DNA of 64,000 nt from Ruminococcus flavefaciens. GTDB lineage: Bacteria; Bacillota; Clostridia; Oscillospirales; Ruminococcaceae. The notes beneath the pieces were generated by a model. That model did no database searches, was not told the origin of the DNA, and saw only the letters and a list, made by a program, of their open reading frames with translations. Positions within the stretch are counted from its first letter, which is position 1. Each line of letters opens with the position of its first letter. Positions 1 to 64,000 of this stretch are shown in pieces. The translations under genes and the position numbers were made by a program. Location: assembly GCA_015067005.1 (NCBI GenBank), contig SVNH01000016.1, positions 1 through 64,000 of the forward strand. Reading direction: 5' to 3'.

Positions 1-49
1 TTCAGGCGTGGCTTGTATTCTGAGCCCCTATGGGGCGTTTACGGAAAAA

Positions 50-68
50 CCCCCGGCTCTGCCGGGGG
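50..68 (+). terminator. GC-rich hairpin, probable end of an upstream gene
   Basis: An 8-bp perfect stem (CCCCCGGC / GCCGGGGG) with a 3-base loop. The tract after it on the plus strand (atgtttatt) is only moderately T-rich; on the minus strand it would run into TTTTT. It probably closes a transcript that begins left of the window. A smaller GCCCC/GGGGC palindrome lies just before it at about 24-36. Confidence 0.45.
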
Positions 69-108
69 ATGTTTATTGATGTGCTTATGAGAATTTTTAC
101 AAAAAATA

Positions 109-137
109 TTGACAATTTTAGTTGTATATGATATGAT
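109..137 (+). promoter_or_regulatory. sigma-A promoter for the 184-861 gene
   Basis: TTGACA at 109-114 and TATGAT at 132-137, separated by 17 bases. Five of six bases match the consensus -10. It lies about 45 bases upstream of the start codon. Confidence 0.8.
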
Positions 138-183
138 ATAACTACAATAATAAGCGATAAGCTTTTGGAATGGAGGAATCATT

Positions 184-861
184 ATGGCACAGATCAACGC
201 AAATGTTAAAAGTATCAACACTATTGGCAAGGTGTTCCGTATTGTAACTATTATTGCTAAAATTCTGGTAATTATCGGATTTGTAGTTTCACTGATAATC
301 GGAATAGCCGTACTTACTGTTCCTGACGATGCAATAGACATCAATGCAAACTGTAATGCAACTATCAGGATCGATAGAGATGATATCCCGGATAGCTTGA
401 TAAAAGTTGAAGAAAGCAATGATAAGTGGGATATAATGGGTATCAAGCTGAAGCTGAAAGTGAGAGATACAAAAATTGATGATGATAACAGAGAGATCAC
501 CGTGGCGGGTACTCTTAATGATATGACTGCCAAAGAGCTTAAAATAATGATCGCCGGAATTTGCTTTGCAGTTGCTATTACTTGTGTGTTCCTGTATATA
601 GCACTCATTTTTGGCGGAACTCTTGCAAAGGCTCTTGCAAAGTGCGAAACACCTTTCAGCGATGAAGTTATCAAGGCGATGTGTTCGTTCGGAAAATCAC
701 TCATTCCGATCGGCGTTATCGCTGTAATATGCGGTGCTGAGGGAATCGGCGTAATGATGCTGGTACTCATTATACTTCTGTTCATTCACATTATCAAATA
801 CGGTGCAGATATTCAGAAAGGCGCGAATACTACGAATGCAGCTGACAAACCGATTGAGTGA
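184..861 (+). CDS. Membrane protein of unknown function (possibly DUF2975-like)
   Basis: 225 aa starting at ATG 184, with GGAGG at 172-176. There is one membrane segment near residues 20-45, an extracellular or luminal stretch of about 90 residues rich in Asp and Lys, then two or three more hydrophobic segments around residues 118-142 and 165-200. The stretch between them (ALAKCETPFSDEVIKAM) recalls DUF2975-type proteins, but I am not sure of the family. No catalytic motif is visible. It has its own promoter and is followed by two terminators, so it appears to be a single-gene unit. Confidence 0.75.
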   Translation: MAQINANVKSINTIGKVFRIVTIIAKILVIIGFVVSLIIGIAVLTVPDDAIDINANCNATIRIDRDDIPDSLIKVEESNDKWDIMGIKLKLKVRDTKIDDDNREITVAGTLNDMTAKELKIMIAGICFAVAITCVFLYIALIFGGTLAKALAKCETPFSDEVIKAMCSFGKSLIPIGVIAVICGAEGIGVMMLVLIILLFIHIIKYGADIQKGANTTNAADKPIE

Positions 862-939
862 TCGCCGTTACGGAGCATTCAGATCATAAAAAAGTTGAAG
901 GGACTGATTCAGTCAGCTGCCTTTAGCGGAAAAAGTGGG

Positions 940-973
940 TTACCGAGTCCGGAAGTACGGGCTCGGTAATTTT
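940..973 (+). terminator. Rho-independent terminator
   Basis: An 8-bp stem TTACCGAG (940-947) with CTCGGTAA (962-969) followed by TTTTAT. It ends the 184-861 transcript. Confidence 0.75.
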
Positions 974-986
974 ATGCCACGATTCC

Positions 987-1019
987 GCCGGAGGGGCTCC
1001 CCTCGGCAGTCCTTTTTTA
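987..1019 (+). terminator. Second, tandem terminator
   Basis: A GCCG-g-AGGGG stem closing on CCCCT-CGGC with a 2-base loop, followed by CCTTTTTT. It sits only 14 bases after the first terminator and insulates miaB from the upstream gene. Confidence 0.7.
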
Positions 1020-1031
1020 TTGCGTAAATAC

Positions 1032-1060
1032 TTGCAACTGCGCTGAAAATGTGCTATACT
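1032..1060 (+). promoter_or_regulatory. sigma-A promoter for the miaB-mutL-miaA-hfq cluster
   Basis: TTGCAA at 1032-1037, 17-base spacer, TATACT at 1055-1060. This is the only clear promoter between the tandem terminators and miaB. Confidence 0.75.
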
Positions 1061-1113
1061 AATTATGTATGTTTAAATGAGAGCGTATCAAAACCAGATG
1101 TGAGGTGCAGGAC

Positions 1114-2481
1114 TTGAACGATAACAGTGTCATTATCAACGAGATCAGAGAAATATACGGCAATAGACCGCATATAGCCTATGTACGCAGCTTTGGCTGT
1201 CAGCTGAATGTTTCCGACGGCGAAAAGATCAAGGGACTTCTCAGCAGTATGGGTTTCGGATTTACCGATAACGAGAACGATGCCGACCTTATCATACTTA
1301 ACACCTGTGCTGTCAGAGAATCGGCTGAGGACAGGGTTTTCGGCATAGTTGGCAGCATGAAAAAGCTGAAGGAAAATAAGCCTTCTGTCATGATCGGTAT
1401 CGCAGGATGTATGACAGCTCAGAGCCACATAGCTGAGAAGATAAAGAAATCATATCCTCAGGTGGATTTTGTTCTGGGAACTTCCGCTATAAACGGTCTG
1501 CCGGCACTTCTCAGGGACAGCCTCAGAGGACGCGGATTCGGTGCGGACATCGCTGAATATGACGATTTTTCAGCTGTTGTTCCTCAGATCCGTGACAGCA
1601 GCTTCAAGGCATCTGTACCTATAATGTTCGGCTGCAATAATTTCTGCACCTATTGTATAGTTCCCTACGTCCGCGGACGTGAGCGCAGCCGCAAGCCGGA
1701 GGATATAATCTCAGAGGTAAGAGAGCTCGTAAGCAGCGGCTACAAGGAGATAATGCTGCTTGGACAGAATGTCAATTCTTACGGAAAAGACCTTGAAAAT
1801 ACCATGAGCTTTCCGCAGCTTCTCAGGGAGATAAATGCGATAGAAGGCGATTTTATCGTGCGGTTTATGTCCTCGCATCCGAAGGACGCTTCAAAGGAAC
1901 TCATCGACACTATTTTTGAGTGCGATAAGATAGCAAAGCACCTTCACCTGCCTGTACAGAGCGGAAGCAGCGATGTTCTCAGACGAATGAACCGCCGTTA
2001 CAGCGCTGAGGATTACCTCAGCATTGTTGACTATATTTACAGTAAAGATCCGGATTTTTCACTCACTACTGATCTGATAGTTGGTTTCCCTGATGAAACA
2101 GATGAGGATTTCAGGGCAACTCTTGATATAATTAAACGTGTGAGGTATGACAATATCTACTCGTTCATTTACTCGAAGCGATCGGGGACAAAGGCGGCTG
2201 AAATGCCGGATGCTGTTTCTGATGAGGTCAAAAGCAGACGTATGCGTGAGCTCCTTGAAACTCAGAGGGAGATCTCTACCGAGCACTATAAACGCTTCAT
2301 CGGCAGACGCATGAGGGTTCTTGCTGATGATGTATCCAAGAAGAAAAAAGGCTGTATAACCGGAAAAAGCAGCGAATTCATCATAGTTGAATTCGAGGGC
2401 GATGAATCGCTGATCGGACAGTTTGTAGATGTTGAAGTGACCGGTTCTATGAACTGGGCTGTTACCGGAAGGATAGTTTGA
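1114..2481 (+). CDS. miaB: tRNA-2-methylthio-N6-dimethylallyladenosine synthase MiaB
   Basis: Radical-SAM methylthiotransferase that converts i6A37 to ms2i6A37 in tRNAs reading UNN codons. The N-terminal cluster domain has cysteines in FGCQLN, NTCAV and AGCMT (about residues 29, 65 and 99). The radical SAM CxxxCxxC lies in GCNNFCTYCIVPYVRGRERS (about residues 174-181). A TRAM domain closes the protein near residues 380-455. I prefer the TTG start at 1114, because GAGGTG (1102-1107) is 6 bases before it; a GTG at 1105 would lie inside that site. It heads a cluster with mutL and miaA. MiaA makes the i6A substrate that MiaB uses, so both steps are co-located. Confidence 0.96.
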   Translation: MNDNSVIINEIREIYGNRPHIAYVRSFGCQLNVSDGEKIKGLLSSMGFGFTDNENDADLIILNTCAVRESAEDRVFGIVGSMKKLKENKPSVMIGIAGCMTAQSHIAEKIKKSYPQVDFVLGTSAINGLPALLRDSLRGRGFGADIAEYDDFSAVVPQIRDSSFKASVPIMFGCNNFCTYCIVPYVRGRERSRKPEDIISEVRELVSSGYKEIMLLGQNVNSYGKDLENTMSFPQLLREINAIEGDFIVRFMSSHPKDASKELIDTIFECDKIAKHLHLPVQSGSSDVLRRMNRRYSAEDYLSIVDYIYSKDPDFSLTTDLIVGFPDETDEDFRATLDIIKRVRYDNIYSFIYSKRSGTKAAEMPDAVSDEVKSRRMRELLETQREISTEHYKRFIGRRMRVLADDVSKKKKGCITGKSSEFIIVEFEGDESLIGQFVDVEVTGSMNWAVTGRIV

Positions 2482-2505
2482 TATTACCGCAGAAAAGGAG
2501 TTTAT

Positions 2506-4518
2506 ATGCCGACTATCAATGTTTTGGATAAGGAAGTCTCTGAACTTATCGCAGCAGGCGAGGTCATAGAAAGACCTTCGTCGGTGATAAAGGAACTGGT
2601 CGAGAATTCCGTGGATTCAGGTGCAAAGCATATTACCGTTGAGATAAAGAACGGCGGTACTACATACATGAGAGTTACCGATGACGGATGCGGTATCTCC
2701 TTCGAGGACGTTCCAAAGGCGTTCCTTCGCCATGCAACAAGCAAGATAAGCGACAAGGCTGATCTTGATAATATCCTTACGCTCGGTTTCAGAGGTGAGG
2801 CTCTTGCTTCGGTAGCAGCTGTATCATCGGTCGAGGTAATGACCAAGCCGAAAGGTGAGACTTACGGAACTCTTTACAATATCGAAGGCAGCGTTGAGGT
2901 ATCACATGAAAAGGGCGGCTGTCCGGACGGTACCACTATAATCATACGCGATCTCTTCTATAACGTCCCTGCGCGCAGAAAGTTCATGAAAAAGGACGTA
3001 ACAGAGGGAAACGCGGTCAGTCAGATACTCCAGAAAATAACGATGTCTCATCCCGATATAGCTTTCAAGTTCATACGTGATAACCGTGTTGAGTTCAATT
3101 CAAGCGGTGACGGCGAGCTCTATTCGGCTATATATGCTATTTACGGCAGGGATTTTACACGCAGCCTTGTCGAGACGGATTATGAATATAATGGTGTACA
3201 CGTAAGCGGATATGTCGTAAAGCCGCTGTATTCACGCACTAACAGGTCTTTCCAGAATTTCTTCGTGAACGGAAGATATGTCCGTTCAAGGATCTGTACA
3301 TCTGCGCTTGAAAATGCGTATACAAATATGATAATGGTCGGGAAATTTCCGGCTTGTGTAATGATGATAGACCTCTCGCCGTCGGCTATGGATGTCAATA
3401 TCCACCCTGCAAAGGCGGAAGTAAGATTCACTGATGAGAAGAACGTTTCGGACGCTATATATTTTGCAGTTAAGAATGCCCTGAGCGAGGACGGCATGGT
3501 GTATGAATTCCGGATGAAGCCGCGTGTTGACTGGACTAAAAAGCCGGAAGAGCCTCAGGAGGTAAAGCAGCAGGAATTCATTTTCACTCCTGTTGACAAG
3601 ATCGCGGAGGCTGAAAAAAGCATAGAACAGCCGCGGAACGCTGAGATTTCTGCGCCGGAGCCTGAAACTGCGGATATTGAACCATTTTCTGCATATAATA
3701 AGCCTGCCGAAGGTGAAAAGGCTGAGGCTGCGGTAAATATTGAAGTGCCGCAGCATTCCGTTATGGAAACAGAATTGACTGAGAATGTCAGTGCTGATGA
3801 AGAAAATACTGAGCCTGAGGAAAAAGAGGAAGAGATTCCGGAGATCAAGCCTGTTGAGGGATTCAGTTATATCAATTCAGCAAGCTTCAAGAAAGCTCCT
3901 GAGCCTGTTATAATTTCGGATGAAAAGGTGTCTCAATGGACTGAAAAGCCTAAAATACGTGTTATCGGTGAGGCATTCGGAGTATATATCGTTGCCGAAA
4001 CAGATGATAAGAAATTCATACTGATAGACAAACACGCTGCACATGAAAGAATAATTTTTGAGGAATTAAAGAGCCGGAATTGCCGGCAGTACAGCCAGAT
4101 GCTCATAAACGGAGTTAAAGTTCTGCTTGCCGGAGACGATTTCAGTGCGCTTGAAGAGAATACGGAAATGCTTGCGGATATGGGATTCAGCTTTGATTTT
4201 TCGCAAAAGCCCTGTGCTGTTGCAACGGCTGTTCCTACGTTCATCATGGAACTCGATATGGAGGAGATAATCGCGGAGATAGCTGTGAATCTCAGGATGA
4301 ACAAGCATGATCCGCAGTCGCATTCGCTTGATGACCTGCTTCATACAGTTGCCTGCAAATCGGCTATCCGCGGCAATGACAAGAACAGCCTCGCTGAATT
4401 ACAGGCGCTTGCCGACAGAGTTTACAATGATGATACGATACGTCACTGTCCTCACGGCAGACCGGTAATGTTCACAATGACAAAATCAAACATAGATCAT
4501 CAGTTTGGAAGGACATAA
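2506..4518 (+). CDS. mutL: DNA mismatch repair protein MutL (endonuclease type)
   Basis: 670 aa. The N-terminal GHKL ATPase has LVENSVDSGA, DDGCGI and the TLGFRGEALASV lid. A long acidic, low-complexity linker covers about residues 345-470. The C-terminal dimerisation/endonuclease domain has DKHAAHERIIFE (the DQHA(X)2E(X)4E metal motif with Lys for Gln), ACKSAIRGND and CPHGRP, the set found in nicking MutLs of organisms without MutH. AAAAGGAG precedes ATG 2506, and the gene starts 24 bases after miaB. No mutS lies next to it inside the window, unlike the usual mutS-mutL pair. Confidence 0.95.
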   Translation: MPTINVLDKEVSELIAAGEVIERPSSVIKELVENSVDSGAKHITVEIKNGGTTYMRVTDDGCGISFEDVPKAFLRHATSKISDKADLDNILTLGFRGEALASVAAVSSVEVMTKPKGETYGTLYNIEGSVEVSHEKGGCPDGTTIIIRDLFYNVPARRKFMKKDVTEGNAVSQILQKITMSHPDIAFKFIRDNRVEFNSSGDGELYSAIYAIYGRDFTRSLVETDYEYNGVHVSGYVVKPLYSRTNRSFQNFFVNGRYVRSRICTSALENAYTNMIMVGKFPACVMMIDLSPSAMDVNIHPAKAEVRFTDEKNVSDAIYFAVKNALSEDGMVYEFRMKPRVDWTKKPEEPQEVKQQEFIFTPVDKIAEAEKSIEQPRNAEISAPEPETADIEPFSAYNKPAEGEKAEAAVNIEVPQHSVMETELTENVSADEENTEPEEKEEEIPEIKPVEGFSYINSASFKKAPEPVIISDEKVSQWTEKPKIRVIGEAFGVYIVAETDDKKFILIDKHAAHERIIFEELKSRNCRQYSQMLINGVKVLLAGDDFSALEENTEMLADMGFSFDFSQKPCAVATAVPTFIMELDMEEIIAEIAVNLRMNKHDPQSHSLDDLLHTVACKSAIRGNDKNSLAELQALADRVYNDDTIRHCPHGRPVMFTMTKSNIDHQFGRT

Positions 4519-4536
4519 GCTTACTTGGAGGATAAA

Positions 4537-4800
4537 ATGTCATTTTTATGGAGTAGAAAGGTCAGATTTATGCTGATCTCATTTGCAATAGCTTTTGTTG
4601 TTGTAATGGGACTTTTTATCATAAGACCGGATATAGTAAAGAGCAAAAATAAATTTATAAGAGGCTTCTTTGCTTTTGCACTTGTATTTATCCCGGGAGT
4701 TTTTGCGGCTTCGGTATGCGCTGCAACTATCACTCTCACATATAAGAAGCTGTTCAAAAAAGGCGAAAATAAGGAAGAATGCGGTAATGATACGCAATGA
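4537..4800 (+). CDS. Small two-helix membrane protein, unknown function
   Basis: 87 aa starting at ATG 4537, chosen because GGAGG (4527-4531) lies 5 bases before it. Two hydrophobic segments (about residues 10-29 and 44-67) are separated by a short basic loop, and the tail is charged. It lies 18 bases after mutL in the same transcript. I recognise no family. It may be specific to Ruminococcaceae. Confidence 0.65.
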   Translation: MSFLWSRKVRFMLISFAIAFVVVMGLFIIRPDIVKSKNKFIRGFFAFALVFIPGVFAASVCAATITLTYKKLFKKGENKEECGNDTQ

Positions 4801-4834
4801 ATGATGTGCATTCTGCGGAAGGGGATGATGCTTT

Positions 4835-5023
4835 ATGACTATGGCTTTATCTGGAACTGAAAATATCATTGATAGCTTTTTCAGCTCTATGTTGATAATA
4901 TTTATTGTTATACTGCTTGTCGGACTTCTGTTATGTGTAGGTGTTACCGTGTTTGCACAGCGTCTTGTGAACAAACGCATACGTGAGGAAGAGGAGGACG
5001 AAAATGGCGCAGATAGCAAATAA
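4835..5023 (+). CDS. Small single-helix membrane protein, unknown function
   Basis: 62 aa. One long hydrophobic helix (about residues 14-47) is followed by a very charged tail rich in Arg and Glu. GGAAGGGG lies 8-15 bases ahead of ATG 4835. The last 20 bases overlap the start of miaA, so the two are likely translated in a coupled way. No family recognised. The consistent placement and ribosome site argue that it is real. Confidence 0.55.
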   Translation: MTMALSGTENIIDSFFSSMLIIFIVILLVGLLLCVGVTVFAQRLVNKRIREEEEDENGADSK

Positions 5024-5957
5024 GCCAAGGCTTCTTGCGGTTGTCGGTCCGACTGCTTCCGGTAAGACGGCTCTCGGTGTTGAGCTTGCAAAGCTTTACG
5101 GCGGAGAGGTAATATCTGCCGATTCCATGCAGATATACAAGGGAATGGACATAGCCTCTGCAAAGCCGACGCAGGAAGAGATGCAGGGGATACCTCATCA
5201 CCTCATAGATTTTCTCGACAGGGATGTAACGTTCAGTACAGCAGATTACGTTCAGCTCGCAAACAATAAGATAGAGGAGGTTATCAGCCGCGGAAAGCTG
5301 CCGGTAATTGTCGGCGGAACGGGGCTGTACATAGATTCGCTGCTTGAGAATACAAAGTTCGCGGATGGAGGAAGGGATGAGGCTTACCGTGAAGAATTAA
5401 CCGTATTCGCGCGTGAGAACGGCTGTGAAGCGCTTCATGCAAGGCTCGCAGCAGTTGATCCGGAAGCAGCAGAAGCTATACATCCGAATAATCTTGTCAG
5501 AGTGATACGTGCGCTTGAGGTCTATCATGTTACCGGAAGGCGCTTCACTGAACTCAAACGGGAAAGCAGGACCGTGGAAAGTCCATACGATCCGCTCATC
5601 ATAGGGCTGAATTACAGCGACAGAGCCGTGCTTTACCGCAGAATAGATCAGCGCGTGATGCAGATGGTAGACAAAGGCATCGTTGAAGAAGCGAGAGAGC
5701 TCTGGAAAGAAGGCGGAATGAGTACATCTGCAAATGCGATCGGCTTCAAGGAGTTCATTCCGTATTTTAACGGCGAAGCTTCTTTAGAGGAGACAATAGC
5801 CAAAATCCAACAGGAAACACGACGATATGCCAAAAGACAACTCACATGGTTTAGAAAAAATGACCGGATTCAGTGGATTATTTTAGACGAATTTGCTAAA
5901 ATGGATGAAATTTTAGAAAAATGCAAAAAATGTATAGCAAATTATTGGAATATATGA
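5004..5957 (+). CDS. miaA: tRNA dimethylallyltransferase MiaA
   Basis: 317 aa. Transfers a dimethylallyl group to N6 of A37 in tRNAs reading UNN codons, giving the substrate of MiaB. The P-loop GPTASGKT is near residue 12, followed by DSMQIYKGMDIASAKPT, the GGTGLYIDSLL motif and a C-terminal RYAKRQLTWFRK motif. The ATG at 5004 is preferred over an in-frame GTG at 4983 because GAGGAGG (4991-4997) is correctly spaced for it. The order miaA-hfq is the classic arrangement in bacteria. Confidence 0.96.
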   Translation: MAQIANKPRLLAVVGPTASGKTALGVELAKLYGGEVISADSMQIYKGMDIASAKPTQEEMQGIPHHLIDFLDRDVTFSTADYVQLANNKIEEVISRGKLPVIVGGTGLYIDSLLENTKFADGGRDEAYREELTVFARENGCEALHARLAAVDPEAAEAIHPNNLVRVIRALEVYHVTGRRFTELKRESRTVESPYDPLIIGLNYSDRAVLYRRIDQRVMQMVDKGIVEEARELWKEGGMSTSANAIGFKEFIPYFNGEASLEETIAKIQQETRRYAKRQLTWFRKNDRIQWIILDEFAKMDEILEKCKKCIANYWNI

Positions 5958-5963
5958 TATAAT
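5935..5963 (+). promoter_or_regulatory. Possible promoter for hfq
   Basis: A perfect TATAAT at 5958-5963, just after the miaA stop, but the hexamer 17 bases upstream (TAGCAA) is a poor -35. It could give hfq a transcript of its own besides read-through from miaA. Confidence 0.4.
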
Positions 5964-6056
5964 GTAATGTGTGTATTTTTAATGTGTTTCAGAATACATA
6001 CAGACAAGATAAAAACAGTCGCGTGACTGCTAATATTTAAAGTCAGGAGAATGTGT

Positions 6057-6296
6057 ATGAACAAGACTATCAATTTGCAGGATGTATTCCTCAATCAGTG
6101 CAGAAAGGACAAGATAATGGTAACTATCATCCTTACCAACGGCTTCCAGTTCAAGGGCATGGTAAGAGGTTTTGACAGCTACGTTGCCATTTTTGACTGT
6201 GACGGCAAACAGCAGCTCGTTTATAAACACGCTATTTCTACTATTATCCCTGCAAGAGCGGTTTCTATCCTCGACGCAGCTGAGAAAAGCGAATAA
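6057..6296 (+). CDS. hfq: RNA-binding protein Hfq
   Basis: 79 aa, a typical length for a Gram-positive Hfq. It forms a hexameric ring that binds small RNAs and A/U-rich mRNA. The Sm1 motif ([19 protein letters not shown]) and the Sm2 motif (YKHAIST) are both present. AGGAG at 6045-6049 is 7 bases ahead of ATG 6057, while the ATG at 6051 lies too close to it, so I use 6057. It sits 93 bases after miaA. Confidence 0.95.
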
Positions 6297-6306
6297 GGTG
6301 ATCTGA

Positions 6307-7560
6307 ATGCGCTTCGCAAGATCTGAAGGCAGCATTCTGGTCAAAGTTTTGCGTAATACGGTCCTTGTTCTGTTTCTGGTGATATTCATAAGTGTTATAT
6401 ATAACCAGAAAAACCGCGAAAGTGAGACCGAAAGCGCACTTATCTCTGAAGTTACGGCTTCTGCGGAGTTCAAAGGGGTATTTATAAGGGATGAGAAACC
6501 GGTGCTTTACAGCGGCAATGGTATCCTCAGCTATAAGGTCTCGGACGGCGGAAAGCTTGGTAACGGAAGCATTATTGCCGAAGCCTATTCAAGCGGCGAT
6601 GAGATAACCCGTAAGCGTGAACAGGCTCAGCTTGAGAAAAAGCTTGCGATACTGATGAAAATACAGAATCCGGGTACGCGCGAATCCGCGCAGCCGGCTG
6701 ATCTTTCAGCAAGTATCGAAGAAAACTACCGAAACCTCATGCTCTGCCGCGATAAGCAGGACTTCAAGCAGATCAGTTCTCTTGAGGACGATCTTCTCGT
6801 TCAGATGAGTACCTATCAGATCATTACCAATGAGGTTAATGATTTTACTCAGCAGATAATCGACCTGCAAACAGAGATAGATAAACTGAAAAAACAAGCC
6901 CAGCAGCCTATCGAGACTGTTAAATCGCCGGAATCATGCTATTTTGTAAGCTACTGCGACGGCTATGAGGACAAGCTGAAAAGCGATATGCTCGATAGCC
7001 TTACCGTTGAGCAGCTTAATGATGTTTATGACAGGCGTTCAGATGATCCGAAAGTCGTCGGAAAGCTTGTTGATGGATATAACTGGTACCTCGCCGGAGT
7101 TGTGGACAACACCCATCAGGAGTACAAAATAGGAGAGTATGTCCGAATAAGACCGGAATCCTCGGAAGATATTTTTACTGCTGAGATCCTTGATGTCCGT
7201 GATGAAGGTGATCCGAAACAGACTATCCTTATACTTGCCTGCCGTGAATTCAGCAGCGAACTCGTTCAGCACAGAACTGAGAATATCGAACTGGTAAGAG
7301 GCAATTACCGCGGACTTAAAGTCCCGCGTGAGGCTATCAGATTCGTAACGGCTGAAGAAAAGAAGGGCGAGGGCGATACTACCGAAACTACCGAGGTCAC
7401 TTATAAGGGTGTTTATGTTCTTAAAGGTGAGCAGGTGCTTTTCAAAAAGATAGATGTCATATATGAAGGAAGCGATTACGTGCTTTCATCTCTGGATCAT
7501 CTCGGAGACGACAGCTACCTTCTTCTCTATGACGATATTATGATCGAAGGTGTTGATTGA
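6307..7560 (+). CDS. HlyD-like membrane-fusion family protein
   Basis: 417 aa. An N-terminal anchor (about residues 12-28) is followed by a lipoyl-like beta segment (residues 45-90), a coiled coil (about 98-200) and a beta-rich C-terminal part. This is the layout of HlyD/RND adaptor proteins. No transporter gene is beside it. Instead it lies between hfq and yggS-sepF-ylmH-divIVA. The function is unknown; a role in envelope or division is only suggested by position. Start ATG 6307 is 10 bases after hfq, with AAGGTGAT as ribosome site. Confidence 0.7.
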   Translation: MRFARSEGSILVKVLRNTVLVLFLVIFISVIYNQKNRESETESALISEVTASAEFKGVFIRDEKPVLYSGNGILSYKVSDGGKLGNGSIIAEAYSSGDEITRKREQAQLEKKLAILMKIQNPGTRESAQPADLSASIEENYRNLMLCRDKQDFKQISSLEDDLLVQMSTYQIITNEVNDFTQQIIDLQTEIDKLKKQAQQPIETVKSPESCYFVSYCDGYEDKLKSDMLDSLTVEQLNDVYDRRSDDPKVVGKLVDGYNWYLAGVVDNTHQEYKIGEYVRIRPESSEDIFTAEILDVRDEGDPKQTILILACREFSSELVQHRTENIELVRGNYRGLKVPREAIRFVTAEEKKGEGDTTETTEVTYKGVYVLKGEQVLFKKIDVIYEGSDYVLSSLDHLGDDSYLLLYDDIMIEGVD

Positions 7561-7561
7561 T

Positions 7562-8245
7562 ATGGGGAACGAGTTTGATTATATCAGCGAGAACCTCAGA
7601 AGAATTAAGGCTGATATTGGTGAAGCCTGTGCGGCTGCCGGAAGAGCTCCGGAAAGCGTAAGGCTCATGGCTGTTACAAAAACAGTCGCACCGGAAGCGG
7701 TTAATCATGCGATAGCCGAAGGGGTAGACCTCCTCGGTGAGAACCGCGTTCAGGAATTCCTTTCAAAGAAGGACAGCTACGACAGCTCGGCTGAGGTCCA
7801 TATGATCGGTCACCTTCAGACGAATAAAGTTAAATACATCATCAATGATGTCAGTATGATACAGTCCGTAGACAGCGAGAAGCTGCTCGGAGAGATAAGC
7901 CGCCTTGCCGTTAAGAACGGCAGGATAATGGATATATTGTGCGAGGTCAATATCGGCGGAGAGGATTCCAAAAGCGGAGTTCATCCGGATGACCTTCACG
8001 AACTGCTCATGAAGGCTTCACAGACCGAGGGCATCAGGCTCAGAGGACTTATGACGATCCCACCGCCTTCTGAAAGTGATATTTTCCTCGGAAGGATGAG
8101 TGAACTGTTTGAAAGATACTCCGGAGAGTTTTCAATGGATGTGCTTTCTATGGGTATGACACACGATTATGCTGACGCTGTCAGATTCGGTTCAACACTC
8201 GTAAGAGTCGGAACAGGTCTGTTCGGAGCACGCAGCTATAAATAA
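7562..8245 (+). CDS. PLP homeostasis protein, YggS/PROSC family
   Basis: About 227 aa. A fold-III alanine-racemase-like PLP-binding protein without known enzymatic activity, involved in B6 and amino-acid balance. The PLP lysine is in VRLMAVTKTV (about residue 36), followed by GENRVQEFLSK and HMIGHLQTNKVK. The C-terminal LSMGMTHDYADAVRFGSTLVR is characteristic. ATG 7562 follows the previous stop by one base; an in-frame GTG at 7550 overlaps the HlyD-like gene. It heads the usual ylmE-sepF(ylmF)-ylmH-divIVA division cluster of Firmicutes. Confidence 0.93.
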   Translation: MGNEFDYISENLRRIKADIGEACAAAGRAPESVRLMAVTKTVAPEAVNHAIAEGVDLLGENRVQEFLSKKDSYDSSAEVHMIGHLQTNKVKYIINDVSMIQSVDSEKLLGEISRLAVKNGRIMDILCEVNIGGEDSKSGVHPDDLHELLMKASQTEGIRLRGLMTIPPPSESDIFLGRMSELFERYSGEFSMDVLSMGMTHDYADAVRFGSTLVRVGTGLFGARSYK

Positions 8246-8390
8246 GCTATTTCAGAGATGGTATCCTGCGGCAGCATGATGTGCGCTGAAGCACAGAAAA
8301 AAGCGGGTGCTGTCTGTATAAAAGTCCGCGGAAGCCCGCATTGCTTTCACGGCATAAATAAATAAAAAAATGCGGAGAAGGAGTATTCAA

Positions 8391-8873
8391 ATGAAACTGT
8401 TTGAGAACATCAAGGAATTTTTCTTTGCTTCAGAGGATGAGGATTTTGATGAGGCTGATGTGCCGATGCGCGCAGGCAGCGAAAGACCAAGCTATTCACG
8501 TTCGGAATCAGAGGAATCTGCTTCCGGCTTATCTTCCGGCAGTGAGGGTATTACAACCGGAAGAAGAAATAAAGTTGTAAATATCCAGACTACTGCACAG
8601 CTCCAGGTAGTTCTCGTAAAGCCCTCTGCTTTCACAGATGCTAAGCAGATCGCAGATCACCTTATTGCCAAGAAGACAGTAGTTCTTAACCTTGAGACAG
8701 CTTCTCCTGAGAACAAGAGAAGGATCATCGACTTCCTCGTAGGCGTTGCTTATGCTAACGGCGGAAGCCTCAAGCCAGTTGCAAACCTTACCTATATCAT
8801 CACACCTTATAATGTAGGATTCATTGGTGAGGATCTCGTCGGCGAACTGGAGAACAACGGCGTATTTATCTGA
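8391..8873 (+). CDS. sepF: Cell division protein SepF
   Basis: 160 aa. SepF binds FtsZ and the membrane and helps build the division septum. The N-terminus (MKLFENIKEFFF) is an amphipathic membrane-targeting helix, then comes a Ser/Glu-rich linker (about residues 20-65). The C-terminal SepF domain (about 72-155) has VVLNLETASPENKRRIIDFL and an IITPYNV segment. ATG 8391 is used because GGAGAAGGAG lies just before it. The start overlaps nothing, but the stop shares its A with the next gene (TGATG). Confidence 0.95.
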   Translation: MKLFENIKEFFFASEDEDFDEADVPMRAGSERPSYSRSESEESASGLSSGSEGITTGRRNKVVNIQTTAQLQVVLVKPSAFTDAKQIADHLIAKKTVVLNLETASPENKRRIIDFLVGVAYANGGSLKPVANLTYIITPYNVGFIGEDLVGELENNGVFI

Positions 8874-9631
8874 TGAATGATTCTGAGGACAAGCTTTTAG
8901 AAGCTAAACTCGGTGATATGGCAGACCGCTGTGAACGCTATGGATGTCCGGTATATTCATCGTTCCTCGATGAGCATGAATGTGTTGTTGCCGAAAAATG
9001 GTGCGGAGGACTCTCTTCTGACTTCGGCTGGACCTTCAGCGGCGGCTTTGCAGATGCAAGAAGAAAAATGCTTGCGGTCTATCCGATATATTGTTCTGTG
9101 CCGGCTGAAGAGGATTTCCCCATGAAATGCCTTACTTTCACTTACAGGAAAGAGGACAGGCTCACACACCGGGATTTTCTCGGAAGTTTTATGGGGCAGC
9201 GTTTAAAACGTGAGGTAATAGGGGATATTATTGTCAGCGACGGTGAGACCCAGACTTTCGTAACTGAGGTCGCAGCAAAAGCCATCATGGATTCAGTAAC
9301 AAAGATCGGAAGAGTCGGAGTTAAGATAACGGATGATGTGGATTTCAGGCTCGATGCAGAGCAGAAATACAAGGAGATAAGCGGAACTGTCGCTTCCCTG
9401 AGACTTGACTGCATCGTCAGCCTTGCGGCGAATCTCAGCCGCGAAAAAGCGGCTGCACTTATCCGTTCGGACAGGGTGGAGATAAATCATTTTACTGCTG
9501 CTTCAGTCTCCCAGGAATTGAAAGAAGGAGATATTCTTTCAATAAGAGGCAGCGGAAGGTATATTCTTTCCGGTATAGACGGTCTGACTAAAAAAGGCCG
9601 CATACACATAAATCTTCGTAAATATATTTAG
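8873..9631 (+). CDS. ylmH: S4-domain RNA-binding protein YlmH
   Basis: 252 aa. The N-terminal domain of the YlmH family (about residues 1-170) is followed by an S4 RNA-binding domain (about 178-245; LDCIVSLAANLSREKAAALI). YlmH is associated with division genes in Firmicutes and has been linked to ribosome rescue. The ATG overlaps the sepF stop by one base, which indicates translational coupling. It is followed 12 bases later by divIVA. Confidence 0.92.
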   Translation: MNDSEDKLLEAKLGDMADRCERYGCPVYSSFLDEHECVVAEKWCGGLSSDFGWTFSGGFADARRKMLAVYPIYCSVPAEEDFPMKCLTFTYRKEDRLTHRDFLGSFMGQRLKREVIGDIIVSDGETQTFVTEVAAKAIMDSVTKIGRVGVKITDDVDFRLDAEQKYKEISGTVASLRLDCIVSLAANLSREKAAALIRSDRVEINHFTAASVSQELKEGDILSIRGSGRYILSGIDGLTKKGRIHINLRKYI

Positions 9632-9643
9632 AGGTGAATAAAA

Positions 9644-10189
9644 ATGATAACTTCAAAAGATGTCAGAAATAAGAGATTTGAAAAGGCTGCTTTCGGCTAT
9701 AAGCAGGAAGAGATCGACGAATTCCTTTCTCAGCTTGAGGCTGAACTCGATGAGATGGAGCGTGAACGTGCCGAGGCAAACAATAAGATACAGATCCTTG
9801 CTGACAAGGTAAGAGAGTATATGAAGGATGAGGACGCTCTTAAGGACGCTCTCCTCGGCGCTCAGAGACAGGGACATCAGGTGATCTCTGAGGCTAACGA
9901 AAAGGCTGAATCTATCATTGCTGAGGCTGAGGCTAAGGCTGCTGCACTTGAGGATGAGGCAGTACGTCAGCACGCTGAAGCTATGGAGAAGAACCGCGAA
10001 GAGATCGCTAAGGAGAAGGAAGCTCTTATCGAGGCTCAGCAGCAGGTCGCTGATTTCAAGAAGAGCCTCTTCGATATGTATAAGAGCCACCTTGAACTTA
10101 TCTCATCTATGCCTGAAACTGTTGAGGAAGCTTCAAATTACGAGCCTGAAACAGCTGAGGAGATCGCAGCTGCTGTTGCTGCTGAATAA
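9644..10189 (+). CDS. divIVA: DivIVA-family polar/septal scaffold protein
   Basis: 181 aa. The N-terminal DivIVA domain (MITSKDVRNKRFEKAAFGYK, then EEIDEFLSQLEAEL) binds negatively curved membrane. Residues 35-150 form a long, strongly charged coiled coil that drives oligomerisation, and the tail is Glu/Ala-rich. GAGGTGA precedes ATG 9644. It is the last member of the yggS-sepF-ylmH-divIVA group and probably recruits division proteins to the septum or pole. Confidence 0.94.
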   Translation: MITSKDVRNKRFEKAAFGYKQEEIDEFLSQLEAELDEMERERAEANNKIQILADKVREYMKDEDALKDALLGAQRQGHQVISEANEKAESIIAEAEAKAAALEDEAVRQHAEAMEKNREEIAKEKEALIEAQQQVADFKKSLFDMYKSHLELISSMPETVEEASNYEPETAEEIAAAVAAE

Positions 10190-10302
10190 TCATATCGTTA
10201 AATATAACCGCAGACCGGCTTTCATGCTGCAAGCTAAGTCTGCTGTTTGTTTTGATAACGGGCTATGCCCAAAGGTAAGTAATTACCGTAAATCAGTTTG
10301 AA

Positions 10303-10340
10303 AGGAGGAGCTGGCGCTGCTGCGTCATGCTCGCATTAAA
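10303..10340 (+). promoter_or_regulatory. Strong Shine-Dalgarno placed far from the ileS ATG
   Basis: AGGAGG at 10303-10308 is 32 bases from ATG 10341, which has no closer site. A CTG codon at 10317, in frame with ileS and 8 bases after AGGAGG, would add eight residues (MLRHARIK). Either the spacer folds or translation begins at CTG. Confidence 0.5.
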
Positions 10341-13118
10341 ATGGCACAGGATTATAATAACACCCTGAATTTACCGTCAACAGAATTCCCGATGCGCGGA
10401 AATCTTCCGAAGAGAGAACCGGAAACTCTCGAAAAATGGGAGAAGCAGAGACTTTACTACAAAATGATCGAGAAGAATAAGGGAAAGAAGTCCTATATTC
10501 TCCACGATGGTCCTCCGTATGCTAATGGAGAGATACACATGGGTCATGCTCTTAATAAGACACTTAAGGATATTATTGTAAAGTATAAGAATATGAGCGG
10601 ATTCTGTGCCCCCTATGTTCCGGGCTGGGATACTCACGGACTTCCGATCGAACTGAAAGCAATGAAAGCTATCGGCGTCAAGGATGGCGCTATCCCTCCG
10701 ACAGAACTCAGAAAGCACTGCCGTGAATATGCTATGGCACAGGTCGCAAACCAGATGAAGGGCTTCAAGAGACTCGGTTCGCTGGGAGATTATGACTATC
10801 CTTACCTCACACTCCGTCCGGCTTATGAAGCAAGACAGGTCGAGGTATTCGGCTCAATGGCTAAGAAGGGCTATATGTATAAGGGACTTAAGCCGGTTTA
10901 CTGGTGTCCTGACTGTAATACAGCCCTCGCTGAGGCTGAGATAGAGTACTCAAACGATCCGTGCTACTCTATCTACGTTAAGTTCAATGTAACTGATGAC
11001 AAGGGTATCTTCAAGGGCATGGGACTTGACCTTTCCAAGATATACTTCGTTATCTGGACTACTACTACATGGACTATCCCCGGAAACCTTGCTATATGTC
11101 TCGGACCGGAGTATAATTACACACTTGTTCATGTTGGCGATGAATACTACGTGATGGCAGAAGAGCTTGTAAGAACAACTATGGAAACTGCCGGTATCAC
11201 TGAATATACAACTGAGGGCTGCTTTACAGGCGCAGAGCTTGAAGGCATGAAGACAAAGCATCCGCTCTATGACCGTCGGTCACCGATCATTGTCGGCGAT
11301 CATGTAACTCTCGAAAGCGGTACAGGATGCGTACATACTGCTCCGGGCTACGGTGTCGAGGACTTTGAGGTCTGCAAGAAGTATGATGACATCGGTATCA
11401 TCGTATGTGTTGACGCTAAGGGCAAGCAGACCGCCGAAGCAGGCGAATTCGAGGGTATGGACACAGATCAGGCTAACAAGGCAATTGCTGCGAAGCTTAC
11501 AGAGCTCGGCGCTATGCTCGCTACACAGAAGATCGTCCACCAGTATCCGCACTGCTGGAGATGTAACAGCCCGATCATTTACAGAGCAACTGAACAGTGG
11601 TTCTGCTCAGTAAACGGATTCAAGGATGATGCGATCAAGGCTATCGAATCTGTAAAGTGGATCCCTGAATGGGGCGAGGACCGCATCAAGGGAATGGTGC
11701 GCGACAGAAGCGACTGGTGTATCTCACGTCAGAGAACATGGGGCGTTCCGATACCGGTTGTCTACTGTAAGGACTGCGGTAAGCCTATCTGTACTGACGA
11801 AACAATCGCTGCTATTGCTGATCTCTTCCGCAAGGAAGGCAGCGATGCATGGTGGACTAAGGATACTTCCGAATTTATCCCGTCAACAGTCAAGTGTGAA
11901 TGCGGCTGCGGCGAGTTTACCAAAGAATATGACATCATGGATGTTTGGTTCGACAGCGGTGTATCACACACCTCTGTTATGGACGGAGAGGACTTCCCGA
12001 GCCTTTCATGGCCTGCTGACCTCTACCTTGAAGGTGCAGACCAGTACAGAGGATGGTTCCAGTCATCACTTCTTACATCCGTTGTATATAAGGGTTCTTC
12101 CCCATATAAGGCTGTCTGCACACACGGCTGGGTAGTTGACGGCGAAGGCAAGGCTATGCATAAGTCTCTCGGAAACGGTATAGATCCGAGCGAGATCACA
12201 GACCAGTACGGTGCTGACATCCTCAGACTCTGGGTAGCTTCATCGGATTATCACAGCGACATCCGTATCTCAAAGACTATCCTCGGTCAGCTTTCAGATG
12301 CTTACAAGAAAATAAGAAATACTGCAAGATTCATCCTCGGAAACCTCGGAAACGGCAATGGTTTTGATCCTGATAAGGACAGCGTTTCTGATGATAAGCT
12401 TACAGAGCTCGATAAATGGGCGATTATGCGCCTTGATGCGCTTATTGACAAGGTCAAAGAGGGCTACGAAGCATTCGATTTCCACATCGCATTCCATGCG
12501 CTCCATAATTTCTGCGTAATTGATATGTCTAACTTCTACCTCGACATCATCAAGGACAGACTTTACTGTGAGAAGGAAGATTCTGTTGTACGCCGTGCCG
12601 CTCAGACCGCTATGTACCGCATTCTGAGCGCTATCGCAAGACTTGCTGCACCTATCATCTCGTTCACTGCCGAGGAGATATGGCAGTTCATGCCGCACTC
12701 CGCTGATGATGATACTGAGAGCGTATTCCTTAACCAGATGCCAGAAAAGTCAGGTATTGCATTTGATGCTGAGTTCACAGATAAGTGGAGCTTCATTTAC
12801 AGTACCCGTGAAGCAGTAAACAAGGTTCTTGAAGAAGCAAGAAATGCTAAGACTATTGGTAAGTCTCTTGAAGCTAAGATAATCATCAAGAGCAGCGATG
12901 CTGATTTCGACAGATATTCAGCACTTGCTGAGCAGTTCAAGGATATACTCATCGTATCAGGTGTTGAGGTTGAAAAGTCCGGCACTGAGACTTCATTTGA
13001 GGTCGCAAAGGCAGACGGTGAGAAGTGCGAGCGCTGCTGGTGCTACTCCAAGTACGTTGGCACAAACCACGATCATCCTACACTCTGCGAGAGATGTGCT
13101 ATTGCCATTGAAGCGTAA
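10341..13118 (+). CDS. ileS: Isoleucyl-tRNA synthetase
   Basis: 925 aa class I synthetase that charges tRNA-Ile. It starts with the typical N-terminal TLNLPSTEFPMR stretch. The HIGH motif appears as GEIHMGHA (about residue 60) and the KMSKS loop as AMHKSLGN (about residue 602). The central editing domain includes WTTTTWTIPGN. The C-terminal zinc finger has two CxxC pairs (CERCW and CERC). The length is normal for the bacterial IleS1 type. No T-box was found in the 150 bases upstream, unlike valS in this window. See the separate note on its unusual start region. Confidence 0.97.
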   Translation: MAQDYNNTLNLPSTEFPMRGNLPKREPETLEKWEKQRLYYKMIEKNKGKKSYILHDGPPYANGEIHMGHALNKTLKDIIVKYKNMSGFCAPYVPGWDTHGLPIELKAMKAIGVKDGAIPPTELRKHCREYAMAQVANQMKGFKRLGSLGDYDYPYLTLRPAYEARQVEVFGSMAKKGYMYKGLKPVYWCPDCNTALAEAEIEYSNDPCYSIYVKFNVTDDKGIFKGMGLDLSKIYFVIWTTTTWTIPGNLAICLGPEYNYTLVHVGDEYYVMAEELVRTTMETAGITEYTTEGCFTGAELEGMKTKHPLYDRRSPIIVGDHVTLESGTGCVHTAPGYGVEDFEVCKKYDDIGIIVCVDAKGKQTAEAGEFEGMDTDQANKAIAAKLTELGAMLATQKIVHQYPHCWRCNSPIIYRATEQWFCSVNGFKDDAIKAIESVKWIPEWGEDRIKGMVRDRSDWCISRQRTWGVPIPVVYCKDCGKPICTDETIAAIADLFRKEGSDAWWTKDTSEFIPSTVKCECGCGEFTKEYDIMDVWFDSGVSHTSVMDGEDFPSLSWPADLYLEGADQYRGWFQSSLLTSVVYKGSSPYKAVCTHGWVVDGEGKAMHKSLGNGIDPSEITDQYGADILRLWVASSDYHSDIRISKTILGQLSDAYKKIRNTARFILGNLGNGNGFDPDKDSVSDDKLTELDKWAIMRLDALIDKVKEGYEAFDFHIAFHALHNFCVIDMSNFYLDIIKDRLYCEKEDSVVRRAAQTAMYRILSAIARLAAPIISFTAEEIWQFMPHSADDDTESVFLNQMPEKSGIAFDAEFTDKWSFIYSTREAVNKVLEEARNAKTIGKSLEAKIIIKSSDADFDRYSALAEQFKDILIVSGVEVEKSGTETSFEVAKADGEKCERCWCYSKYVGTNHDHPTLCERCAIAIEA

Positions 13119-13131
13119 TTAGGACAATATT

Positions 13132-13157
13132 GCCTGCTGTCCCGACGGACGGCGGGC
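13132..13157 (+). terminator. Strong intercistronic hairpin between ileS and lspA
   Basis: An 11-bp stem with two G-U pairs (left arm 13132-13142, right arm 13147-13157) and loop CGAC. It is followed by GTATTCTTTG, a weak T tract, so it may terminate only partly or protect the ileS mRNA end. Confidence 0.5.
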
Positions 13158-13180
13158 GTATTCTTTGAAAGGAAAGATAT

Positions 13181-13702
13181 ATGCCAATACTTCTTGTTGC
13201 TGCTATCGTATTACTGATCATTTCGGATCAGGCAGTTAAATACTGGGCTGTGCATTACCTTAAAGAAAAGGAAAGCATACGCTTCATACACTTTGGCGAT
13301 TTCAAGATACTCGATCTTACCTATCTCGAAAATGACGGTGCTATGTTCGGAAGTATGTCCGGGCAGCGATGGTTCCTTATAGGCTTCACATCGCTTGTGA
13401 TAGCTGCAGGATTGGTCATAATGTTCATAACGATGAAGCGCTCAAAGCTTCTTACAGCTATCATACTTCTCTTCCTGTCGGGCGGTATCGGTAATCTCAT
13501 TGACCGTATCAGACAGGGGTATGTTGTTGATATGTTTGAGGTGAAGCTGTTCAATTTTGCAATATTCAATGTTGCTGATATTTATGTTACAGTTGCAGTT
13601 GCGCTGCTCATGATCTATGTGATATTCGTTGAACCTAAGGAAAGCAGGCGTAAAAAGCAGGAAGCTTCGGCTGCTGTCAAAGAGGCAGAAGGCAATGAGT
13701 GA
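13181..13702 (+). CDS. lspA: Lipoprotein signal peptidase (signal peptidase II)
   Basis: 173 aa polytopic membrane aspartyl protease that removes signal peptides from prolipoproteins. Family motifs are seen: DQAVKYW near the N-terminus, NDGAMFGSM, GGIGNLIDRIRQGYVVDM (first catalytic Asp) and FAIFNVADIYVTVA (second Asp). Four hydrophobic segments are evident and the tail is charged. It has a clear substrate in the window, the lipoprotein at 54968. Its last 8 bases overlap the rluD-like gene, the usual lspA-rluD pairing. Confidence 0.96.
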   Translation: MPILLVAAIVLLIISDQAVKYWAVHYLKEKESIRFIHFGDFKILDLTYLENDGAMFGSMSGQRWFLIGFTSLVIAAGLVIMFITMKRSKLLTAIILLFLSGGIGNLIDRIRQGYVVDMFEVKLFNFAIFNVADIYVTVAVALLMIYVIFVEPKESRRKKQEASAAVKEAEGNE

Positions 13703-14606
13703 GACAGTAAAGCTCACACCCTCAGCTGAGGATATTGGTACCCGAATCGACAAGTATATTTCGGACAATATTGCTCTTACCCGTTCGGCTGTGCAGGGAC
13801 TGATCTCGAAAGGTGCAGTTACTGCCGATGGGAAGGCGGTAAACAAGAACTACAAGCTTCGCGGCGGCGAGGTGATAACAGTTGAGATACCCGAGCCTGA
13901 GCCGATGGATGCTGTTCCGGAGGATATACCGCTGAATATCGTCTATGAGGACGATGATCTGCTTGTTGTCAATAAACCGAAGGGAATGGTCGTTCATCCG
14001 GCACACGGGAATTATACCGGAACGCTTGTGAATGCGCTCCTTTATCACTGCGGCGGAAGTCTTTCAGGGATAAACGGCGTGATACGACCGGGTATCGTTC
14101 ACCGTATCGACAAGAACACGAGCGGACTGCTTATTGTTGCGAAGAATGATGCTTCTCACCTTAAGCTTGCAGAGCAGATAAAGGCTCACAGCTTTACGCG
14201 TGAGTACGAGGCTGTCGTTACCGGCGCACTTAAAAACACGTCCGGTACTGTGGACGCTCCGATAGGACGCCATAAGACTGACCGCAAAAAAATGTGCGTA
14301 ACTACGGAGAATTCGCGGAATGCCATTACTCATTACGAAGTGCTGAAGCAATATGGCGGCTATGCCCATGTGAGACTTCGCCTTGAGACCGGACGTACTC
14401 ATCAGATACGTGTTCACATGGCTTATATAGGACATCCTGTGCTCGGCGATGACGTTTACGGAAAGCCTTACAAAGGGCTCGAAGGTCAGTGCCTTCATGC
14501 ACGTAAAATAGGCTTCATTCACCCGGCAACAGGTGAATATATGGAGTTTTCAAGTGAATTGCCGGAATATTTTCAGTCGGTTCTGAGAAAGCTTGAAAAA
14601 ATGTAG
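13695..14606 (+). CDS. 23S rRNA pseudouridine synthase, RluD/RluA family
   Basis: 303 aa. An N-terminal S4 domain (about residues 14-70; TRIDKYI and the RSAVQGLISKGAV helix) precedes the pseudouridine synthase domain. The catalytic Asp lies in HRIDKNTSGLLIVAKND. The RTHQIRVHMAYIGHPVLGD motif follows. ATG 13695 is the natural start, overlapping the lspA stop. The exact rRNA site cannot be told from sequence; RluD-type (helix 69) is most likely given the S4 domain and the lspA neighbour. Confidence 0.9.
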   Translation: MSETVKLTPSAEDIGTRIDKYISDNIALTRSAVQGLISKGAVTADGKAVNKNYKLRGGEVITVEIPEPEPMDAVPEDIPLNIVYEDDDLLVVNKPKGMVVHPAHGNYTGTLVNALLYHCGGSLSGINGVIRPGIVHRIDKNTSGLLIVAKNDASHLKLAEQIKAHSFTREYEAVVTGALKNTSGTVDAPIGRHKTDRKKMCVTTENSRNAITHYEVLKQYGGYAHVRLRLETGRTHQIRVHMAYIGHPVLGDDVYGKPYKGLEGQCLHARKIGFIHPATGEYMEFSSELPEYFQSVLRKLEKM

Positions 14607-14617
14607 GGGGAAAGCGA

Positions 14618-15439
14618 TTGTTTGAGGATATTTCCAGAGTTATACTGCTGAGCGATCTCGACGGTACACTGCTCAACTCACAAAAACAGATAACAGATAA
14701 GGACAGAAAGGCTATCGAACGCTTTATAGCGCTCGGCGGGCATTTTACAGTGGCTACCGGACGTACTATCCAGTCGTTTGAGCAGTTCCTGAGCATAATT
14801 GATATAAAAGAGCCGGTCATAATGTATAACGGCGCTGCGATATATGACTATGAAAAGGGCGAGGCTCTTTACACTCATCCTCTTCCGGACGGATGCAGGG
14901 AAATGACAGCGGCACTGCTTGAAGCAATGCCGGAAGCCGGAGGCGAGGTACTCAGAACTGACGGTACATATGTATTCCGCAATACTGATTACCAGCAGCT
15001 TCATACAAGGCTCTGCGGCATCGTACCAGAGTATGCTGAGCTCGAAAATATAGAGGACGGCGGCTGGCTCAAAGTTTTATTTTCACTTGCGCCGGAGGAC
15101 GTTACCCACCTCGAACTCCTCACAAGGCAGTTCGGGTATGATAAGAATGTAAGCTTTGTGCGGTCGGCGGATATTTTTCTTGAAATGCTGCCGCTTGGAG
15201 TAAGCAAGGGCTCTGCTCTTGAGCAATACAGAAAATTTCCGGGATATGAGGGATACACCTTCGTAGCTGTCGGGGATTTTGATAACGACATAGAAATGAT
15301 AAAGGCAGCAGATTACGGAGTTTGTCCGGCTAATGCTGAGGAAGATGTCAGAGCGGCTGCGGATCTTGTTCTTACAAAGACAAACGATGAGGGCGCGATC
15401 GCCGAACTGATAGAACATATTATAAGCAAGTGCAAATAA
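14618..15439 (+). CDS. Cof-type HAD phosphatase
   Basis: 273 aa. The HAD motif I DLDGTLLNS gives the nucleophilic Asp near residue 14. The region VATGRT is typical of the Cof/YidA subfamily (IIB cap), and the C-terminal motif IV reads VAVGDFDNDIEMI. The start is TTG 14618 with AGGGGG just upstream; no ATG fits. The substrate is unknown, but such enzymes usually act on sugar phosphates or FMN-like molecules. It follows the rluD-like gene by 11 bases. Confidence 0.87.
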   Translation: MFEDISRVILLSDLDGTLLNSQKQITDKDRKAIERFIALGGHFTVATGRTIQSFEQFLSIIDIKEPVIMYNGAAIYDYEKGEALYTHPLPDGCREMTAALLEAMPEAGGEVLRTDGTYVFRNTDYQQLHTRLCGIVPEYAELENIEDGGWLKVLFSLAPEDVTHLELLTRQFGYDKNVSFVRSADIFLEMLPLGVSKGSALEQYRKFPGYEGYTFVAVGDFDNDIEMIKAADYGVCPANAEEDVRAAADLVLTKTNDEGAIAELIEHIISKCK

Positions 15440-15477
15440 GCGGCTGAGCCGTTAATAATAATAAACCGGAGGTCATT

Positions 15478-16317
15478 ATGGACGCAAAAATGAAAAAAGA
15501 ATTGCAGAAAACAGCCTGCAAAGTCAGAATGGGCGTTATCGAGGGAACTTATAACGCAAAGTCAGGACATCCCGGCGGATCGCTCTCAATAAGCGATACC
15601 CTGACATACCTCTATTATGTTGTAATGAACGCAGATCCGAAGAATGCTGAGTCTCCGGACAGAGACAGATTCGTGCTCTCAAAGGGACATACTGCTCCTG
15701 CACTCTATGCTGTTCTTGCACAAAAGGGGTACTTCCCGGAGGAAGAGATCAAGTCGCTCCGCCATATAGGTGCGCTCCTTCAGGGACATCCATGTATCCA
15801 TACTCCGGGCGTAGATATGTCGAGCGGTTCTCTCGGACAGGGAATCTCCGCAGCAGCTGGTATGGCTCTTGCAGGAAAGCTTGATAAGAAGTCATACAAA
15901 GTTTATACTATCCTCGGCGATGGCGAGATAGAAGAAGGTCAGGTATGGGAGGCTGCTATGTTCGCAGCTCATTATAAGCTCGATAACCTCGTGGCTATCG
16001 TTGACAGCAACGGTCTTCAGATCGACGGACCTGTTGCAGAGGTATGCTCACCAGAACCTATCACAGACAAATTCGCTGCATTCGGCTGGCACGTTATAAC
16101 TATGGATGCTCACGATTTTGACAGCATCGAAAATGCTTTCAAAGAGGCTGCATCAGTTACCGGAAAGCCTGTTGCTATCATTCAGAAGTCAGTAAAGGGC
16201 AAGGGCGTGTCTTTCATGGAGAATCAGGTAGGTTGGCACGGAACTGCTCCAAACAAGGAACAGTACGATCAGGCAATGGCTGAACTCAGCGCACAGTTAA
16301 AGGAATTGGAGGACTAA
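15478..16317 (+). CDS. Transketolase, N-terminal (TPP-binding) subunit
   Basis: 279 aa. Together with the next gene it makes a split transketolase, which moves two-carbon units between sugar phosphates in the non-oxidative pentose phosphate pathway. The N-terminal half carries the thiamine diphosphate motif GDGEIEEGQVWEAAMFA and ends N..GL with Mg-binding residues (IVDSNGLQIDG). SGHPGGSLS near residue 24 is typical. CCGGAGGTCATT precedes ATG 15478. Split transketolases are common in Clostridia. Confidence 0.94.
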   Translation: MDAKMKKELQKTACKVRMGVIEGTYNAKSGHPGGSLSISDTLTYLYYVVMNADPKNAESPDRDRFVLSKGHTAPALYAVLAQKGYFPEEEIKSLRHIGALLQGHPCIHTPGVDMSSGSLGQGISAAAGMALAGKLDKKSYKVYTILGDGEIEEGQVWEAAMFAAHYKLDNLVAIVDSNGLQIDGPVAEVCSPEPITDKFAAFGWHVITMDAHDFDSIENAFKEAASVTGKPVAIIQKSVKGKGVSFMENQVGWHGTAPNKEQYDQAMAELSAQLKELED

Positions 16318-16321
16318 TACA

Positions 16322-17266
16322 ATGGCTGATACTATCAAAAAAGCAACCAGAGAAAGCTACGGCGAGGCACTCAGAGACCTTGCTGAAGAATACAAAGACC
16401 TCGTAGTTCTCGATGCTGATCTTGCCGCAGCTACCAAGACCGGAATTTTCAAGAAGGCTCATCCTGAGCGCTTCTTTGACTGCGGTATCGCAGAGGCAAA
16501 TATGATGGGCGTTGCAGCAGGACTTGCGACCTGCGGAAAGATACCGTTCGCTTCCACATTTGCTATGTTCGCTGCCGGAAGAGCATTCGAGATAGTCCGC
16601 AATTCTATCGGTTACCCGCACCTCAATGTAAAGATCGGCGCAACTCACGCCGGAATCTCAGTAGGTGAGGACGGCGCTACACATCAGTGCAACGAGGATA
16701 TTGCTCTCATGAGAACTATTCCCGGCATGACTATAATCAATCCATGCGATGATGTCGAGGCAAAGGCTGCTGTAAAGGCTGCGCTTGACTTCAACGGTCC
16801 GGTGTATATGCGCTTCGGACGTCTTGCAGTGCCGGTAGTCAATGACGCAGCAACATATAAGTTTGAGCTTGGCAAGGGTGTTGTTATGAAGGACGGCAGC
16901 GATCTTTCTATCGTTGCAACAGGACTTATGGTCAATGAGGCTCTTGAAGCTGCTAAAGTCCTCGAAGCTGACGGCATCAATGCAAGAGTAGTCAATATCC
17001 ACACTATCAAGCCTCTCGACAAGGAACTTATCGCTAAGTGTGCAAAGGAGACAGGTCTTATAGTTACAGCCGAAGAGCACAGCGTTATCGGCGGACTTGG
17101 TGCAGCTGTTGCAGAAGCAGTTACAGAAAGCTGTCCTGTAAGAGTTGTGAAGATAGGCGTGAACGATGAGTTCGGTTATTCAGGCCCGGCAGTTGATCTT
17201 CTCAAGAAGTTCGGACTTTCTGCTGAGAACATCGTTAAGGTCGTAAAGGAAAATATTAATAAGTGA
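16322..17266 (+). CDS. Transketolase, C-terminal subunit
   Basis: 314 aa. Contains the pyrimidine-binding domain (residues about 5-170, with FDCGIAEANMMGVAAGLA and the catalytic Glu region) and the C-terminal transketolase domain (about 185-305; VNIHTIKPLDKELI). It begins 4 bases after the N-terminal subunit gene, so the two chains are made together. A terminator follows. Confidence 0.94.
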   Translation: MADTIKKATRESYGEALRDLAEEYKDLVVLDADLAAATKTGIFKKAHPERFFDCGIAEANMMGVAAGLATCGKIPFASTFAMFAAGRAFEIVRNSIGYPHLNVKIGATHAGISVGEDGATHQCNEDIALMRTIPGMTIINPCDDVEAKAAVKAALDFNGPVYMRFGRLAVPVVNDAATYKFELGKGVVMKDGSDLSIVATGLMVNEALEAAKVLEADGINARVVNIHTIKPLDKELIAKCAKETGLIVTAEEHSVIGGLGAAVAEAVTESCPVRVVKIGVNDEFGYSGPAVDLLKKFGLSAENIVKVVKENINK

Positions 17267-17271
17267 CAAAC

Positions 17272-17307
17272 GTTCCGGAGACGCGCGATGTGTCTCCGGA
17301 CTTTTTT
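17272..17307 (+). terminator. Terminator of the transketolase transcript
   Basis: A 9-bp stem TCCGGAGAC (17274-17282) with GTCTCCGGA (17292-17300) followed by CTTTTTT. Confidence 0.88.
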
Positions 17308-17327
17308 GCAAAAATGTGAAATTTTTC

Positions 17328-17356
17328 TTGACAAGTCCGGAAATACGTGATATAAT
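17328..17356 (+). promoter_or_regulatory. sigma-A promoter for rpsF-ssb-rpsR
   Basis: Perfect consensus: TTGACA 17328-17333, 17-base spacer, TATAAT 17351-17356. Confidence 0.92.
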
Positions 17357-17390
17357 ATTTAAGTATCGTATTGACGGTACTAATTATCCT

Positions 17391-17412
17391 TGCCCGCAGT
17401 TGGTTGTGGGCA
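17391..17412 (+). promoter_or_regulatory. Leader hairpin of rpsF mRNA, candidate S6:S18 binding element
   Basis: An 8-bp stem TGCCCGCA / TGTGGGCA (one G-U) with loop GTTGGT, 17 bases before the rpsF ribosome site. Many bacteria carry an S6:S18-binding leader before rpsF with a conserved CCG; a CCG occurs here in the left arm. I cannot confirm the full motif by eye. A smaller AGTA/TACT stem lies just upstream (about 17361-17381). Confidence 0.4.
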
Positions 17413-17436
17413 TAAGCCAGAAGGAGGTGTACATTA

Positions 17437-17736
17437 ATGGCAAAGGTATCCGCTAAGTATGAAGTAATGGTTGTGTTCAGTCTCAAGAACGGCGAGGAGG
17501 CTATGAAGGCTCTCATCGAAAAGTTCAAGGAGAGAATCCAGCGTCACGCCGAAGCTGTTGAAGTCAACGAGGATTGGGGTAAGCGCAAGCTTGCATATCC
17601 TATCGAGGACGAGACAGAGGGCTACTATGTAATTTATACATTCCAGTCCGCTCCGGATTATCCCGCTGAGCTTTCAAGACGTCTTAACATTTCCGACGGC
17701 ATTCTGCGTTCACTCGTAACTGTTGTCGAGGAATAA
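17437..17736 (+). CDS. rpsF: 30S ribosomal protein S6
   Basis: 99 aa. S6 binds 16S rRNA as a pair with S18, whose gene is at the end of this operon. Typical features are the N-terminal KYEVMVVFSLK strand, WGKRKLAYPIEDETEGYYVIY and the C-terminal LRSLVTVVE. GAAGGAGGTG lies 7 bases ahead of ATG 17437. The leader upstream may provide feedback control. Confidence 0.96.
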   Translation: MAKVSAKYEVMVVFSLKNGEEAMKALIEKFKERIQRHAEAVEVNEDWGKRKLAYPIEDETEGYYVIYTFQSAPDYPAELSRRLNISDGILRSLVTVVEE

Positions 17737-17764
17737 GCTTCATTATTAAAGAGGAGAATGTCAG

Positions 17765-18262
17765 ATGAACAAGGTTATTTTAGTTGGAAGACTTACTGCT
17801 GATCCTGAACTCAGGCAGACTCAGAGCGGCGTTTCATCATGCCGTTTCACAGTTGCTGTTGACAGAAGATTTGCCGATAAGAATACCGGTGAAAGACAGG
17901 CTGATTTCATCTCATGCACTGCATGGAGACAGACAGCTGAGTTCGTTTCACGCTATTTCAGCAAGGGTAAGCTTATCGCAGTTGAAGGAAGCCTCAGAAC
18001 AGGCAGCTATACCGATAAGAACCACTCGGATGTTACTCATTATACTACCGATGTATTCGTTGATAACGTTGAGTTCGTAGGCGGTAAAGGTGAAAGCGGC
18101 GGAAGTCAGGGCGGTTATCAGAATAACGGCTACCAGAATAACTTCAAAACTCCTCAGCAGCAGGCTGCTCCGACACCGGCTGCACAGAATAATGACAGTA
18201 TGTCTTACGGCGAACTGAGCGATTTTGAAGAGATCCTCAGTGATGGCGAAGTTCCGTTCTGA
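17765..18262 (+). CDS. ssb: Single-stranded DNA-binding protein
   Basis: 165 aa. The OB fold covers residues 1-108 (MNKVILVGRLTADPELR, FISCTAWRQTAEFV, KGKLIAVEGSLRTGSY). A Gly/Gln/Asn-rich linker follows (about 110-148), then the acidic tip DFEEILSDGEVPF that recruits repair and replication partners. It stands between rpsF and rpsR as in most Firmicutes. Confidence 0.97.
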   Translation: MNKVILVGRLTADPELRQTQSGVSSCRFTVAVDRRFADKNTGERQADFISCTAWRQTAEFVSRYFSKGKLIAVEGSLRTGSYTDKNHSDVTHYTTDVFVDNVEFVGGKGESGGSQGGYQNNGYQNNFKTPQQQAAPTPAAQNNDSMSYGELSDFEEILSDGEVPF

Positions 18263-18300
18263 TAACGGAAACTGAATTCAATTTTTACGAAAGGAGTAGC

Positions 18301-18318
18301 CACATCTAATAAGATGTG
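18301..18318 (+). promoter_or_regulatory. Hairpin between the rpsR ribosome site and its start codon
   Basis: CACATCT / AGATGTG, a 7-bp perfect stem with loop AATA. AAAGGAG lies at about 18290-18296, directly before it, and ATG 18330 is 11 bases after it. If folded, the hairpin would shorten the site-to-start distance from about 33 to about 15 bases. Confidence 0.6.
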
Positions 18319-18329
18319 CGGTTTGTATC

Positions 18330-18572
18330 ATGGAAAAGGAAAGAAATTCCCGTCCTGCAAAGAAGCCTCGCAAGAAGGTTTGTATGTTCTGTGCAGACAG
18401 AGTTGAAAAGATCGATTACAAGGATCTCACAAAACTCAGAAAGTGCATGACTGAAAGAGCAAAGATCCTTCCGAGAAGAGTTACAGGTACCTGCGCTTAT
18501 CATCAGCGTGAACTTACAGTTGCTATCAAGAGAGCAAGACACATCGCTCTGCTTCCTTACGTTAGTGATTGA
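18330..18572 (+). CDS. rpsR: 30S ribosomal protein S18
   Basis: 80 aa. Partner of S6 in the 30S platform. The conserved core is [21 protein letters not shown], followed by [28 protein letters not shown]. The N-terminus is basic (residues 1-17), and two cysteines (KVCMFCA) suggest the zinc-binding C+ type in part. No other in-frame start exists between the upstream ribosome site and ATG 18330, so the long spacer with a hairpin is real. A terminator follows. Confidence 0.95.
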
Positions 18573-18582
18573 TCGTATAATT

Positions 18583-18612
18583 AAGGAGGCTTTTACAGCC
18601 TCCTTTTGTTTT
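18583..18612 (+). terminator. Terminator of rpsF-ssb-rpsR
   Basis: An 8-bp stem AAGGAGGC (18583-18590) with GCCTCCTT (18598-18605), followed by TTGTTTTAT. Confidence 0.88.
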
Positions 18613-18664
18613 ATCATGTATATGTATCCGCTCCGACGGCATCTTGCGGAGCGTATGAGGGAGT

Positions 18665-18886
18665 TTATCGGCTCGAACTTGTTTCATAAGCAAGCTCTTC
18701 GTCCCTTCTGAAAAGAAGGGAAATACACCATACTGCTGAGATCGCTACAAGAATGTAGAGAGTTCTGCTGATGATGCTTGCTGAACCGCCAAAGAGCCAT
18801 GCTATAACATCAAGTTCAAAAATTCCGACTAATCCCCAGTTTATTCCTCCTATGATAAGAAGAATAAGCGCTAATTTGTCCCACAT
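18665..18886 (-). CDS. DUF378 family small membrane protein
   Basis: 73 aa. Two transmembrane helices, with the family signature IGGINWGLVGIFELDVIAWL in the first half. The tail is charged. On the minus strand GAGGTG sits about 8 bases before the ATG at 18886. Function unknown; the Bacillus homologue is YuzA. It is transcribed towards the end of rpsR. Confidence 0.88.
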   Translation of the reverse strand: MWDKLALILLIIGGINWGLVGIFELDVIAWLFGGSASIISRTLYILVAISAVWCISLLFRRDEELAYETSSSR

Positions 18887-18985
18887 ATGAGAACACCTCT
18901 TTATTCGGGATTTCTCGACGCTTTGTGCGTCTGAAAGTATTATTGCAAAAATAATGTTAAATATTCAGAAAGTTGGGTGAAAATT

Positions 18986-19615
18986 ATGGAAACAAAAACA
19001 AAGGTAATCCTCATTATAATCGCTGCGTTACTGGTATTGCTGTTCATCGTTTGTATTGCGAATTACTTCAGCAAGGGCAAGCGAAAGGGAAGAGCAGCTG
19101 AACGCAAGGTCGCAGGAACTCTCAAAAAACTTGGCAAAAATGATAACATACGTATAATCAATAACGCTTTTCTGCCGCTTTACCGTAAGACCTGTGAGAT
19201 AGATCACCTTGTATTCGGAAGATTCGGCATCCTTGTTGTTGAAACAAAAGGTATTTCCGGTACTGTTTCCGGAAAAGGCAAAAAGCTTGAACACTCAATG
19301 GGCGCAGTAAAGCATAAACTCTATAACCCCGAAATGCAGAACAAGACACATATTGATAATGTTACACACCACCTTAAAAAGGGCGGATTTGAGAATACTC
19401 CTGTTTATGGTGCCGTTGTGTTCACCGATAAGGACATTGACCTCAAGGCAAATGTTGGCATGAAGCTCGATCAGTTCAAGGACTATTACACACGTATAGC
19501 TTCCGCAGATGCCGGCTGTAATCAGGATGTCCTGTACCATCATTTTGAGGACATAAGAGTGAGAAATCCGATAAGAAAATTCTTCCACCGATTCAACAAA
19601 AAAGACTGGGATTAA
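18986..19615 (+). CDS. Membrane-anchored NERD (nuclease-related) domain protein
   Basis: About 209 aa. One N-terminal membrane helix (about residues 7-27) is followed by a NERD domain. The core reads EIDHLVFGRFGILVVETKG, with Asp73, Glu86 and Lys88 in the D-E-K pattern of restriction-like nucleases; an upstream AAER supplies another Glu. The C-terminal 90 residues are basic and not recognised. ATG 18986 is chosen; an in-frame GTG lies at 18977. Substrate unknown. A tandem repeat begins right after the stop. Confidence 0.8.
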   Translation: METKTKVILIIIAALLVLLFIVCIANYFSKGKRKGRAAERKVAGTLKKLGKNDNIRIINNAFLPLYRKTCEIDHLVFGRFGILVVETKGISGTVSGKGKKLEHSMGAVKHKLYNPEMQNKTHIDNVTHHLKKGGFENTPVYGAVVFTDKDIDLKANVGMKLDQFKDYYTRIASADAGCNQDVLYHHFEDIRVRNPIRKFFHRFNKKDWD

Positions 19616-19616
19616 G

Positions 19617-19631
19617 GCAGCGTGACGCTGC
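19617..19631. repeat. Short palindrome at the head of the repeat block
   Basis: GCAGCGT-g-ACGCTGC, a perfect 15-base palindrome. The same sequence, with one arm decayed, starts the related element at 31708. Confidence 0.7.
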
Positions 19632-19634
19632 ACC

Positions 19635-19732
19635 CTTCCACGTTGACGCTTGTTTCACGCGCTTGCTTTGTGAAATGGGCATACACGTACTCGCACACGG
19701 TACAAAATTAATGATTCGGATTCAGAATGAAG
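19635..19732. repeat. 98-bp intergenic repeat, copy 1
   Basis: First of two tandem copies (period 114 bases) that differ at only 7 of 98 positions. Contains TTTCAC...GTGAAA able to form a small hairpin. Further, more diverged copies are at 31413 and 31708. No convincing coding potential. Confidence 0.85.
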
Positions 19733-19748
19733 TGGTTGCCTTCGCTGG

Positions 19749-19846
19749 CTTCCACGCTGACGCTTGTTTCACGCGCTTGCTTTGGAAAATGAGCATACGC
19801 GTACTCGCACACGGTACGAAATTAATGATTCGGATTCTGAATGAAG
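19749..19846. repeat. 98-bp intergenic repeat, copy 2
   Basis: Second tandem copy. Contains CGTAC...GTACG able to pair across 9 bases. It ends about 28 bases before the terminator of the minus-strand HPr-like gene. Confidence 0.85.
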
Positions 19847-19873
19847 CTGAAAAGGTGTATTTATGAAGCGAAA

Positions 19874-19904
19874 AAAGGACTGCCGCATTGAGCAGCAGTC
19901 CTTT
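19874..19904 (-). terminator. Terminator of the HPr-like gene
   Basis: A 10-bp stem (AAAGGACTGC / GCAGTCCTTT). Read on the minus strand it runs into TTTTTT. Confidence 0.88.
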
Positions 19905-19922
19905 AATTATGTCTGTTAAACA

Positions 19923-20153
19923 TTACTTAACGATGAATTTGTCGATCTCCTTGAGGAACTTTTCAGCGTCATCAGTATGTGCATTGAGCTGGATAGGCTT
20001 GGAAAGGTCGAGGCTGAAAATACCCATGATAGACTTTGCATCTACTGCATATCTTCCGGATACAAGGTCGATATCGAAGTCATAGTGCATTACGATGGTC
20101 ACGAATTCTTTAACATCGTTGATAGCCTGTAAAAATACAGTTGTCTTAGTCAT
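19923..20153 (-). CDS. HPr-like protein lacking the active-site histidine
   Basis: 76 aa. The region around Ser41 (VDAKSIMGIFSLDL) closely matches the HPr segment around regulatory Ser46 (KSIMG...SL). However, the GxHARPA loop with His15 is missing, with about five residues fewer there (QAINDVKEF). It therefore cannot act as a PTS phosphocarrier, but might be a Ser-phosphorylated or purely binding regulator, as Crh is in Bacillus. AGGAGG lies 7 bases before the ATG. It has its own promoter and terminator. Confidence 0.8.
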   Translation of the reverse strand: MTKTTVFLQAINDVKEFVTIVMHYDFDIDLVSGRYAVDAKSIMGIFSLDLSKPIQLNAHTDDAEKFLKEIDKFIVK

Positions 20154-20246
20154 ATTCTTACCTCCTGATTCTGAATGGTGTTTGTTGGTGTGTGATTTTT
20201 TCTTGTTTATTTCTTTTTCGTGCGGCTTTTCCGTTTCCGCAACTAT

Positions 20247-20275
20247 ATAATAGCATTAAAAAAGCGCGTTGTCAA
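20247..20275 (-). promoter_or_regulatory. sigma-A promoter for the HPr-like gene
   Basis: On the minus strand, TTGACA (20270-20275), 17-base spacer, TATTAT (20247-20252). It lies about 95 bases upstream of the start codon. Confidence 0.82.
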
Positions 20276-20310
20276 GGCGCAGATAGCAAATTCGTCAAAT
20301 TAGTATAATA

Positions 20311-20340
20311 AAATCGGAAAAGCAAAGCCGGTTTTTATTC
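20311..20340 (+). other. Terminator-like hairpin upstream of mtaB
   Basis: AAAATCGG pairs with CCGGTTTT (one T-G wobble) across a 10-base loop, then TTATT. It could be a weak terminator or an attenuator in the mtaB leader. No strong mtaB promoter was recognised in 20281-20430. Confidence 0.35.
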
Positions 20341-20439
20341 ATAGCAGATAACTATTGAGAGTGTACAAAAAATATTTGCGATTTTTGTGCAAGCTGCATA
20401 TGTAGAAGCAGCGAAAATAATGTGATAATAAGGTGAAAT

Positions 20440-21759
20440 ATGTATAAAGTATATTTTATTACTTTTGGCTGCAAGGTCAATCACTATGAAACTGAATGTA
20501 TGAAGGAGCTCTTCAAAAAAAATGGCTGGGAAGTTGTATCTGTTCCGGAATTATCTGACTGTGTGGTAATAAATTCCTGCACCGTAACTTCTTCCGGAGA
20601 CAGCCGTGCTCTTAATGCCCTCAGAAAGATCAGAACTCAGTTCCCTGATGCTGTTATTGCTATGACAGGCTGCTATCCGCAGGCTGATCCGGAAAATGCC
20701 GCTAAGCTTCAGGATGCTGATATAATCTGCGGAACTAAGGAAAGAGGACGCATAGTTGAACTTGTAAGCAGATTCATTGAAGAGCGCAGCCGTATTGTGA
20801 ACATTCCGGCACATGAACGCGGAGAAAAGTTCGAGCCGCTGATGTGTACACATTACGATGATAATACAAGAGCATTCATGAAGATACAGGACGGCTGCGA
20901 CCGCTTTTGTTCTTACTGCATGATACCTTATGCGCGCGGAAGGTGCAGATCTAAAGCCCCTGACGATATACGCTCAGAGCTTGCTGCTGTGGCTGCAAAC
21001 GGCGTTCAGGAGGTCGTGCTTTCCGGAATAAATCTTGCATTCTACGGTGCTGAATGGGGGATGACTCTTGCTGATGCAGCAGAGATCTGCGCCGGTATTG
21101 AGGGCATAAAGCGTATCAGACTTGGTTCGCTTGAACCGGAAATGCTTACGGACGAGCAGCTTGCGAGACTTGCTGCTGTACCGCAGATGTGTCCGCAGTT
21201 CCATTTGTCACTTCAAAGCGGCTGCGACAGGATGCTAAAGGCTATGAATCGCCACTATACTTCTGCTGAGTATCTTGAACTCACAGAGCGAATAAGAAAT
21301 TTTTTCCCTGAATGTGCTTTCACTACCGATATTATGGTAGGATTTCCGCAGGAGACGGATGAGGATTTCCGTGAATCGGCAGATTTTATAGAAAAAGTCG
21401 GCTTTGCAAAGGTACACGTTTTCAGGTATTCGCGCAGAAAGGGTACTGTCGCAGACAGGATGTCCGGACAGATACCGGAATCTGTCAAGAGCGAACGCTG
21501 GAAGCTTATGACTGCTAAAGCCGACAGATCCCGTGATATTTACCTGAAAAACCTCATTGGAAGGACTGTTCCCGTACTTTTTGAAAGGGAGAATTCCAGC
21601 GAATTTCATCAGGGACACGCTCCTGACGGTACGTTAATAAAAATTTCACGAAAAAATTCTGAAAAAAGTTTGCGTAATCGCATAATTAGTGTTATAATAG
21701 AAGTAGCCGGTCATGAATGCTGTTATGGCAGACCGACCGCTGATATTTGTTATGATTAA
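20440..21759 (+). CDS. mtaB: tRNA N6-threonylcarbamoyladenosine methylthiotransferase MtaB
   Basis: 439 aa. Radical-SAM methylthiotransferase that turns t6A37 into ms2t6A37 in tRNAs reading ANN codons. The N-terminal cysteines are in TFGCKVNHYE, NSCTVT and TGCYPQ. The SAM motif is CDRFCSYCMIPYARGRCRS. TTDIMVGFPQETDEDF is conserved. The TRAM part is short and the last 20 residues are unlike the family, perhaps because the purL promoter lies within the 3' end of the gene. AAGGTGAAAT precedes ATG 20440. It is a paralogue of miaB at 1114. Confidence 0.94.
   Translation: MYKVYFITFGCKVNHYETECMKELFKKNGWEVVSVPELSDCVVINSCTVTSSGDSRALNALRKIRTQFPDAVIAMTGCYPQADPENAAKLQDADIICGTKERGRIVELVSRFIEERSRIVNIPAHERGEKFEPLMCTHYDDNTRAFMKIQDGCDRFCSYCMIPYARGRCRSKAPDDIRSELAAVAANGVQEVVLSGINLAFYGAEWGMTLADAAEICAGIEGIKRIRLGSLEPEMLTDEQLARLAAVPQMCPQFHLSLQSGCDRMLKAMNRHYTSAEYLELTERIRNFFPECAFTTDIMVGFPQETDEDFRESADFIEKVGFAKVHVFRYSRRKGTVADRMSGQIPESVKSERWKLMTAKADRSRDIYLKNLIGRTVPVLFERENSSEFHQGHAPDGTLIKISRKNSEKSLRNRIISVIIEVAGHECCYGRPTADICYD
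21670..21698 (+). promoter_or_regulatory. purL promoter inside the 3' end of mtaB
   Basis: TTGCGT 21670-21675, 17-base spacer, TATAAT 21693-21698, about 60 bases before the mtaB stop. Confidence 0.75.
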
Positions 21760-21828
21760 TGGCTGGGAGCAAGTAAGCCTTGCTTTCGGCTTAATACACC
21801 CCCTTCGGGGAGAAGGAGACTTGAATAT
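21699..21828 (+). other. purL leader with two small hairpins
   Basis: TAAGCC/GGCTTA and a compact CCCC-TTC-GGGG hairpin precede the AGAAGGAG ribosome site. No T tract follows either, and I do not recognise a purine, ZTP or PRPP riboswitch in it. Confidence 0.4.
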
Positions 21829-24800
21829 ATGTCCGTATTCAGAATTTATGTTGAAAAGAAGCCTGAATTTGCAGTTGAGGCACAGTCAGTCCTCAGTGAT
21901 GTCAGAACTGCGCTCAGACTCAATCTCACAGGTCTGAGGATCCTTAACCGTTATGATGCAGATAAACTCAGCGAGGAGGATTTCAAGGCTGCTATCAGCA
22001 CCGTTTTTTCAGAGCCTGCTGTCGATCTCGTTTATGACGATATGCCGAGAACAGGCGAGAATGATCGTGTGTTTGCGGTTGAGTATCTGCCGGGACAGTT
22101 TGATCAGAGAGCAGACAGCTGTGAACAGTGTATACAGATCCTTCGTCAGGGAGAGCGCTGCCGCGTAAGAAATGCGCGTATCTACATAGTTTCCGGACAG
22201 ATCACCGATGAACAGTTCGAGAAACTCAAGTCTTATATAATCAACCCAGTCGAGAGCCGTGAAGCTTCTCTCGAAGCAGTAAAGAGCCTCGATACAAATT
22301 ACGACATCCCGACAACTGTTGAGGTGCTTGAGGGCTTCACAAAGCTCAATGCTATCGGGCTTCATGCTTTTGTGGACAAGTTCGGTCTTGCAATGGATTA
22401 CGATGACATCAAGTTCTGTCAGGACTATTTCCGTAATGAGGAACACCGCGATCCTACTATAACTGAGATCAGGATGATAGATACATACTGGTCCGACCAC
22501 TGCCGTCATACAACTTTCCTTACAAATGTTGAAAAGGTAGACATCAAGACACCTTATATCAAGGATACTTACGATATGTATCTCAATGTCCGTGAGGAAC
22601 TTGGCAGAAGCGACCGCCCTGTTACTCTTATGGACATCGGTACTCTTGCTGCAAAGAAGCTTCGCAATGACGGTCTGCTTCCTGATCTTGATGAGTCAGA
22701 GGAGATCAATGCCTGCTCTGTAAAGATCAAGGTAGACATCGACGGCAAGCTTGAAGACTGGATACTCATGTTCAAGAACGAAACACATAACCACCCGACT
22801 GAGATCGAGCCTTTCGGCGGTGCTGCTACTTGTCTCGGCGGCGCTATCCGTGATCCGCTCTCAGGACGTTCTTATGTATATCAGGCTATGCGTGTTACAG
22901 GTGCAGCTAATCCGCTCGTTCCTGTTGAAGATACTATCACCGGCAAGCTTCCGCAGAGAAAGATCACTGTCGGTGCTGCTAACGGTTACAGCTCCTACGG
23001 TAACCAGATAGGTCTTGCTACCGGACACGTTGCTGAGGTATATCATCCCGGCTATGTTGCAAAGAGAATGGAGATCGGCGCAGTAGTTGGTGCGGCTCCT
23101 GCTGAAAATATCAGAAGAGAAAGACCTGTTCCAGGCGATGTTGTCATCCTTCTCGGCGGTAAGACCGGCCGTGACGGCTGCGGCGGTGCAACAGGTTCAT
23201 CAAAGTCACATACACTCGAATCCCTCGAAAGCTGCGGTGCAGAGGTACAGAAGGGTAATCCGCCTGAAGAGAGAAAGCTCCAGAGACTTTTCCGCAATCC
23301 TGAGGTAACTAAGCTTATCAAGCGCTGCAATGACTTCGGTGCAGGCGGTGTATCAGTAGCTATCGGTGAACTTACAGACGGTCTTATCATCAACCTCAAT
23401 GCAGTTCCGAAGAAGTACGATGGTCTTGATGGTACTGAGATCGCTATTTCCGAATCACAGGAGAGAATGGCTGTTGTTGTTGCTCCTGAGGACGTTGAAA
23501 AGTTCATGGCAGAGGCTTCAAAGGAAAATCTCGAAGCAACACTCGTTGCAGACGTTGTTGAAGAGCCTCGCCTAAAAATGGTATGGAACGATAACACTAT
23601 CGTTGATCTTTCTCGTGAATTTCTCAATTCAAACGGCGCTCCCAAGTATACCGATATTGAGGTCGAGGCACCTTCCGACAATAACAATGAGGAGCTTCCT
23701 GCTGATGATGCTGAGTCATGGAATGAGCTTATGGCTAACCTCAATGTATGCTCACAGAAGGGACTCGTTGAGAAATTCGACTCCACTATCGGTGCAGGTA
23801 CAGTTCTTATGCCGTTCGGCGGCGTATACCAGATGACTCCTTCACAAGCTATGGCAGCTAAGATACCGGTACTTGAAGGCGAGACCAATACCTGCTCACT
23901 CATGGGCTGGGGCTACGATCCGGAGGTCTCTGAGAAGTCTCCTTACCACGGCGCTATGATGGCAGTTGTTGACTCTATCGCTAAGGTAGTTGCAGCCGGC
24001 GGTACTTATAAGAAGTGCTGGCTCACATTCCAGGAATACTTCGAGAGAACACAGAACGATCCTAAGCGCTGGGGCAAGCCTATGGCAGCACTTCTCGGTG
24101 CATTCAGGGCACAGCTTGAAATGGGCTGCGGTTCTATCGGCGGCAAGGACTCAATGTCCGGTACTTTCGAGAATATAGATGTTCCGCCTACACTTGTTTC
24201 GTTCGCAGTATCAACTGCTATGGCTGACAAGATCGTTTCAACTGAATTCAAGAATGCCGGCGATGATGTTATCATGATCGCTCCTGATTACGATGAGAAC
24301 GGTCTGCCTGTATTCGACAGCGTTAAGGCTTGCTTTGACAAGGTAGAGAAGCTTATCGCTGACGGCAGAGCAAATGCAGTATGGACTATCGGATACGGCG
24401 GCGTTGCTGAGGGTATCGCAAAGATGTGCTTCGGTAACAAGCTCGGCTTCGAGTTCACCCAGAAGCTTACATCCAAGCAGCTGTTCAAGCCTTGCTACGG
24501 CGGATTCGTTATTGAACTTGCCGGTGCTGCTAATGAGGATGAAAATATTATCGGTCATACTATCAGTGATTACAAGATACTCTCTATGGATTATACTGTC
24601 AGTCTCGATAATCTCCAGAGAATATGGGAAGGCAAGCTTGAACCGGTATTCCCATGCCGCATAAAGACTACTGATGTAACTCCTGAGATCTACTCCAATA
24701 CTGACAGACTTCATCTTACAGCTTCTATCAAGGCTGCTCAGCCGAGGGTACTCATTCCTGTATTCCCGGGTACAAACTGCGAATACGATACAGCCCGTGC

Positions 24801-25536
24801 ATTCGAGAGAGCAGGCGCTAAGACTGAAACTGTCGTTATCCGCAACCTCTCAGCAGGTGATATTGAGGATTCTGTAAGCTATTTCGAGAGAGCCATCCGT
24901 CATTCACAGATCATCATGATACCGGGCGGTTTCTCCGGCGGTGATGAGCCGGAGGGAAGCGGTAAGTTTATTACAGCATTCTTCCGCAATCCTAAGATCA
25001 AGGACGCTGTACACGATCTTCTCAAGAACCGTGATGGTCTTATGCTTGGTATCTGCAACGGCTTCCAGGCACTCATAAAGCTTGGTCTTGTACCTTTTGG
25101 CGAGATTATCGACATGAGAGACGATTCTCCTACACTTACATTTAATACTATTGCAAGACATCAGTCCATGATGGTAAATACACGTATCGCATCCAACAAG
25201 AGCCCGTGGCTCTATGGCTGTGAGGTAGGCGACATCCACACTATCCCGATCTCTCACGGCGAAGGACGCTTCGTAGCACCTGCAAGCCTTATCCAGCAGA
25301 TGGCTAAGAATGGTCAGATCGCTACACAGTATGTTGACCTTACAGGCAGTCCTTCAATGGATATAAGATACAATCCTAATACATCTGTTGAGGCTATCGA
25401 GGGTATCACTTCTCCGGACGGACGTGTTCTCGGTAAAATGGGACACTCCGAGCGTATCGGAAGCTTCATCGGAAAGAATGTTCCGGGTGCTAAGGATCAG
25501 AAGATATTTGAATCCGGTGTGGCATATTTCAAATAA
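21829..25536 (+). CDS. purL: Phosphoribosylformylglycinamidine synthase, single-chain clostridial type
   Basis: 1235 aa. Makes FGAM from FGAR, glutamine and ATP in purine synthesis. It fuses a PurS-like N-terminus (residues 1-150), a linker with DTYWSDHCRHTTF, two AIRS-like halves (NHPTEIEPFGGAATCLGGAIRD in the first, GSIGGKDSMSGTF in the second) and a C-terminal class I glutaminase. The glutaminase has the nucleophile in MLGICNGFQALIKLGL, PGGFSGGDEPEGSGKF and ISHGEGRF. Length matches the roughly 1240-aa form of Clostridia rather than the split PurSQL of Bacillus. Ribosome site GAGAAGGAG. Ends at a terminator. Confidence 0.97.
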   Translation: MSVFRIYVEKKPEFAVEAQSVLSDVRTALRLNLTGLRILNRYDADKLSEEDFKAAISTVFSEPAVDLVYDDMPRTGENDRVFAVEYLPGQFDQRADSCEQCIQILRQGERCRVRNARIYIVSGQITDEQFEKLKSYIINPVESREASLEAVKSLDTNYDIPTTVEVLEGFTKLNAIGLHAFVDKFGLAMDYDDIKFCQDYFRNEEHRDPTITEIRMIDTYWSDHCRHTTFLTNVEKVDIKTPYIKDTYDMYLNVREELGRSDRPVTLMDIGTLAAKKLRNDGLLPDLDESEEINACSVKIKVDIDGKLEDWILMFKNETHNHPTEIEPFGGAATCLGGAIRDPLSGRSYVYQAMRVTGAANPLVPVEDTITGKLPQRKITVGAANGYSSYGNQIGLATGHVAEVYHPGYVAKRMEIGAVVGAAPAENIRRERPVPGDVVILLGGKTGRDGCGGATGSSKSHTLESLESCGAEVQKGNPPEERKLQRLFRNPEVTKLIKRCNDFGAGGVSVAIGELTDGLIINLNAVPKKYDGLDGTEIAISESQERMAVVVAPEDVEKFMAEASKENLEATLVADVVEEPRLKMVWNDNTIVDLSREFLNSNGAPKYTDIEVEAPSDNNNEELPADDAESWNELMANLNVCSQKGLVEKFDSTIGAGTVLMPFGGVYQMTPSQAMAAKIPVLEGETNTCSLMGWGYDPEVSEKSPYHGAMMAVVDSIAKVVAAGGTYKKCWLTFQEYFERTQNDPKRWGKPMAALLGAFRAQLEMGCGSIGGKDSMSGTFENIDVPPTLVSFAVSTAMADKIVSTEFKNAGDDVIMIAPDYDENGLPVFDSVKACFDKVEKLIADGRANAVWTIGYGGVAEGIAKMCFGNKLGFEFTQKLTSKQLFKPCYGGFVIELAGAANEDENIIGHTISDYKILSMDYTVSLDNLQRIWEGKLEPVFPCRIKTTDVTPEIYSNTDRLHLTASIKAAQPRVLIPVFPGTNCEYDTARAFERAGAKTETVVIRNLSAGDIEDSVSYFERAIRHSQIIMIPGGFSGGDEPEGSGKFITAFFRNPKIKDAVHDLLKNRDGLMLGICNGFQALIKLGLVPFGEIIDMRDDSPTLTFNTIARHQSMMVNTRIASNKSPWLYGCEVGDIHTIPISHGEGRFVAPASLIQQMAKNGQIATQYVDLTGSPSMDIRYNPNTSVEAIEGITSPDGRVLGKMGHSERIGSFIGKNVPGAKDQKIFESGVAYFK

Positions 25537-25562
25537 TAAGATCATTCAGCAATAAATATTTA

Positions 25563-25601
25563 AAGCCATAAAGAGGCATTTTGCTTCTTTATGGCTTTTT
25601 G
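25563..25601 (+). terminator. purL terminator
   Basis: A 12-bp stem AAGCCATAAAGA (25563-25574) with TCTTTATGGCTT (25586-25597), followed by a T tract. Confidence 0.9.
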
Positions 25602-25634
25602 TTTATACAATGCTATGTGATGGCATATTAAAGG

Positions 25635-25677
25635 AAAAAGCCTTACGATGATCGTTGGCATTGATCATCGTAAGGCT
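25635..25677 (-). terminator. Terminator of the vWA/lipase gene
   Basis: A 15-bp perfect stem (arms 25639-25653 and 25663-25677, loop of 9). On the minus strand it is followed by TTTTTCCTTT. Confidence 0.9.
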
Positions 25678-25704
25678 GAAATTATCGGTTTATATCAACC
25701 GGAA

Positions 25705-28700
25705 TTATTCTTCTGATTTCTTTGTAGCTTTTTTGCTGAGTGCAGCACCAAGCATTATCACGAACATAATACCCATAAGAGTGATGATGCCGCCGTCGAA
25801 GTCATCGCCTGTTTTAGGTGATGAAGCTGTGTTTTCAGAAGTAGTTGTAGTAGTAACTGTTGTAGTGGTTGTAGTAGTTGTTTCCGGGATAGGCTCAAAC
25901 TTAGCTGAAAGCTTTGCTTCAGCAGCAGGAACTATTATGCGTGTTTCAGCGCTCTTAGCGTCCTCGATAGTAATTCCTTCTGCTTCCCATTCAACGAACT
26001 GATAGCCTTCATCCGGAACAGCCTTGATCTCCTTGATGTCGCCGACATTGAAATTGCCTGTTTCGATACCAGTGATCTTGCCGTTCTTAGTTTCCTTATC
26101 AACAGTGAGCTTTGTTTCTCCTGATGAGAAACGTGCTTCGATCTCAACATCGTCTGTTACCTTGAAGCGGTAAGTGCTTTCGCTGCTTACGAGTTCATTA
26201 TTGATGTACCAGCCTTCAAATTTGAAGCCTTCGTAAGGAGAAGCCTTTACCTGAGCAAAGTCGCCGTAGTTGTAAACACCTGAACCTGTTAAGATACCGC
26301 GTGGTACAGTATTCTTTTCAGCTTCCTTGAAGCTTACCTTATAGAATGTGTTTGCGTCTTCTTCACTTAAAAGCTTGTCTGTTGAAACGTCCTTGCCTTC
26401 AGGATCCTTCATTGTGTAAACAACAGAAGAGCCTGAGTTGAGATCCTTGAGATCGTCCTCTGAGAATGCAGGGATAACGCCTGTGATAACGTCGCCTTCC
26501 TTTACATTTACAGTGTCGAAGGACTGGATCTTTGTTACCTGACCTGTGAGAGCGTTTACTTCGTCAACAGAAACAGATACATTGCCTTCACCTGTTGCGA
26601 TGAGTTCAAATGTATAAGGGCTGTCAGTAGGAACATAAACGAGCTTTTCGCCGTTTTCGTTGATCTCACATACGAGGTCGTATTCTTCGTTTGATTCGTT
26701 GATGTCTGAGATGTAAGCAACGAGTTTGCCCTCAGAATCGTATACCTTAACGTCAACAGGGCAGTTGATTCTGATTATACGGTAAGAGCCTGCGTTGAAG
26801 TTTGCTTTTCCCTCTGGAGTATAGTAGCTGTCCTGAGACTGGAGCCAAGCCATGCAAAGCTCTGTGTAGTGAGCGTTTCCGATGCAGGAAACAGTATTGA
26901 AGAGTGTGATAGTATCGTTTATTTCGTTTGTACCTGTTGCCATAATGAGGTCGAGGAGATCAACGCAGGCATCATTAAGCTTGGACTGATTGTAGCTGAT
27001 ACCATTTTCATCGAGAGCCTCACCTATACGTGAAGCGATGTTTCTGTAAACCTGATCCTCACGGTTCTGCGGATCAAAGCCGTATCTGAAAATATTTGCT
27101 GAGTAGAAAGGCATAAGGATAGATGCCCACTCCCAACCTTCAAACTTAGGCTTAGCTGAATTTACAACATCACTTATCTGTTTTGAAGTAAGTCCCATAA
27201 GAGTACCCATAAGATATGTAACATCATCCTGATAGTAATATGCGTAAGTACCTCTTGATCCTACATATACATTTGCGAATTTGTTCATAAACTGGTTAAG
27301 GAATGATCCCTGAGATACAGAATTTGTATTCTGTATTGAGATGAACGGGTCACCGCCGGGGAGGATACTTGATGAATCTACCTGAACGTAATACTTTCTG
27401 AAATCATCCAGGAAGTATTTGTCGCCTTCGTCGTTGAGGTATTCGTCAGTGCTTGCGAGAGCGTTGTACTTTGCAAGCATATTGTCAACACTGGAGTTGC
27501 CTGCTGTTACAGCAGTAGGAAGAGCATAGTCGTGACCGTATCTGTGGAATGACCATGCAGCAGGTGCTACCATAGGAACAAAGTCGTTAGGGTTTACGAT
27601 ATTGTGGATGTTATAGTACTTGTAATCGTTGTAGGATGAATTTGTTGTTCCCATAGGAGCTTCAAATGTATAACCGAATACATCGCTTGCTTCGTAATTA
27701 CAGTTAGGGTAAGAGATACCGTCATCGAGAGCAGCTGATGTGAGGTTGGCAGTAGCACCGCCGCGGCTGTAACCAACTACCCAGAACTTGATGTGACCTG
27801 ATACATCGTAATCAGAGATGTACTGTCTGATGTATCTGAGGACCTCATCTCTTGCCTCGGAGAAGCCAGTAGCATCGCCGGTCGCACCGATCTTGAAGTT
27901 GCTTGCCCACTCCTTTTCGTAACCGCCGCCGCGGACTGCAACAGCGAGAAGTGTAACTTCTTCGTTATTGATGTAGAGCTTCTTCTGAGCGATACCAACA
28001 CCGATAGAATCCTCGGTCGGCTTTACCTGATAAAGAGGATTTGTGTGGAACTTTTCAAATCCGATAGTTGAGAGAAGATTCTCAGCGTTTATGCTTGAAC
28101 CTGCATAGTCACCGTTGTTTACGTAAGGGATACTCGGCCAAACAGAAAGTTCAAGGCAGAGTGACATAGTTGCAAGGTGAGAGTTGTATCCGTTGTATGA
28201 TGATCTAGTGAAGTAGTTGTCATCATAGAAGAATTCAGTGCTGTAATCAGCGGTCTTGCAAGGATACATGAAGTCACCGTTTACCTTTGTGATAGAGCCT
28301 GCGATCTCGCCGAAAACATAGCTGAGGTCATCGGGATCATCAACATTGTAATAGCCGGCATTCTGGAGATCACGAAGGAAACGCTGACCGAACTGGAGAT
28401 AATCTCCGGATAATGAATGGAAGAAACCAAGAGTGTAGATATAAGTTCCTTCATTCTGAATAGACTTTGCCTCAGTGTAAGCTGAGTTAGCGTGAGGATA
28501 GTCGTAGTAGTCAGAGGAGCTGTAAGGACCTGAATACTCCGTTCTGCCTTCGCATGGAAGACCGTCCGAAAGAAGAACTATGTTCTTGATAACGTTTGCA
28601 TCGTTCGGGATAGCATCGAGCATGGAGTCAGCCTTTTCAAGAGCTCCCTGAACGTTTGTCATTCCACTGTCACGAAGTGAGTTGATGGAATTTGCAAGAG

Positions 28701-29001
28701 TCGTGTAGTTGTCAGTGAACTGACAGGTAGTTGTAGCATAAGTTGAATAGCTTACAACTCCGACATAGTTTGTGCCTATGCCGTTAAGAACAGAGCTGCA
28801 GAATTTTGTTGCTGCCTGTTTCATAGCTCTGATAGGAGTTCCGGACATACTTCCGGAAACATCCAGAACCAGGACTGAGTAGCGAGTTACATCGCTTGGG
28901 GCGGGTTTAGCCAATGCTGCTTGATCTTTGAAAGGTAAGTATACCAACATTGAAAAAGCGAGGCATAATGCTAAAAACGCACTTGACAATTTTTTGAACA
29001 T
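25705..29001 (-). CDS. Large surface protein: vWA domain, lipase-like alpha/beta-hydrolase, InlB-type repeats, sortase-like tail
   Basis: 1098 aa. Signal peptide at residues 1-31. A vWA domain (about 40-240) has the MIDAS motif D47-x-S49-x-S51 and a later LLSDG. A class-3-lipase-like hydrolase (about 330-700) has the nucleophile elbow G-Y-S412-R-G-G. Two beta repeats of the divergent InlB type (EGFKFEGWYIN, EGYQFVEWEAEG) cover about residues 915-1035. A Thr-rich linker leads to SPKTG (1061-1065), a membrane helix and a KKATKKSEE tail, which resembles an LPXTG cell-wall sorting signal. AGAGG precedes the ATG at 29001. Probably an exported, wall-attached enzyme or adhesin; substrate unknown. 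Confidence 0.85.
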   Translation of the reverse strand: MFKKLSSAFLALCLAFSMLVYLPFKDQAALAKPAPSDVTRYSVLVLDVSGSMSGTPIRAMKQAATKFCSSVLNGIGTNYVGVVSYSTYATTTCQFTDNYTTLANSINSLRDSGMTNVQGALEKADSMLDAIPNDANVIKNIVLLSDGLPCEGRTEYSGPYSSSDYYDYPHANSAYTEAKSIQNEGTYIYTLGFFHSLSGDYLQFGQRFLRDLQNAGYYNVDDPDDLSYVFGEIAGSITKVNGDFMYPCKTADYSTEFFYDDNYFTRSSYNGYNSHLATMSLCLELSVWPSIPYVNNGDYAGSSINAENLLSTIGFEKFHTNPLYQVKPTEDSIGVGIAQKKLYINNEEVTLLAVAVRGGGYEKEWASNFKIGATGDATGFSEARDEVLRYIRQYISDYDVSGHIKFWVVGYSRGGATANLTSAALDDGISYPNCNYEASDVFGYTFEAPMGTTNSSYNDYKYYNIHNIVNPNDFVPMVAPAAWSFHRYGHDYALPTAVTAGNSSVDNMLAKYNALASTDEYLNDEGDKYFLDDFRKYYVQVDSSSILPGGDPFISIQNTNSVSQGSFLNQFMNKFANVYVGSRGTYAYYYQDDVTYLMGTLMGLTSKQISDVVNSAKPKFEGWEWASILMPFYSANIFRYGFDPQNREDQVYRNIASRIGEALDENGISYNQSKLNDACVDLLDLIMATGTNEINDTITLFNTVSCIGNAHYTELCMAWLQSQDSYYTPEGKANFNAGSYRIIRINCPVDVKVYDSEGKLVAYISDINESNEEYDLVCEINENGEKLVYVPTDSPYTFELIATGEGNVSVSVDEVNALTGQVTKIQSFDTVNVKEGDVITGVIPAFSEDDLKDLNSGSSVVYTMKDPEGKDVSTDKLLSEEDANTFYKVSFKEAEKNTVPRGILTGSGVYNYGDFAQVKASPYEGFKFEGWYINNELVSSESTYRFKVTDDVEIEARFSSGETKLTVDKETKNGKITGIETGNFNVGDIKEIKAVPDEGYQFVEWEAEGITIEDAKSAETRIIVPAAEAKLSAKFEPIPETTTTTTTTVTTTTTSENTASSPKTGDDFDGGIITLMGIMFVIMLGAALSKKATKKSEE

Positions 29002-29055
29002 TGCCTTTACCTCTCTTATATTAAATTTTGGCGATTTTGGAAAATCACCGAACTA

Positions 29056-29084
29056 ATTGTAACATATATCCAAATAATTGTCAA
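29056..29084 (-). promoter_or_regulatory. sigma-A promoter for the vWA/lipase gene
   Basis: On the minus strand, TTGACA (29079-29084), 17-base spacer, TACAAT (29056-29061). A GGCGATTTT/AAAATCACC imperfect hairpin lies in the short leader. Confidence 0.8.
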
Positions 29085-29199
29085 CCATTTTAAGCATAAA
29101 ACACGAAAAAATTGTTAGTCGAGGTTAAATGATTGGCTGTATATCAAAATATGTTAAAATATGATAACTCAAATTTGTAAGTGTATTTGCTTTGTATAT

Positions 29200-29228
29200 T
29201 TGACAAATGAATACTTTTGTGATATACT
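29200..29228 (+). promoter_or_regulatory. sigma-A promoter for the 29250 gene
   Basis: TTGACA 29200-29205, 17-base spacer, TATACT 29223-29228. Confidence 0.82.
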
Positions 29229-29249
29229 TAACAAAAAACTCAGGAGATA

Positions 29250-29720
29250 ATGACTTTGAAAAAATCCGTTCTGCAATATTGTACTTCATTTTCTTTGCTC
29301 AGTATTTTTCAATTATTTATAATACGCGGCGTTGTTACATCTGATACAGGAAAGAAGGTAACTGATGAGCTGTATGTTGACGGCGCTGATTTCTCGCCGC
29401 TGGTATCGCTGGTTTCCGGCGGAATACATTCGTTTGCATTCTTTCTGCAAGAATTTTTCACTGTGATACTGGGAATATTCATCCCTATGATATTCATGTT
29501 TATAATCAGACATTTTTCTGAGAAAACTATTGAAAGAGAAGAAAAACGTTTCAACAAGAGGTATACATTTATTCTATCACTTGCAGTTATTGTCGCAGGA
29601 ATTATTTTTGCACATTTTAAGCTGATAAGTGACATTATAATAATGTATATACCTGTACCGGCAGTATCATGGTTTGTATTTCACGGAAGTAAAAAAGAGA
29701 AAGATGACAACGATACATGA
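29250..29720 (+). CDS. Small membrane protein, unknown function
   Basis: 156 aa with about four hydrophobic segments (near residues 12-28, 52-85, 105-122 and 126-145) and a charged C-terminus. AGGAG lies only 3 bases before ATG 29250 but 8-9 bases before an in-frame TTG at 29256, so TTG may be the real start. It has its own promoter. No family recognised. Confidence 0.65.
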   Translation: MTLKKSVLQYCTSFSLLSIFQLFIIRGVVTSDTGKKVTDELYVDGADFSPLVSLVSGGIHSFAFFLQEFFTVILGIFIPMIFMFIIRHFSEKTIEREEKRFNKRYTFILSLAVIVAGIIFAHFKLISDIIIMYIPVPAVSWFVFHGSKKEKDDNDT

Positions 29721-29834
29721 CCGTGTATAGTAAGAATACACTTTTGAGAAAAATCGTTATGTCAGTTAGTTCTTGGACGTTTGTTTGTTCACAAAATGTT
29801 TACAAATATTCACGTTGAAAATGACACGTTTATT

Positions 29835-29857
29835 AGATATTTTTCATAAAAATATCT
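29835..29857 (+). promoter_or_regulatory. Perfect AT-rich inverted repeat touching the glgA -35
   Basis: AGATATTTTT (29835-29844) and AAAAATATCT (29848-29857) around CAT. The last base is the first T of the -35 hexamer. It may be an operator, or a weak terminator for the gene upstream. Confidence 0.5.
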
Positions 29858-29885
29858 TGACTAACTTACTGAATTGATGTATAAT
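29857..29885 (+). promoter_or_regulatory. sigma-A promoter for glgA
   Basis: TTGACT 29857-29862, 17-base spacer, TATAAT 29880-29885. Confidence 0.85.
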
Positions 29886-29939
29886 GTTATGTGTAAAGCT
29901 GTATATCAGCGCAATTATTTTAGAATGGAGTGAAAAACT

Positions 29940-31394
29940 ATGAAAAATATACTATTTGCAGCTTCCGAAAGCGTTCCTTTTATAAAGACAGGCGGTCTTG
30001 CTGATGTCGTAGGAGCGCTGCCGCAGTACCTTAATAAAAAAGAATTTGATGTAAGAGTCATAATGCCATATTATACTTGTATTCCGGATAAATACAGAAA
30101 CGATTTCAAATATGTTACTCACTTCTATATGGACTACGGTATGAGAAGCGAAAGCTTCCACGTAGGTATCATGGAATATGAATACAGCGGCGTTAAGTTT
30201 TACTTCGTGGATGATGAGTATTACTTCAAGTGTGATACCCCTTATTCCTCAGACATGAAGTGGGACATCGAGCGCTTTACTTTCTTCTGCAAGGCTGTTC
30301 TTGCAATACTTCCGGTCATCGGTTTCCGTCCGGACATTATCCACTGTCACGACTGGCAGGCTTCAATGATACCGGTATTTCTCCACACAGCCTTCGCTAC
30401 AAATCCGTTTTACAGCTCAACTAAAACTATCATGACCATACACAATCTTAAATTTCAGGGCGTTTGGGATATTGATACTTTTAAATTCAATACTGCTTTG
30501 CCGGATTATATGTTCACATCAGATAAGCTGGAATTCCACAAGAATGCAAATATGCTCAAAGGCGGTCTGGTTTATGCCGACTATATCACCACGGTTTCCG
30601 AGACCTATGCTGAGGAGATAAAGTATCCGTTCTTCGGCGAACAGCTTGACGGTCTGCTCAGAGCACGTTCAGCTTCGCTGCGCGGTATCGTGAACGGTAT
30701 CGACTATAAGGTCTTTGATCCTAACAATGATAAGAAGATATTTGCTGAATATACCGCAAAGAACGTTAAATCACAGAAAGCTGTCAATAAGAAGAAGCTT
30801 CAGGAAGAGCTCGGTCTCCCTGTTGATGAGAGCAAGTATATGATAGCTATAATCTCACGTCTTACAGATCAGAAGGGGCTTGATCTTGTTAATTACGCTA
30901 TGGAGCGTATCTGCGATGAGTTCACACAGTTTGTCATTATCGGAACAGGTGATCCGCGCTATGAGAATATGTTCAAGCATTATCAGTGGAAGTATCCGGA
31001 GAGAGTTTCTGCGAATATCATGTATTCAGATGAACTTGCACACAAGCTTTATGCGGCTGCTGATACCATGCTCATGCCGTCACTGTTTGAGCCGTGCGGA
31101 CTTACCCAGCTTATCTCACTCAGATACGGTACTGTCCCGATAGTTCGTGAAACAGGCGGACTGAAGGATACTGTACAGCCTTACAACGAGTTTGACGGTA
31201 CTGGTACAGGCTTCTCGTTTGCAAATTACAACGGCGATGAGATGCTCGGCGCTATCAACTATTCAAAGCACATCTACTACAATCACCGCGATCAGTGGGA
31301 CAAAATGGTAAAGCGTGACATGGAAGCAGACTTCTCATGGAATAGTTCTGCACGTCAGTATGAAGGTATGTACGACTGGATGATAAACTGGTAA
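29940..31394 (+). CDS. glgA: Glycogen (starch) synthase, ADP-glucose type
   Basis: 484 aa GT5 glycosyltransferase that extends alpha-1,4-glucan from ADP-glucose. The ADP-glucose site KTGGLADVVGALP is at residues 16-28. A second Rossmann half starts near ISRLTDQKGLDL, and the catalytic-region motif PSLFEPCGLTQL is near residue 380. TGGAGTGAAAA precedes ATG 29940. No glgB, glgC or glgD is next to it, so it is transcribed alone from its own promoter. Confidence 0.95.
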   Translation: MKNILFAASESVPFIKTGGLADVVGALPQYLNKKEFDVRVIMPYYTCIPDKYRNDFKYVTHFYMDYGMRSESFHVGIMEYEYSGVKFYFVDDEYYFKCDTPYSSDMKWDIERFTFFCKAVLAILPVIGFRPDIIHCHDWQASMIPVFLHTAFATNPFYSSTKTIMTIHNLKFQGVWDIDTFKFNTALPDYMFTSDKLEFHKNANMLKGGLVYADYITTVSETYAEEIKYPFFGEQLDGLLRARSASLRGIVNGIDYKVFDPNNDKKIFAEYTAKNVKSQKAVNKKKLQEELGLPVDESKYMIAIISRLTDQKGLDLVNYAMERICDEFTQFVIIGTGDPRYENMFKHYQWKYPERVSANIMYSDELAHKLYAAADTMLMPSLFEPCGLTQLISLRYGTVPIVRETGGLKDTVQPYNEFDGTGTGFSFANYNGDEMLGAINYSKHIYYNHRDQWDKMVKRDMEADFSWNSSARQYEGMYDWMINW

Positions 31395-31409
31395 GCGGGG
31401 AGCCCCCGC
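31395..31409 (+). repeat. Hairpin 1 of the glgA downstream array
   Basis: GCGGGG-AGC-CCCCGC, directly at the glgA stop codon. No T tract. Confidence 0.65.
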
Positions 31410-31412
31410 AGG

Positions 31413-31496
31413 CTTCCACGTTGGCGCTTGTTTCACGCGCTCACTATGACAGATAAGCATACACGTACTCGCACAAAGCACTAATAATGGGATTCT
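31413..31496. repeat. Diverged copy 3 of the 98-bp intergenic repeat
   Basis: The first 28 bases and a CATACACGTACTCGCACA block match the copies at 19635 and 19749; the part between and the end have diverged. Confidence 0.75.
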
Positions 31497-31664
31497 AAAG
31501 GGATGTTATCCCTTTAGCGAATTCCAAAGGCAGAGCCTTTGGTCGCCGCTTTCGGTTTTTAAGGCGGCGAAATTCTCGAAGGCGCTTCGCAAAGGGTGAA
31601 TTGACAAAACAGTCCTGTGGACTGTTTTTCAAGAGGGAACGCCCTGCAAGAGAGGGCGTTCCCT
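31495..31664. repeat. Run of six perfect hairpins
   Basis: In order: CTAAAGGGA/TCCCTTTAG (31495-31517); CCAAAGGC/GCCTTTGG (31524-31542); TCGCCGC/GCGGCGA (31543-31570); CGAAG/CTTCG (31577-31589); AAAACAGTCC/GGACTGTTTT (31606-31628, terminator-like); AGGGAACGCCCT/AGGGCGTTCCCT (31634-31664). No ORF with a ribosome site is visible among them. Confidence 0.75.
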
Positions 31665-31689
31665 TGTAACATCGGCAGAAAAGTTGCCT

Positions 31690-31749
31690 TGACAGCGTAA
31701 GCTGTCAGCAGCGTGACACTGCAACCTTCAACGCTGACGCTTGTTTCAC
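31690..31749. repeat. Hairpin plus copy 4 of the repeat family head
   Basis: TGACAGC-GTAA-GCTGTCA (31690-31707), then a 42-base segment (31708-31749) nearly identical to 19617-19658. Confidence 0.7.
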
Positions 31750-31796
31750 CAGCGTCTGATACAGTATTTTATTAAAGTGAAATGATATTTGATTAT

Positions 31797-31815
31797 GGGC
31801 GCACTATGTGCGCCC
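31797..31815. repeat. Last hairpin of the array
   Basis: GGGCGCAC-TAT-GTGCGCCC, 18 bases before the start of the next gene. Confidence 0.7.
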
Positions 31816-31832
31816 TGCATATTGGTGATGAA

Positions 31833-32432
31833 ATGAAGAGGAAAATAAAGAGATACAAGTCTAATGTATATATGTGGTTAAGCGGTTGGATACTTGTTTT
31901 TTCCGGTGTGGTATACTTAAATATGTACATAGCAGCGAAAAACTGGCTGGATAAATACGAAGAGATAAGCTTTATAGAAATAGTTATGTTTATCCCGATG
32001 CTTGTACATATTCTGTATAACGAAGTATACAATGCCGCACTTACGGCTGGCTTGATAATCGGAATTCCATGTTTAGTGACCGGCGCAGTATTTATTGCAC
32101 TTTCTGTGCCTTATCTCGGAAGAATGCGTGAGATAAGAGGACTGAAGCAGCAGAATGACGGATACCTGCCGGATGATTTGATCGAGGAAATGCATGAGTC
32201 CGGCGAGTTAAACGATGTGGAGTATAAAGCGGAGCTGAAAAGAAATCAGAGCAAACCGCTGATCGTGACACCGAAGCCTTTATGGAAGCAGATACTGCTC
32301 AAGGTGATGCTTGCTGCCGGATTTGTTTTCACTGTGTTTTTGTCAACGGCGGCGTTGACTTTGCTGTTTTTCCTCGGACGGATATTCTTTATGATCCTGA
32401 AGAGCGGCTTTGCATCATACTGGGGAATTTAG
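31833..32432 (+). CDS. Membrane protein, paralogue 1 of a tandem pair
   Basis: 199 aa from ATG 31833 (GGTGATGA upstream). Two N-terminal membrane helices and a third near residues 68-95 are followed by a cytosolic piece with the motif YLGRMREIRGLKQ and an SHOCT-like stretch (DLIEEMHESGELNDVEYKAE), then a last membrane helix pair. The next gene has the same layout and motif, so they arose by duplication. Function unknown. Confidence 0.72.
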   Translation: MKRKIKRYKSNVYMWLSGWILVFSGVVYLNMYIAAKNWLDKYEEISFIEIVMFIPMLVHILYNEVYNAALTAGLIIGIPCLVTGAVFIALSVPYLGRMREIRGLKQQNDGYLPDDLIEEMHESGELNDVEYKAELKRNQSKPLIVTPKPLWKQILLKVMLAAGFVFTVFLSTAALTLLFFLGRIFFMILKSGFASYWGI

Positions 32433-32433
32433 C

Positions 32434-33000
32434 ATGAAAAGGATGATAAAAAAGTACAGCAGCAACCGCTTTCTGCTGATTTCTGCTGTTGTAAATATGT
32501 TCATCGGCGCAGCGCTGCTGGGAATGTTTTTTGCTTTTCATTATGTTACGGATGATCTTTCAAAAGATGTAAGCACAGTTGAGATACTCCTTATTCTGCC
32601 GGCATTGTGTCACATTATTGCGTGGTATATCATGAGCTTACTGGAAACAGTCGGGCTTGCCGCAGGTATATTTTTCACAATAAGCGCTATTGTCTGCTTT
32701 GTGCTTGTGTTTCCATACATGGGACGTATGCGTGAGATAAGCAAGGCTCGCAGAAAAAACGCCAAAAAGATACCGAAGGAACTGCTTACGGAAATGCTCC
32801 GGACCGGTGAACTTGATAAAAACGAGTATGATCGTGAAATTGCGAAGTATGAGCAGGAGATCAGGACATCTGCTGACGGCGGGAGGTCTCAGGTTGCGGC
32901 AAAGACGATTCTTCTCCGTATACTTGCGGTTATTGCTGCCGGAGCACTGATGATAGGTCTGCCGGTGCTGATAGGGCATATTCTCGGTATACTTCATTAA
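32434..33000 (+). CDS. Membrane protein, paralogue 2 of a tandem pair
   Basis: 188 aa from ATG 32434, one base after the previous stop. It shares YMGRMREISKARR and EMLRTGELDKNEYDREI with paralogue 1, and the same helix order. TGGGGAATT serves as ribosome site inside the end of the previous gene. Function unknown. The ATG at 32410 is less likely because it lies well inside the upstream gene without a ribosome site. Confidence 0.72.
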   Translation: MKRMIKKYSSNRFLLISAVVNMFIGAALLGMFFAFHYVTDDLSKDVSTVEILLILPALCHIIAWYIMSLLETVGLAAGIFFTISAIVCFVLVFPYMGRMREISKARRKNAKKIPKELLTEMLRTGELDKNEYDREIAKYEQEIRTSADGGRSQVAAKTILLRILAVIAAGALMIGLPVLIGHILGILH

Positions 33001-33020
33001 AATAGCAAAAGGAATAATGT

Positions 33021-33680
33021 ATGAATAAACTTAAAGGTGCAATTTTTGATATGGACGGTCTTATGATCGACACTGAAAAGCTGTATCTCCGCTACTGGAA
33101 GCAGTCTGCGGCGGATTTCGGCTATGATATGCGCGATGAGCACGTTTATGCGATAAGAAGTCTTGCCCGGAAGTATTCGATACCGATGCTGAAAGGCTTT
33201 TTCGGCGAGGATTTCCCGACTGAGGAGGTACGCGCACATCGTACAGAACTCATAAACGCGCACGTTGAAAAGAACGGCATCGAGCTGAAAAAAGGTCTCT
33301 TTCAGCTGCTTGACTATTTGCAGGACAGAGGTGTAAAGCTTGCTGTGGCTACGGCTACCCCGCGTGAAAGAACAATGCTCTATCTCAGTAAGATAGGGGC
33401 GGCAGAGCGTTTTGACGCGATCATATGCGGCGACATGGTAACGGTCGGAAAGCCTGATCCTGAGATATATTTAACTGCGGCAAGAGAACTCGGACTTCCG
33501 GCAGAGGAATGTGCGGCGTTTGAGGATTCGCCGAACGGTCTCAAGGCAGCAAGAAGTGCAGGCTGTAAAGTAATAATGATACCTGATATGACTCAGCCTC
33601 AGCCGGAGGACGAGCCGTTTTACGATGCGGTATACAGCAGTCTTGATGAGGCGATAGCGTTTTTTGAAAGGGGAAAGTGA
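33021..33680 (+). CDS. HAD-superfamily phosphatase, beta-phosphoglucomutase-like
   Basis: 219 aa. Motif I is FDMDGLMIDTE (nucleophile and acid Asp), the cap is helical (residues about 18-85), VATATPRERT is motif II, KPDPEIYL motif III and FEDSPNGLKAARSAGCKVIMI motif IV. It could be a phosphatase or a beta-phosphoglucomutase. AAAAGGAATAATGT precedes ATG 33021. It starts 20 bases after the membrane pair. Confidence 0.86.
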   Translation: MNKLKGAIFDMDGLMIDTEKLYLRYWKQSAADFGYDMRDEHVYAIRSLARKYSIPMLKGFFGEDFPTEEVRAHRTELINAHVEKNGIELKKGLFQLLDYLQDRGVKLAVATATPRERTMLYLSKIGAAERFDAIICGDMVTVGKPDPEIYLTAARELGLPAEECAAFEDSPNGLKAARSAGCKVIMIPDMTQPQPEDEPFYDAVYSSLDEAIAFFERGK

Positions 33681-33681
33681 T

Positions 33682-33936
33682 ATGCCGAGTGTATCATCAG
33701 TGTTTGAAATACCGAATTTCTACTATTTCGAGAGCGGAAACAACTATTCCGGAAGCAAGGGGGATTTTGCCTATAAGATCGAGATAGGCGAGCGTTTCCG
33801 CGTTATGGTGTGGCATGGCAGACTGTGCTCTGACAAGGCTAAGATTGAGGACGAAGCCAACTTCGATTTTACGCAGGAAGGCTTCGACCAGATGATAAAA
33901 TGGCTCGATAATGCTTATGATGGTGATCGTTCTTGA
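33682..33936 (+). CDS. Hypothetical protein, 84 aa
   Basis: Starts at ATG 33682 one base after the HAD stop, with AAAGGGGAAAG as ribosome site. It appears soluble, with alternating strands rich in aromatic residues (FYYFESGNNYSG, FRVMVWHGRL) and a C-terminal helix. No membrane segment or known motif. The tight link to the HAD gene suggests one transcript. Confidence 0.65.
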   Translation: MPSVSSVFEIPNFYYFESGNNYSGSKGDFAYKIEIGERFRVMVWHGRLCSDKAKIEDEANFDFTQEGFDQMIKWLDNAYDGDRS

Positions 33937-34058
33937 GTTTATTGTATAAATAACGTGTTTTGGAACTGTATTTATTACAAAAACAGCTGATTTCGTAATA
34001 AAAATATTACAAAAGTAATACAATTTCAAAATATCAGGTGTTTTCCTTGCACAAACAG
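33937..34058. other. AT-rich intergenic stretch, nothing recognised
   Basis: About 120 bases, very A/T-rich, with repeated TATTACAAAA-like words. No convincing terminator or ORF. Confidence 0.5.
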
Positions 34059-34087
34059 TTGACTTTTTCGTTTTTTGCTGTTAAAAT
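34059..34087 (+). promoter_or_regulatory. sigma-A promoter for the PASTA pseudokinase
   Basis: TTGACT 34059-34064, 17-base spacer, TAAAAT 34082-34087. Confidence 0.75.
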
Positions 34088-34139
34088 AGATATGATGTCT
34101 TACTATGCTTACATCAATCCATTTTAAGGAGGAACTGCT

Positions 34140-36203
34140 TTGGGAGAACATAGATTCTGTTATAGATGCATGGAAAAGTACGATTCCGGTGTCAATGTAT
34201 GTCCGCACTGCGGATATGACGACCGTACTCCGTCTGATCCGATGTATATAACTCCCGGTACGATACTCCACGACAGATACCTTGTCGGCGTTCTGATCGA
34301 AAACAACGGTGAGGGCGCTTCATACGCAGGCTATGATATGTCAACGGAATGCAGGGTTCTGCTCAGAGAATATATGCCAATAAGCCTCTGCACAAGAGTT
34401 AAGGATAAGGCAACTATCAGCGTCAATTACAACAACCTTGCAAAATACAAGGCTTTTATGGCTGAATATACCGAACTTAACAAGTCTCTTGCACGTCTTA
34501 GGAACGATTCAAATATCAATCCTGTGCTGGATATGTTTGCAGAGAATAATACGACCTATACAGTCTTTGAGCATATCGAAGGCGTTAAAATGCTCGATTA
34601 TCTCAAGGAAAATGCAGGCGAACTCAGCTGGGAACAGGTATCACGTCTTTTCCCACCGCTTTTTACTACTATCGGCAGACTTCATAACGCAGGTATAATC
34701 CACCGCGCTATAAGTCCGGACACTGTTTATATGACCAATAAGGGCGAACTCAGACTTACCGGTTTCTGTATCTCGCCTGTCAGAACGGCAAATGCCGGTC
34801 TTGAATACGAACTCTTCAAGGGCTATGCAGCCCCTGAACAGTATTCTGCAAGTATCAGCAGCAGACAGGGCTCGTGGACTGACGTTTACGGTATCTGTGC
34901 GCTGATATACCGCTCACTTACCGGATGTATGCCGGCTGATTCGACAAGCCGTCTGAACCACGATGACCTCTGCGAACCTCAGATGCTGAATGCACATATC
35001 CCGCAGCACGTTTCAAGAGTTATCATGGAAGGCATGAATCTCAATGTCCGCGATCGTATACAGACTATCACAGAGCTCGTTACAAGGCTCTTTGAACAGC
35101 CGCCTGTGATAAGAAACGCTGCACCTGTTCCGGAACAGCCGGTCAATAACGGCGGCTATAATCAGTATCCGCAGAACGCTGCGCCTGATATGTATCAGCA
35201 GCCGATGAACAATGTACCGGATATGTACCAGCAGCCGCAGTATCAGAACAATATCCCGCCTCAGGGCTATAATAATTACCCGTATCCGAACAACGGCTAC
35301 TATGAAGAGGATGATTACCGCTACGAGAAGGTAAATACCGTTGACAGGATAAAGGTACCGATCATCATAGCTATACTTCTTATGGCTATACTGATGATAA
35401 TAATCGTTGTTATCTACAACATACTCCATGATCCTACAAGAGATGACAATACTTCAAATAAGGCTGCTACAACAGTTTCGGATAACGTTGTTTCGGGAAC
35501 TACCGGTGCTTCAACTGAGGCTTCATCTGATGCTCAGGATACAGAAGTCCCTGTGCTTGTAGGCAAGTTCTACTCGCATGAAAAGGAAAAATGGAAGGAT
35601 TACTTCAATCTTGATCCTACCTATGAGTATAACAACGATTACCCTGATAACGATATGATCTTCTATCAGGAGATAGACGCCGGCAATATGATAAACAAAG
35701 GCGGCGTTATCAAGGTCAAGGTAAGCAAGGGACCTGAATCCTCGGTCATCCCTGATTATAACGGGCTTACTGTTGCTCAGTATAAGAGCAAACTCGAACA
35801 GGCTGGTATCTCGGATTTCAATTATCAGTTCCTGCCGGCAAATCTTTACTACGGCGTTCCTGATTCAGTAGTTGAGATACAGGTAGACGGAAAGAGAGTA
35901 GCTCCGGGTACTTACTTCAGCAACAAGGAGAATAAGAAGCTTACTGTTTATTACCTCGATGCAAATGCTCAGGTTTATAAAGAACCCGAAACACAGGCAA
36001 ATTATGAGGAACAGACAGAGGCTCAGCAGCAGGAATCTTCTACTGAAGCTAATCAGCAGCAGGATCCTCAACAGCAGCAACAGCAGGATCCTCAGCAACA
36101 GCAGCAACAGCAGCAGGATCCTCAGCAGCAACAGCAGCAGGATCCTCAGCAGCAACAGCAGAACAATGAAAACGATAATAATCCTGAATACGGCTGGCAA
36201 TAA
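34140..36203 (+). CDS. Membrane PASTA pseudokinase with N-terminal zinc ribbon and Gln-rich tail
   Basis: 687 aa from TTG 34140 (AAGGAGG upstream). Zinc ribbon: C7-x2-C10 and C21-x2-C24. Kinase-like fold about 45-315, but the VAIK lysine is Arg76, the HRD aspartate is Ala190 (HRAISPDT, also lacking the Asn), and the DFG position reads LTGFC with no Asp. GYAAPEQY (APE motif) remains. A Pro/Tyr/Gln-rich linker runs to a single membrane helix (about 406-429). Outside are PASTA-like repeats (about 470-610) and a Gln-rich tail. It probably senses or binds cell-wall material and signals by binding, not by phosphorylation. Confidence 0.88.
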   Translation: MGEHRFCYRCMEKYDSGVNVCPHCGYDDRTPSDPMYITPGTILHDRYLVGVLIENNGEGASYAGYDMSTECRVLLREYMPISLCTRVKDKATISVNYNNLAKYKAFMAEYTELNKSLARLRNDSNINPVLDMFAENNTTYTVFEHIEGVKMLDYLKENAGELSWEQVSRLFPPLFTTIGRLHNAGIIHRAISPDTVYMTNKGELRLTGFCISPVRTANAGLEYELFKGYAAPEQYSASISSRQGSWTDVYGICALIYRSLTGCMPADSTSRLNHDDLCEPQMLNAHIPQHVSRVIMEGMNLNVRDRIQTITELVTRLFEQPPVIRNAAPVPEQPVNNGGYNQYPQNAAPDMYQQPMNNVPDMYQQPQYQNNIPPQGYNNYPYPNNGYYEEDDYRYEKVNTVDRIKVPIIIAILLMAILMIIIVVIYNILHDPTRDDNTSNKAATTVSDNVVSGTTGASTEASSDAQDTEVPVLVGKFYSHEKEKWKDYFNLDPTYEYNNDYPDNDMIFYQEIDAGNMINKGGVIKVKVSKGPESSVIPDYNGLTVAQYKSKLEQAGISDFNYQFLPANLYYGVPDSVVEIQVDGKRVAPGTYFSNKENKKLTVYYLDANAQVYKEPETQANYEEQTEAQQQESSTEANQQQDPQQQQQQDPQQQQQQQQDPQQQQQQDPQQQQQNNENDNNPEYGWQ
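36062..36165 (+). repeat. In-frame CAG-rich tandem repeat (DPQQQQ...)
   Basis: GGATCC occurs at 36062, 36086, 36116 and 36140, at spacings of 24, 30 and 24 bases, separated by CAG/CAA runs. All units are multiples of three, so copy changes would keep the frame. Confidence 0.85.
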
Positions 36204-36215
36204 TACTGAATAGCG

Positions 36216-36240
36216 AAGGGCGGCGATTGCCGCCCTTTTT
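36216..36240 (+). terminator. Terminator of the pseudokinase gene
   Basis: A 9-bp stem AAGGGCGGC / GCCGCCCTT with loop GATT and a T tail. Confidence 0.88.
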
Positions 36241-36256
36241 CAGCGGCTTTAAGGAC

Positions 36257-36285
36257 TTGCATTCCTTATGTATATCTGCTATAAT
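36257..36285 (+). promoter_or_regulatory. sigma-A promoter for the M42 peptidase operon
   Basis: TTGCAT 36257-36262, 17-base spacer, TATAAT 36280-36285. Confidence 0.8.
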
Positions 36286-36333
36286 AAATGTGAATGTTCA
36301 GCGGCGTAATTTGTACTTGAAAGGTGATAGACC

Positions 36334-37350
36334 ATGAATATAAAAGATACGATCATATCTCTCTGCGAAGCGAATGGTGCTTCCGGAAATGAAATACCGG
36401 CAGCAGAGCTTGCTTTGTCAATGCTGAAAAAGTATTGCGGCGATGCTGAGATAGTAAACGGCAATGTTATCGGCAGCTTCGGAGTACATAAGGAAGGTCT
36501 GCCGGAGATAGTCCTCGATGCTCATATAGATCAGGTAGGATTCATAGTTACACATATTACGGACGAAGGTTTCATAAAAGTCGGAAATCTCGGCGGTATC
36601 GACCGCAGACTCCTTCCTGCACAGCCGGTGACAGTTCATGGAAAAAGCGACATAAAGGGCGTTATCTGTTCTGTCCCCCCTCATCTTATCAGCGGCGAGA
36701 ACGGCGTTCTGAGTATTGACGAGGTATCGGTCGATACGGGATATTCCAAAGAAGAACTGGAAAAGATCGTTTCGCCGGGAGACAGCATCACATTTGATGT
36801 CAGATGCAGACAGCTTGCCGGACACTGTATTACAGGCGGCGCTATGGACGACCGCTGCGGAGTTGCGGCAATACTCTATGCACTCGAACTTATAGGAAAT
36901 TCTGAAACTGCATACAATGTAAGCGTAATTTTCTCAACTCAGGAGGAGCTCGGCGAGCGCGGTGCAAAAATAGGCGCATTTCGTCTTGATCCTGATTATG
37001 CGATCGCAGTTGACGTTTCATTTGCTTACGCTGTCGGTGAGGACGAGCAGAAGTGCGGAAAACTCGGAAAAGGTCCTATGATCGGTATATCTCCGTGTCT
37101 TGACAGGAAGATGTCCTTTGATATTATAGCAGCTGCTGAAAAGAATGATATTCCATATCAGCGCGAGGTCATGAGCGGCATGACTTCCACAAATGCTGAC
37201 CGCTATTCCGTGAACCGTGAGGGTGCAAAGGCTTCAACTGTCTCGATCCCGCTCAGAAATATGCATACACCGGTCGAGGTGATCGACCTGCGTGATGTTG
37301 ACTATACAGCAAGACTTATTGCAGAATTTATCAAGGGGGCTCAGTCATGA
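36334..37350 (+). CDS. M42 family metallo-aminopeptidase 1
   Basis: 338 aa. M42 enzymes are large dodecameric aminopeptidases that trim peptides. Metal and catalytic residues: DAHIDQVGF (His, Asp), GGAMDDRCGV (bridging Asp), STQEELGERGAK (catalytic Glu pair) and a late Asp in IAVDVSF. The last ligand is His in NMHTPVEV. GAAAGGTGATAG precedes ATG 36334. The 3' end overlaps the second M42 gene by 4 bases (ATGA). Confidence 0.92.
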   Translation: MNIKDTIISLCEANGASGNEIPAAELALSMLKKYCGDAEIVNGNVIGSFGVHKEGLPEIVLDAHIDQVGFIVTHITDEGFIKVGNLGGIDRRLLPAQPVTVHGKSDIKGVICSVPPHLISGENGVLSIDEVSVDTGYSKEELEKIVSPGDSITFDVRCRQLAGHCITGGAMDDRCGVAAILYALELIGNSETAYNVSVIFSTQEELGERGAKIGAFRLDPDYAIAVDVSFAYAVGEDEQKCGKLGKGPMIGISPCLDRKMSFDIIAAAEKNDIPYQREVMSGMTSTNADRYSVNREGAKASTVSIPLRNMHTPVEVIDLRDVDYTARLIAEFIKGAQS

Positions 37351-38378
37351 AGGAACTGCTCAGAGAACTCTGCCTGATCGACGGAGTTTCAGGTGATGAA
37401 AACGATGTCCGCGAGGCTATAATCGAAAAAGTCAAGGATGTCTGCGAATACCGCGTTGATCCTCTCGGAAGTCTTATATGCTTCAAAAAAGGCAGGAAGA
37501 AGCCTGAAAAGAAGCTTATGATATGTGCACATATGGATGAGGTAGGCTTCATAGTGACCTATATCCGTGCGGACGGCACTCTGTGCTTCGGAAATGTCGG
37601 CGGTATCGACACTTCTGTTATAATCGGCAGACAGGTCACTGTAAAAAGCAGTATTACCGGCGAGAAGCTTTACGGCGTTATCGGCTCAACAGCCGTTCAT
37701 AATCTCAGCAAGGAACAGCGCGAAAAAGCACCTTCCAAGGACAGCCTCTATATTGACATCGGTGCGGCTGATAAGGCGGAAGCTGAAAAGCTTGTGGCTC
37801 AGGGAGACTGTGCTTATTTTGTCTCGGAGTTCGAGGACTTCGGCGGAAAGCGCGTGAAATGCAAGGCAATAGACGATCGTGCAGGATGTGCTATGATGAT
37901 AAAACTCATGCATGAGGAGCTTGAATACGATACATACTTCGTTTTCAATGTTCAGGAGGAAATAGGTCTGCGCGGCTCGACTGCTTCTTCGTTTGCAGTT
38001 GCACCGGATTTTGCGATAGTCCTCGAAGCGACAACGGCAGCTGATATTGACGGCTCTTCCGGAGCAAAGCGTGTCTGCGAACTCGGAAAAGGTCCGGTCG
38101 TATCATTCATGGACAGGAGTACAGTTTACGACAAGGAATTATACCGCCTTGCTTTTGACATAGCAGCAGAAGAAGGCTTCCCTTGTCAGACCAAATCAAT
38201 GGTAGCAGGCGGAAATGATGCAGGTGCGATACATATAAGCGGAAAAGGAGTGCGTACTATCGCAGTTTCAGTGCCATGCAGGTATCTGCATTCACCTTCA
38301 TGCGTCATCGACACTGACGATTATGAAAACTCCTGCCGGCTTGTGAGAATTCTTGCAGAAAGGATCTGCGCTCTATGA
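37347..38378 (+). CDS. M42 family metallo-aminopeptidase 2
   Basis: 343 aa, a paralogue of the gene before it. Motifs: CAHMDEVGFIV, KAIDDRAGCAMM, NVQEEIGLRGS and the last His in YLHSPSCV. Two different M42 subunits encoded side by side may form separate enzymes with different specificity or a mixed complex, as known for some TET peptidases. It overlaps both neighbours by 4 bases. Confidence 0.92.
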   Translation: MKELLRELCLIDGVSGDENDVREAIIEKVKDVCEYRVDPLGSLICFKKGRKKPEKKLMICAHMDEVGFIVTYIRADGTLCFGNVGGIDTSVIIGRQVTVKSSITGEKLYGVIGSTAVHNLSKEQREKAPSKDSLYIDIGAADKAEAEKLVAQGDCAYFVSEFEDFGGKRVKCKAIDDRAGCAMMIKLMHEELEYDTYFVFNVQEEIGLRGSTASSFAVAPDFAIVLEATTAADIDGSSGAKRVCELGKGPVVSFMDRSTVYDKELYRLAFDIAAEEGFPCQTKSMVAGGNDAGAIHISGKGVRTIAVSVPCRYLHSPSCVIDTDDYENSCRLVRILAERICAL

Positions 38379-39175
38379 TAAAACTCATCGAACATGAGCA
38401 TGAACTCGACAGCGCTCTGCTGAACAAAACTCTCAACGGCAAGAAAATGCTTGCCTATATGAGGGCTTACGGTCCGAATTACGAGTTCTGCCGTTTTTAT
38501 AAAATAGTCGGAGATTACGGCGGGGAAGGGTATATGTTTATCATCAATTCAACGCTGATAATCTGCGCTGACGAATACCTTGAACCAAGTGAGGAACTCA
38601 ACCTCTTTGTAAGTATGAATGTTCCGTTCCGTATTGAGGGGGATCAGCGCGTTCTTGAGGGCATAAAGATCCCTGAACGCTATCAGACTCTCAATCGTAC
38701 CATTTTTGAACTCATTCCGGATGATGCTTCGCTTGAATCTATCGAGGAACACGTTGAATTTAACCCGAAGCTTACGGATGTTTACAAGATACTCAGTGAG
38801 GGCTTCCCGAATATTGCGGATTTTTCACTGTGGTATACCGATACTTCTCACCGCTGCCGTCATGGCATCAGCAGGGTGTTCACTTACCGCGGCTCGACTA
38901 CTGCTTCGGCAGTCTTTGACATCGGAAGCACCGTGCTTATCGGACAGGTCGCAACTAACGTTGCTGCCCGCGGAAGAGGCTATGCGCGTGAATTCCTGAA
39001 ATGGCTCGCAAAATTCTTCAACGGACTTGGAAAACGTGCATATCTGCTTGCACTCGATGTCCGCGTAAGCTTCTATAAGGAAATAGGCTTCAAGGTAGTT
39101 GGAAAGGAAATAGTCCTTGAACGTATCGACATAGTAAAGGACAGCGCTTCAAAGGGCAAGCTTGCCGATAAATAA
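38375..39175 (+). CDS. GNAT-family N-acetyltransferase
   Basis: 266 aa. The N-terminal 130 residues are not recognised. The C-terminal GNAT fold has the acetyl-CoA loop VATNVAARGRGYAREFL (pattern RGRGYA) and a final DVRVSFYKEIGFKVVGKE strand. ATG overlaps the M42 stop (ATGA), so it is coupled to the peptidases. The substrate is unknown. Confidence 0.85.
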   Translation: MIKLIEHEHELDSALLNKTLNGKKMLAYMRAYGPNYEFCRFYKIVGDYGGEGYMFIINSTLIICADEYLEPSEELNLFVSMNVPFRIEGDQRVLEGIKIPERYQTLNRTIFELIPDDASLESIEEHVEFNPKLTDVYKILSEGFPNIADFSLWYTDTSHRCRHGISRVFTYRGSTTASAVFDIGSTVLIGQVATNVAARGRGYAREFLKWLAKFFNGLGKRAYLLALDVRVSFYKEIGFKVVGKEIVLERIDIVKDSASKGKLADK

Positions 39176-39194
39176 TAATGCAGGAAGGGTAATT

Positions 39195-40463
39195 ATGAAC
39201 AGCAGGATCTCTGAGATTTACAGTTTCGATGAAAAACTTATGAAAACTGCTGCGGAGGCAGAAAAGAACTGCTCCGCAGCTTTTGAACGTATAAATTCTA
39301 TCGCCGAATACAACGGTGCGAAGGTACTTAAAGCCTTCACCGACAACAAGGTAAGCGAGCCTTGCTTCTACGGCTCTACCGGCTATGGCTACGGCGATGT
39401 CGGACGCGAGGTCATTGATAAGGTCTTCGCTCAGGCACTTGGTACTGAGGATGCACTTGTACGCCACAATTTTGTTTCAGGAACTCACGCTCTTTCAGTA
39501 GCTCTTTTCGGAGTGCTCAGAACTGGCGACAAGCTTGTTGCGATAACCGGAAAGCCTTACGATACTCTTGAAGAGGTCATCGGTATCAGCGGCGATAAGG
39601 GCAACGGCTCTCTCATGGACTATGGAGTTGAGTACGGACAGGTCGATCTCAATGAGGACGGCTCGCCGAAGCTTGAAGAAATAACAGAAGCAGTCAGGGG
39701 AGCGAAGGTCGCATACATACAGCGCTCGAGAGGCTATTCACTCAGACCTGCCTTCACTGTTGCCGATATTGAGAAAATGGTAAAAGCTGCACGAAAGGGC
39801 AATCCGGAGGTTATCGTAATGGTCGATAACTGCTACGGCGAATTTGTTGAGGAAAGAGAGCCTTCGGCAGTCGGTGCGGATATAATGATCGGCTCGCTTA
39901 TAAAGAATGCCGGCGGAGGTATCGCGCGTACAGGAGGATATATCGCAGGACGCGCAGATCTCGTTGAACTTTGTTCATATCGTCTTACCTGTGTTGGAAT
40001 GGGCAAGGAGGTCGGCTGCACTCTTGGCATGAACCGTGAGCTTCTCCTCGGACTTTTCTTCGCGCCGGATGTTGTTGCAAATGCTATAAAGACCTCGGCT
40101 TTTGCAAGCGAACTCTTCACATCTCTTGGATATGAGTGTTCTCCGCGAAAGGACGATGTGCGCGGCGACATCATAACAGCGATAAAGCTTGGCGATGAGG
40201 AAACACTATGTGCATTCTGCCGCGGTATCCAGAAGGGCGCTCCGGTAGATTCGTTCGTAACCCCTGAGCCGTGGGATATGCCGGGCTATTCGGACAAGGT
40301 GATAATGGCTGCCGGAGCTTTTACAGGCGGCGCTTCGATAGAGCTTTCCGCAGATGCACCTCTTCGTGAACCATATGCAGTATGGATGCAGGGCGGCATC
40401 ACATACACCTCCGGCAAGATAGGTGTAATGCTTGCAGCGGAAGAAATGATAAAAAATAAATGA
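39195..40463 (+). CDS. YnbB-type PLP enzyme (methionine gamma-lyase / aluminium-resistance family)
   Basis: 422 aa, fold-I PLP-dependent protein. FYGSTGYGYGDVGREVID, HNFVSGTHALSVALFG and VMVDNCYGEFVEEREPSAVGAD are family stretches; the PLP lysine is in GSLIKNAGGGIARTGGY. The true reaction is uncertain: it is called methionine gamma-lyase-like only by fold. ATG 39195 is used with AGGAAGGGTAATT upstream. In Bacillus the gene lies near hfq and glnR; here it follows the M42-GNAT group. Confidence 0.87.
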   Translation: MNSRISEIYSFDEKLMKTAAEAEKNCSAAFERINSIAEYNGAKVLKAFTDNKVSEPCFYGSTGYGYGDVGREVIDKVFAQALGTEDALVRHNFVSGTHALSVALFGVLRTGDKLVAITGKPYDTLEEVIGISGDKGNGSLMDYGVEYGQVDLNEDGSPKLEEITEAVRGAKVAYIQRSRGYSLRPAFTVADIEKMVKAARKGNPEVIVMVDNCYGEFVEEREPSAVGADIMIGSLIKNAGGGIARTGGYIAGRADLVELCSYRLTCVGMGKEVGCTLGMNRELLLGLFFAPDVVANAIKTSAFASELFTSLGYECSPRKDDVRGDIITAIKLGDEETLCAFCRGIQKGAPVDSFVTPEPWDMPGYSDKVIMAAGAFTGGASIELSADAPLREPYAVWMQGGITYTSGKIGVMLAAEEMIKNK

Positions 40464-40483
40464 AAAAATATTATTTCAGGACT

Positions 40484-40512
40484 TTTCAAAAGGCTTTAAA
40501 TGTGGTATAATA
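40484..40512 (+). promoter_or_regulatory. Promoter for pcrA
   Basis: TTTTCA 40484-40489, 17-base spacer, perfect TATAAT 40507-40512. The -35 is weak. Confidence 0.6.
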
Positions 40513-40605
40513 GTATAAAATGCGGCAGGTTAGTTCGTTACGATGACCGGTAGTATATCAGATAGAAAAAATACCGGTGGGATAATAGAGTATTGGAGTT
40601 TTTCT

Positions 40606-42969
40606 ATGAGCAAATTATCATTTGATGAAGCAAAAAAAGCGGCTTTGAATAAGTATTTCAGCCGCATGAACGATATGCAGCGCGAGGCGGTGTTCACAGT
40701 AAATGGACCTGTTCTCGTGCTTGCCGGAGCAGGCAGCGGCAAGACGACTGTAATCGTCAACCGTATCGCTAACATGATAAACTTCGGCAATGCATATAAT
40801 GATGTCAGCCGCAGCGGAAGCGATGCCGATATTGATTTTCTTACCGATTATGCAGAGGGCAGAACTGACGATTTTGATACCCTCAGAGATACCGTTGCTG
40901 TCGATCCGATAAAGCCGTGGAATATCCTTGCTATCACCTTCACTAATAAAGCTGCCGGAGAACTCAGGGAGAGGCTTTCCGCGATGCTTGGTGAAGACGG
41001 TATGAATATCAACGCTTCGACCTTCCACTCTGCCTGTGTTCGTATACTCCGCAGTGAAATAGGCGCACTCGGCTACGGACAGAGCTTCACTATCTATGAT
41101 TCTGATGACAGCCAGAGACTTATCAAGAATATCATGACTGATCTCGATATTTCCGAGAAACAGCTTGCCCCCCGTGCGATCCTCAGTGAGATAAGCTTTG
41201 CAAAGGACAAGATGATCTCGCCGGCTGAAATGAAAGAGGATGCCGGTGCGGATTACCGCAAAAAGACTATTGCAAGAGTTTACCGCCGTTATCAGGAGAG
41301 AATGCTTGCTGCTAATGCGGTCGATTTTGATGATATACTCTGCCTTACGGTCGAGCTTTTTGAGAAGTTCCCGGAGGTGCTTGAAAAATACAGAAAGCGC
41401 TATAAGTACATAATGGTCGATGAGTATCAGGATACTAACCATGTTCAGTTCAAGCTGGTATCTCTGCTTTCAGGCTCGCATAATAATATCTGCGTAGTTG
41501 GTGATGACGATCAGAGTATCTATAAATTCCGCGGTGCCAATATCGAGAACATTCTCGGCTTCGAGAATCAGTTTGCAGGTTCAAAGGTGATACGTCTTGA
41601 GCAGAATTACCGTTCAACTCAGAACATCCTTGATGCTGCAAATTCCGTTATTGCTAATAATCAGGGACGTAAAGCGAAGTCCCTCTGGACCAGCGGCGAA
41701 AAGGGCGATAAGATATACTGGTACAAGGCTGTTGACGAAAACGATGAGGCTAAATTCGTTGCTGATACTATCCTCAGCCGCTATCAGGAAAGCGGAAAGT
41801 ATTCCGATTGTGCTGTACTTTACCGCATGAACGCTCAGTCGAACGTAATAGAGCGTACCCTCGTCCGCAGCGGCATCCCCTATAAGGTTTACGGCGGTAT
41901 GCGATTCTTCGACCGCAAGGAGATCAAGGACATCACTTCATATCTTGCATTTATCAACAATCCTAACGATATGCTCCGTTTCAGGAGGATAATCAACGAA
42001 CCCAAGCGCGGTATCGGCGATTCAACGCTCGCTCTCATTGAGGACATAAGCCGTGATCTAAGGCTCTCACCTTATGATGTTCTGCGTACCTGTGATGAAT
42101 ATGCACCTCTTGCCAAGAAGACTTCGGCACTGAAAAATGCGTATTCAATGTTCAGCTTCCTTACCGAAAAGTCTGAGGAGCTTCCGCTTGATGAATTCTT
42201 CGATGTTCTCCTTGATAAGACAGGTTATATTGATTATCTGAAAACTCTTGAGAATCCGGATTCAAAGATAGAGAATGTTCAGGAACTGCGTTCCTCTATC
42301 GTACAGTATATGAACGAGGCCGAAGAGCCTGATCTAAGCGGATTCCTTGAGGAGGTCGCACTTTACTCCGAAGCAGACCGCGATAACTCGGTCGATGACC
42401 GCGTTACCCTCATGACAGTCCATTCTGCAAAGGGGCTTGAGTATGAGAATGTTTTTGTAATAGGTCTTGATGATGGTATCTTCCCGAGTTCAAGAAGCTT
42501 CGACAGCGAAGAGGATATGGAGGAAGAAAGAAGACTTGCTTATGTTGCAATAACCCGTGCTAAGAAACGTCTTTACCTGACGAATGCAAGTCAGCGTATG
42601 CTCTTCGGACAGACACAGCATAATGTGACCTCACGCTTTATGCGCGAGATAGGCAGCGAACTTATCGAAAAGCACGATAATGCCGCAGCTATGAAGAACA
42701 AGCTGGTCAGCGATGAGAAGGCAGTTACTGCGGTACACTCTGCATCATTGCAGCAGCAGCTTGCAAGAAACAAACTTCATGCCGGAACTTCCGCTGCCAA
42801 AGCTGCGGTCACATATGAGGCGGGCGAAAGAGTTATGCACAATGTCTTTGGCGAAGGAACTGTGCTTTCAGTCAAGCCGATGTCCAACGATTCGATGCTT
42901 GAAATAGCTTTTGATAAAGTCGGAACAAAGAAGATCATGGCTAATTTTGCCAAGCTGAAAAAACTATGA
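40606..42969 (+). CDS. pcrA: ATP-dependent DNA helicase PcrA/UvrD family
   Basis: 787 aa SF1A 3'-5' helicase for repair and for clearing RecA or RNA polymerase from DNA. Motifs: VLAGAGSGKTTV (Walker A), LAITFTNKAAGELRER (Ia), VDEYQDTNHVQ (II), GDDDQSIYKFRGA (III), RLEQNYRST (IV), TLMTVHSAKGLEYENVF (V) and EEERRLAYVAITRAKKRLYL (VI). The C-terminus has the PcrA-type Tudor-like fold (GERVMHNVFGEGTVLSV). ATG 40606 with GGAG 7 bases upstream. An unusual 40-residue acidic insert lies between motifs I and Ia (about residues 55-95). Confidence 0.95.
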   Translation: MSKLSFDEAKKAALNKYFSRMNDMQREAVFTVNGPVLVLAGAGSGKTTVIVNRIANMINFGNAYNDVSRSGSDADIDFLTDYAEGRTDDFDTLRDTVAVDPIKPWNILAITFTNKAAGELRERLSAMLGEDGMNINASTFHSACVRILRSEIGALGYGQSFTIYDSDDSQRLIKNIMTDLDISEKQLAPRAILSEISFAKDKMISPAEMKEDAGADYRKKTIARVYRRYQERMLAANAVDFDDILCLTVELFEKFPEVLEKYRKRYKYIMVDEYQDTNHVQFKLVSLLSGSHNNICVVGDDDQSIYKFRGANIENILGFENQFAGSKVIRLEQNYRSTQNILDAANSVIANNQGRKAKSLWTSGEKGDKIYWYKAVDENDEAKFVADTILSRYQESGKYSDCAVLYRMNAQSNVIERTLVRSGIPYKVYGGMRFFDRKEIKDITSYLAFINNPNDMLRFRRIINEPKRGIGDSTLALIEDISRDLRLSPYDVLRTCDEYAPLAKKTSALKNAYSMFSFLTEKSEELPLDEFFDVLLDKTGYIDYLKTLENPDSKIENVQELRSSIVQYMNEAEEPDLSGFLEEVALYSEADRDNSVDDRVTLMTVHSAKGLEYENVFVIGLDDGIFPSSRSFDSEEDMEEERRLAYVAITRAKKRLYLTNASQRMLFGQTQHNVTSRFMREIGSELIEKHDNAAAMKNKLVSDEKAVTAVHSASLQQQLARNKLHAGTSAAKAAVTYEAGERVMHNVFGEGTVLSVKPMSNDSMLEIAFDKVGTKKIMANFAKLKKL

Positions 42970-43006
42970 TTATTACCTTTATACATCTGCCAGAAGGAGA
43001 AGAATT

Positions 43007-44431
43007 ATGCGAAAGACTAAGATAGTATGCACGATAGGTCCTGCAACTGATGACGAAAATATTATGCGCGAGCTCATGCTCGCAGGTATGAACGTTGCGC
43101 GTTTCAATTTTTCACACGGCGATTATGAAACTCATGAGAAGCGTTTCAGACAGATCGAACGTCTGAGAAAGGAACTTGATCTTCCGATAGCTACTCTTCT
43201 TGATACAAAAGGTCCTGAGATACGTCTGGGAAAATTCGTGGATGATAAGCCGGTCGAGATATTCGACGGCGATATATATACACTTACTACCGAGGATGTT
43301 CCGTGCACTGATAAGGTCGGAAGCATAAGCTTCAAGAAGCTTCCGCGTGATGTCAGCATGGGAACACGTATCCTGATAAATGACGGTGTTATAGAGCTTC
43401 TCGCTGAAAAAGTTACCGGAACTGATATTGTCTGCCGTGTTATCCACGGCGGTACACTCTCAAACAATAAGGGAATCAATGTTCCGGGAGTAAAGCTTTC
43501 CATGCCATACCTCAGCGAGAGAGATATGGACGATCTTGAATTCGGCGCAAAAATGGGATTCGATTTCATTGCTGCAAGCTTTGTACGTTCGGCGGCTGAT
43601 ATAAACTATCTCAGAAAATTCACACAGAGCCTTGGATGGTTCGATGTGCGTATCATTGCAAAGATCGAGAATACAGACGGCGTTGAGAACATTGATGAGA
43701 TACTCGAAGCGGCTGATGGTATCATGGTCGCAAGAGGTGATATGGGCGTTGAGATACCGTTCGAGCAGATACCGGCTATACAGAAGGACCTTATCCATAA
43801 GGGCTATAATGCCGGTAAACAGGTAGTTACAGCTACTCAGATGCTGGAATCCATGATAACAAATCCGCGTCCGACAAGAGCAGAGATAACCGATGTCGCA
43901 AATGCTATTTACGACGGTACGAGCGCTATCATGCTCTCAGGTGAGACTGCTGCCGGCGCTTATCCGGTCGAGACTGTAAAGACTATGGCTCTTATCGCAG
44001 AGACTACCGAGAACAATATCGACTATAAGGGACGCTTCTCGAAGCGCAGTTCAAATCCTGACGGAAATGTTGCTGAGGCTATCGCTCACGCCACTGTTAC
44101 TACCGCTCATGACCTCGATGCAAGAGCTATCATAACAGTATCTCTTGGCGGACAGACTGCAAGACTTATCTCAAAATACCGTCCGCTCTGCCCGATAATC
44201 AGCTGTACTATGAGCGAGGTCGTTTGCAGGCAGATGAATATGAGCTGGGGCGTTATCCCGTTCATCATTGATGAAAAGACCAGCACAGACGAGCTGTTTG
44301 CAGCAGCTGTTGAGGCAGCCGAATCGCACAGACTTGTCGAGGACGGTGACCTTGTTGCTATTACAGCAGGCGTACCGCTTGGCGTTTCCGGTACTACTAA
44401 CCTTATGAAGGTCGAGAAGATCGGAGTATGA
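43007..44431 (+). CDS. pyk: Pyruvate kinase
   Basis: 474 aa. Last step of glycolysis, making pyruvate and ATP from PEP. Motifs: RKTKIVCTIGPA at the N-terminus, NFSHGDYETH, LLDTKGPEIR, the active-site IIAKIENTDGVENI and MVARGDMGVEIP, then TATQMLESM. The short form lacks the extra C-terminal PEP-utiliser domain of Bacillus Pyk. AGAAGGAG precedes ATG 43007. Its product feeds the pyruvate formate-lyase encoded later in the window. Confidence 0.97.
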   Translation: MRKTKIVCTIGPATDDENIMRELMLAGMNVARFNFSHGDYETHEKRFRQIERLRKELDLPIATLLDTKGPEIRLGKFVDDKPVEIFDGDIYTLTTEDVPCTDKVGSISFKKLPRDVSMGTRILINDGVIELLAEKVTGTDIVCRVIHGGTLSNNKGINVPGVKLSMPYLSERDMDDLEFGAKMGFDFIAASFVRSAADINYLRKFTQSLGWFDVRIIAKIENTDGVENIDEILEAADGIMVARGDMGVEIPFEQIPAIQKDLIHKGYNAGKQVVTATQMLESMITNPRPTRAEITDVANAIYDGTSAIMLSGETAAGAYPVETVKTMALIAETTENNIDYKGRFSKRSSNPDGNVAEAIAHATVTTAHDLDARAIITVSLGGQTARLISKYRPLCPIISCTMSEVVCRQMNMSWGVIPFIIDEKTSTDELFAAAVEAAESHRLVEDGDLVAITAGVPLGVSGTTNLMKVEKIGV

Positions 44432-44445
44432 TCATATAAAGAAAA

Positions 44446-44466
44446 AAGCACCCCGAAGGGGTGCTT
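44446..44466. terminator. Bidirectional terminator between pyk and metY
   Basis: A 9-bp stem AAGCACCCC / GGGGTGCTT with loop GAA. T tract on both sides, stronger on the minus strand (TTTTTT). Confidence 0.88.
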
Positions 44467-44485
44467 CTTAATATTCATAAGCGGT

Positions 44486-45751
44486 TCAGATATTAGCAAA
44501 TGCCTGCTTGAGGTCATCGAGAATATCGTCGATGTTTTCAAGACCAACTGAAAGTCGGATAAGACCGCCGTTGATACCTGCGGCTGCAAGCTGTTCATCA
44601 GTAAGCTGACGGTGTGTAGCACTTGCCGGGTGGAGTACGCAGGTACGGATGTCAGCAACATGAACTTCGTTTGAAGCGAGCTTGAGAGAATCCATGAACT
44701 TGACAGCTGTATTTTTTCCGCCCTTGATAACGAATGAGATAACGCCTGCACATCCGTTAGGAAGGTACTTCTGAGCGAGCTCGTGATATTCATTGCTCTT
44801 AAGTCCAGGATAGTTTACTGATTCAACCTTGTCATTAGCTTCGAGGAACTGAGCAACAGTCATAGCATTCTGAGTATGGCGCTCCATACGTATCGGGAGA
44901 GTTTCAAGACCGAGATTGAGATAGAATGCAGACTGTGCTGAAGGATAGCAGCCGAAGTCTCTCATAAGCTGCATTCTTGCCTTGATTATGTAAGCAGCCT
45001 TGCCGTAGGTCTTGCTGTAAATTGTACCGTGATAGCTTTCATCAGGCTCTGTGAATTCAGGGAAATTGCCGTTAGTCCAGTCGAAGTTGCCTGAATCAAC
45101 GATAACGCCGCCGCCCTGAACTGCATGACCGTCCATGTACTTTGTAGTTGAGTGGATAACGATGTCAGCGCCGAACTCAAAAGGCCTGCAAAGGAAAGGG
45201 GTCGGGAAAGTATTATCAATGATGAGCGGAACCTTGTGAGCGTGAGCGATCTTTGCGAACTTTTCAATATCGAATACTGAAAGAGCCGGATTAGCGAGAG
45301 TTTCGCCGAAAACAGCCTTTGTGTTCGGCTTGAAAGCGGCATTTATCTCATCTTCAGAAGCATCAGCGTCAACGAAAATGCACTCGATACCAAGCTTTTT
45401 GAGTGTATAAGCGAAGAGGTTTACAGTGCCGCCATAGATAGTAGCGGCAGAAATGAAGCTGTCACCAGTCTTTAAGATATTGAGAAGTGAAAGGAGTGAA
45501 GCAGCCTGTCCGCTTGAAGTGCACATAGCGCCGATACCGCCCTCGAGAGCTGCGATCTTGTCTTCGACAGCCATAACGGTAGGATTCTCAAAGCGGGAAT
45601 AGATAAGGCTCTTGGTAGGATCATCGAAAACTGCTGCCACATCATCTGTTGAATCGTAAACATAGGTCGTGCTTTGTACGATAGGTACTACTCTTGGTTC
45701 AGTGTTTTTAGGGGTATAGCCTGCGTGCAGGCACTGTGTCTCGATCTTCAT
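44486..45751 (-). CDS. metY: O-acetylhomoserine sulfhydrylase
   Basis: 421 aa Cys/Met-metabolism PLP enzyme that makes homocysteine (or methionine directly) from O-acetylhomoserine and sulfide. TQCLHAGYTP at the start, YSRFENPTV, and the PLP lysine in IHSTTKYMDGH (about residue 205). The length of about 420 aa and the GGGVIVDSG segment fit MetY rather than MetB. GGAGGTCTGAAA precedes the ATG. It is monocistronic. With cysK it shows sulfide-based sulfur assimilation. Confidence 0.93.
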   Translation of the reverse strand: MKIETQCLHAGYTPKNTEPRVVPIVQSTTYVYDSTDDVAAVFDDPTKSLIYSRFENPTVMAVEDKIAALEGGIGAMCTSSGQAASLLSLLNILKTGDSFISAATIYGGTVNLFAYTLKKLGIECIFVDADASEDEINAAFKPNTKAVFGETLANPALSVFDIEKFAKIAHAHKVPLIIDNTFPTPFLCRPFEFGADIVIHSTTKYMDGHAVQGGGVIVDSGNFDWTNGNFPEFTEPDESYHGTIYSKTYGKAAYIIKARMQLMRDFGCYPSAQSAFYLNLGLETLPIRMERHTQNAMTVAQFLEANDKVESVNYPGLKSNEYHELAQKYLPNGCAGVISFVIKGGKNTAVKFMDSLKLASNEVHVADIRTCVLHPASATHRQLTDEQLAAAGINGGLIRLSVGLENIDDILDDLKQAFANI

Positions 45752-45816
45752 TTTCAGACCTCCGGTTATTTATTTGCACCGTGTGATCGGTACATAATTA
45801 TAGTGTATACTCATAT

Positions 45817-45844
45817 ATTATATCACATTACTCGGAATTGTCAA
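45817..45844 (-). promoter_or_regulatory. sigma-A promoter for metY
   Basis: On the minus strand, TTGACA (45839-45844), 16-base spacer, TATAAT (45817-45822). Confidence 0.8.
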
Positions 45845-45902
45845 GAGCATAAACAAATAAAAGCAGAAAAATCTTAATTTGGTACGGCTGTGAGCAAGGG
45901 TA

Positions 45903-45931
45903 TTGACAAACTGATGTATATAGTGTATAAT
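45903..45931 (+). promoter_or_regulatory. sigma-A promoter for valS
   Basis: TTGACA 45903-45908, 17-base spacer, TATAAT 45926-45931. Confidence 0.9.
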
Positions 45932-45949
45932 ATAAGCATATTTTAAAGA

Positions 45950-46210
45950 CTGAGACGAAGAGGAGTAGTAACGGTATTGATTTTCAGAGAACCGCCGGCT
46001 GGTGAAAGGCGGTATGAGAGCCGATATGAAGTAGCTTCCGAGTCCTGTGGGTGAACCGCAGGGGGGACCTTGCAAAGTAGTCTGCGGCGTGACCTCACGT
46101 TACAGGGGAAGAGGTTTTGTGACCTCGCAGAGTGCGGACAGTTTTGTCCGAATTCAGGTGGTAACACGGACTTAGTTCGCCCTGAGCCTTAACGGCTTGG
46201 GGCGATTTTT
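45950..46210 (+). promoter_or_regulatory. T-box leader, tRNA-Val specific, controlling valS
   Basis: Stem I begins at GAGACGAAGAGGAGTAG (AG-bulge region). A GCTGGTGAAAGGCGG segment is the stem I distal part. The specifier is likely GTA (Val) at 46031-46033, in GAAGTAGCTTCCGAGTC. The T-box sequence AATTCAGGTGGTAACACGG (46151-46169) carries TGGT at 46159-46162, which fits the ACCA end of uncharged tRNA-Val. The competing terminator is TCGCCC-tg-AGCC / GGCT-tg-GGGCGA (46177-46205) plus TTTTT. Uncharged tRNA-Val therefore lets transcription enter valS. Confidence 0.93.
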
Positions 46211-46313
46211 AATTCGGAATTAATGTGTCGCCTTACGGCGAATATTTGAATTTTTGATCTGTGCCCTAAAGGGCACACCGTAATTCCTGATTCCGGACTC
46301 CGAACTCCGAATT
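46211..46313. repeat. Small inverted-repeat element between T-box terminator and valS
   Basis: AATTCGGA at 46211-46218 and TCCGAATT at 46306-46313 bound a 103-base segment. Inside are two hairpins, TCGCC/GGCGA (46228-46241) and GTGCCC-TAAA-GGGCAC (46261-46276). This looks like a short MITE-like or repeat insertion in the untranslated leader. Confidence 0.5.
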
Positions 46314-46338
46314 TTAACTGACTGAAAGGAAGATCATA

Positions 46339-48957
46339 ATGGCAAAAGAACTTGCAAAGGCTTATAATCCTAAAGATTTCGAGGACAGGATCTATGCAGC
46401 ATGGAACGATAAGGGCTGCTTCCGCGCAGAGGCTGATCCAAAGAAAACACCTTACACAATAGTTATCCCTCCTCCGAACATTACCGGACAGCTTCACATG
46501 GGACACGCTCTCGATGAAACTCTTCAGGACATTCTTATCCGCTGGAAGAGAATGAGCGGTTACAGCGCACTCTGGCTTCCGGGCACAGATCACGCCGCTA
46601 TCGCTACTGAGGCTAAGATAGTTGAGGCTATGCGTAAGGAAGGCATTACAAAGGAAGATCTCGGACGTGAGGGCTTCATGAAACGTGCCTGGGAGTGGAA
46701 GAAGCAGTACGGCGGACGTATCGTTGAACAGCTCAAAAAGCTCGGTTCTTCCTGCGACTGGTCAAGAGAGCGCTTCACAATGGACGAGGGCTGTTCTAAG
46801 GCAGTCAAGGAAGTATTTGTAAAATACTACGAAAAAGGACTTATCTACCGCGGTGAGCGTATCATCAACTGGTGTCCTAAATGTAAGACTTCACTTTCTG
46901 ATGCTGAGGTAACATATGAGGATCAGGCTGGTCATTTCTGGCACCTCCGCTATAAGATAAAGGACAGCGACGGCTATCTTGAACTCGCAACAACACGTCC
47001 TGAGACACTTCTCGGTGATACTGCTGTTGCAGTAAATCCGAAGGACGAAAGATACACCGACCTCGTTGGCAAGACAGTCATCCTTCCTATCGTACACCGT
47101 GAGATCCCGATAGTTGCTGACGATTACGTTGAAATGGACTTCGGAACAGGCGTTGTTAAGATCACTCCTGCACACGATCCTAACGACTTTGAGGTAGGTC
47201 TCCGCCATAATCTCCCTGTTATCAACGTTATGAACGATGACGCTACTATCGTTGACGACTACCCGGCTTATGCAGGTATGGACAGATATACCGCAAGAGA
47301 GAAGATAGTTGAGGATCTTGAAAAGGAAGGTGCTCTCGTTAAGATCGAGGAATACAGCCACAATGTAGGTACCTGCTACCGCTGCGGTACAACAGTTGAG
47401 CCGAAGGTTTCAACACAGTGGTTCGTAAAGATGAAGCCTCTCGCAGAGCCTGCAATAAAGGCAGTCAAGGAAGGCGATACAAAGTTCGTACCTGAGCGCT
47501 TTGACAAGATATATTTCCACTGGCTCGAAAATATCAAGGACTGGTGTATCTCGCGTCAGATCTGGTGGGGACATCAGATACCTGCATTCTACTGCGATGA
47601 ATGCGGCGAAATGGTGGTAACAAAGGAGAGCAGTGCAGTTTGTCCTAAGTGCGGAAAGCCGATGAGACAGGATCCGGATACTCTCGATACATGGTTCAGC
47701 TCGGCACTCTGGCCGTTTTCAACTCTTGGCTGGCCTGAGAAGACTGCCGACCTTGATTACTTCTATCCGACAAATACTCTCGTAACCGGCTATGACATCA
47801 TTTTCTTCTGGGTAATCAGAATGATGTTCAGCGGACTTGAGAATATGGGCAAAGTACCTTTTGACACCGTTCTTATACACGGACTTGTCCGCGATTCTCA
47901 GGGACGCAAGATGTCCAAATCGCTCGGAAACGGTATTGATCCGCTTGAGGTCATCAACGAGTACGGTGCTGATGCGCTCAGATTCATGCTCGCAACAGGC
48001 AACTCTCCCGGAAACGATATGCGTTACATCGACGATAAGGTAAAGGCTGCACGTAACTTTGCAAATAAGCTCTGGAACGCTTCACGCTTCATAATGATGA
48101 ATCTCCCTGAGGACTTCGAGTTCAAGGGACTTCCTGAGGATATGGAACTTGAGGATAAATGGCTCGTAAACAAATTCAATCAGCTTGCAAAGGAAGTCGG
48201 CGAGAACCTCGACAAGTACGAACTCGGCGTTGCTTCACAGAAGATATACGATTTCATCTGGGATGTTTACTGCGACTGGTATATCGAGCTTACAAAGCCG
48301 AGAATACAGGCTGGCGGAGAGACTATGGCAAAGGCTCAGGCTGTACTCGTATGGGCAATGCGCGGTATGCTGAAGCTTCTTCATCCGTTCATGCCGTTCA
48401 TCACTGAGGAGATCTGGCAGGTGCTCAACAATGAGAAGTCAATGATAATCCTCGAAACTTATCCGACCTATGACAGCGCTATCGACTACTCAGCTGAGGA
48501 GAAGGATTTCGAGAAGATAATTTCCGCGATCAAGGCTGTTCGTAACGTTCGTACAGAAATGAACGTACCGCCGTCGGTAAAGGCAAAGCTTCTTATTGAG
48601 ACTGCCGACAAGGCACTCTTCGACAGCTGCGGATTATTCTTCGAGAAGCTTGCATCTGCTTCATCAGTTGAAACAGGCGAGAGCCTTGCACACGATAACT
48701 GCGCTAATGCCGTTACCGATTCGGCGCGTATCTTCATTCCTATGGACGAACTCGTTGACAAGGAGAAGGAGATAGCACGTCTCGAAAAGGAGAAGGCAAA
48801 GGTTCAGAAGGATATAGACTTCCTCAGCGGAAAACTTAATAATCAGGGCTTTATTGCGAAGGCTCCGGCACAGCTTATCGAGGCTGAAAAGGCAAAGCTT
48901 GCAAAGGCTCAGGAGAAAATGGCTAAGATAGAGCAGTCGATAGCTGCTTTCAAGTAA
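46339..48957 (+). CDS. valS: Valyl-tRNA synthetase
   Basis: 872 aa class I synthetase. The HIGH motif is QLHMGHALDET (about residue 53) and the KMSKS loop is GRKMSKSLGNG (about residue 524). The editing domain (ATTRPETLLGDTAV) clears Thr-tRNA-Val, and the C-terminal coiled coil (last 65 residues) is typical of ValS. GAAAGGAAG precedes ATG 46339. Expression is set by the T-box leader upstream. Confidence 0.97.
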   Translation: MAKELAKAYNPKDFEDRIYAAWNDKGCFRAEADPKKTPYTIVIPPPNITGQLHMGHALDETLQDILIRWKRMSGYSALWLPGTDHAAIATEAKIVEAMRKEGITKEDLGREGFMKRAWEWKKQYGGRIVEQLKKLGSSCDWSRERFTMDEGCSKAVKEVFVKYYEKGLIYRGERIINWCPKCKTSLSDAEVTYEDQAGHFWHLRYKIKDSDGYLELATTRPETLLGDTAVAVNPKDERYTDLVGKTVILPIVHREIPIVADDYVEMDFGTGVVKITPAHDPNDFEVGLRHNLPVINVMNDDATIVDDYPAYAGMDRYTAREKIVEDLEKEGALVKIEEYSHNVGTCYRCGTTVEPKVSTQWFVKMKPLAEPAIKAVKEGDTKFVPERFDKIYFHWLENIKDWCISRQIWWGHQIPAFYCDECGEMVVTKESSAVCPKCGKPMRQDPDTLDTWFSSALWPFSTLGWPEKTADLDYFYPTNTLVTGYDIIFFWVIRMMFSGLENMGKVPFDTVLIHGLVRDSQGRKMSKSLGNGIDPLEVINEYGADALRFMLATGNSPGNDMRYIDDKVKAARNFANKLWNASRFIMMNLPEDFEFKGLPEDMELEDKWLVNKFNQLAKEVGENLDKYELGVASQKIYDFIWDVYCDWYIELTKPRIQAGGETMAKAQAVLVWAMRGMLKLLHPFMPFITEEIWQVLNNEKSMIILETYPTYDSAIDYSAEEKDFEKIISAIKAVRNVRTEMNVPPSVKAKLLIETADKALFDSCGLFFEKLASASSVETGESLAHDNCANAVTDSARIFIPMDELVDKEKEIARLEKEKAKVQKDIDFLSGKLNNQGFIAKAPAQLIEAEKAKLAKAQEKMAKIEQSIAAFK

Positions 48958-48965
48958 TATTGCAG

Positions 48966-48987
48966 GGGACGGCGTGAAGTCCGTCCC
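48966..48987 (+). terminator. Hairpin after valS
   Basis: GGGACGG / CCGTCCC with an 8-base loop. There is no T tract after it, so it may only stabilise the mRNA or stop weakly. Confidence 0.45.
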
Positions 48988-49004
48988 GCATTACACATAT
49001 TGAT

Positions 49005-49355
49005 ATGAGAAACAGAATATTTTCATATGTCTCGGAGCAGTACGGCACTGAGCCGGAATACCTCTGGGCAAAAACTCCCGATGCTGCCGTTATCAGGCAC
49101 AATGGAAACCGTAAATGGTACGGCATAATTATGAATGTACCCCGGAAAACAATCGGGCTCTCCGGAGATGAACACATCGACATACTGAACGTGAAGTGTA
49201 CTCCTGCGGTAAGGGAGATACTCACCGGCGAGGGAAAGGCTTTTCCGGCTTATCACATGAACAAACAGCACTGGATAAGCCTTCCGCTGGACGGTTCACT
49301 TGAATTGGAAACGATATTTTCGCTTATTGACGAGAGTTATCAACTTACGGAATGA
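49005..49355 (+). CDS. MmcQ/YjbR family protein
   Basis: 116 aa. Family features: the start MRNRIFSYVSEQYGTEPEYLW, then NRKWYGIIMNV, DILNVKCTPAVREIL and PAYHMNKQHWISLPLDG. These proteins have a CyaY-like fold and are called DNA-binding, but their role is not established. It follows valS by 47 bases and leads into the GNAT gene 8 bases later. Confidence 0.88.
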   Translation: MRNRIFSYVSEQYGTEPEYLWAKTPDAAVIRHNGNRKWYGIIMNVPRKTIGLSGDEHIDILNVKCTPAVREILTGEGKAFPAYHMNKQHWISLPLDGSLELETIFSLIDESYQLTE

Positions 49356-49363
49356 GGTGACCT

Positions 49364-49894
49364 ATGAGCAGATTTGTTGTTCCGACTATCGAAACAGAGC
49401 GCCTTATCCTGCGCCCTCTTACCGTTGATGATGCGGAAGCAGTTTTTGAATGGACAGGCGATGAGCGTGTAGCGGAATACATGATATGGTCAACTCACCC
49501 GGATGTTTCAATGACCAAGATGTGGCTGGAAAGTCTTAAAACACTTGAAAATGAGTATCTGCGGGGATTTGTACGCAAGTCTGACGGTAAACTTATAGGT
49601 TCAGGCAGCATACGCTTCCGGACTGACGAGCAGAGGTGGAGCTTTGGCTACAATATCCGCTTTGACTGCTGGAATATGGGCTACACGACAGAAGCGACGC
49701 TCCGTATGCTGGACTATGTCCGTGAAAAGCACGGCGCAAGGCGTTTTGTAGCCGAACACGCTGTTGACAATCCGGCTTCCGGCAGAGTTATCGGGAAATG
49801 CGGACTGCACTTCGTCGGATACGGCGAGTTTTCGAGCTTTGACGGCACAAAGACTTTCAGATCAAAGATATATGAATTGAACGAAGGTGAATGA
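49364..49894 (+). CDS. GNAT acetyltransferase, RimJ/RimL type
   Basis: 176 aa. N-terminal ETERLILRPLTVDDAEAVF is typical of ribosomal-protein-alanine-acetyltransferase-like GNATs. The middle strand FGYNIRFDCWNMGYTTEA and the AEHAVDNPASGRVIGKCGL motif support the family. GAGGTGACCT precedes ATG 49364. Substrate unknown. Confidence 0.87.
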   Translation: MSRFVVPTIETERLILRPLTVDDAEAVFEWTGDERVAEYMIWSTHPDVSMTKMWLESLKTLENEYLRGFVRKSDGKLIGSGSIRFRTDEQRWSFGYNIRFDCWNMGYTTEATLRMLDYVREKHGARRFVAEHAVDNPASGRVIGKCGLHFVGYGEFSSFDGTKTFRSKIYELNEGE

Positions 49895-49895
49895 A

Positions 49896-50198
49896 ATGAT
49901 TAAGCATATAGTAATGTTCAAGCTTAAAGAGGCTGAAGGACGCAGCGAATACGAGAACGCGCTTGAGGCAAAGAAACGTTTCGATAACGTTATAGCAAAC
50001 GTGAAGGAGCTCAAAAAGGGAGAGGTAGTCATCAACTCAAAGGATGCTCCCGAGAGCAACTACACTATCTCACTGCTGTGCGATTTTGAGACTATTGCCG
50101 ACCTCAACGCATATCAGGTGCATCCGGCTCATGTTGAGTTCGGAAAATTCATCGGCACAGTCAAGACAGACCGTGCCTGCATTGATTACGAATATTGA
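49896..50198 (+). CDS. Dabb (stress-responsive A/B barrel) protein
   Basis: 100 aa from ATG 49896 (GAAGGTGA 5 bases upstream; it overlaps no gene by using this ATG, one base after the GNAT stop). The dimeric alpha-beta barrel family motif is visible: IKHIVMFKLKE at the start, SLLCDFETIADLNAYQVHPAH near residue 70. Function in bacteria is not defined. Confidence 0.85.
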   Translation: MIKHIVMFKLKEAEGRSEYENALEAKKRFDNVIANVKELKKGEVVINSKDAPESNYTISLLCDFETIADLNAYQVHPAHVEFGKFIGTVKTDRACIDYEY

Positions 50199-50251
50199 TA
50201 GATCACTGTATAGGATCTTACCAGCATAATACAGAAGGAGCGTGATATGAA

Positions 50252-50995
50252 ATGACAGATTTAAGGGGCAGATGGGCGCTTATCACAGGCGCGAGCCGGG
50301 GTATCGGCTATTTAGCAGCTAAATTTATGGCTGAGCAGGGAGTTAATCTGATACTCCACAGCAGAAATGCAGAGCATTGCCGCAAGGTCGAAGAGGAAGT
50401 GAAGGCTCTTGGAGTAGAGGCATACACTGTTGAAGCTGAACTTTCAGATATGGAGCAGGTCGAGCGTATGTGCCGCGAGATCGACAGCAAGGGAACACCG
50501 GTCGATGTTATCCTCAACAACGCAGGGCTTCAGATAGCTTACCGTACTGAGTACCTCACAACACCGGCTTCGGATTACGACATAAGCTTTAAGGTGAATA
50601 CTACCGCTCCGATGATGATTTGTTATCATTTCCTTCCGGCAATGAAGAAACGCGGATTCGGTCGTATCGTGAATACCACAAGCGGTATTGACCTTGAACC
50701 TGAGCAGGCTGGATATTCCGGCGCAAAGGCTGCTCTTAACAAGGTAACGCGCGATCTCGGACTTAAATATGAGGGAACTGATGTTACTCTCAGTCTTACT
50801 GATCCGGGCTGGTGCAGGACAGATCTCGGAGGTCCCAAAGCCCCAAATACTCCTGAAAGCGCACTCCCGGGAGTTCTTGTGGGAGCGTTTGTAAGTGACA
50901 GGAAGTGCGGACGTATTTTTTCAGCACAGGAATTCACAGGAATGTCTCTTGAAGAGGCAGTAGCAAAAGCAGAAGCACAGAATGGAGTATATTGA
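50252..50995 (+). CDS. Short-chain dehydrogenase/reductase
   Basis: 247 aa SDR. Cofactor motif TGASRGIG (residues 13-20), NNAG near residue 89, and the catalytic YSGAK (about residues 154-158) with an upstream Ser (NTTSGI). ADP binding by an Arg-containing HSRN loop suggests NADP(H). The substrate is unknown. GAAGGAGCGTGATATGAA precedes the ATG, and a terminator follows. Confidence 0.87.
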   Translation: MTDLRGRWALITGASRGIGYLAAKFMAEQGVNLILHSRNAEHCRKVEEEVKALGVEAYTVEAELSDMEQVERMCREIDSKGTPVDVILNNAGLQIAYRTEYLTTPASDYDISFKVNTTAPMMICYHFLPAMKKRGFGRIVNTTSGIDLEPEQAGYSGAKAALNKVTRDLGLKYEGTDVTLSLTDPGWCRTDLGGPKAPNTPESALPGVLVGAFVSDRKCGRIFSAQEFTGMSLEEAVAKAEAQNGVY

Positions 50996-51007
50996 CCGGC
51001 ATTACAG

Positions 51008-51031
51008 AGGGCGGACAGTGTCCGCCCTTTA
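51008..51031 (+). terminator. Terminator of the SDR transcript
   Basis: AGGGCGGAC-AGT-GTCCGCCCT followed by TTATT. Confidence 0.82.
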
Positions 51032-51055
51032 TTCTATGGAATGAGGGATTAAGAT

Positions 51056-52306
51056 ATGAACATCGAAGAAGCAATGAGATTCGTCAACAGCTATACGAAG
51101 TCCGGCGGAAAGATCACTGACCTTTCACGCGCCCGTGAGCTTATGGAGCGGATAGGCTCTCCTGAAAAGCGGTTGAAATTCGTGCATATTGCCGGTACCA
51201 ACGGCAAGGGCTCAACTCTTGAATACATATCTGCGGCACTTGTGGATTCAGGCTTCAGGACGGGACAGTTCACATCTCCGTTTGTTTTGCATTACAGCGA
51301 CCGCATACGTATAAACGGCTGTGACATCAGTGATGAAGCCCTCTGTGAAATGGCAGAGGTTGTGAAAAATGCAGTCGGAGACAGTCCATACTCTCAGTTT
51401 GAGATAACAATGGCGATAGCACTTCTGTGGTTCGAGAAGGAGAAGTGCGACATAGTAGTCCTTGAAACAGGTATCGGCGGACTGCTTGATTCAACGAACG
51501 TAATACCGCCGCCGCTCGTTTCAGTGATAACGTCCATTTCCCTCGACCACACAGCGATACTCGGAAATACGGTCGAGGAGATAGCTGTTCAGAAAGCCGG
51601 TATAGTGAAGAAAGGCTCTGCGGTCATAGTTTCGGACGATAACCCGGAAAGCGTTAAGAATATAGTCAGCGAGACTGCACAAAAAGTCGGAGCTGAGTCC
51701 GTACCGCTCGAACCCTGCAAGCCTTACGGTGACGGCGGTCTGTACGCGCAGTTCTATTACAGAGGCGTTAAACTCAGTCCGGCTATGATAGGTCTGCATC
51801 AGCGCTATAACGCGCAGACGGCGATAACAGCCTGCCTTTATCTCAGGCAAAAGGGATTCTATGTCAGCGACGGAAGCATTATCCGTGCTATTGAGAATAC
51901 TCAGGTCAAAGCGCGTGTGCAGTATATCAAGGGCGAGCCGGACATTATCGTGGACGGCGGACATAATCCAGCCGGAGTGAATATGCTTTCGCTCATGCTT
52001 ATGTATCTCAGCACGAGGGGCAGGAAGATATATACTGTTATGGGAATGGTGGATTCCAAAGACTATGCTGAGTGCGTCAAGACTATCGCTTCACATTCGG
52101 AAAGGCTTTTTGCAGTCGACGGCTTTGCCCCGAACAGCGTACCGGCTGAGACACTGGCGGATGTAGCCTCGTTCTATACGGAAACCGAAACAGGCACACT
52201 TGCTGAGTGTGCAGAGAGAGCGAAGGCACTTGCCCGTGAGAACGGCGGAGTTGCGGTCATAAGCGGCTCACTGTATCTTGCCAGCGAGTATCTTAACAAT
52301 GCCTGA
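51056..52306 (+). CDS. folC: Folylpolyglutamate synthase / dihydrofolate synthase
   Basis: 416 aa Mur-ligase-family enzyme that adds glutamates to folates. The P-loop is HIAGTNGKGSTLEYIS. TSPFVLHYSDRIRIN, VLETGIGGLLDSTN and ITSISLDHTAILG are family blocks, and the C-terminal half has DGGHNPAGVNM. ATG 51056 has GAGGGATTAAGAT ahead of it. A weak ATCCG/CGGAT hairpin (52317-52332) follows the gene, without a T tract. Confidence 0.94.
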   Translation: MNIEEAMRFVNSYTKSGGKITDLSRARELMERIGSPEKRLKFVHIAGTNGKGSTLEYISAALVDSGFRTGQFTSPFVLHYSDRIRINGCDISDEALCEMAEVVKNAVGDSPYSQFEITMAIALLWFEKEKCDIVVLETGIGGLLDSTNVIPPPLVSVITSISLDHTAILGNTVEEIAVQKAGIVKKGSAVIVSDDNPESVKNIVSETAQKVGAESVPLEPCKPYGDGGLYAQFYYRGVKLSPAMIGLHQRYNAQTAITACLYLRQKGFYVSDGSIIRAIENTQVKARVQYIKGEPDIIVDGGHNPAGVNMLSLMLMYLSTRGRKIYTVMGMVDSKDYAECVKTIASHSERLFAVDGFAPNSVPAETLADVASFYTETETGTLAECAERAKALARENGGVAVISGSLYLASEYLNNA

Positions 52307-52354
52307 TATTCAATATATCCGGCTCTGCGGATTATCGGTTTCATATACTTCTAC

Positions 52355-52369
52355 TGTGCAAATTGCACA
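52355..52369. promoter_or_regulatory. Operator-like palindrome upstream of the gdhA promoter
   Basis: TGTGCA-AAT-TGCACA, a 6-bp perfect dyad, 26 bases before the gdhA -35. The position suits an activator or a looping repressor; the binder is unknown. Confidence 0.45.
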
Positions 52370-52395
52370 AAGATGTAAAATATGGCTAACACTAC

Positions 52396-52424
52396 TTGAA
52401 AAATCCGGAACATAGTGGTATAAT
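52396..52424 (+). promoter_or_regulatory. sigma-A promoter for gdhA
   Basis: TTGAAA 52396-52401, 17-base spacer, TATAAT 52419-52424. Confidence 0.85.
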
Positions 52425-52433
52425 AGACCTTGA

Positions 52434-53840
<1,407 letters not shown>

Positions 53841-53868
53841 TTAAGAATCAGATAGTATAAATGATATT

Positions 53869-53898
53869 GCCTCCCATCGTTATCGGTGGGAGGCTTTT
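53869..53898 (+). terminator. gdhA terminator
   Basis: GCCTCCCA (53869-53876) pairs with TGGGAGGC (53887-53894), followed by TTTTGTT. Confidence 0.88.
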
Positions 53899-53899
53899 G

Positions 53900-54076
53900 T
53901 TATGGCTGTTCAGCCTGAAACGGAAGAATATCCCCATAGGAATCGCGCTTGGCTATATCATTTGCCGGAGTTGGTATAAGCCCGGTCATATCGCCTGATG
54001 AAACAGCCGGGAACTCATATCCGTCCTCATCCGGACGCGGTTCTGGTACGGGGATTTCCTTTTTCTTTTTACTCAT
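53900..54076 (-). CDS. Small charged protein, unknown function
   Basis: 58 aa from the ATG at 54076 on the minus strand, chosen because AGAGGTGA lies about 6 bases ahead; a longer ORF from 54196 has no ribosome site. The protein is soluble, starts with a Lys run (MSKKKKEIPVPEP) and is rich in Pro, Asp and Glu. No motif. Only a possible TATATT -10 was seen upstream. Confidence 0.5.
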   Translation of the reverse strand: MSKKKKEIPVPEPRPDEDGYEFPAVSSGDMTGLIPTPANDIAKRDSYGDILPFQAEQP

Positions 54077-54151
54077 AATAATCACCTCTGATGCTATTAT
54101 TGTGCAAATATTTATAAAATATACCATTTGTATGAAAAATTCAGAAAAGCA

Positions 54152-54180
54152 TTGATTTTTTCTCCGGAACGTAGTATAAT
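54152..54180 (+). promoter_or_regulatory. sigma-A promoter for the HD protein
   Basis: TTGATT 54152-54157, 17-base spacer, TATAAT 54175-54180. Confidence 0.8.
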
Positions 54181-54210
54181 ACATATAGTAATTCAAAGGG
54201 GTGGATGTTT

Positions 54211-54717
54211 ATGCTGAATGCTATCGGTTCCCGAAAGGAACTGCTGCTTACAGATTACTATCCGATGATATGTGATATTATCGGTTCGGATAAGCTTGAT
54301 GAGCTGAAAAATATCACTCATCATATATCTACGACTCGCTTTCAGCATTGCGTGAATGTGTCATATTACAGCTATATAGTCTGCCGGAAGCTTCATCTTA
54401 ATGCACGTTCGGCTGCAAGGGCTGGTCTTTTGCACGATCTCTTCTACTATGACCGCAAGGAATATAACTTTCTGCGTGAAAAAGGACAGCCCTCTCATAG
54501 TGCCATGCATTCCGCTCAGGCAGCTGAAAATGCAGCTGAGGTAACAAGTATCTCGCCTCTGGAACGTGATATTATCGAGAAGCATATGTGGCCGATGACA
54601 CGTCCATTGCCAAAGTATAAGGAAACGTATGTAATAACTGTAATTGATAAATACTGTGCGGTGCTTGAATTCTGCATACCAAAATTCAAAAAAGCTGTAA
54701 AATCTAAAAAGCGTTAA
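54211..54717 (+). CDS. HD-domain protein (putative phosphohydrolase)
   Basis: 168 aa from ATG 54211 (AAGGGGTG upstream; ATG 54205 is too close to it). HD metal residues: His in TRFQHCVNVSYYS (about residue 47), HD in ARAGLLHDLFYYD (about 74-75), and a later Asp in ITVIDKYCAVLE. It resembles small HD hydrolases of the YfbR/YqeK type, which act on nucleotides. It is transcribed alone and ends at a terminator. Confidence 0.82.
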   Translation: MLNAIGSRKELLLTDYYPMICDIIGSDKLDELKNITHHISTTRFQHCVNVSYYSYIVCRKLHLNARSAARAGLLHDLFYYDRKEYNFLREKGQPSHSAMHSAQAAENAAEVTSISPLERDIIEKHMWPMTRPLPKYKETYVITVIDKYCAVLEFCIPKFKKAVKSKKR

Positions 54718-54745
54718 GAGTTCTCGCCTGCGGGAACTCTTTTTA
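54717..54745 (+). terminator. Terminator of the HD gene
   Basis: AGAGTTC pairs with GAACTCT across a C/G-rich loop, followed by TTTTTAT. The stem begins at the last base of the stop codon. Confidence 0.82.
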
Positions 54746-54851
54746 TCTGATGAAAAAGCTTCTCAAAGCGGAAATAGTGACGATTTGGTGAATACTTTAT
54801 GTCTAACAGATGACTCTTTGCCAAATAATTGATCACAATATGCTATCCGGC

Positions 54852-54880
54852 TTGACAAATTACTTCTGCTTGTGTATAAT
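54852..54880 (+). promoter_or_regulatory. sigma-A promoter for the cohesin-like lipoprotein
   Basis: Perfect consensus TTGACA 54852-54857, 17-base spacer, TATAAT 54875-54880. Confidence 0.9.
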
Positions 54881-54967
54881 TAGTATTGGAATATTGTAAT
54901 TGAATAATATGTATGCTGCCTTGAGGCACTCGGGCAGGGCATTATCTATATGAAAGGAATTTTAAAC

Positions 54968-55888
54968 ATGAAGAATTTAAGAAAAAGACTTATCGCCATC
55001 GCTGCACTGACTTGTATCGCAATGACTTCTTTTACCTGCGTTGGATGTTCCGACAGTAAAAGCAGCAGCAGTGAGAATGCAGCTGATGTTGATCTCGATG
55101 ACAGCCCGATCGAACTCGTAACAAATGAGAACGGTGCTATGGTCGCTGCACCTTTCCAGGTAGTAAGACCGGATGAAAACGGCAAGGTTAATTTCAACGG
55201 CGTTGACATCAATGCTCCGGACCCGACTCAGGCTACAACTAAGAAAAAGAACACTGTTGTTTATGAGGTCGTAACAGAAGCTGACGGACAGCCTAAAACA
55301 GAGTTCGTTCCTGTAACTGACCTTAATCATCAGAATGTTACTGATGCAAGCGGTCAGGTAGTTACTGAGGCTGTTACTGTTACTCAGGCTGCAAGCGAAG
55401 CAGGATCAGATGATTCCGGTGACTACAAGAGCGATACAGAGTCGATGTATATATTCTGGATCGACATTGAGAAGGACATAAACTATGAATTTGACGGTCA
55501 GTTCTTAAAGGCTTCATTCAAGATCAAAGACGATGCTCCTGAACAGGATTACCCTGTAAGTATTTCTCCTGATCTTTCTACCGTTGGCGGTAAGAGCCTC
55601 AATAAGGATGTAAAGGTTTACAACGGTACTATTCGTGTTGGCGGAGATATTGATAAGAAGAGCATTCCATCAGATCAGTTTGCGATCTATGCTGATAACG
55701 TTTCAGCAAAGCCTGGTGATACAATTGATTATTATGTAAATATCAATAATAACCCGGGTATGGCTGCATTCATGGTATGGTTCTCATATGATTCAAATGC
55801 TATGGAGTGTCTTGGCGTTGAAGCTTGCGGAAAGTTTGAGGAGATCTCATCACGTACATCACCACAGGTTGGCACAAAGAATCAGTAA
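54968..55888 (+). CDS. Lipoprotein with two cohesin-like half domains in reversed order
   Basis: 306 aa from ATG 54968 (AAAGGA 9 bases ahead). Signal peptide 1-26 with lipid Cys27 in a TCVGC box (Cys at -3 is unusual). Residues 28-155 are a Thr/Asp-rich linker with VVTEADG-like repeats. Residues 158-226 resemble the second half of a cohesin (FKIKDDAPEQDYPVSIS, then NGTIRVGG). Residues 239-292 resemble a first half (SAKPGDTIDYYVNINNNPGM, then WFSYDSNAM). The chain then ends. The terminator right after the stop suggests that it is not a simple frameshift. Probably a surface-anchored binding protein. Confidence 0.75.
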   Translation: MKNLRKRLIAIAALTCIAMTSFTCVGCSDSKSSSSENAADVDLDDSPIELVTNENGAMVAAPFQVVRPDENGKVNFNGVDINAPDPTQATTKKKNTVVYEVVTEADGQPKTEFVPVTDLNHQNVTDASGQVVTEAVTVTQAASEAGSDDSGDYKSDTESMYIFWIDIEKDINYEFDGQFLKASFKIKDDAPEQDYPVSISPDLSTVGGKSLNKDVKVYNGTIRVGGDIDKKSIPSDQFAIYADNVSAKPGDTIDYYVNINNNPGMAAFMVWFSYDSNAMECLGVEACGKFEEISSRTSPQVGTKNQ

Positions 55889-55898
55889 TAGTAAAAAT

Positions 55899-55928
55899 GC
55901 GCCGGAGTTGTATGCTCCGGCGCTTATG
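55899..55928 (+). terminator. Terminator of the lipoprotein gene
   Basis: GCGCCGGAG pairs with CTCCGGCGC across a 7-base loop, followed by TTATGTT. Confidence 0.8.
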
Positions 55929-55955
55929 TTAAAAGAACAAAATTTAAAAAAGGTC

Positions 55956-55984
55956 TTGACAAAGCAGGTGTATGTTGGTATAAT
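55956..55984 (+). promoter_or_regulatory. sigma-A promoter for cysK
   Basis: Perfect consensus TTGACA 55956-55961, 17-base spacer, TATAAT 55979-55984. Confidence 0.9.
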
Positions 55985-56009
55985 AAAAGCATACCAAACA
56001 GATAGGATA
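55977..56009 (+). promoter_or_regulatory. Candidate Rrf2/CymR-type operator at cysK
   Basis: GGTAT (55977-55981) and ATACC (55991-55995) form a dyad over the -10. TACCAAAC then leads into GATAGGATA (56001-56009). The TACCAAAC word also occurs, inverted, in the promoter of the convergent rrf2 gene. Confidence 0.45.
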
Positions 56010-56032
56010 AATAGTGAAAATTAAGAGGCGAT

Positions 56033-56065
56033 ATGATGAATAAGCATTATTTGATACGATGTTGA
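56033..56065 (+). CDS. Possible 10-codon leader peptide ahead of cysK
   Basis: ATG 56033 (or 56036), with AAGAGG at 56023-56028, encodes MMNKHYLIRC and stops at 56063-56065; the last codon is Cys. TTGATAC at 56051-56057, inside this ORF, can pair with GTATCAA at 56096-56102, 8 bases ahead of the cysK ribosome site. A ribosome paused on the leader could change that pairing. Very short, so only tentative. Confidence 0.3.
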   Translation: MMNKHYLIRC

Positions 56066-56125
56066 AGCTATAACAATAAACTATTTCACGATCAAGTATC
56101 AATTATTAATAAAGGAGAAATTATT

Positions 56126-57052
56126 ATGGGCATCTATAAGAAAATTACTGATATAATCGGAGGAACTCCGCTTCTTGAACTCACAAATATCGAGGAAAAA
56201 TACAATATTGAAGCAAAGATCGTTGCTAAGCTTGAATACTTCAATCCGGCTGGCAGCGTTAAGGACAGGATCGCTAAGGCTATGATAGATGATGCTGAGG
56301 CTAAGGGACTCCTCAAGCCGGGAAGTGTTATAATCGAGCCTACAAGTGGTAATACAGGTATCGGTCTTGCATCTGTTGCTGCATCAAGAGGTTACAGACT
56401 TATCATTGCAATGCCTGAGACTATGAGTATCGAGCGCAGAAATCTCATGAAGGCTTATGGCGCTGAACTCGTACTCACAGATGGCTCAAAGGGCATGAAG
56501 GGCGCTATTGAAAAGGCTCAGCAGTTAGCTGAGGAGATACCTGACAGCTTCATTCCGTCACAGTTCACAAACCCTGCAAACCCGGCTATTCATGAAAAGA
56601 CTACCGGCGTTGAGATATGGGATGACACTAACGGTAAAGTTGATATTTTCGTTGCCGGAGTTGGTACAGGCGGAACACTCAGCGGAACAGGTGCATATCT
56701 CAAGTCAAAGAACAAGGATATCAAGATAGTTGCAGTTGAACCTAAGGGCTCACCGGTGCTTTCAGAGGGCACAGCAGGTCCTCACAAGATACAGGGCATT
56801 GGCGCCGGATTTGTTCCGGAAACCCTCAATACAGGAATATATGACGAGGTCATTGCAGTTGAGAACGAGGATGCTTTCAGCGTTGGCAGAGATATTGCAC
56901 GTACAGAAGGTGTACTTGTAGGTATTTCATCTGGTGCGGCTGTATGGGCAGCACTTGAACTTGCAAAGCGTCCTGAGAATAAAGGCAAGACCATTGTTGC
57001 ACTTCTCCCTGATACAGGCGAGCGTTATCTTTCAACTCCGATGTTTGAATAA
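56126..57052 (+). CDS. cysK: Cysteine synthase (O-acetylserine sulfhydrylase)
   Basis: 308 aa fold-II PLP enzyme making cysteine from O-acetylserine and sulfide. PLP lysine in [11 protein letters not shown] (about residue 41), the substrate loop [14 protein letters not shown] and the PLP phosphate loop [12 protein letters not shown]. It is CysK rather than cystathionine beta-synthase because it lacks extra domains. AAAGGAGAAATTATT precedes the ATG. It likely has a cysteine-responsive leader and operator, and faces the Rrf2 regulator gene across a shared terminator. Confidence 0.96.
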
Positions 57053-57063
57053 AATATGTAATA

Positions 57064-57103
57064 AACTCCGCAGTAGCTGATATGCTGGCTGCGGAGTTTT
57101 TTT
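57064..57103. terminator. Terminator between cysK and the convergent rrf2 gene
   Basis: A 10-bp stem AACTCCGCAG (57064-57073) with CTGCGGAGTT (57089-57098), then TTTTT on the plus strand. It slightly overlaps the end of the minus-strand gene. Confidence 0.88.
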
Positions 57104-57536
57104 ATATACAGTAATCGCCGGAACCGGAGACGTTCTTGTCAATGATGTCCTGTAAGGTTATTCCGTTGAGGTAATCTGTAACGGCAGCGTATAATCCTTC
57201 CCATACGAACAGGGTAGAGCATTCCGAGGCTCTTGGACATTCATTCGGCTCAAATTCAAGGCAGGCTACCGGAGCAAGACTACCTTCAGTAGCTCTCAGG
57301 ACAGCGCCGACAGAGCATTCAGACGGCTTTTGTGAGAGCATATAGCCTCCGTGGTTGCCGCGGTTGGTTTTAAGCAGACCGCTTCTGTTCAGCAGCGGTA
57401 CGATCTGTTCGAGGTATTTTTTTGATATATTCTGGCGTTCAGCAATATCCTTCAGAGAGACGAACCCTTCTTCCTGATGCAGCGCGAGGTCATACAGCAT
57501 ACGCAGAGCATATCTGCCTTTGGTTGAGATCTTCAT
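57102..57536 (-). CDS. Rrf2-family transcription regulator (CymR/IscR-like)
   Basis: 144 aa from the ATG at 57536 (AAGGAG upstream on the minus strand). Winged helix: MKISTKGRYALRMLYDLA, then SKKYLEQIVPLLNRSGLLKTNRG and GGYMLS. Three cysteines in the C-terminal part (Cys92, Cys100, Cys106) recall the cluster ligands of IscR, but with spacing x7 and x5. It may sense cysteine through CysK (as CymR does) or an Fe-S cluster. The convergent cysK neighbour favours a cysteine-metabolism role. Confidence 0.88.
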   Translation of the reverse strand: MKISTKGRYALRMLYDLALHQEEGFVSLKDIAERQNISKKYLEQIVPLLNRSGLLKTNRGNHGGYMLSQKPSECSVGAVLRATEGSLAPVACLEFEPNECPRASECSTLFVWEGLYAAVTDYLNGITLQDIIDKNVSGSGDYCI

Positions 57537-57587
57537 AAATTTCTCCTTAATAAATTGTGTTGAGATGTTAAAAGACAATCTATATCA

Positions 57588-57616
57588 ATTATACCATAGG
57601 TTTGGTAGGTTTTCAA
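57588..57616 (-). promoter_or_regulatory. rrf2 promoter with an embedded TACC/GGTA dyad
   Basis: On the minus strand, TTGAAA (57611-57616), 17-base spacer, TATAAT (57588-57593). The spacer holds TACCATAG-GTTTGGTA (57592-57607), a TACC-N8-GGTA dyad related to the cysK site. This suggests autoregulation. Confidence 0.6.
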
Positions 57617-57669
57617 GTGGATTTGATTGGTGAATCTGAATATATTTTGCACTCTCAAATTGTAACATA

Positions 57670-57701
57670 TCACAAAAGAAAAGCCGCAGCGGAAACTGCG
57701 G
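57670..57701 (-). terminator. Terminator of the pfl operon
   Basis: On the minus strand CCGCAG-TTTCCG-CTGCGG followed by CTTTTCTTTT. Confidence 0.82.
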
Positions 57702-57715
57702 ATAAGTGAGGCTTA

Positions 57716-57955
57716 TTAAAGAGTTGAGTGGAATGTACGCGATATTACGTCGTCCTGCTGTTCTTTTGTCAGCTTTACGAAGTTTACAGCGTAACCGGAT
57801 ACTCTTATGGTCAGCTGCGGATACTTTTCGGGGTGAGCCTGAGCATCGAGAAGAGTCTCTCGTGTGAAAACGTTTACATTGAGGTGATGACCGCCTTTTT
57901 CAACATAGCCATCGAGAAGCTCTATAAGGTTATCAATTTGTTTCTGATTATCCAT
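57716..57955 (-). CDS. Stand-alone glycyl-radical domain of pyruvate formate-lyase
   Basis: 79 aa. It matches the last 75 or so residues of Escherichia coli Pfl[37 protein letters not shown] and [14 protein letters not shown]. Gly54 of RVSGYAV is the radical site, 25 residues from the end as in PflB. It resembles the E. coli rescue protein GrcA (YfiD), but here the large chain encoded upstream has no radical domain of its own, so this is the only source of it in the operon. AAAGGAG lies 7 bases ahead of its ATG. Last gene before the terminator. Confidence 0.9.
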
Positions 57956-57981
57956 ATTAATTCTCCTTTATCAGTATTATA

Positions 57982-58191
57982 TCAGTCTTCCTCGGTTTCG
58001 AGTTCGGTTGGCTGGCAGCAAGCGCCTTTGACACCGCAGTCGGTGCTGTTTACGGTCTCGACCGTAAGGCTGCCGCCGTTTTCTTCGGGAAAGATGTTTA
58101 CGTGACCAGTACCTTCAGACATCAGCTGGTCTATGAGATCAGCAAGTTCTTCCGGCGAACTGGCAGTACCTTTGATGTTGGATTCAAGCAT
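57982..58191 (-). CDS. 69-aa protein between the two parts of pyruvate formate-lyase
   Basis: Its ATG overlaps the stop of the large chain (TAATG), so translation is coupled. The N-terminal part (ELADLIDQLMSEGTGHVNI) resembles the start of the radical domain ([24 protein letters not shown]), but the RVSGYAV loop is absent. Instead there is a cysteine-containing stretch (STDCGVKGACCQ; Cys52, Cys58, Cys59) and an acidic tail. I do not recognise a known family. Position suggests a partner of the split enzyme or of its activation. Confidence 0.75.
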   Translation of the reverse strand: MLESNIKGTASSPEELADLIDQLMSEGTGHVNIFPEENGGSLTVETVNSTDCGVKGACCQPTELETEED

Positions 58192-60296
58192 TATTCTTCA
58201 CCTTTGAGTTTATCAAGATCAAGATCGCCCATGAATACGTCCATATCCTTGCCGAGAGCGTTAGGAATAATGGAGAATGTATTTGAGATACCGTCCTGAG
58301 CGTGTCTGAACGGGAGCTTTGCAACGGATGAAAGTGAAGCTACTGCGCCGTGAGTATCTCTGCCGTGCATCGGGTTAGCGCCCGGAGCGAGCGGAACGCC
58401 CTGCTTGCGTCCGTCGGGAGTGTTGCCGGTCTTTTTGCCGTAAACAACATTTGATGTTATAGTCAGGATAGACATTGTAGGAACACCATCGCGGTAGGTG
58501 TGGTGCTTCTTGACCTTTTCCATGAACTGACGTACAACAGTAACTGCAAGCTGATCGACACGGTCATCATTGTTGCCGTATTTCGGGAAGTCGCCCTCGA
58601 TCTCATAGTCAACAACAACGTTCTTGGCAACGTCGATAACATTTCCAGCCTTGTCCTTGATCTCGATGTCCTTACGGATAGGTTTTACCTTAGCGTATTT
58701 GATAGCCGAGAGCGAATCTGCAACGACTGAAAGACCTGCGATACCTGTTGCAAAGTAACGCTTGACATCTCTGTCGTGGAGAGCCATCTGAAGTCTCTCA
58801 TAGCTGTATTTATCGTGCATATAGTGGATAACATTAAGAGTGTTTACATAAAGACCTGCCAGCCACTCCATCATATCCATATACTTTTCCCATACATCGT
58901 TGAAATCGAGGTATTCGCTGTCTACCGGGCGGTACTTAGGTCCGACCTGAAGTCCGAGACGTTCGTCCACACCGCCGTTTATAGCGTAAAGGAGACACTT
59001 TGCAAGATTTGCTCTTGCACCGAAGAACTGCATTTCCTTGCCGACTCTCATTGAGGATACGCAGCAGGCGATAGCGTAGTCATCACCGTGAACAACTCGC
59101 ATCATATCATCGTTTTCGTACTGGATAGAGGAGGTCTTGATCGACATCTTAGCGCAGTATTCCTTGAACTTTCTTGGAAGTTTCGTAGACCAGAGGACAG
59201 TCATGTTCGGTTCTGGTGCAGTTCCGAGATTTTCGAGAGTGTGCAGATAGCGGAAGCTGTTCTTTGTAACGAGGTGGTGACCGTCAACATCAACACCGCC
59301 GATAGATTCAGTGATCCATGTAGGATCTCCTGAGAAGAGTGAGTTATATTCAGGTGTACGTGCGAATTTCACGATACGCAGCTTCATGATGAAGTGGTCG
59401 ATGAGTTCCTGAGCCTGCTGCTCAGTGATGAGACCGCGTTCGAGGTCACGCTGGATGTAGATGTCGAGGAAGGTCGAGGTGCGTCCGAGGGACATTGCTG
59501 CGCCGTTCTGCTCCTTGACTGCTGCGAGATAGCCGAAATAGAGCCACTGTACAGCTTCCTTTGCATTAGCAGCCGGCTTGGAGATGTCAAATCCGTAGAT
59601 CTCACCGAGCTTCTTGAGTTCCTCAAGAGCTCTTACCTGTTCTGCGAGTTCCTCACGCAGACGGATATTCTTGGAAGTCATTCTGACGAGAGAAGTCTCG
59701 ATCTGGTGCTTCTTATCCTTAATGAGGAGGTCGATACCGTAGAGAGCAACACGGCGGTAGTCGCCGATGATACGTCCTCTGCCGTAAGCATCCGGCAGAC
59801 CTGTAAGGATAGCGGAATGACGTGCGAGGCGCATCTCAGGAGTGTAAGCATCAAAAACACCCTGATTGTGAGTTTTTCTGTATTTTGTGAAGATCTCAAC
59901 AACAGAAGGATCTACTTCGTAGCCGTATTCCTTACAAGCCTGCTGAGCCATTCTTATACCGCCGAAGGGCTGAAGTGAGCGCTTGAAGGGCTTGTCCGTC
60001 TGGAGACCAACGATCTGTTCGAGGTCTTTATTGAGATAGCCGGCACCGTGAGAAGTAATAGTTGAGATAATTTTGGTATCCATATCGAGAACACCGCCGG
60101 CTTCGCGTTCCTGTCTGGAGAGATCCATTACCTGATCCCAGAGTTTTTTAGTCGCGTCGGTAGGTCCTGCAAGGAAGCTTTCATCACCATCGTATGGAGT
60201 GTAATTCTTCTTGATGAAATCACGCACATTAACTGAAGTGTGATTCCAGCGTCCTTCATTGAATCCATCCCATTCTTTTGCCCAAGTGTTAATCAT
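58191..60296 (-). CDS. pflB: Pyruvate formate-lyase, large chain without the glycyl-radical domain
   Basis: 701 aa against about 760 for E. coli PflB. Cleaves pyruvate with CoA to acetyl-CoA and formate. The catalytic pair is Cys411-Cys412 in [20 protein letters not shown], followed by [19 protein letters not shown]. The C-terminus reads [17 protein letters not shown] and stops 18 residues later, at the point where E. coli PflB enters its radical domain. The missing part is encoded by the 79-aa gene at 57716. AAAGGAG precedes the ATG. No activase (pflA) is seen inside the window. Confidence 0.93.
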
Positions 60297-60369
60297 AGTT
60301 CAGAACTCCTTTACAGATTATTATAATTCTTTCCGGGTAAAAACACGGAAAGATAGATCATCTACGATA

Positions 60370-60399
60370 ATAATATCACATTGACTAAAAAATGTCAAT
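60370..60399 (-). promoter_or_regulatory. sigma-A promoter of the pfl operon with overlapping dyad
   Basis: On the minus strand, TTGACA (60393-60398), 17-base spacer, TATTAT (60370-60375). ATTGAC (60380-60385) and GTCAAT (60394-60399) form an inverted repeat covering the -35 and spacer. The leader also has a CTTTCCG/CGGAAAG hairpin (about 60328-60351). Confidence 0.75.
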
Positions 60400-60572
60400 C
60401 TTTGATTTCTGCAAAAATAACAAAAATGCGGTATTTTTGTATTATGATATTACTAACATTCGTAAGCGCAAGGATTTATCCCGGTGGTTATTTCGCAATA
60501 TAGCCAGCCTCACAAAACTGCTGTAAAAAAACATTCTACTTGTTTGGCGAATTTGTTGAATTGAGAGAAAAA
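60400..60572. other. Intergenic stretch between the permease and pfl genes
   Basis: AT-rich. On the minus strand CAAAAAT/ATTTTTG around ACCGC could act as a weak terminator for the permease gene. No ORF was judged real. Confidence 0.4.
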
Positions 60573-61751
60573 TTATTTTTTGTGTTTTTTTGTTACCTTA
60601 GGCTTATCCGGCGGAGCTTCGGGCAGCTGATTAGGTACTCCGGCGAGCTCTGTCTCTTTCTTTTCAAGCTTGTAGAATGCGAGCTTATAGAAGGTCGCAA
60701 CGAGAGGAACGCCCATGAGCATTCCCATGATACCGAAAAGACTTCCGCCAACTGTGATAGCTGCGAGCACCCATATTTCCGGAAGTCCTACGGATGTTCC
60801 GACTACCTTCGGATAGAATATATTATTGTCTACCTGCTGGAGAATTATCAGGAATACTAAGAATATCAGTGCTTTAGTTGGACTTACCGTGCATATTATG
60901 AATGCGCTCAGTGCCGCACCAATGAGAGCACCGAATATTGGGATAAGTGCGGTAACGCCTATGATAGTGCCGGTCATAGCCGGATATGGCAGGCGCAGTA
61001 TAGATGAACCGATGAAGGTGAGTGTTCCGATGATAATTGCTTCGATGAACTGTCCGATGAAGAAGTTTGTGAAGGTCTCATGTGCTGTTGAGAAGAATCT
61101 ATTCATGCGGCGGATGGTCTTTTCACTGAGATAAGCATTCTGGAAACGTTTTATGTCGTTAGCGAGCTTGTCTTTTCTGAGGAGAAGGTATATAGCAAAA
61201 ATTACTCCTATGATGGTATTTATCAGAGCGGAGGTAACAGAAGTGATGAAAGATATAACAGAGCCGAACAGACCGAATGCGCTTTGAGTCAGTTTATTGA
61301 CAATTTCGTTACGGTCGATCTCAATGTTGTTGAGTTGTTCCTGGAGTCTGGGGTATTGTTTGAGTTTTTTGGTTGAGAACGCCTTGCCTCTTTCGTAAAG
61401 ATCCGGCAATTCGTCGTAGAACAGCTTTCCTGCTGTTATGAATTCAGGGATGACGACTTTCAGCACAAGCGTGATAGTTGCGATAACTATTGTGAAAGAA
61501 AGTATCAGACACAACGGTCTGCGCGAGGCGATTATTTTTGGCGATTTGCTTTTTGGAAAATAATGTTTTTCAAAGAAATTCATAATGATGTTGAAGATAT
61601 AAGCGATTATGCAGCCTATAAGCATAGGCGTGAGTGCTACAAAACTCAGGCTCAGAAGTGTGATGACTAATGAGAAGTTCTGTACTATCAGACATATCGC
61701 GACAGCAAGACCTGCGATGTATAAATATTTTCGCTTTTCGCGTTTTTCCAT
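60573..61751 (-). CDS. AI-2E family permease
   Basis: About 392 aa from the ATG at 61751. Seven or eight membrane helices with the family layout: a helix pair at the start, a charged soluble insert (about residues 110-170) and the conserved block near PAMTGTIIGVTALIPIFGALIG, then QQVDNNIFYPKVVGTSVGLPEIWVL. Members have been linked to AI-2 export or Na+/H+ exchange; the substrate cannot be told here. The C-terminus is Lys/Pro-rich. AAAGGACGG lies 11-19 bases ahead; an ATG at 61775 has no ribosome site. Confidence 0.86.
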   Translation of the reverse strand: MEKREKRKYLYIAGLAVAICLIVQNFSLVITLLSLSFVALTPMLIGCIIAYIFNIIMNFFEKHYFPKSKSPKIIASRRPLCLILSFTIVIATITLVLKVVIPEFITAGKLFYDELPDLYERGKAFSTKKLKQYPRLQEQLNNIEIDRNEIVNKLTQSAFGLFGSVISFITSVTSALINTIIGVIFAIYLLLRKDKLANDIKRFQNAYLSEKTIRRMNRFFSTAHETFTNFFIGQFIEAIIIGTLTFIGSSILRLPYPAMTGTIIGVTALIPIFGALIGAALSAFIICTVSPTKALIFLVFLIILQQVDNNIFYPKVVGTSVGLPEIWVLAAITVGGSLFGIMGMLMGVPLVATFYKLAFYKLEKKETELAGVPNQLPEAPPDKPKVTKKHKK

Positions 61752-61811
61752 TTTAAAAAAGACCGTCCTTTGCATATGTTAGGTTATTTTTGAAGATACC
61801 TCTTCAATTAT

Positions 61812-61840
61812 ATTATATAATAAGTCTGATAAGAAGTCAC
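61812..61840 (-). promoter_or_regulatory. Possible promoter for the AI-2E permease
   Basis: On the minus strand, GTGACT (61835-61840), 17-base spacer, TATAAT (61812-61817). Confidence 0.5.
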
Positions 61841-61884
61841 GCAGTACAATGTAAAATTTTTGTAAACAATGCGAAGCCCCATAC

Positions 61885-61914
61885 TTGACCGCCTTGTTTG
61901 ATGTATGGTATAAT
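61885..61914 (+). promoter_or_regulatory. sigma-A promoter for the GGDEF gene
   Basis: TTGACC 61885-61890, 18-base spacer, TATAAT 61909-61914. Confidence 0.75.
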
Positions 61915-61945
61915 TACTGTAAGTCATGAAAGTGAGGTATGCGGT

Positions 61946-63733
61946 ATGAACAGCGAAGAATTTCTTGGTGAGAAACTTTACAGAGTGGGCAGAGTTGTCG
62001 TTGATAAGAGCCTGCATACCCAGAGTGCAGATGAACGCTTTTTCAGCTACTTCGGCAATGATGTTATTTATTCTATCAGGCGTACTATCGACGATGAGGA
62101 CTATGAACGCCTTATAGGGTGCATTGATTCAGCTGATGATGGGAATCTGCATAAAACAGTAATACGCATGAAAGGCATCAACGGTTATCTGAGATGGATC
62201 TCGGCTTCTGTCCGCAGGATCGGAAAAGATGATGCGGAGCCGCTTTACAGCATAGTGCTCAGCGATGTATTTTCGCTTGAAGCTGCAGCCTACAAAAGAG
62301 AAAAAAAGCTTTCTGAACTGCGGTATGTTCTTAGCCTGATAAGCGATCTTGCATTTGAGTATTCTTTTGAGACGAAAAAGATCAGGATATATATTTTTGA
62401 CTGCTACCGTGAGGTAGTCCTCGTGGACGAGAAGCTTGAAAAATGGCGTACAGATGCCATAAAAGAGGAGTATGTGCTTTCGCGTTACATAGAGACATTC
62501 AATTCGCTTTGCAGAGATATACGAAGCGGAGTTTATCGCTTCGATTACGAGATAGAGACATCAGTCCTGACTGGCGGAAAGAATCGTGAGACCTGTCTTT
62601 TCCGCGGTATAACGCGTTATGATGATCCGGATAACAGAAAGGTCACCGGAATAATCTCGGTAGTCAGTTCAAGAAGCAAGAGCAAGGAGGTAAATCTTGC
62701 TTTTGAAGCTAATAAGGATTCAATGTCCGGACTTCTGAATAAACGTGCAATAAATGCGTTTGCGAGAGACATTATTCGTTCTGAGCCGCATTACAATGTG
62801 AATATAGTCATCCTTGATATAGACGATTTTACCGGTATCAACAGCAGCTATGGGCATATGTTCGGAGACGAGGTCATATACAAGGTAGCCGGCATAATCA
62901 AGACTGAAATAGGTGCAAGAGGTATTGCCGGAAGAGTAAGCGGCGGCGGTTTTCTCATAGTTCTCGAAAACACGCGCGATGAAGAGGACCTGCGCGGCAT
63001 ACTCCGTGCAATACGCACTAAGACCGAATTTGCATTCGCTGACCGTTTTGATAATCTGCGCCTTACCTGTTCTATGGGCGTTTCGACTTATCCTGTGGAC
63101 AGCCGCAGCTTTGAGGAATTGTTCATGCAGGCGGATAAGGCACTCTACCTCGCACAGCAGAAGGGCAAGAACCGATACATAATCTATGACATAAACAAGC
63201 ACGGTCCGGTTGAAAAAGACGCGAAAAATAAGATAGTTTACCTGAGCAGCAAGGGCGAAGCTTCCGAGAAACTCGGCTTTGCAGGTAAGCTTGCGGAAAG
63301 TCTTGTGCTTGGAAGGATACCGGATATATCGGTGCTTCTTGAACAGATAAGAGCAAAGTTCATGATAGATGACATCTGTGTTTATGCCGGAAATGATATG
63401 AGCCTTATTCTGAATTGCGGAAATGCCAATTCAAAAAGTGCGGCATATCTGCTGAATAACGGGTATACAGAGCGATTTTCGGCGGACGGTCTTTTCGTTA
63501 TTGACAATGTGAATGAGCTTGAAGGCCGTGATGACGATGCCTTTGCTCAGCTTTCTTCACAGAATATAGGCGGAGCGGTACAGTATCTGATGACCGATGA
63601 CAGCATAGTCAAGGGAATGATCTCGTTCTGTTATATTTCGCGCTTCAAAAAATGGTCAGTGGCTGATCAGAACTATTTTGCGATAATCGGCAGAGTTATA
63701 ACCGCTATACTGAAAAAGCAGGCATATATATGA
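61946..63733 (+). CDS. PAS-degenerate GGDEF-GAF-like signalling protein
   Basis: 595 aa from ATG 61946 (GTGAGG 8 bases ahead). Residues about 15-120 look like a PAS domain, and a second, less clear sensor region reaches about 260. The GGDEF fold (about 270-430) keeps DIDDFTGINSSYGHMFGDEV, but the signature is S332-G-G-G-F336 (GRVSGGGFLIVLE), so the catalytic Asp/Glu are gone. The last 130 residues resemble a GAF domain. It probably does not make c-di-GMP; it might bind a nucleotide or act as a scaffold. It is followed 19 bases later by another gene. Confidence 0.82.
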   Translation: MNSEEFLGEKLYRVGRVVVDKSLHTQSADERFFSYFGNDVIYSIRRTIDDEDYERLIGCIDSADDGNLHKTVIRMKGINGYLRWISASVRRIGKDDAEPLYSIVLSDVFSLEAAAYKREKKLSELRYVLSLISDLAFEYSFETKKIRIYIFDCYREVVLVDEKLEKWRTDAIKEEYVLSRYIETFNSLCRDIRSGVYRFDYEIETSVLTGGKNRETCLFRGITRYDDPDNRKVTGIISVVSSRSKSKEVNLAFEANKDSMSGLLNKRAINAFARDIIRSEPHYNVNIVILDIDDFTGINSSYGHMFGDEVIYKVAGIIKTEIGARGIAGRVSGGGFLIVLENTRDEEDLRGILRAIRTKTEFAFADRFDNLRLTCSMGVSTYPVDSRSFEELFMQADKALYLAQQKGKNRYIIYDINKHGPVEKDAKNKIVYLSSKGEASEKLGFAGKLAESLVLGRIPDISVLLEQIRAKFMIDDICVYAGNDMSLILNCGNANSKSAAYLLNNGYTERFSADGLFVIDNVNELEGRDDDAFAQLSSQNIGGAVQYLMTDDSIVKGMISFCYISRFKKWSVADQNYFAIIGRVITAILKKQAYI

Positions 63734-63752
63734 TTATATGAAAGGAAAACAT

Positions 63753-64000
63753 ATGGAGAAGATCTATAAAGTTGCTTTAGGCAAAGCAAGGTGTGCTGTT
63801 GATCTCGGAGACGGCAGTGAACGCGGTGAGTATGTCGAGCAGGATTACATCCTGCGTAAACTCGGCAGACCTCACCGGAGCATCAGTCTTATGTACTGCT
63901 ATTATCCTTTCGATGAACACTTTCCTGAGCGTATCTCGGAAGCAGTAAGCGGAGAGGGGATAACCTATCAGTGGGACTATCCTTATGACGATTATTTTCC
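63753..64000 (+). CDS. Partial gene, unknown function
   Basis: ATG 63753 with AAAGGAAAAC upstream. Reads open to the window edge (82 codons). It begins MEKIYKVALGKARCAVDLGD and contains several Tyr/Phe-rich stretches. No family recognised. The short gap after the GGDEF gene suggests one transcript. Confidence 0.6.
   Translation, partial: MEKIYKVALGKARCAVDLGDGSERGEYVEQDYILRKLGRPHRSISLMYCYYPFDEHFPERISEAVSGEGITYQWDYPYDDYF

Follow-up and report, generated by a model that had tools for sequence, protein, structure and literature searches.

Three adjacent genes, all read from the minus strand, make up the locus described here, which lies in a Ruminococcus flavefaciens contig (SVNH01000016.1, positions 1 to 64,000, assembly GCA_015067005.1; this whole 64,000-nucleotide stretch of DNA is referred to as the window). 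The first encodes a large pyruvate formate-lyase (PFL) chain of 701 aa (58191-60296), the second a middle protein of 69 aa (57982-58191) and the third a glycyl radical chain of 79 aa (57716-57955). A single base is shared by the large and middle genes (TAATG), and ribosome-site-like sequences precede all three starts, AAAGGAG for the large, AAAGGTG for the middle and AAAGGAG for the radical gene, in line with the good ribosome sites that the first-pass annotation had read before the large and radical genes. Some 70 bases upstream of the three-gene unit lies a promoter-like site (60370-60398, minus strand; TTGACA-17-TATTAT with a TG before the second hexamer), a consensus match at 11 of 12 positions that is weak evidence taken singly, since the stretch has 11 such sites where shuffled sequence has 5.4 on average. 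After the radical gene, a terminator-like hairpin (57684-57701, minus strand) with a 7-pair stem (5 GC) and a T-rich tail is likewise a consensus match only.

The large chain scores 1120.7 bits against TIGR01255, over the PFL equivalog cut-off of 994.2, and covers positions 1-668 of the 744 in that model; the remainder (662-744) is found on the 79-aa chain. In the same way it aligns with residues 8-681 of Escherichia coli PFL (PDB 1h16), so that its C-terminus falls at about residue 681, before the radical domain, and the glycyl radical domain that TIGR01255 expects at the C-terminus of the same chain is missing from it. A position check on the translation places the catalytic cysteine pair at Cys411-Cys412. 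The initial description of a 701-aa chain with this pair, cut before the radical domain, thus agrees with the ORF coordinates, the residue check and the structural alignment.

The 79-aa chain supplies the missing part. It matches residues 678-757 of 1h16, scores 82.8 bits against the Pfam family Gly_radical and carries the radical glycine together with the preceding helix and strand. The radical glycine is Gly54 in the motif RVSGYAV (codon 57794-57796), and both this residue and the statement that the gene starts where E. coli PFL continues were confirmed. The large chain (1h16 residues 8-681) and the radical chain (678-757) jointly span E. coli PFL almost exactly. The small chain is already modelled in public libraries, as its 167.2 bits against NCBIfam NF038360, ‘autonomous glycyl radical cofactor GrcA3’, exceed the cut-off of 158, a point that qualifies the first-pass account of it. 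Against the GrcA/YfiD model TIGR04365 it stays below the cut-off (98.1 versus 170 bits) and matches model positions 66-126 only, and the N-terminal extension of about 60 residues that characterizes GrcA/YfiD is absent.

The genome that contains the window measures 2.79 Mb and is 99.67% complete. A search of it for the Gly_radical family at E 0.001 returned matches limited to the large chain and the 79-aa chain, and a PFL-like family search returned the large chain as its only match. The search for a full-length PflB that the first-pass annotation had proposed accordingly found none besides the split chain, which supports the status of the latter as sole PFL; the companion search for pflA found one PflA over the TIGR02493 cut-off (301.8 bits), encoded on another contig (C10:110567-111262) behind a gene that we take, from a reading of its sequence, to be tRNA nucleotidyltransferase-like. 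Judged by sequence comparison, no pyruvate formate-lyase other than the split one, encoded as separate chains, was found in this genome.

A gene divided in this way could reflect a recent frameshift or an assembly error, with the real enzyme encoded elsewhere, and the distribution of the arrangement bears directly on this explanation. The same split is present in 33 of 35 same-genus genomes, the remaining two (G011 and G022) having no match. A third Gly_radical match accompanies the split in 12 of the 35, but is strong only in G028 (100.9 bits, in an 842-aa frame) and does not exceed about 31 bits in the remaining 11. Of 295 genomes in the order sample, 20 have a GrcA3 match above the cut-off, every time in a short frame of 81-152 aa; among the matches listed, the lower-scoring ones lie mostly in frames of about 744-860 aa, a few being short (for example 79 aa in G236). 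Of 197 genomes in the family sample, 33 reach E 1e-42; 32 of these exceed the GrcA3 cut-off, in short frames, and one (G832) falls below it, in a 799-aa frame. The phylum sample yields two genomes of 398 at E 1e-42, namely the window genome and G549, from another family of the class. Eighty titled loci come mostly from Ruminococcus (R. flavefaciens FD-1, ND2009, 007c and many rumen assemblies), and median dN/dS values of 0.048 for the large, 0.18 for the middle and 0.031 for the radical gene indicate purifying selection on all three. These medians were computed from the first 40 parsed titled sequences per gene, of whose 780 pairs 673 (large), 336 (middle) and 625 (radical) were usable.

Recurrence of the split in 33 of 35 same-genus genomes excludes chance or read error. 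Purifying selection on all three genes, their own ribosome-site-like sequences and the failure to find another PFL in the genome tell equally against a broken gene, and we give this explanation practically no credence; read error, frameshift and pseudogene formation are rejected as causes of the split, and the first-pass annotation had likewise argued against a fresh frameshift. Its wider proposal, that a two-chain PFL with a separate radical domain is the normal state here, is supported in that the genome yielded no other PFL, the split is kept across the genus and its short-gene form recurs in other families of the order. As a description of the system it is incomplete, because the middle gene belongs to it as well.

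An ORF of 66-76 aa stands between the large and radical genes in all 34 genus split loci (33 same-genus genomes and the window). The spacing between the large and middle genes runs from -11 to +17 bases (61 of the 80 titled loci, those in which all three genes were parsed), which suggests translational coupling of the two. Presence of the middle gene also follows that of the split: strong matches to the middle protein occur in 25 of 32 split family genomes and in none of 165 others (Fisher p 1e-25), and at E 1e-5 the gene is found in 4 of 20 split order genomes versus none of the other 275. The gene between the two PFL chains had initially been recorded simply as intact. It is no bystander, being partly radical-domain-derived and co-occurring with the split.

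The radical domain begins with a helix and the GGHHLNVNV strand, and the first half of the middle protein is a degenerate copy of this part; the second half bears Cys52, Cys58 and Cys59 and an acidic end. Aligned with hhalign from genus sequences alone, the middle and radical families show weak homology (probability 13.8%, E 0.002). Adding 19 divergent middle proteins brings the score to 33.0, where 100 column shuffles reach no more than 13.5 and a reversed profile 9.2; the 19 divergent proteins alone give 40.5. The rows added for the score of 33.0 were between-gene ORFs of more than 55 aa that passed a loose pattern, which in fact excluded no ORF above that length, and three genus members already in the genus alignment were removed. 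The window middle protein taken alone is matched or exceeded against the radical family by 2 of 1000 shuffles; it has no match in Pfam or NCBIfam. When 21 middle proteins were scanned, GrcA3 was the only recurring NCBIfam model (12 of 21, best E 5.6e-4).

A six-frame search of the 197 family genomes with the middle profile gave 25 strong matches (E <=8e-16) and 40 weaker ones (E up to 0.01). Thirty of the latter sit at the start of a GrcA3 chain and nine where the radical domain begins in full-length proteins (frames of 744-817 aa), with one (G742) outside these two groups. Similarity to PF01228, as seen with hhalign and in the 39 of 40 weaker matches that fall on radical domains, thus concerns the first half only, and single middle proteins do not reach PF01228 in Pfam. 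The radical glycine loop RVSGYAV is absent from the 34 genus middle proteins and from 20 others aligned. By these comparisons, part of the middle protein descends from the beginning of the radical domain. AlphaFold2 modelling of a large-plus-middle read-through with 41 alignment rows (mean pLDDT 44.2, pTM 0.47) places in the middle part, at low confidence, a helix (701-713) and two strands (718-723 and 730-735); this model carries no weight in what follows. A calcium-binding identity was considered and rejected: matches to troponin C and centrin at E 0.007-0.04 with the genus profile fade to E 2 or worse with a diverse profile, and are treated as chance.

Across 21 divergent middle proteins, two cysteine positions never vary. 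Conserved cysteines of this kind would be expected of a small iron-sulfur or metal-binding accessory subunit, and small subunits are known from several glycyl radical enzymes, among them 4-hydroxyphenylacetate decarboxylase and benzylsuccinate synthase, which provide the analogy for such a role. Two invariant cysteines are nevertheless too few for a cluster within one chain, the first half of the protein is radical-domain-derived, and no Pfam family recurs among the 21 members, so an iron-sulfur identity lacks family support; we regard an accessory subunit of this type as improbable.

The cysteines are not confined to the middle protein. Sixteen of the 20 split order genomes have no middle gene, and in these the large chain itself ends in a cysteine tail, for example DCSNGACMSPTLFEGLD, without a helix-strand copy. 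Some middle proteins end in the motif of these large-chain tails (for example G787, ...CMEGNTACSSPTLFEGLD). A profile of 17 large-chain tails scores at least 5 bits in 13 of 24 middle proteins versus 1 of 480 shuffled sequences; three of the 24 (G787, G870 and G822) had been added by hand, and the motif had already been spotted in G787 and G870, which score highest. Seven split family genomes lack a strong middle match, and six of them have at least two cysteines in the large-chain tail, with the PTLFEGLD motif in one of these six tails only (G817). The seventh, G882, has neither a middle protein nor a cysteine tail. In G822 and G894 the operon is without the middle gene, which is kept at a distant site. 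Taken together, 31 of the 32 split genomes in the family sample and all 20 in the order sample have either the middle protein or a tail with two or more cysteines. The cysteine tail, as these alignments read, is carried by either the middle protein or the large chain, and the unit is one of three genes, or of two where the tail sits on the large chain. Separately, some middle tails (PTLHEGLD) resemble the C-terminal end of the radical domain (RTFHEGL) in one alignment, a likeness on which no claim is built.

A tree built from 71 PFL C-terminal stretches groups the sampled split forms, phage included, in one clade (91/93), and a single clade of split forms is not rejected (p-AU 0.205). Nested inside this clade are two fused PFLs (G298 and G270). 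Both one splitting event followed by one re-fusion and more than one split are possible origins. The three-gene form occurs in both main branches of the tree and in G549, at the base of one of them, which suggests that it may be ancestral and the tail-only form derived. At viral loci, the middle profile finds little besides the radical domain itself.

PFL is a main pyruvate-cleaving enzyme of gut anaerobes, and oxygen destroys its radical domain. The E. coli enzyme is cleaved by oxygen at Gly734, and YfiD takes the place of the part that is lost. The reading that we favour, and consider probable, is that the locus encodes a natural multi-chain PFL in which the middle protein helps to dock or activate the radical chain. 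Sequence evidence for the pairing of large and radical chains is strong, the helper role being the less certain element. The three genes would be cotranscribed, and the 79-aa chain would dock in the barrel of the large chain. PflA, encoded elsewhere in the genome, would then place the radical on Gly54, by analogy with E. coli PFL and PFL:YfiD, and the radical would pass from Gly54 to the cysteine pair as it does in those enzymes. Separate synthesis would allow a radical chain cleaved by oxygen to be replaced without remaking the large chain.

The part assigned to the middle protein draws on work with engineered E. coli PFL. The enzyme cut at residue 695 and combined with full or truncated YfiD reaches wild-type activity once activated, and without residues 696-733 its activation drops 32-fold, so that this segment seems to be a recognition element (PMC8683613). 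With truncated YfiD the shortfall is smaller (2.7 versus 15.9 µM radical, about sixfold; PMC8683613). Truncated YfiD resembles the 79-aa chain in having no long N-terminus, and a helper may accordingly be less needed. At the locus studied here, the large chain ends before the equivalent of 696-733, the radical chain comes with the complete domain, strand included, and a second helix-strand copy, lacking the glycine loop, lies on the middle protein. This copy could stand in for part of the 696-733 segment, and the middle protein could either hold the barrel's open edge until the radical chain enters or guide the radical chain to PflA; its cysteine pair may serve as a sensor of oxidation or as an anchor for the helper. 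As 16 of the 20 split order genomes are without the middle protein and G882 has neither protein nor tail, docking by the helix-strand part cannot be essential in every split PFL.

The same features can be read as a constant spare-part system, in which the radical chain, in the manner of YfiD, is a cartridge that can be exchanged, and the middle protein is a plug or decoy at the barrel edge, shielding the catalytic cysteines while the radical chain is absent and offering a cysteine pair that reacts first under oxidation. The retention of the radical-domain helix and strand with loss of the glycine loop would suit a plug, as would the two invariant cysteines and the tight coupling with the large gene; genomes with two genes, however, retain the cysteine tail and not the helix-strand copy, so plugging is no general need. 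We treat this version as possible but tentative. A bolder proposal, and a rather doubtful one, is that the middle protein imitates the radical domain, with a redox-active cysteine pair in place of the glycine loop, and that it alternates with the radical chain in the barrel. If this were so, the middle protein would stabilize the large chain, pass the radical chain on to PflA and react to oxidation, and radical-subunit exchange would be a normal cycle into which rumen phages with the same radical chain could plug.

Docking or activation of the radical chain by the middle protein remains our preferred reading, and with it the locus can be placed among published and catalogued systems. The GrcA3 name for the small chain is already known from NCBI; what appears to be new here is the natural multi-chain PFL with its middle partner protein. 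The libraries searched, Pfam and NCBIfam, hold no model for the middle protein and name the large chain a formate acetyltransferase and the small chain a cofactor. Among the titles and abstract openings listed for an open-access library, none showed work on a split PFL, on GrcA3 or on GrcA with Ruminococcus; as that library leaves out preprints and the greater part of subscription papers, the absence is weak evidence. Solved structures offer a partial parallel. The best matches to the large chain are PDB 38la_A and 38lb_A (‘Formate acetyltransferase’; 1129 and 1120 bits), neither of which is among the 34 PDB matches of the radical chain, so that both appear to be large chains lacking that domain; 38la ends directly after SLGKED and may be a cut construct.

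E. coli PflB (1h16) shares with the locus the region with the Cys-Cys pair (8-681, here the large chain) and that with the radical glycine (678-757, here the radical chain), but is one chain, whereas here there are two chains, along with a middle protein of partial radical-domain ancestry. E. coli YfiD/GrcA (PDB 6owr) is likewise a separate glycyl radical domain, and 60 of its residues align with the 79-aa chain. It differs in its N-terminus, a disordered stretch of 60 residues, and in serving as a repair part beside full-length PFL (PMC8683613); the 79-aa chain has no such long N-terminus, includes the preceding helix and is the only radical domain found in its genome. The GrcA3 model NF038360 (rad_fix_GrcA3), whose cut-off the 79-aa chain passes, names the small chain a cofactor, and its listing is silent on a truncated sole PFL and on a middle gene. 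A lineage that encodes the radical domain separately would have turned the YfiD repair trick into a standing design. The closest counterpart of the large and radical pair is the engineered combination of tPFL (1-695) with truncated YfiD, which is competent once activated (PMC8683613). Unlike the cPFL/tPFL:YfiD complexes of that paper, the pair studied here is genome-encoded and accompanied by a third chain that copies part of the missing segment. The locus may thus serve as a natural experiment on a puzzle raised in E. coli, where residues 696-733 are needed to install the radical and not for catalysis (PMC8683613), as here the start of that region is copied on a separate small protein.

Split pyruvate formate-lyases (PFLs), in which a large catalytic chain is accompanied by a separate short radical chain, are also encoded on viral contigs. 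In the viral locus L223 (positions 932-3222; IMGVR_UViG_3300028591_000126), which uses the standard genetic code, the genes follow the order seen in bacteria, a large chain of 680 aa with the C-terminal end SLGKDED being followed by the radical gene. Two other viral contigs, L217 (split PFL at 2762-5034; IMGVR_UViG_3300031992_000074) and L218 (IMGVR_UViG_3300028833_000149), are nearly identical to each other and carry the reversed order, with the radical chain (77 aa) first and the large chain second, neighboured by phage-type genes for NrdD, thymidylate synthase and topoisomerase. Their large ORF contains three in-frame TGA codons, and because all three coincide with tryptophans of both the window PFL and L223, this virus probably reads TGA as Trp.

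Among bacteria, the PFLs of genomes G298 (L179) and G270 (L180) are full-length and are placed within the clade of split enzymes; they may represent a natural re-fusion. The gene for the middle protein, encoded in the window between the large and radical genes, has moved out of the PFL operon in G822 (contig C47; L237:3095-3298) and G894 (contig C37; L238:3086-3289), in both adjoining a dCMP-deaminase-like gene, named by sequence reading. Two differing copies of it occur per assembly in Tb.RUG.491 and UBA1190 (L098/L117 and L116/L134), reflecting either duplication or mixed bins. Ruminococcus-type middle and radical genes, accompanied in L096 by the large gene, were found on two contigs titled Alistipes (L096 and L153), whose assemblies are probably mislabelled or mis-binned.

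Immediately downstream of the window PFL genes lie an Rrf2-type regulator (57102-57578, minus strand) and a cysteine-synthase-like gene (56126-57052, plus strand), both likewise named from their sequences.

A radical-domain match was obtained in 15 further viral loci (L219-L222, L224, L225, L227-L232 and L234-L236), and none of the four PFL/PflA (activating enzyme) motifs sought was found in their available stretches. These loci could provide phage-supplied spare radical chains for a host PFL; at least L234-L236 bear a long N-terminus like that of YfiD, the spare glycyl radical protein of E. coli.
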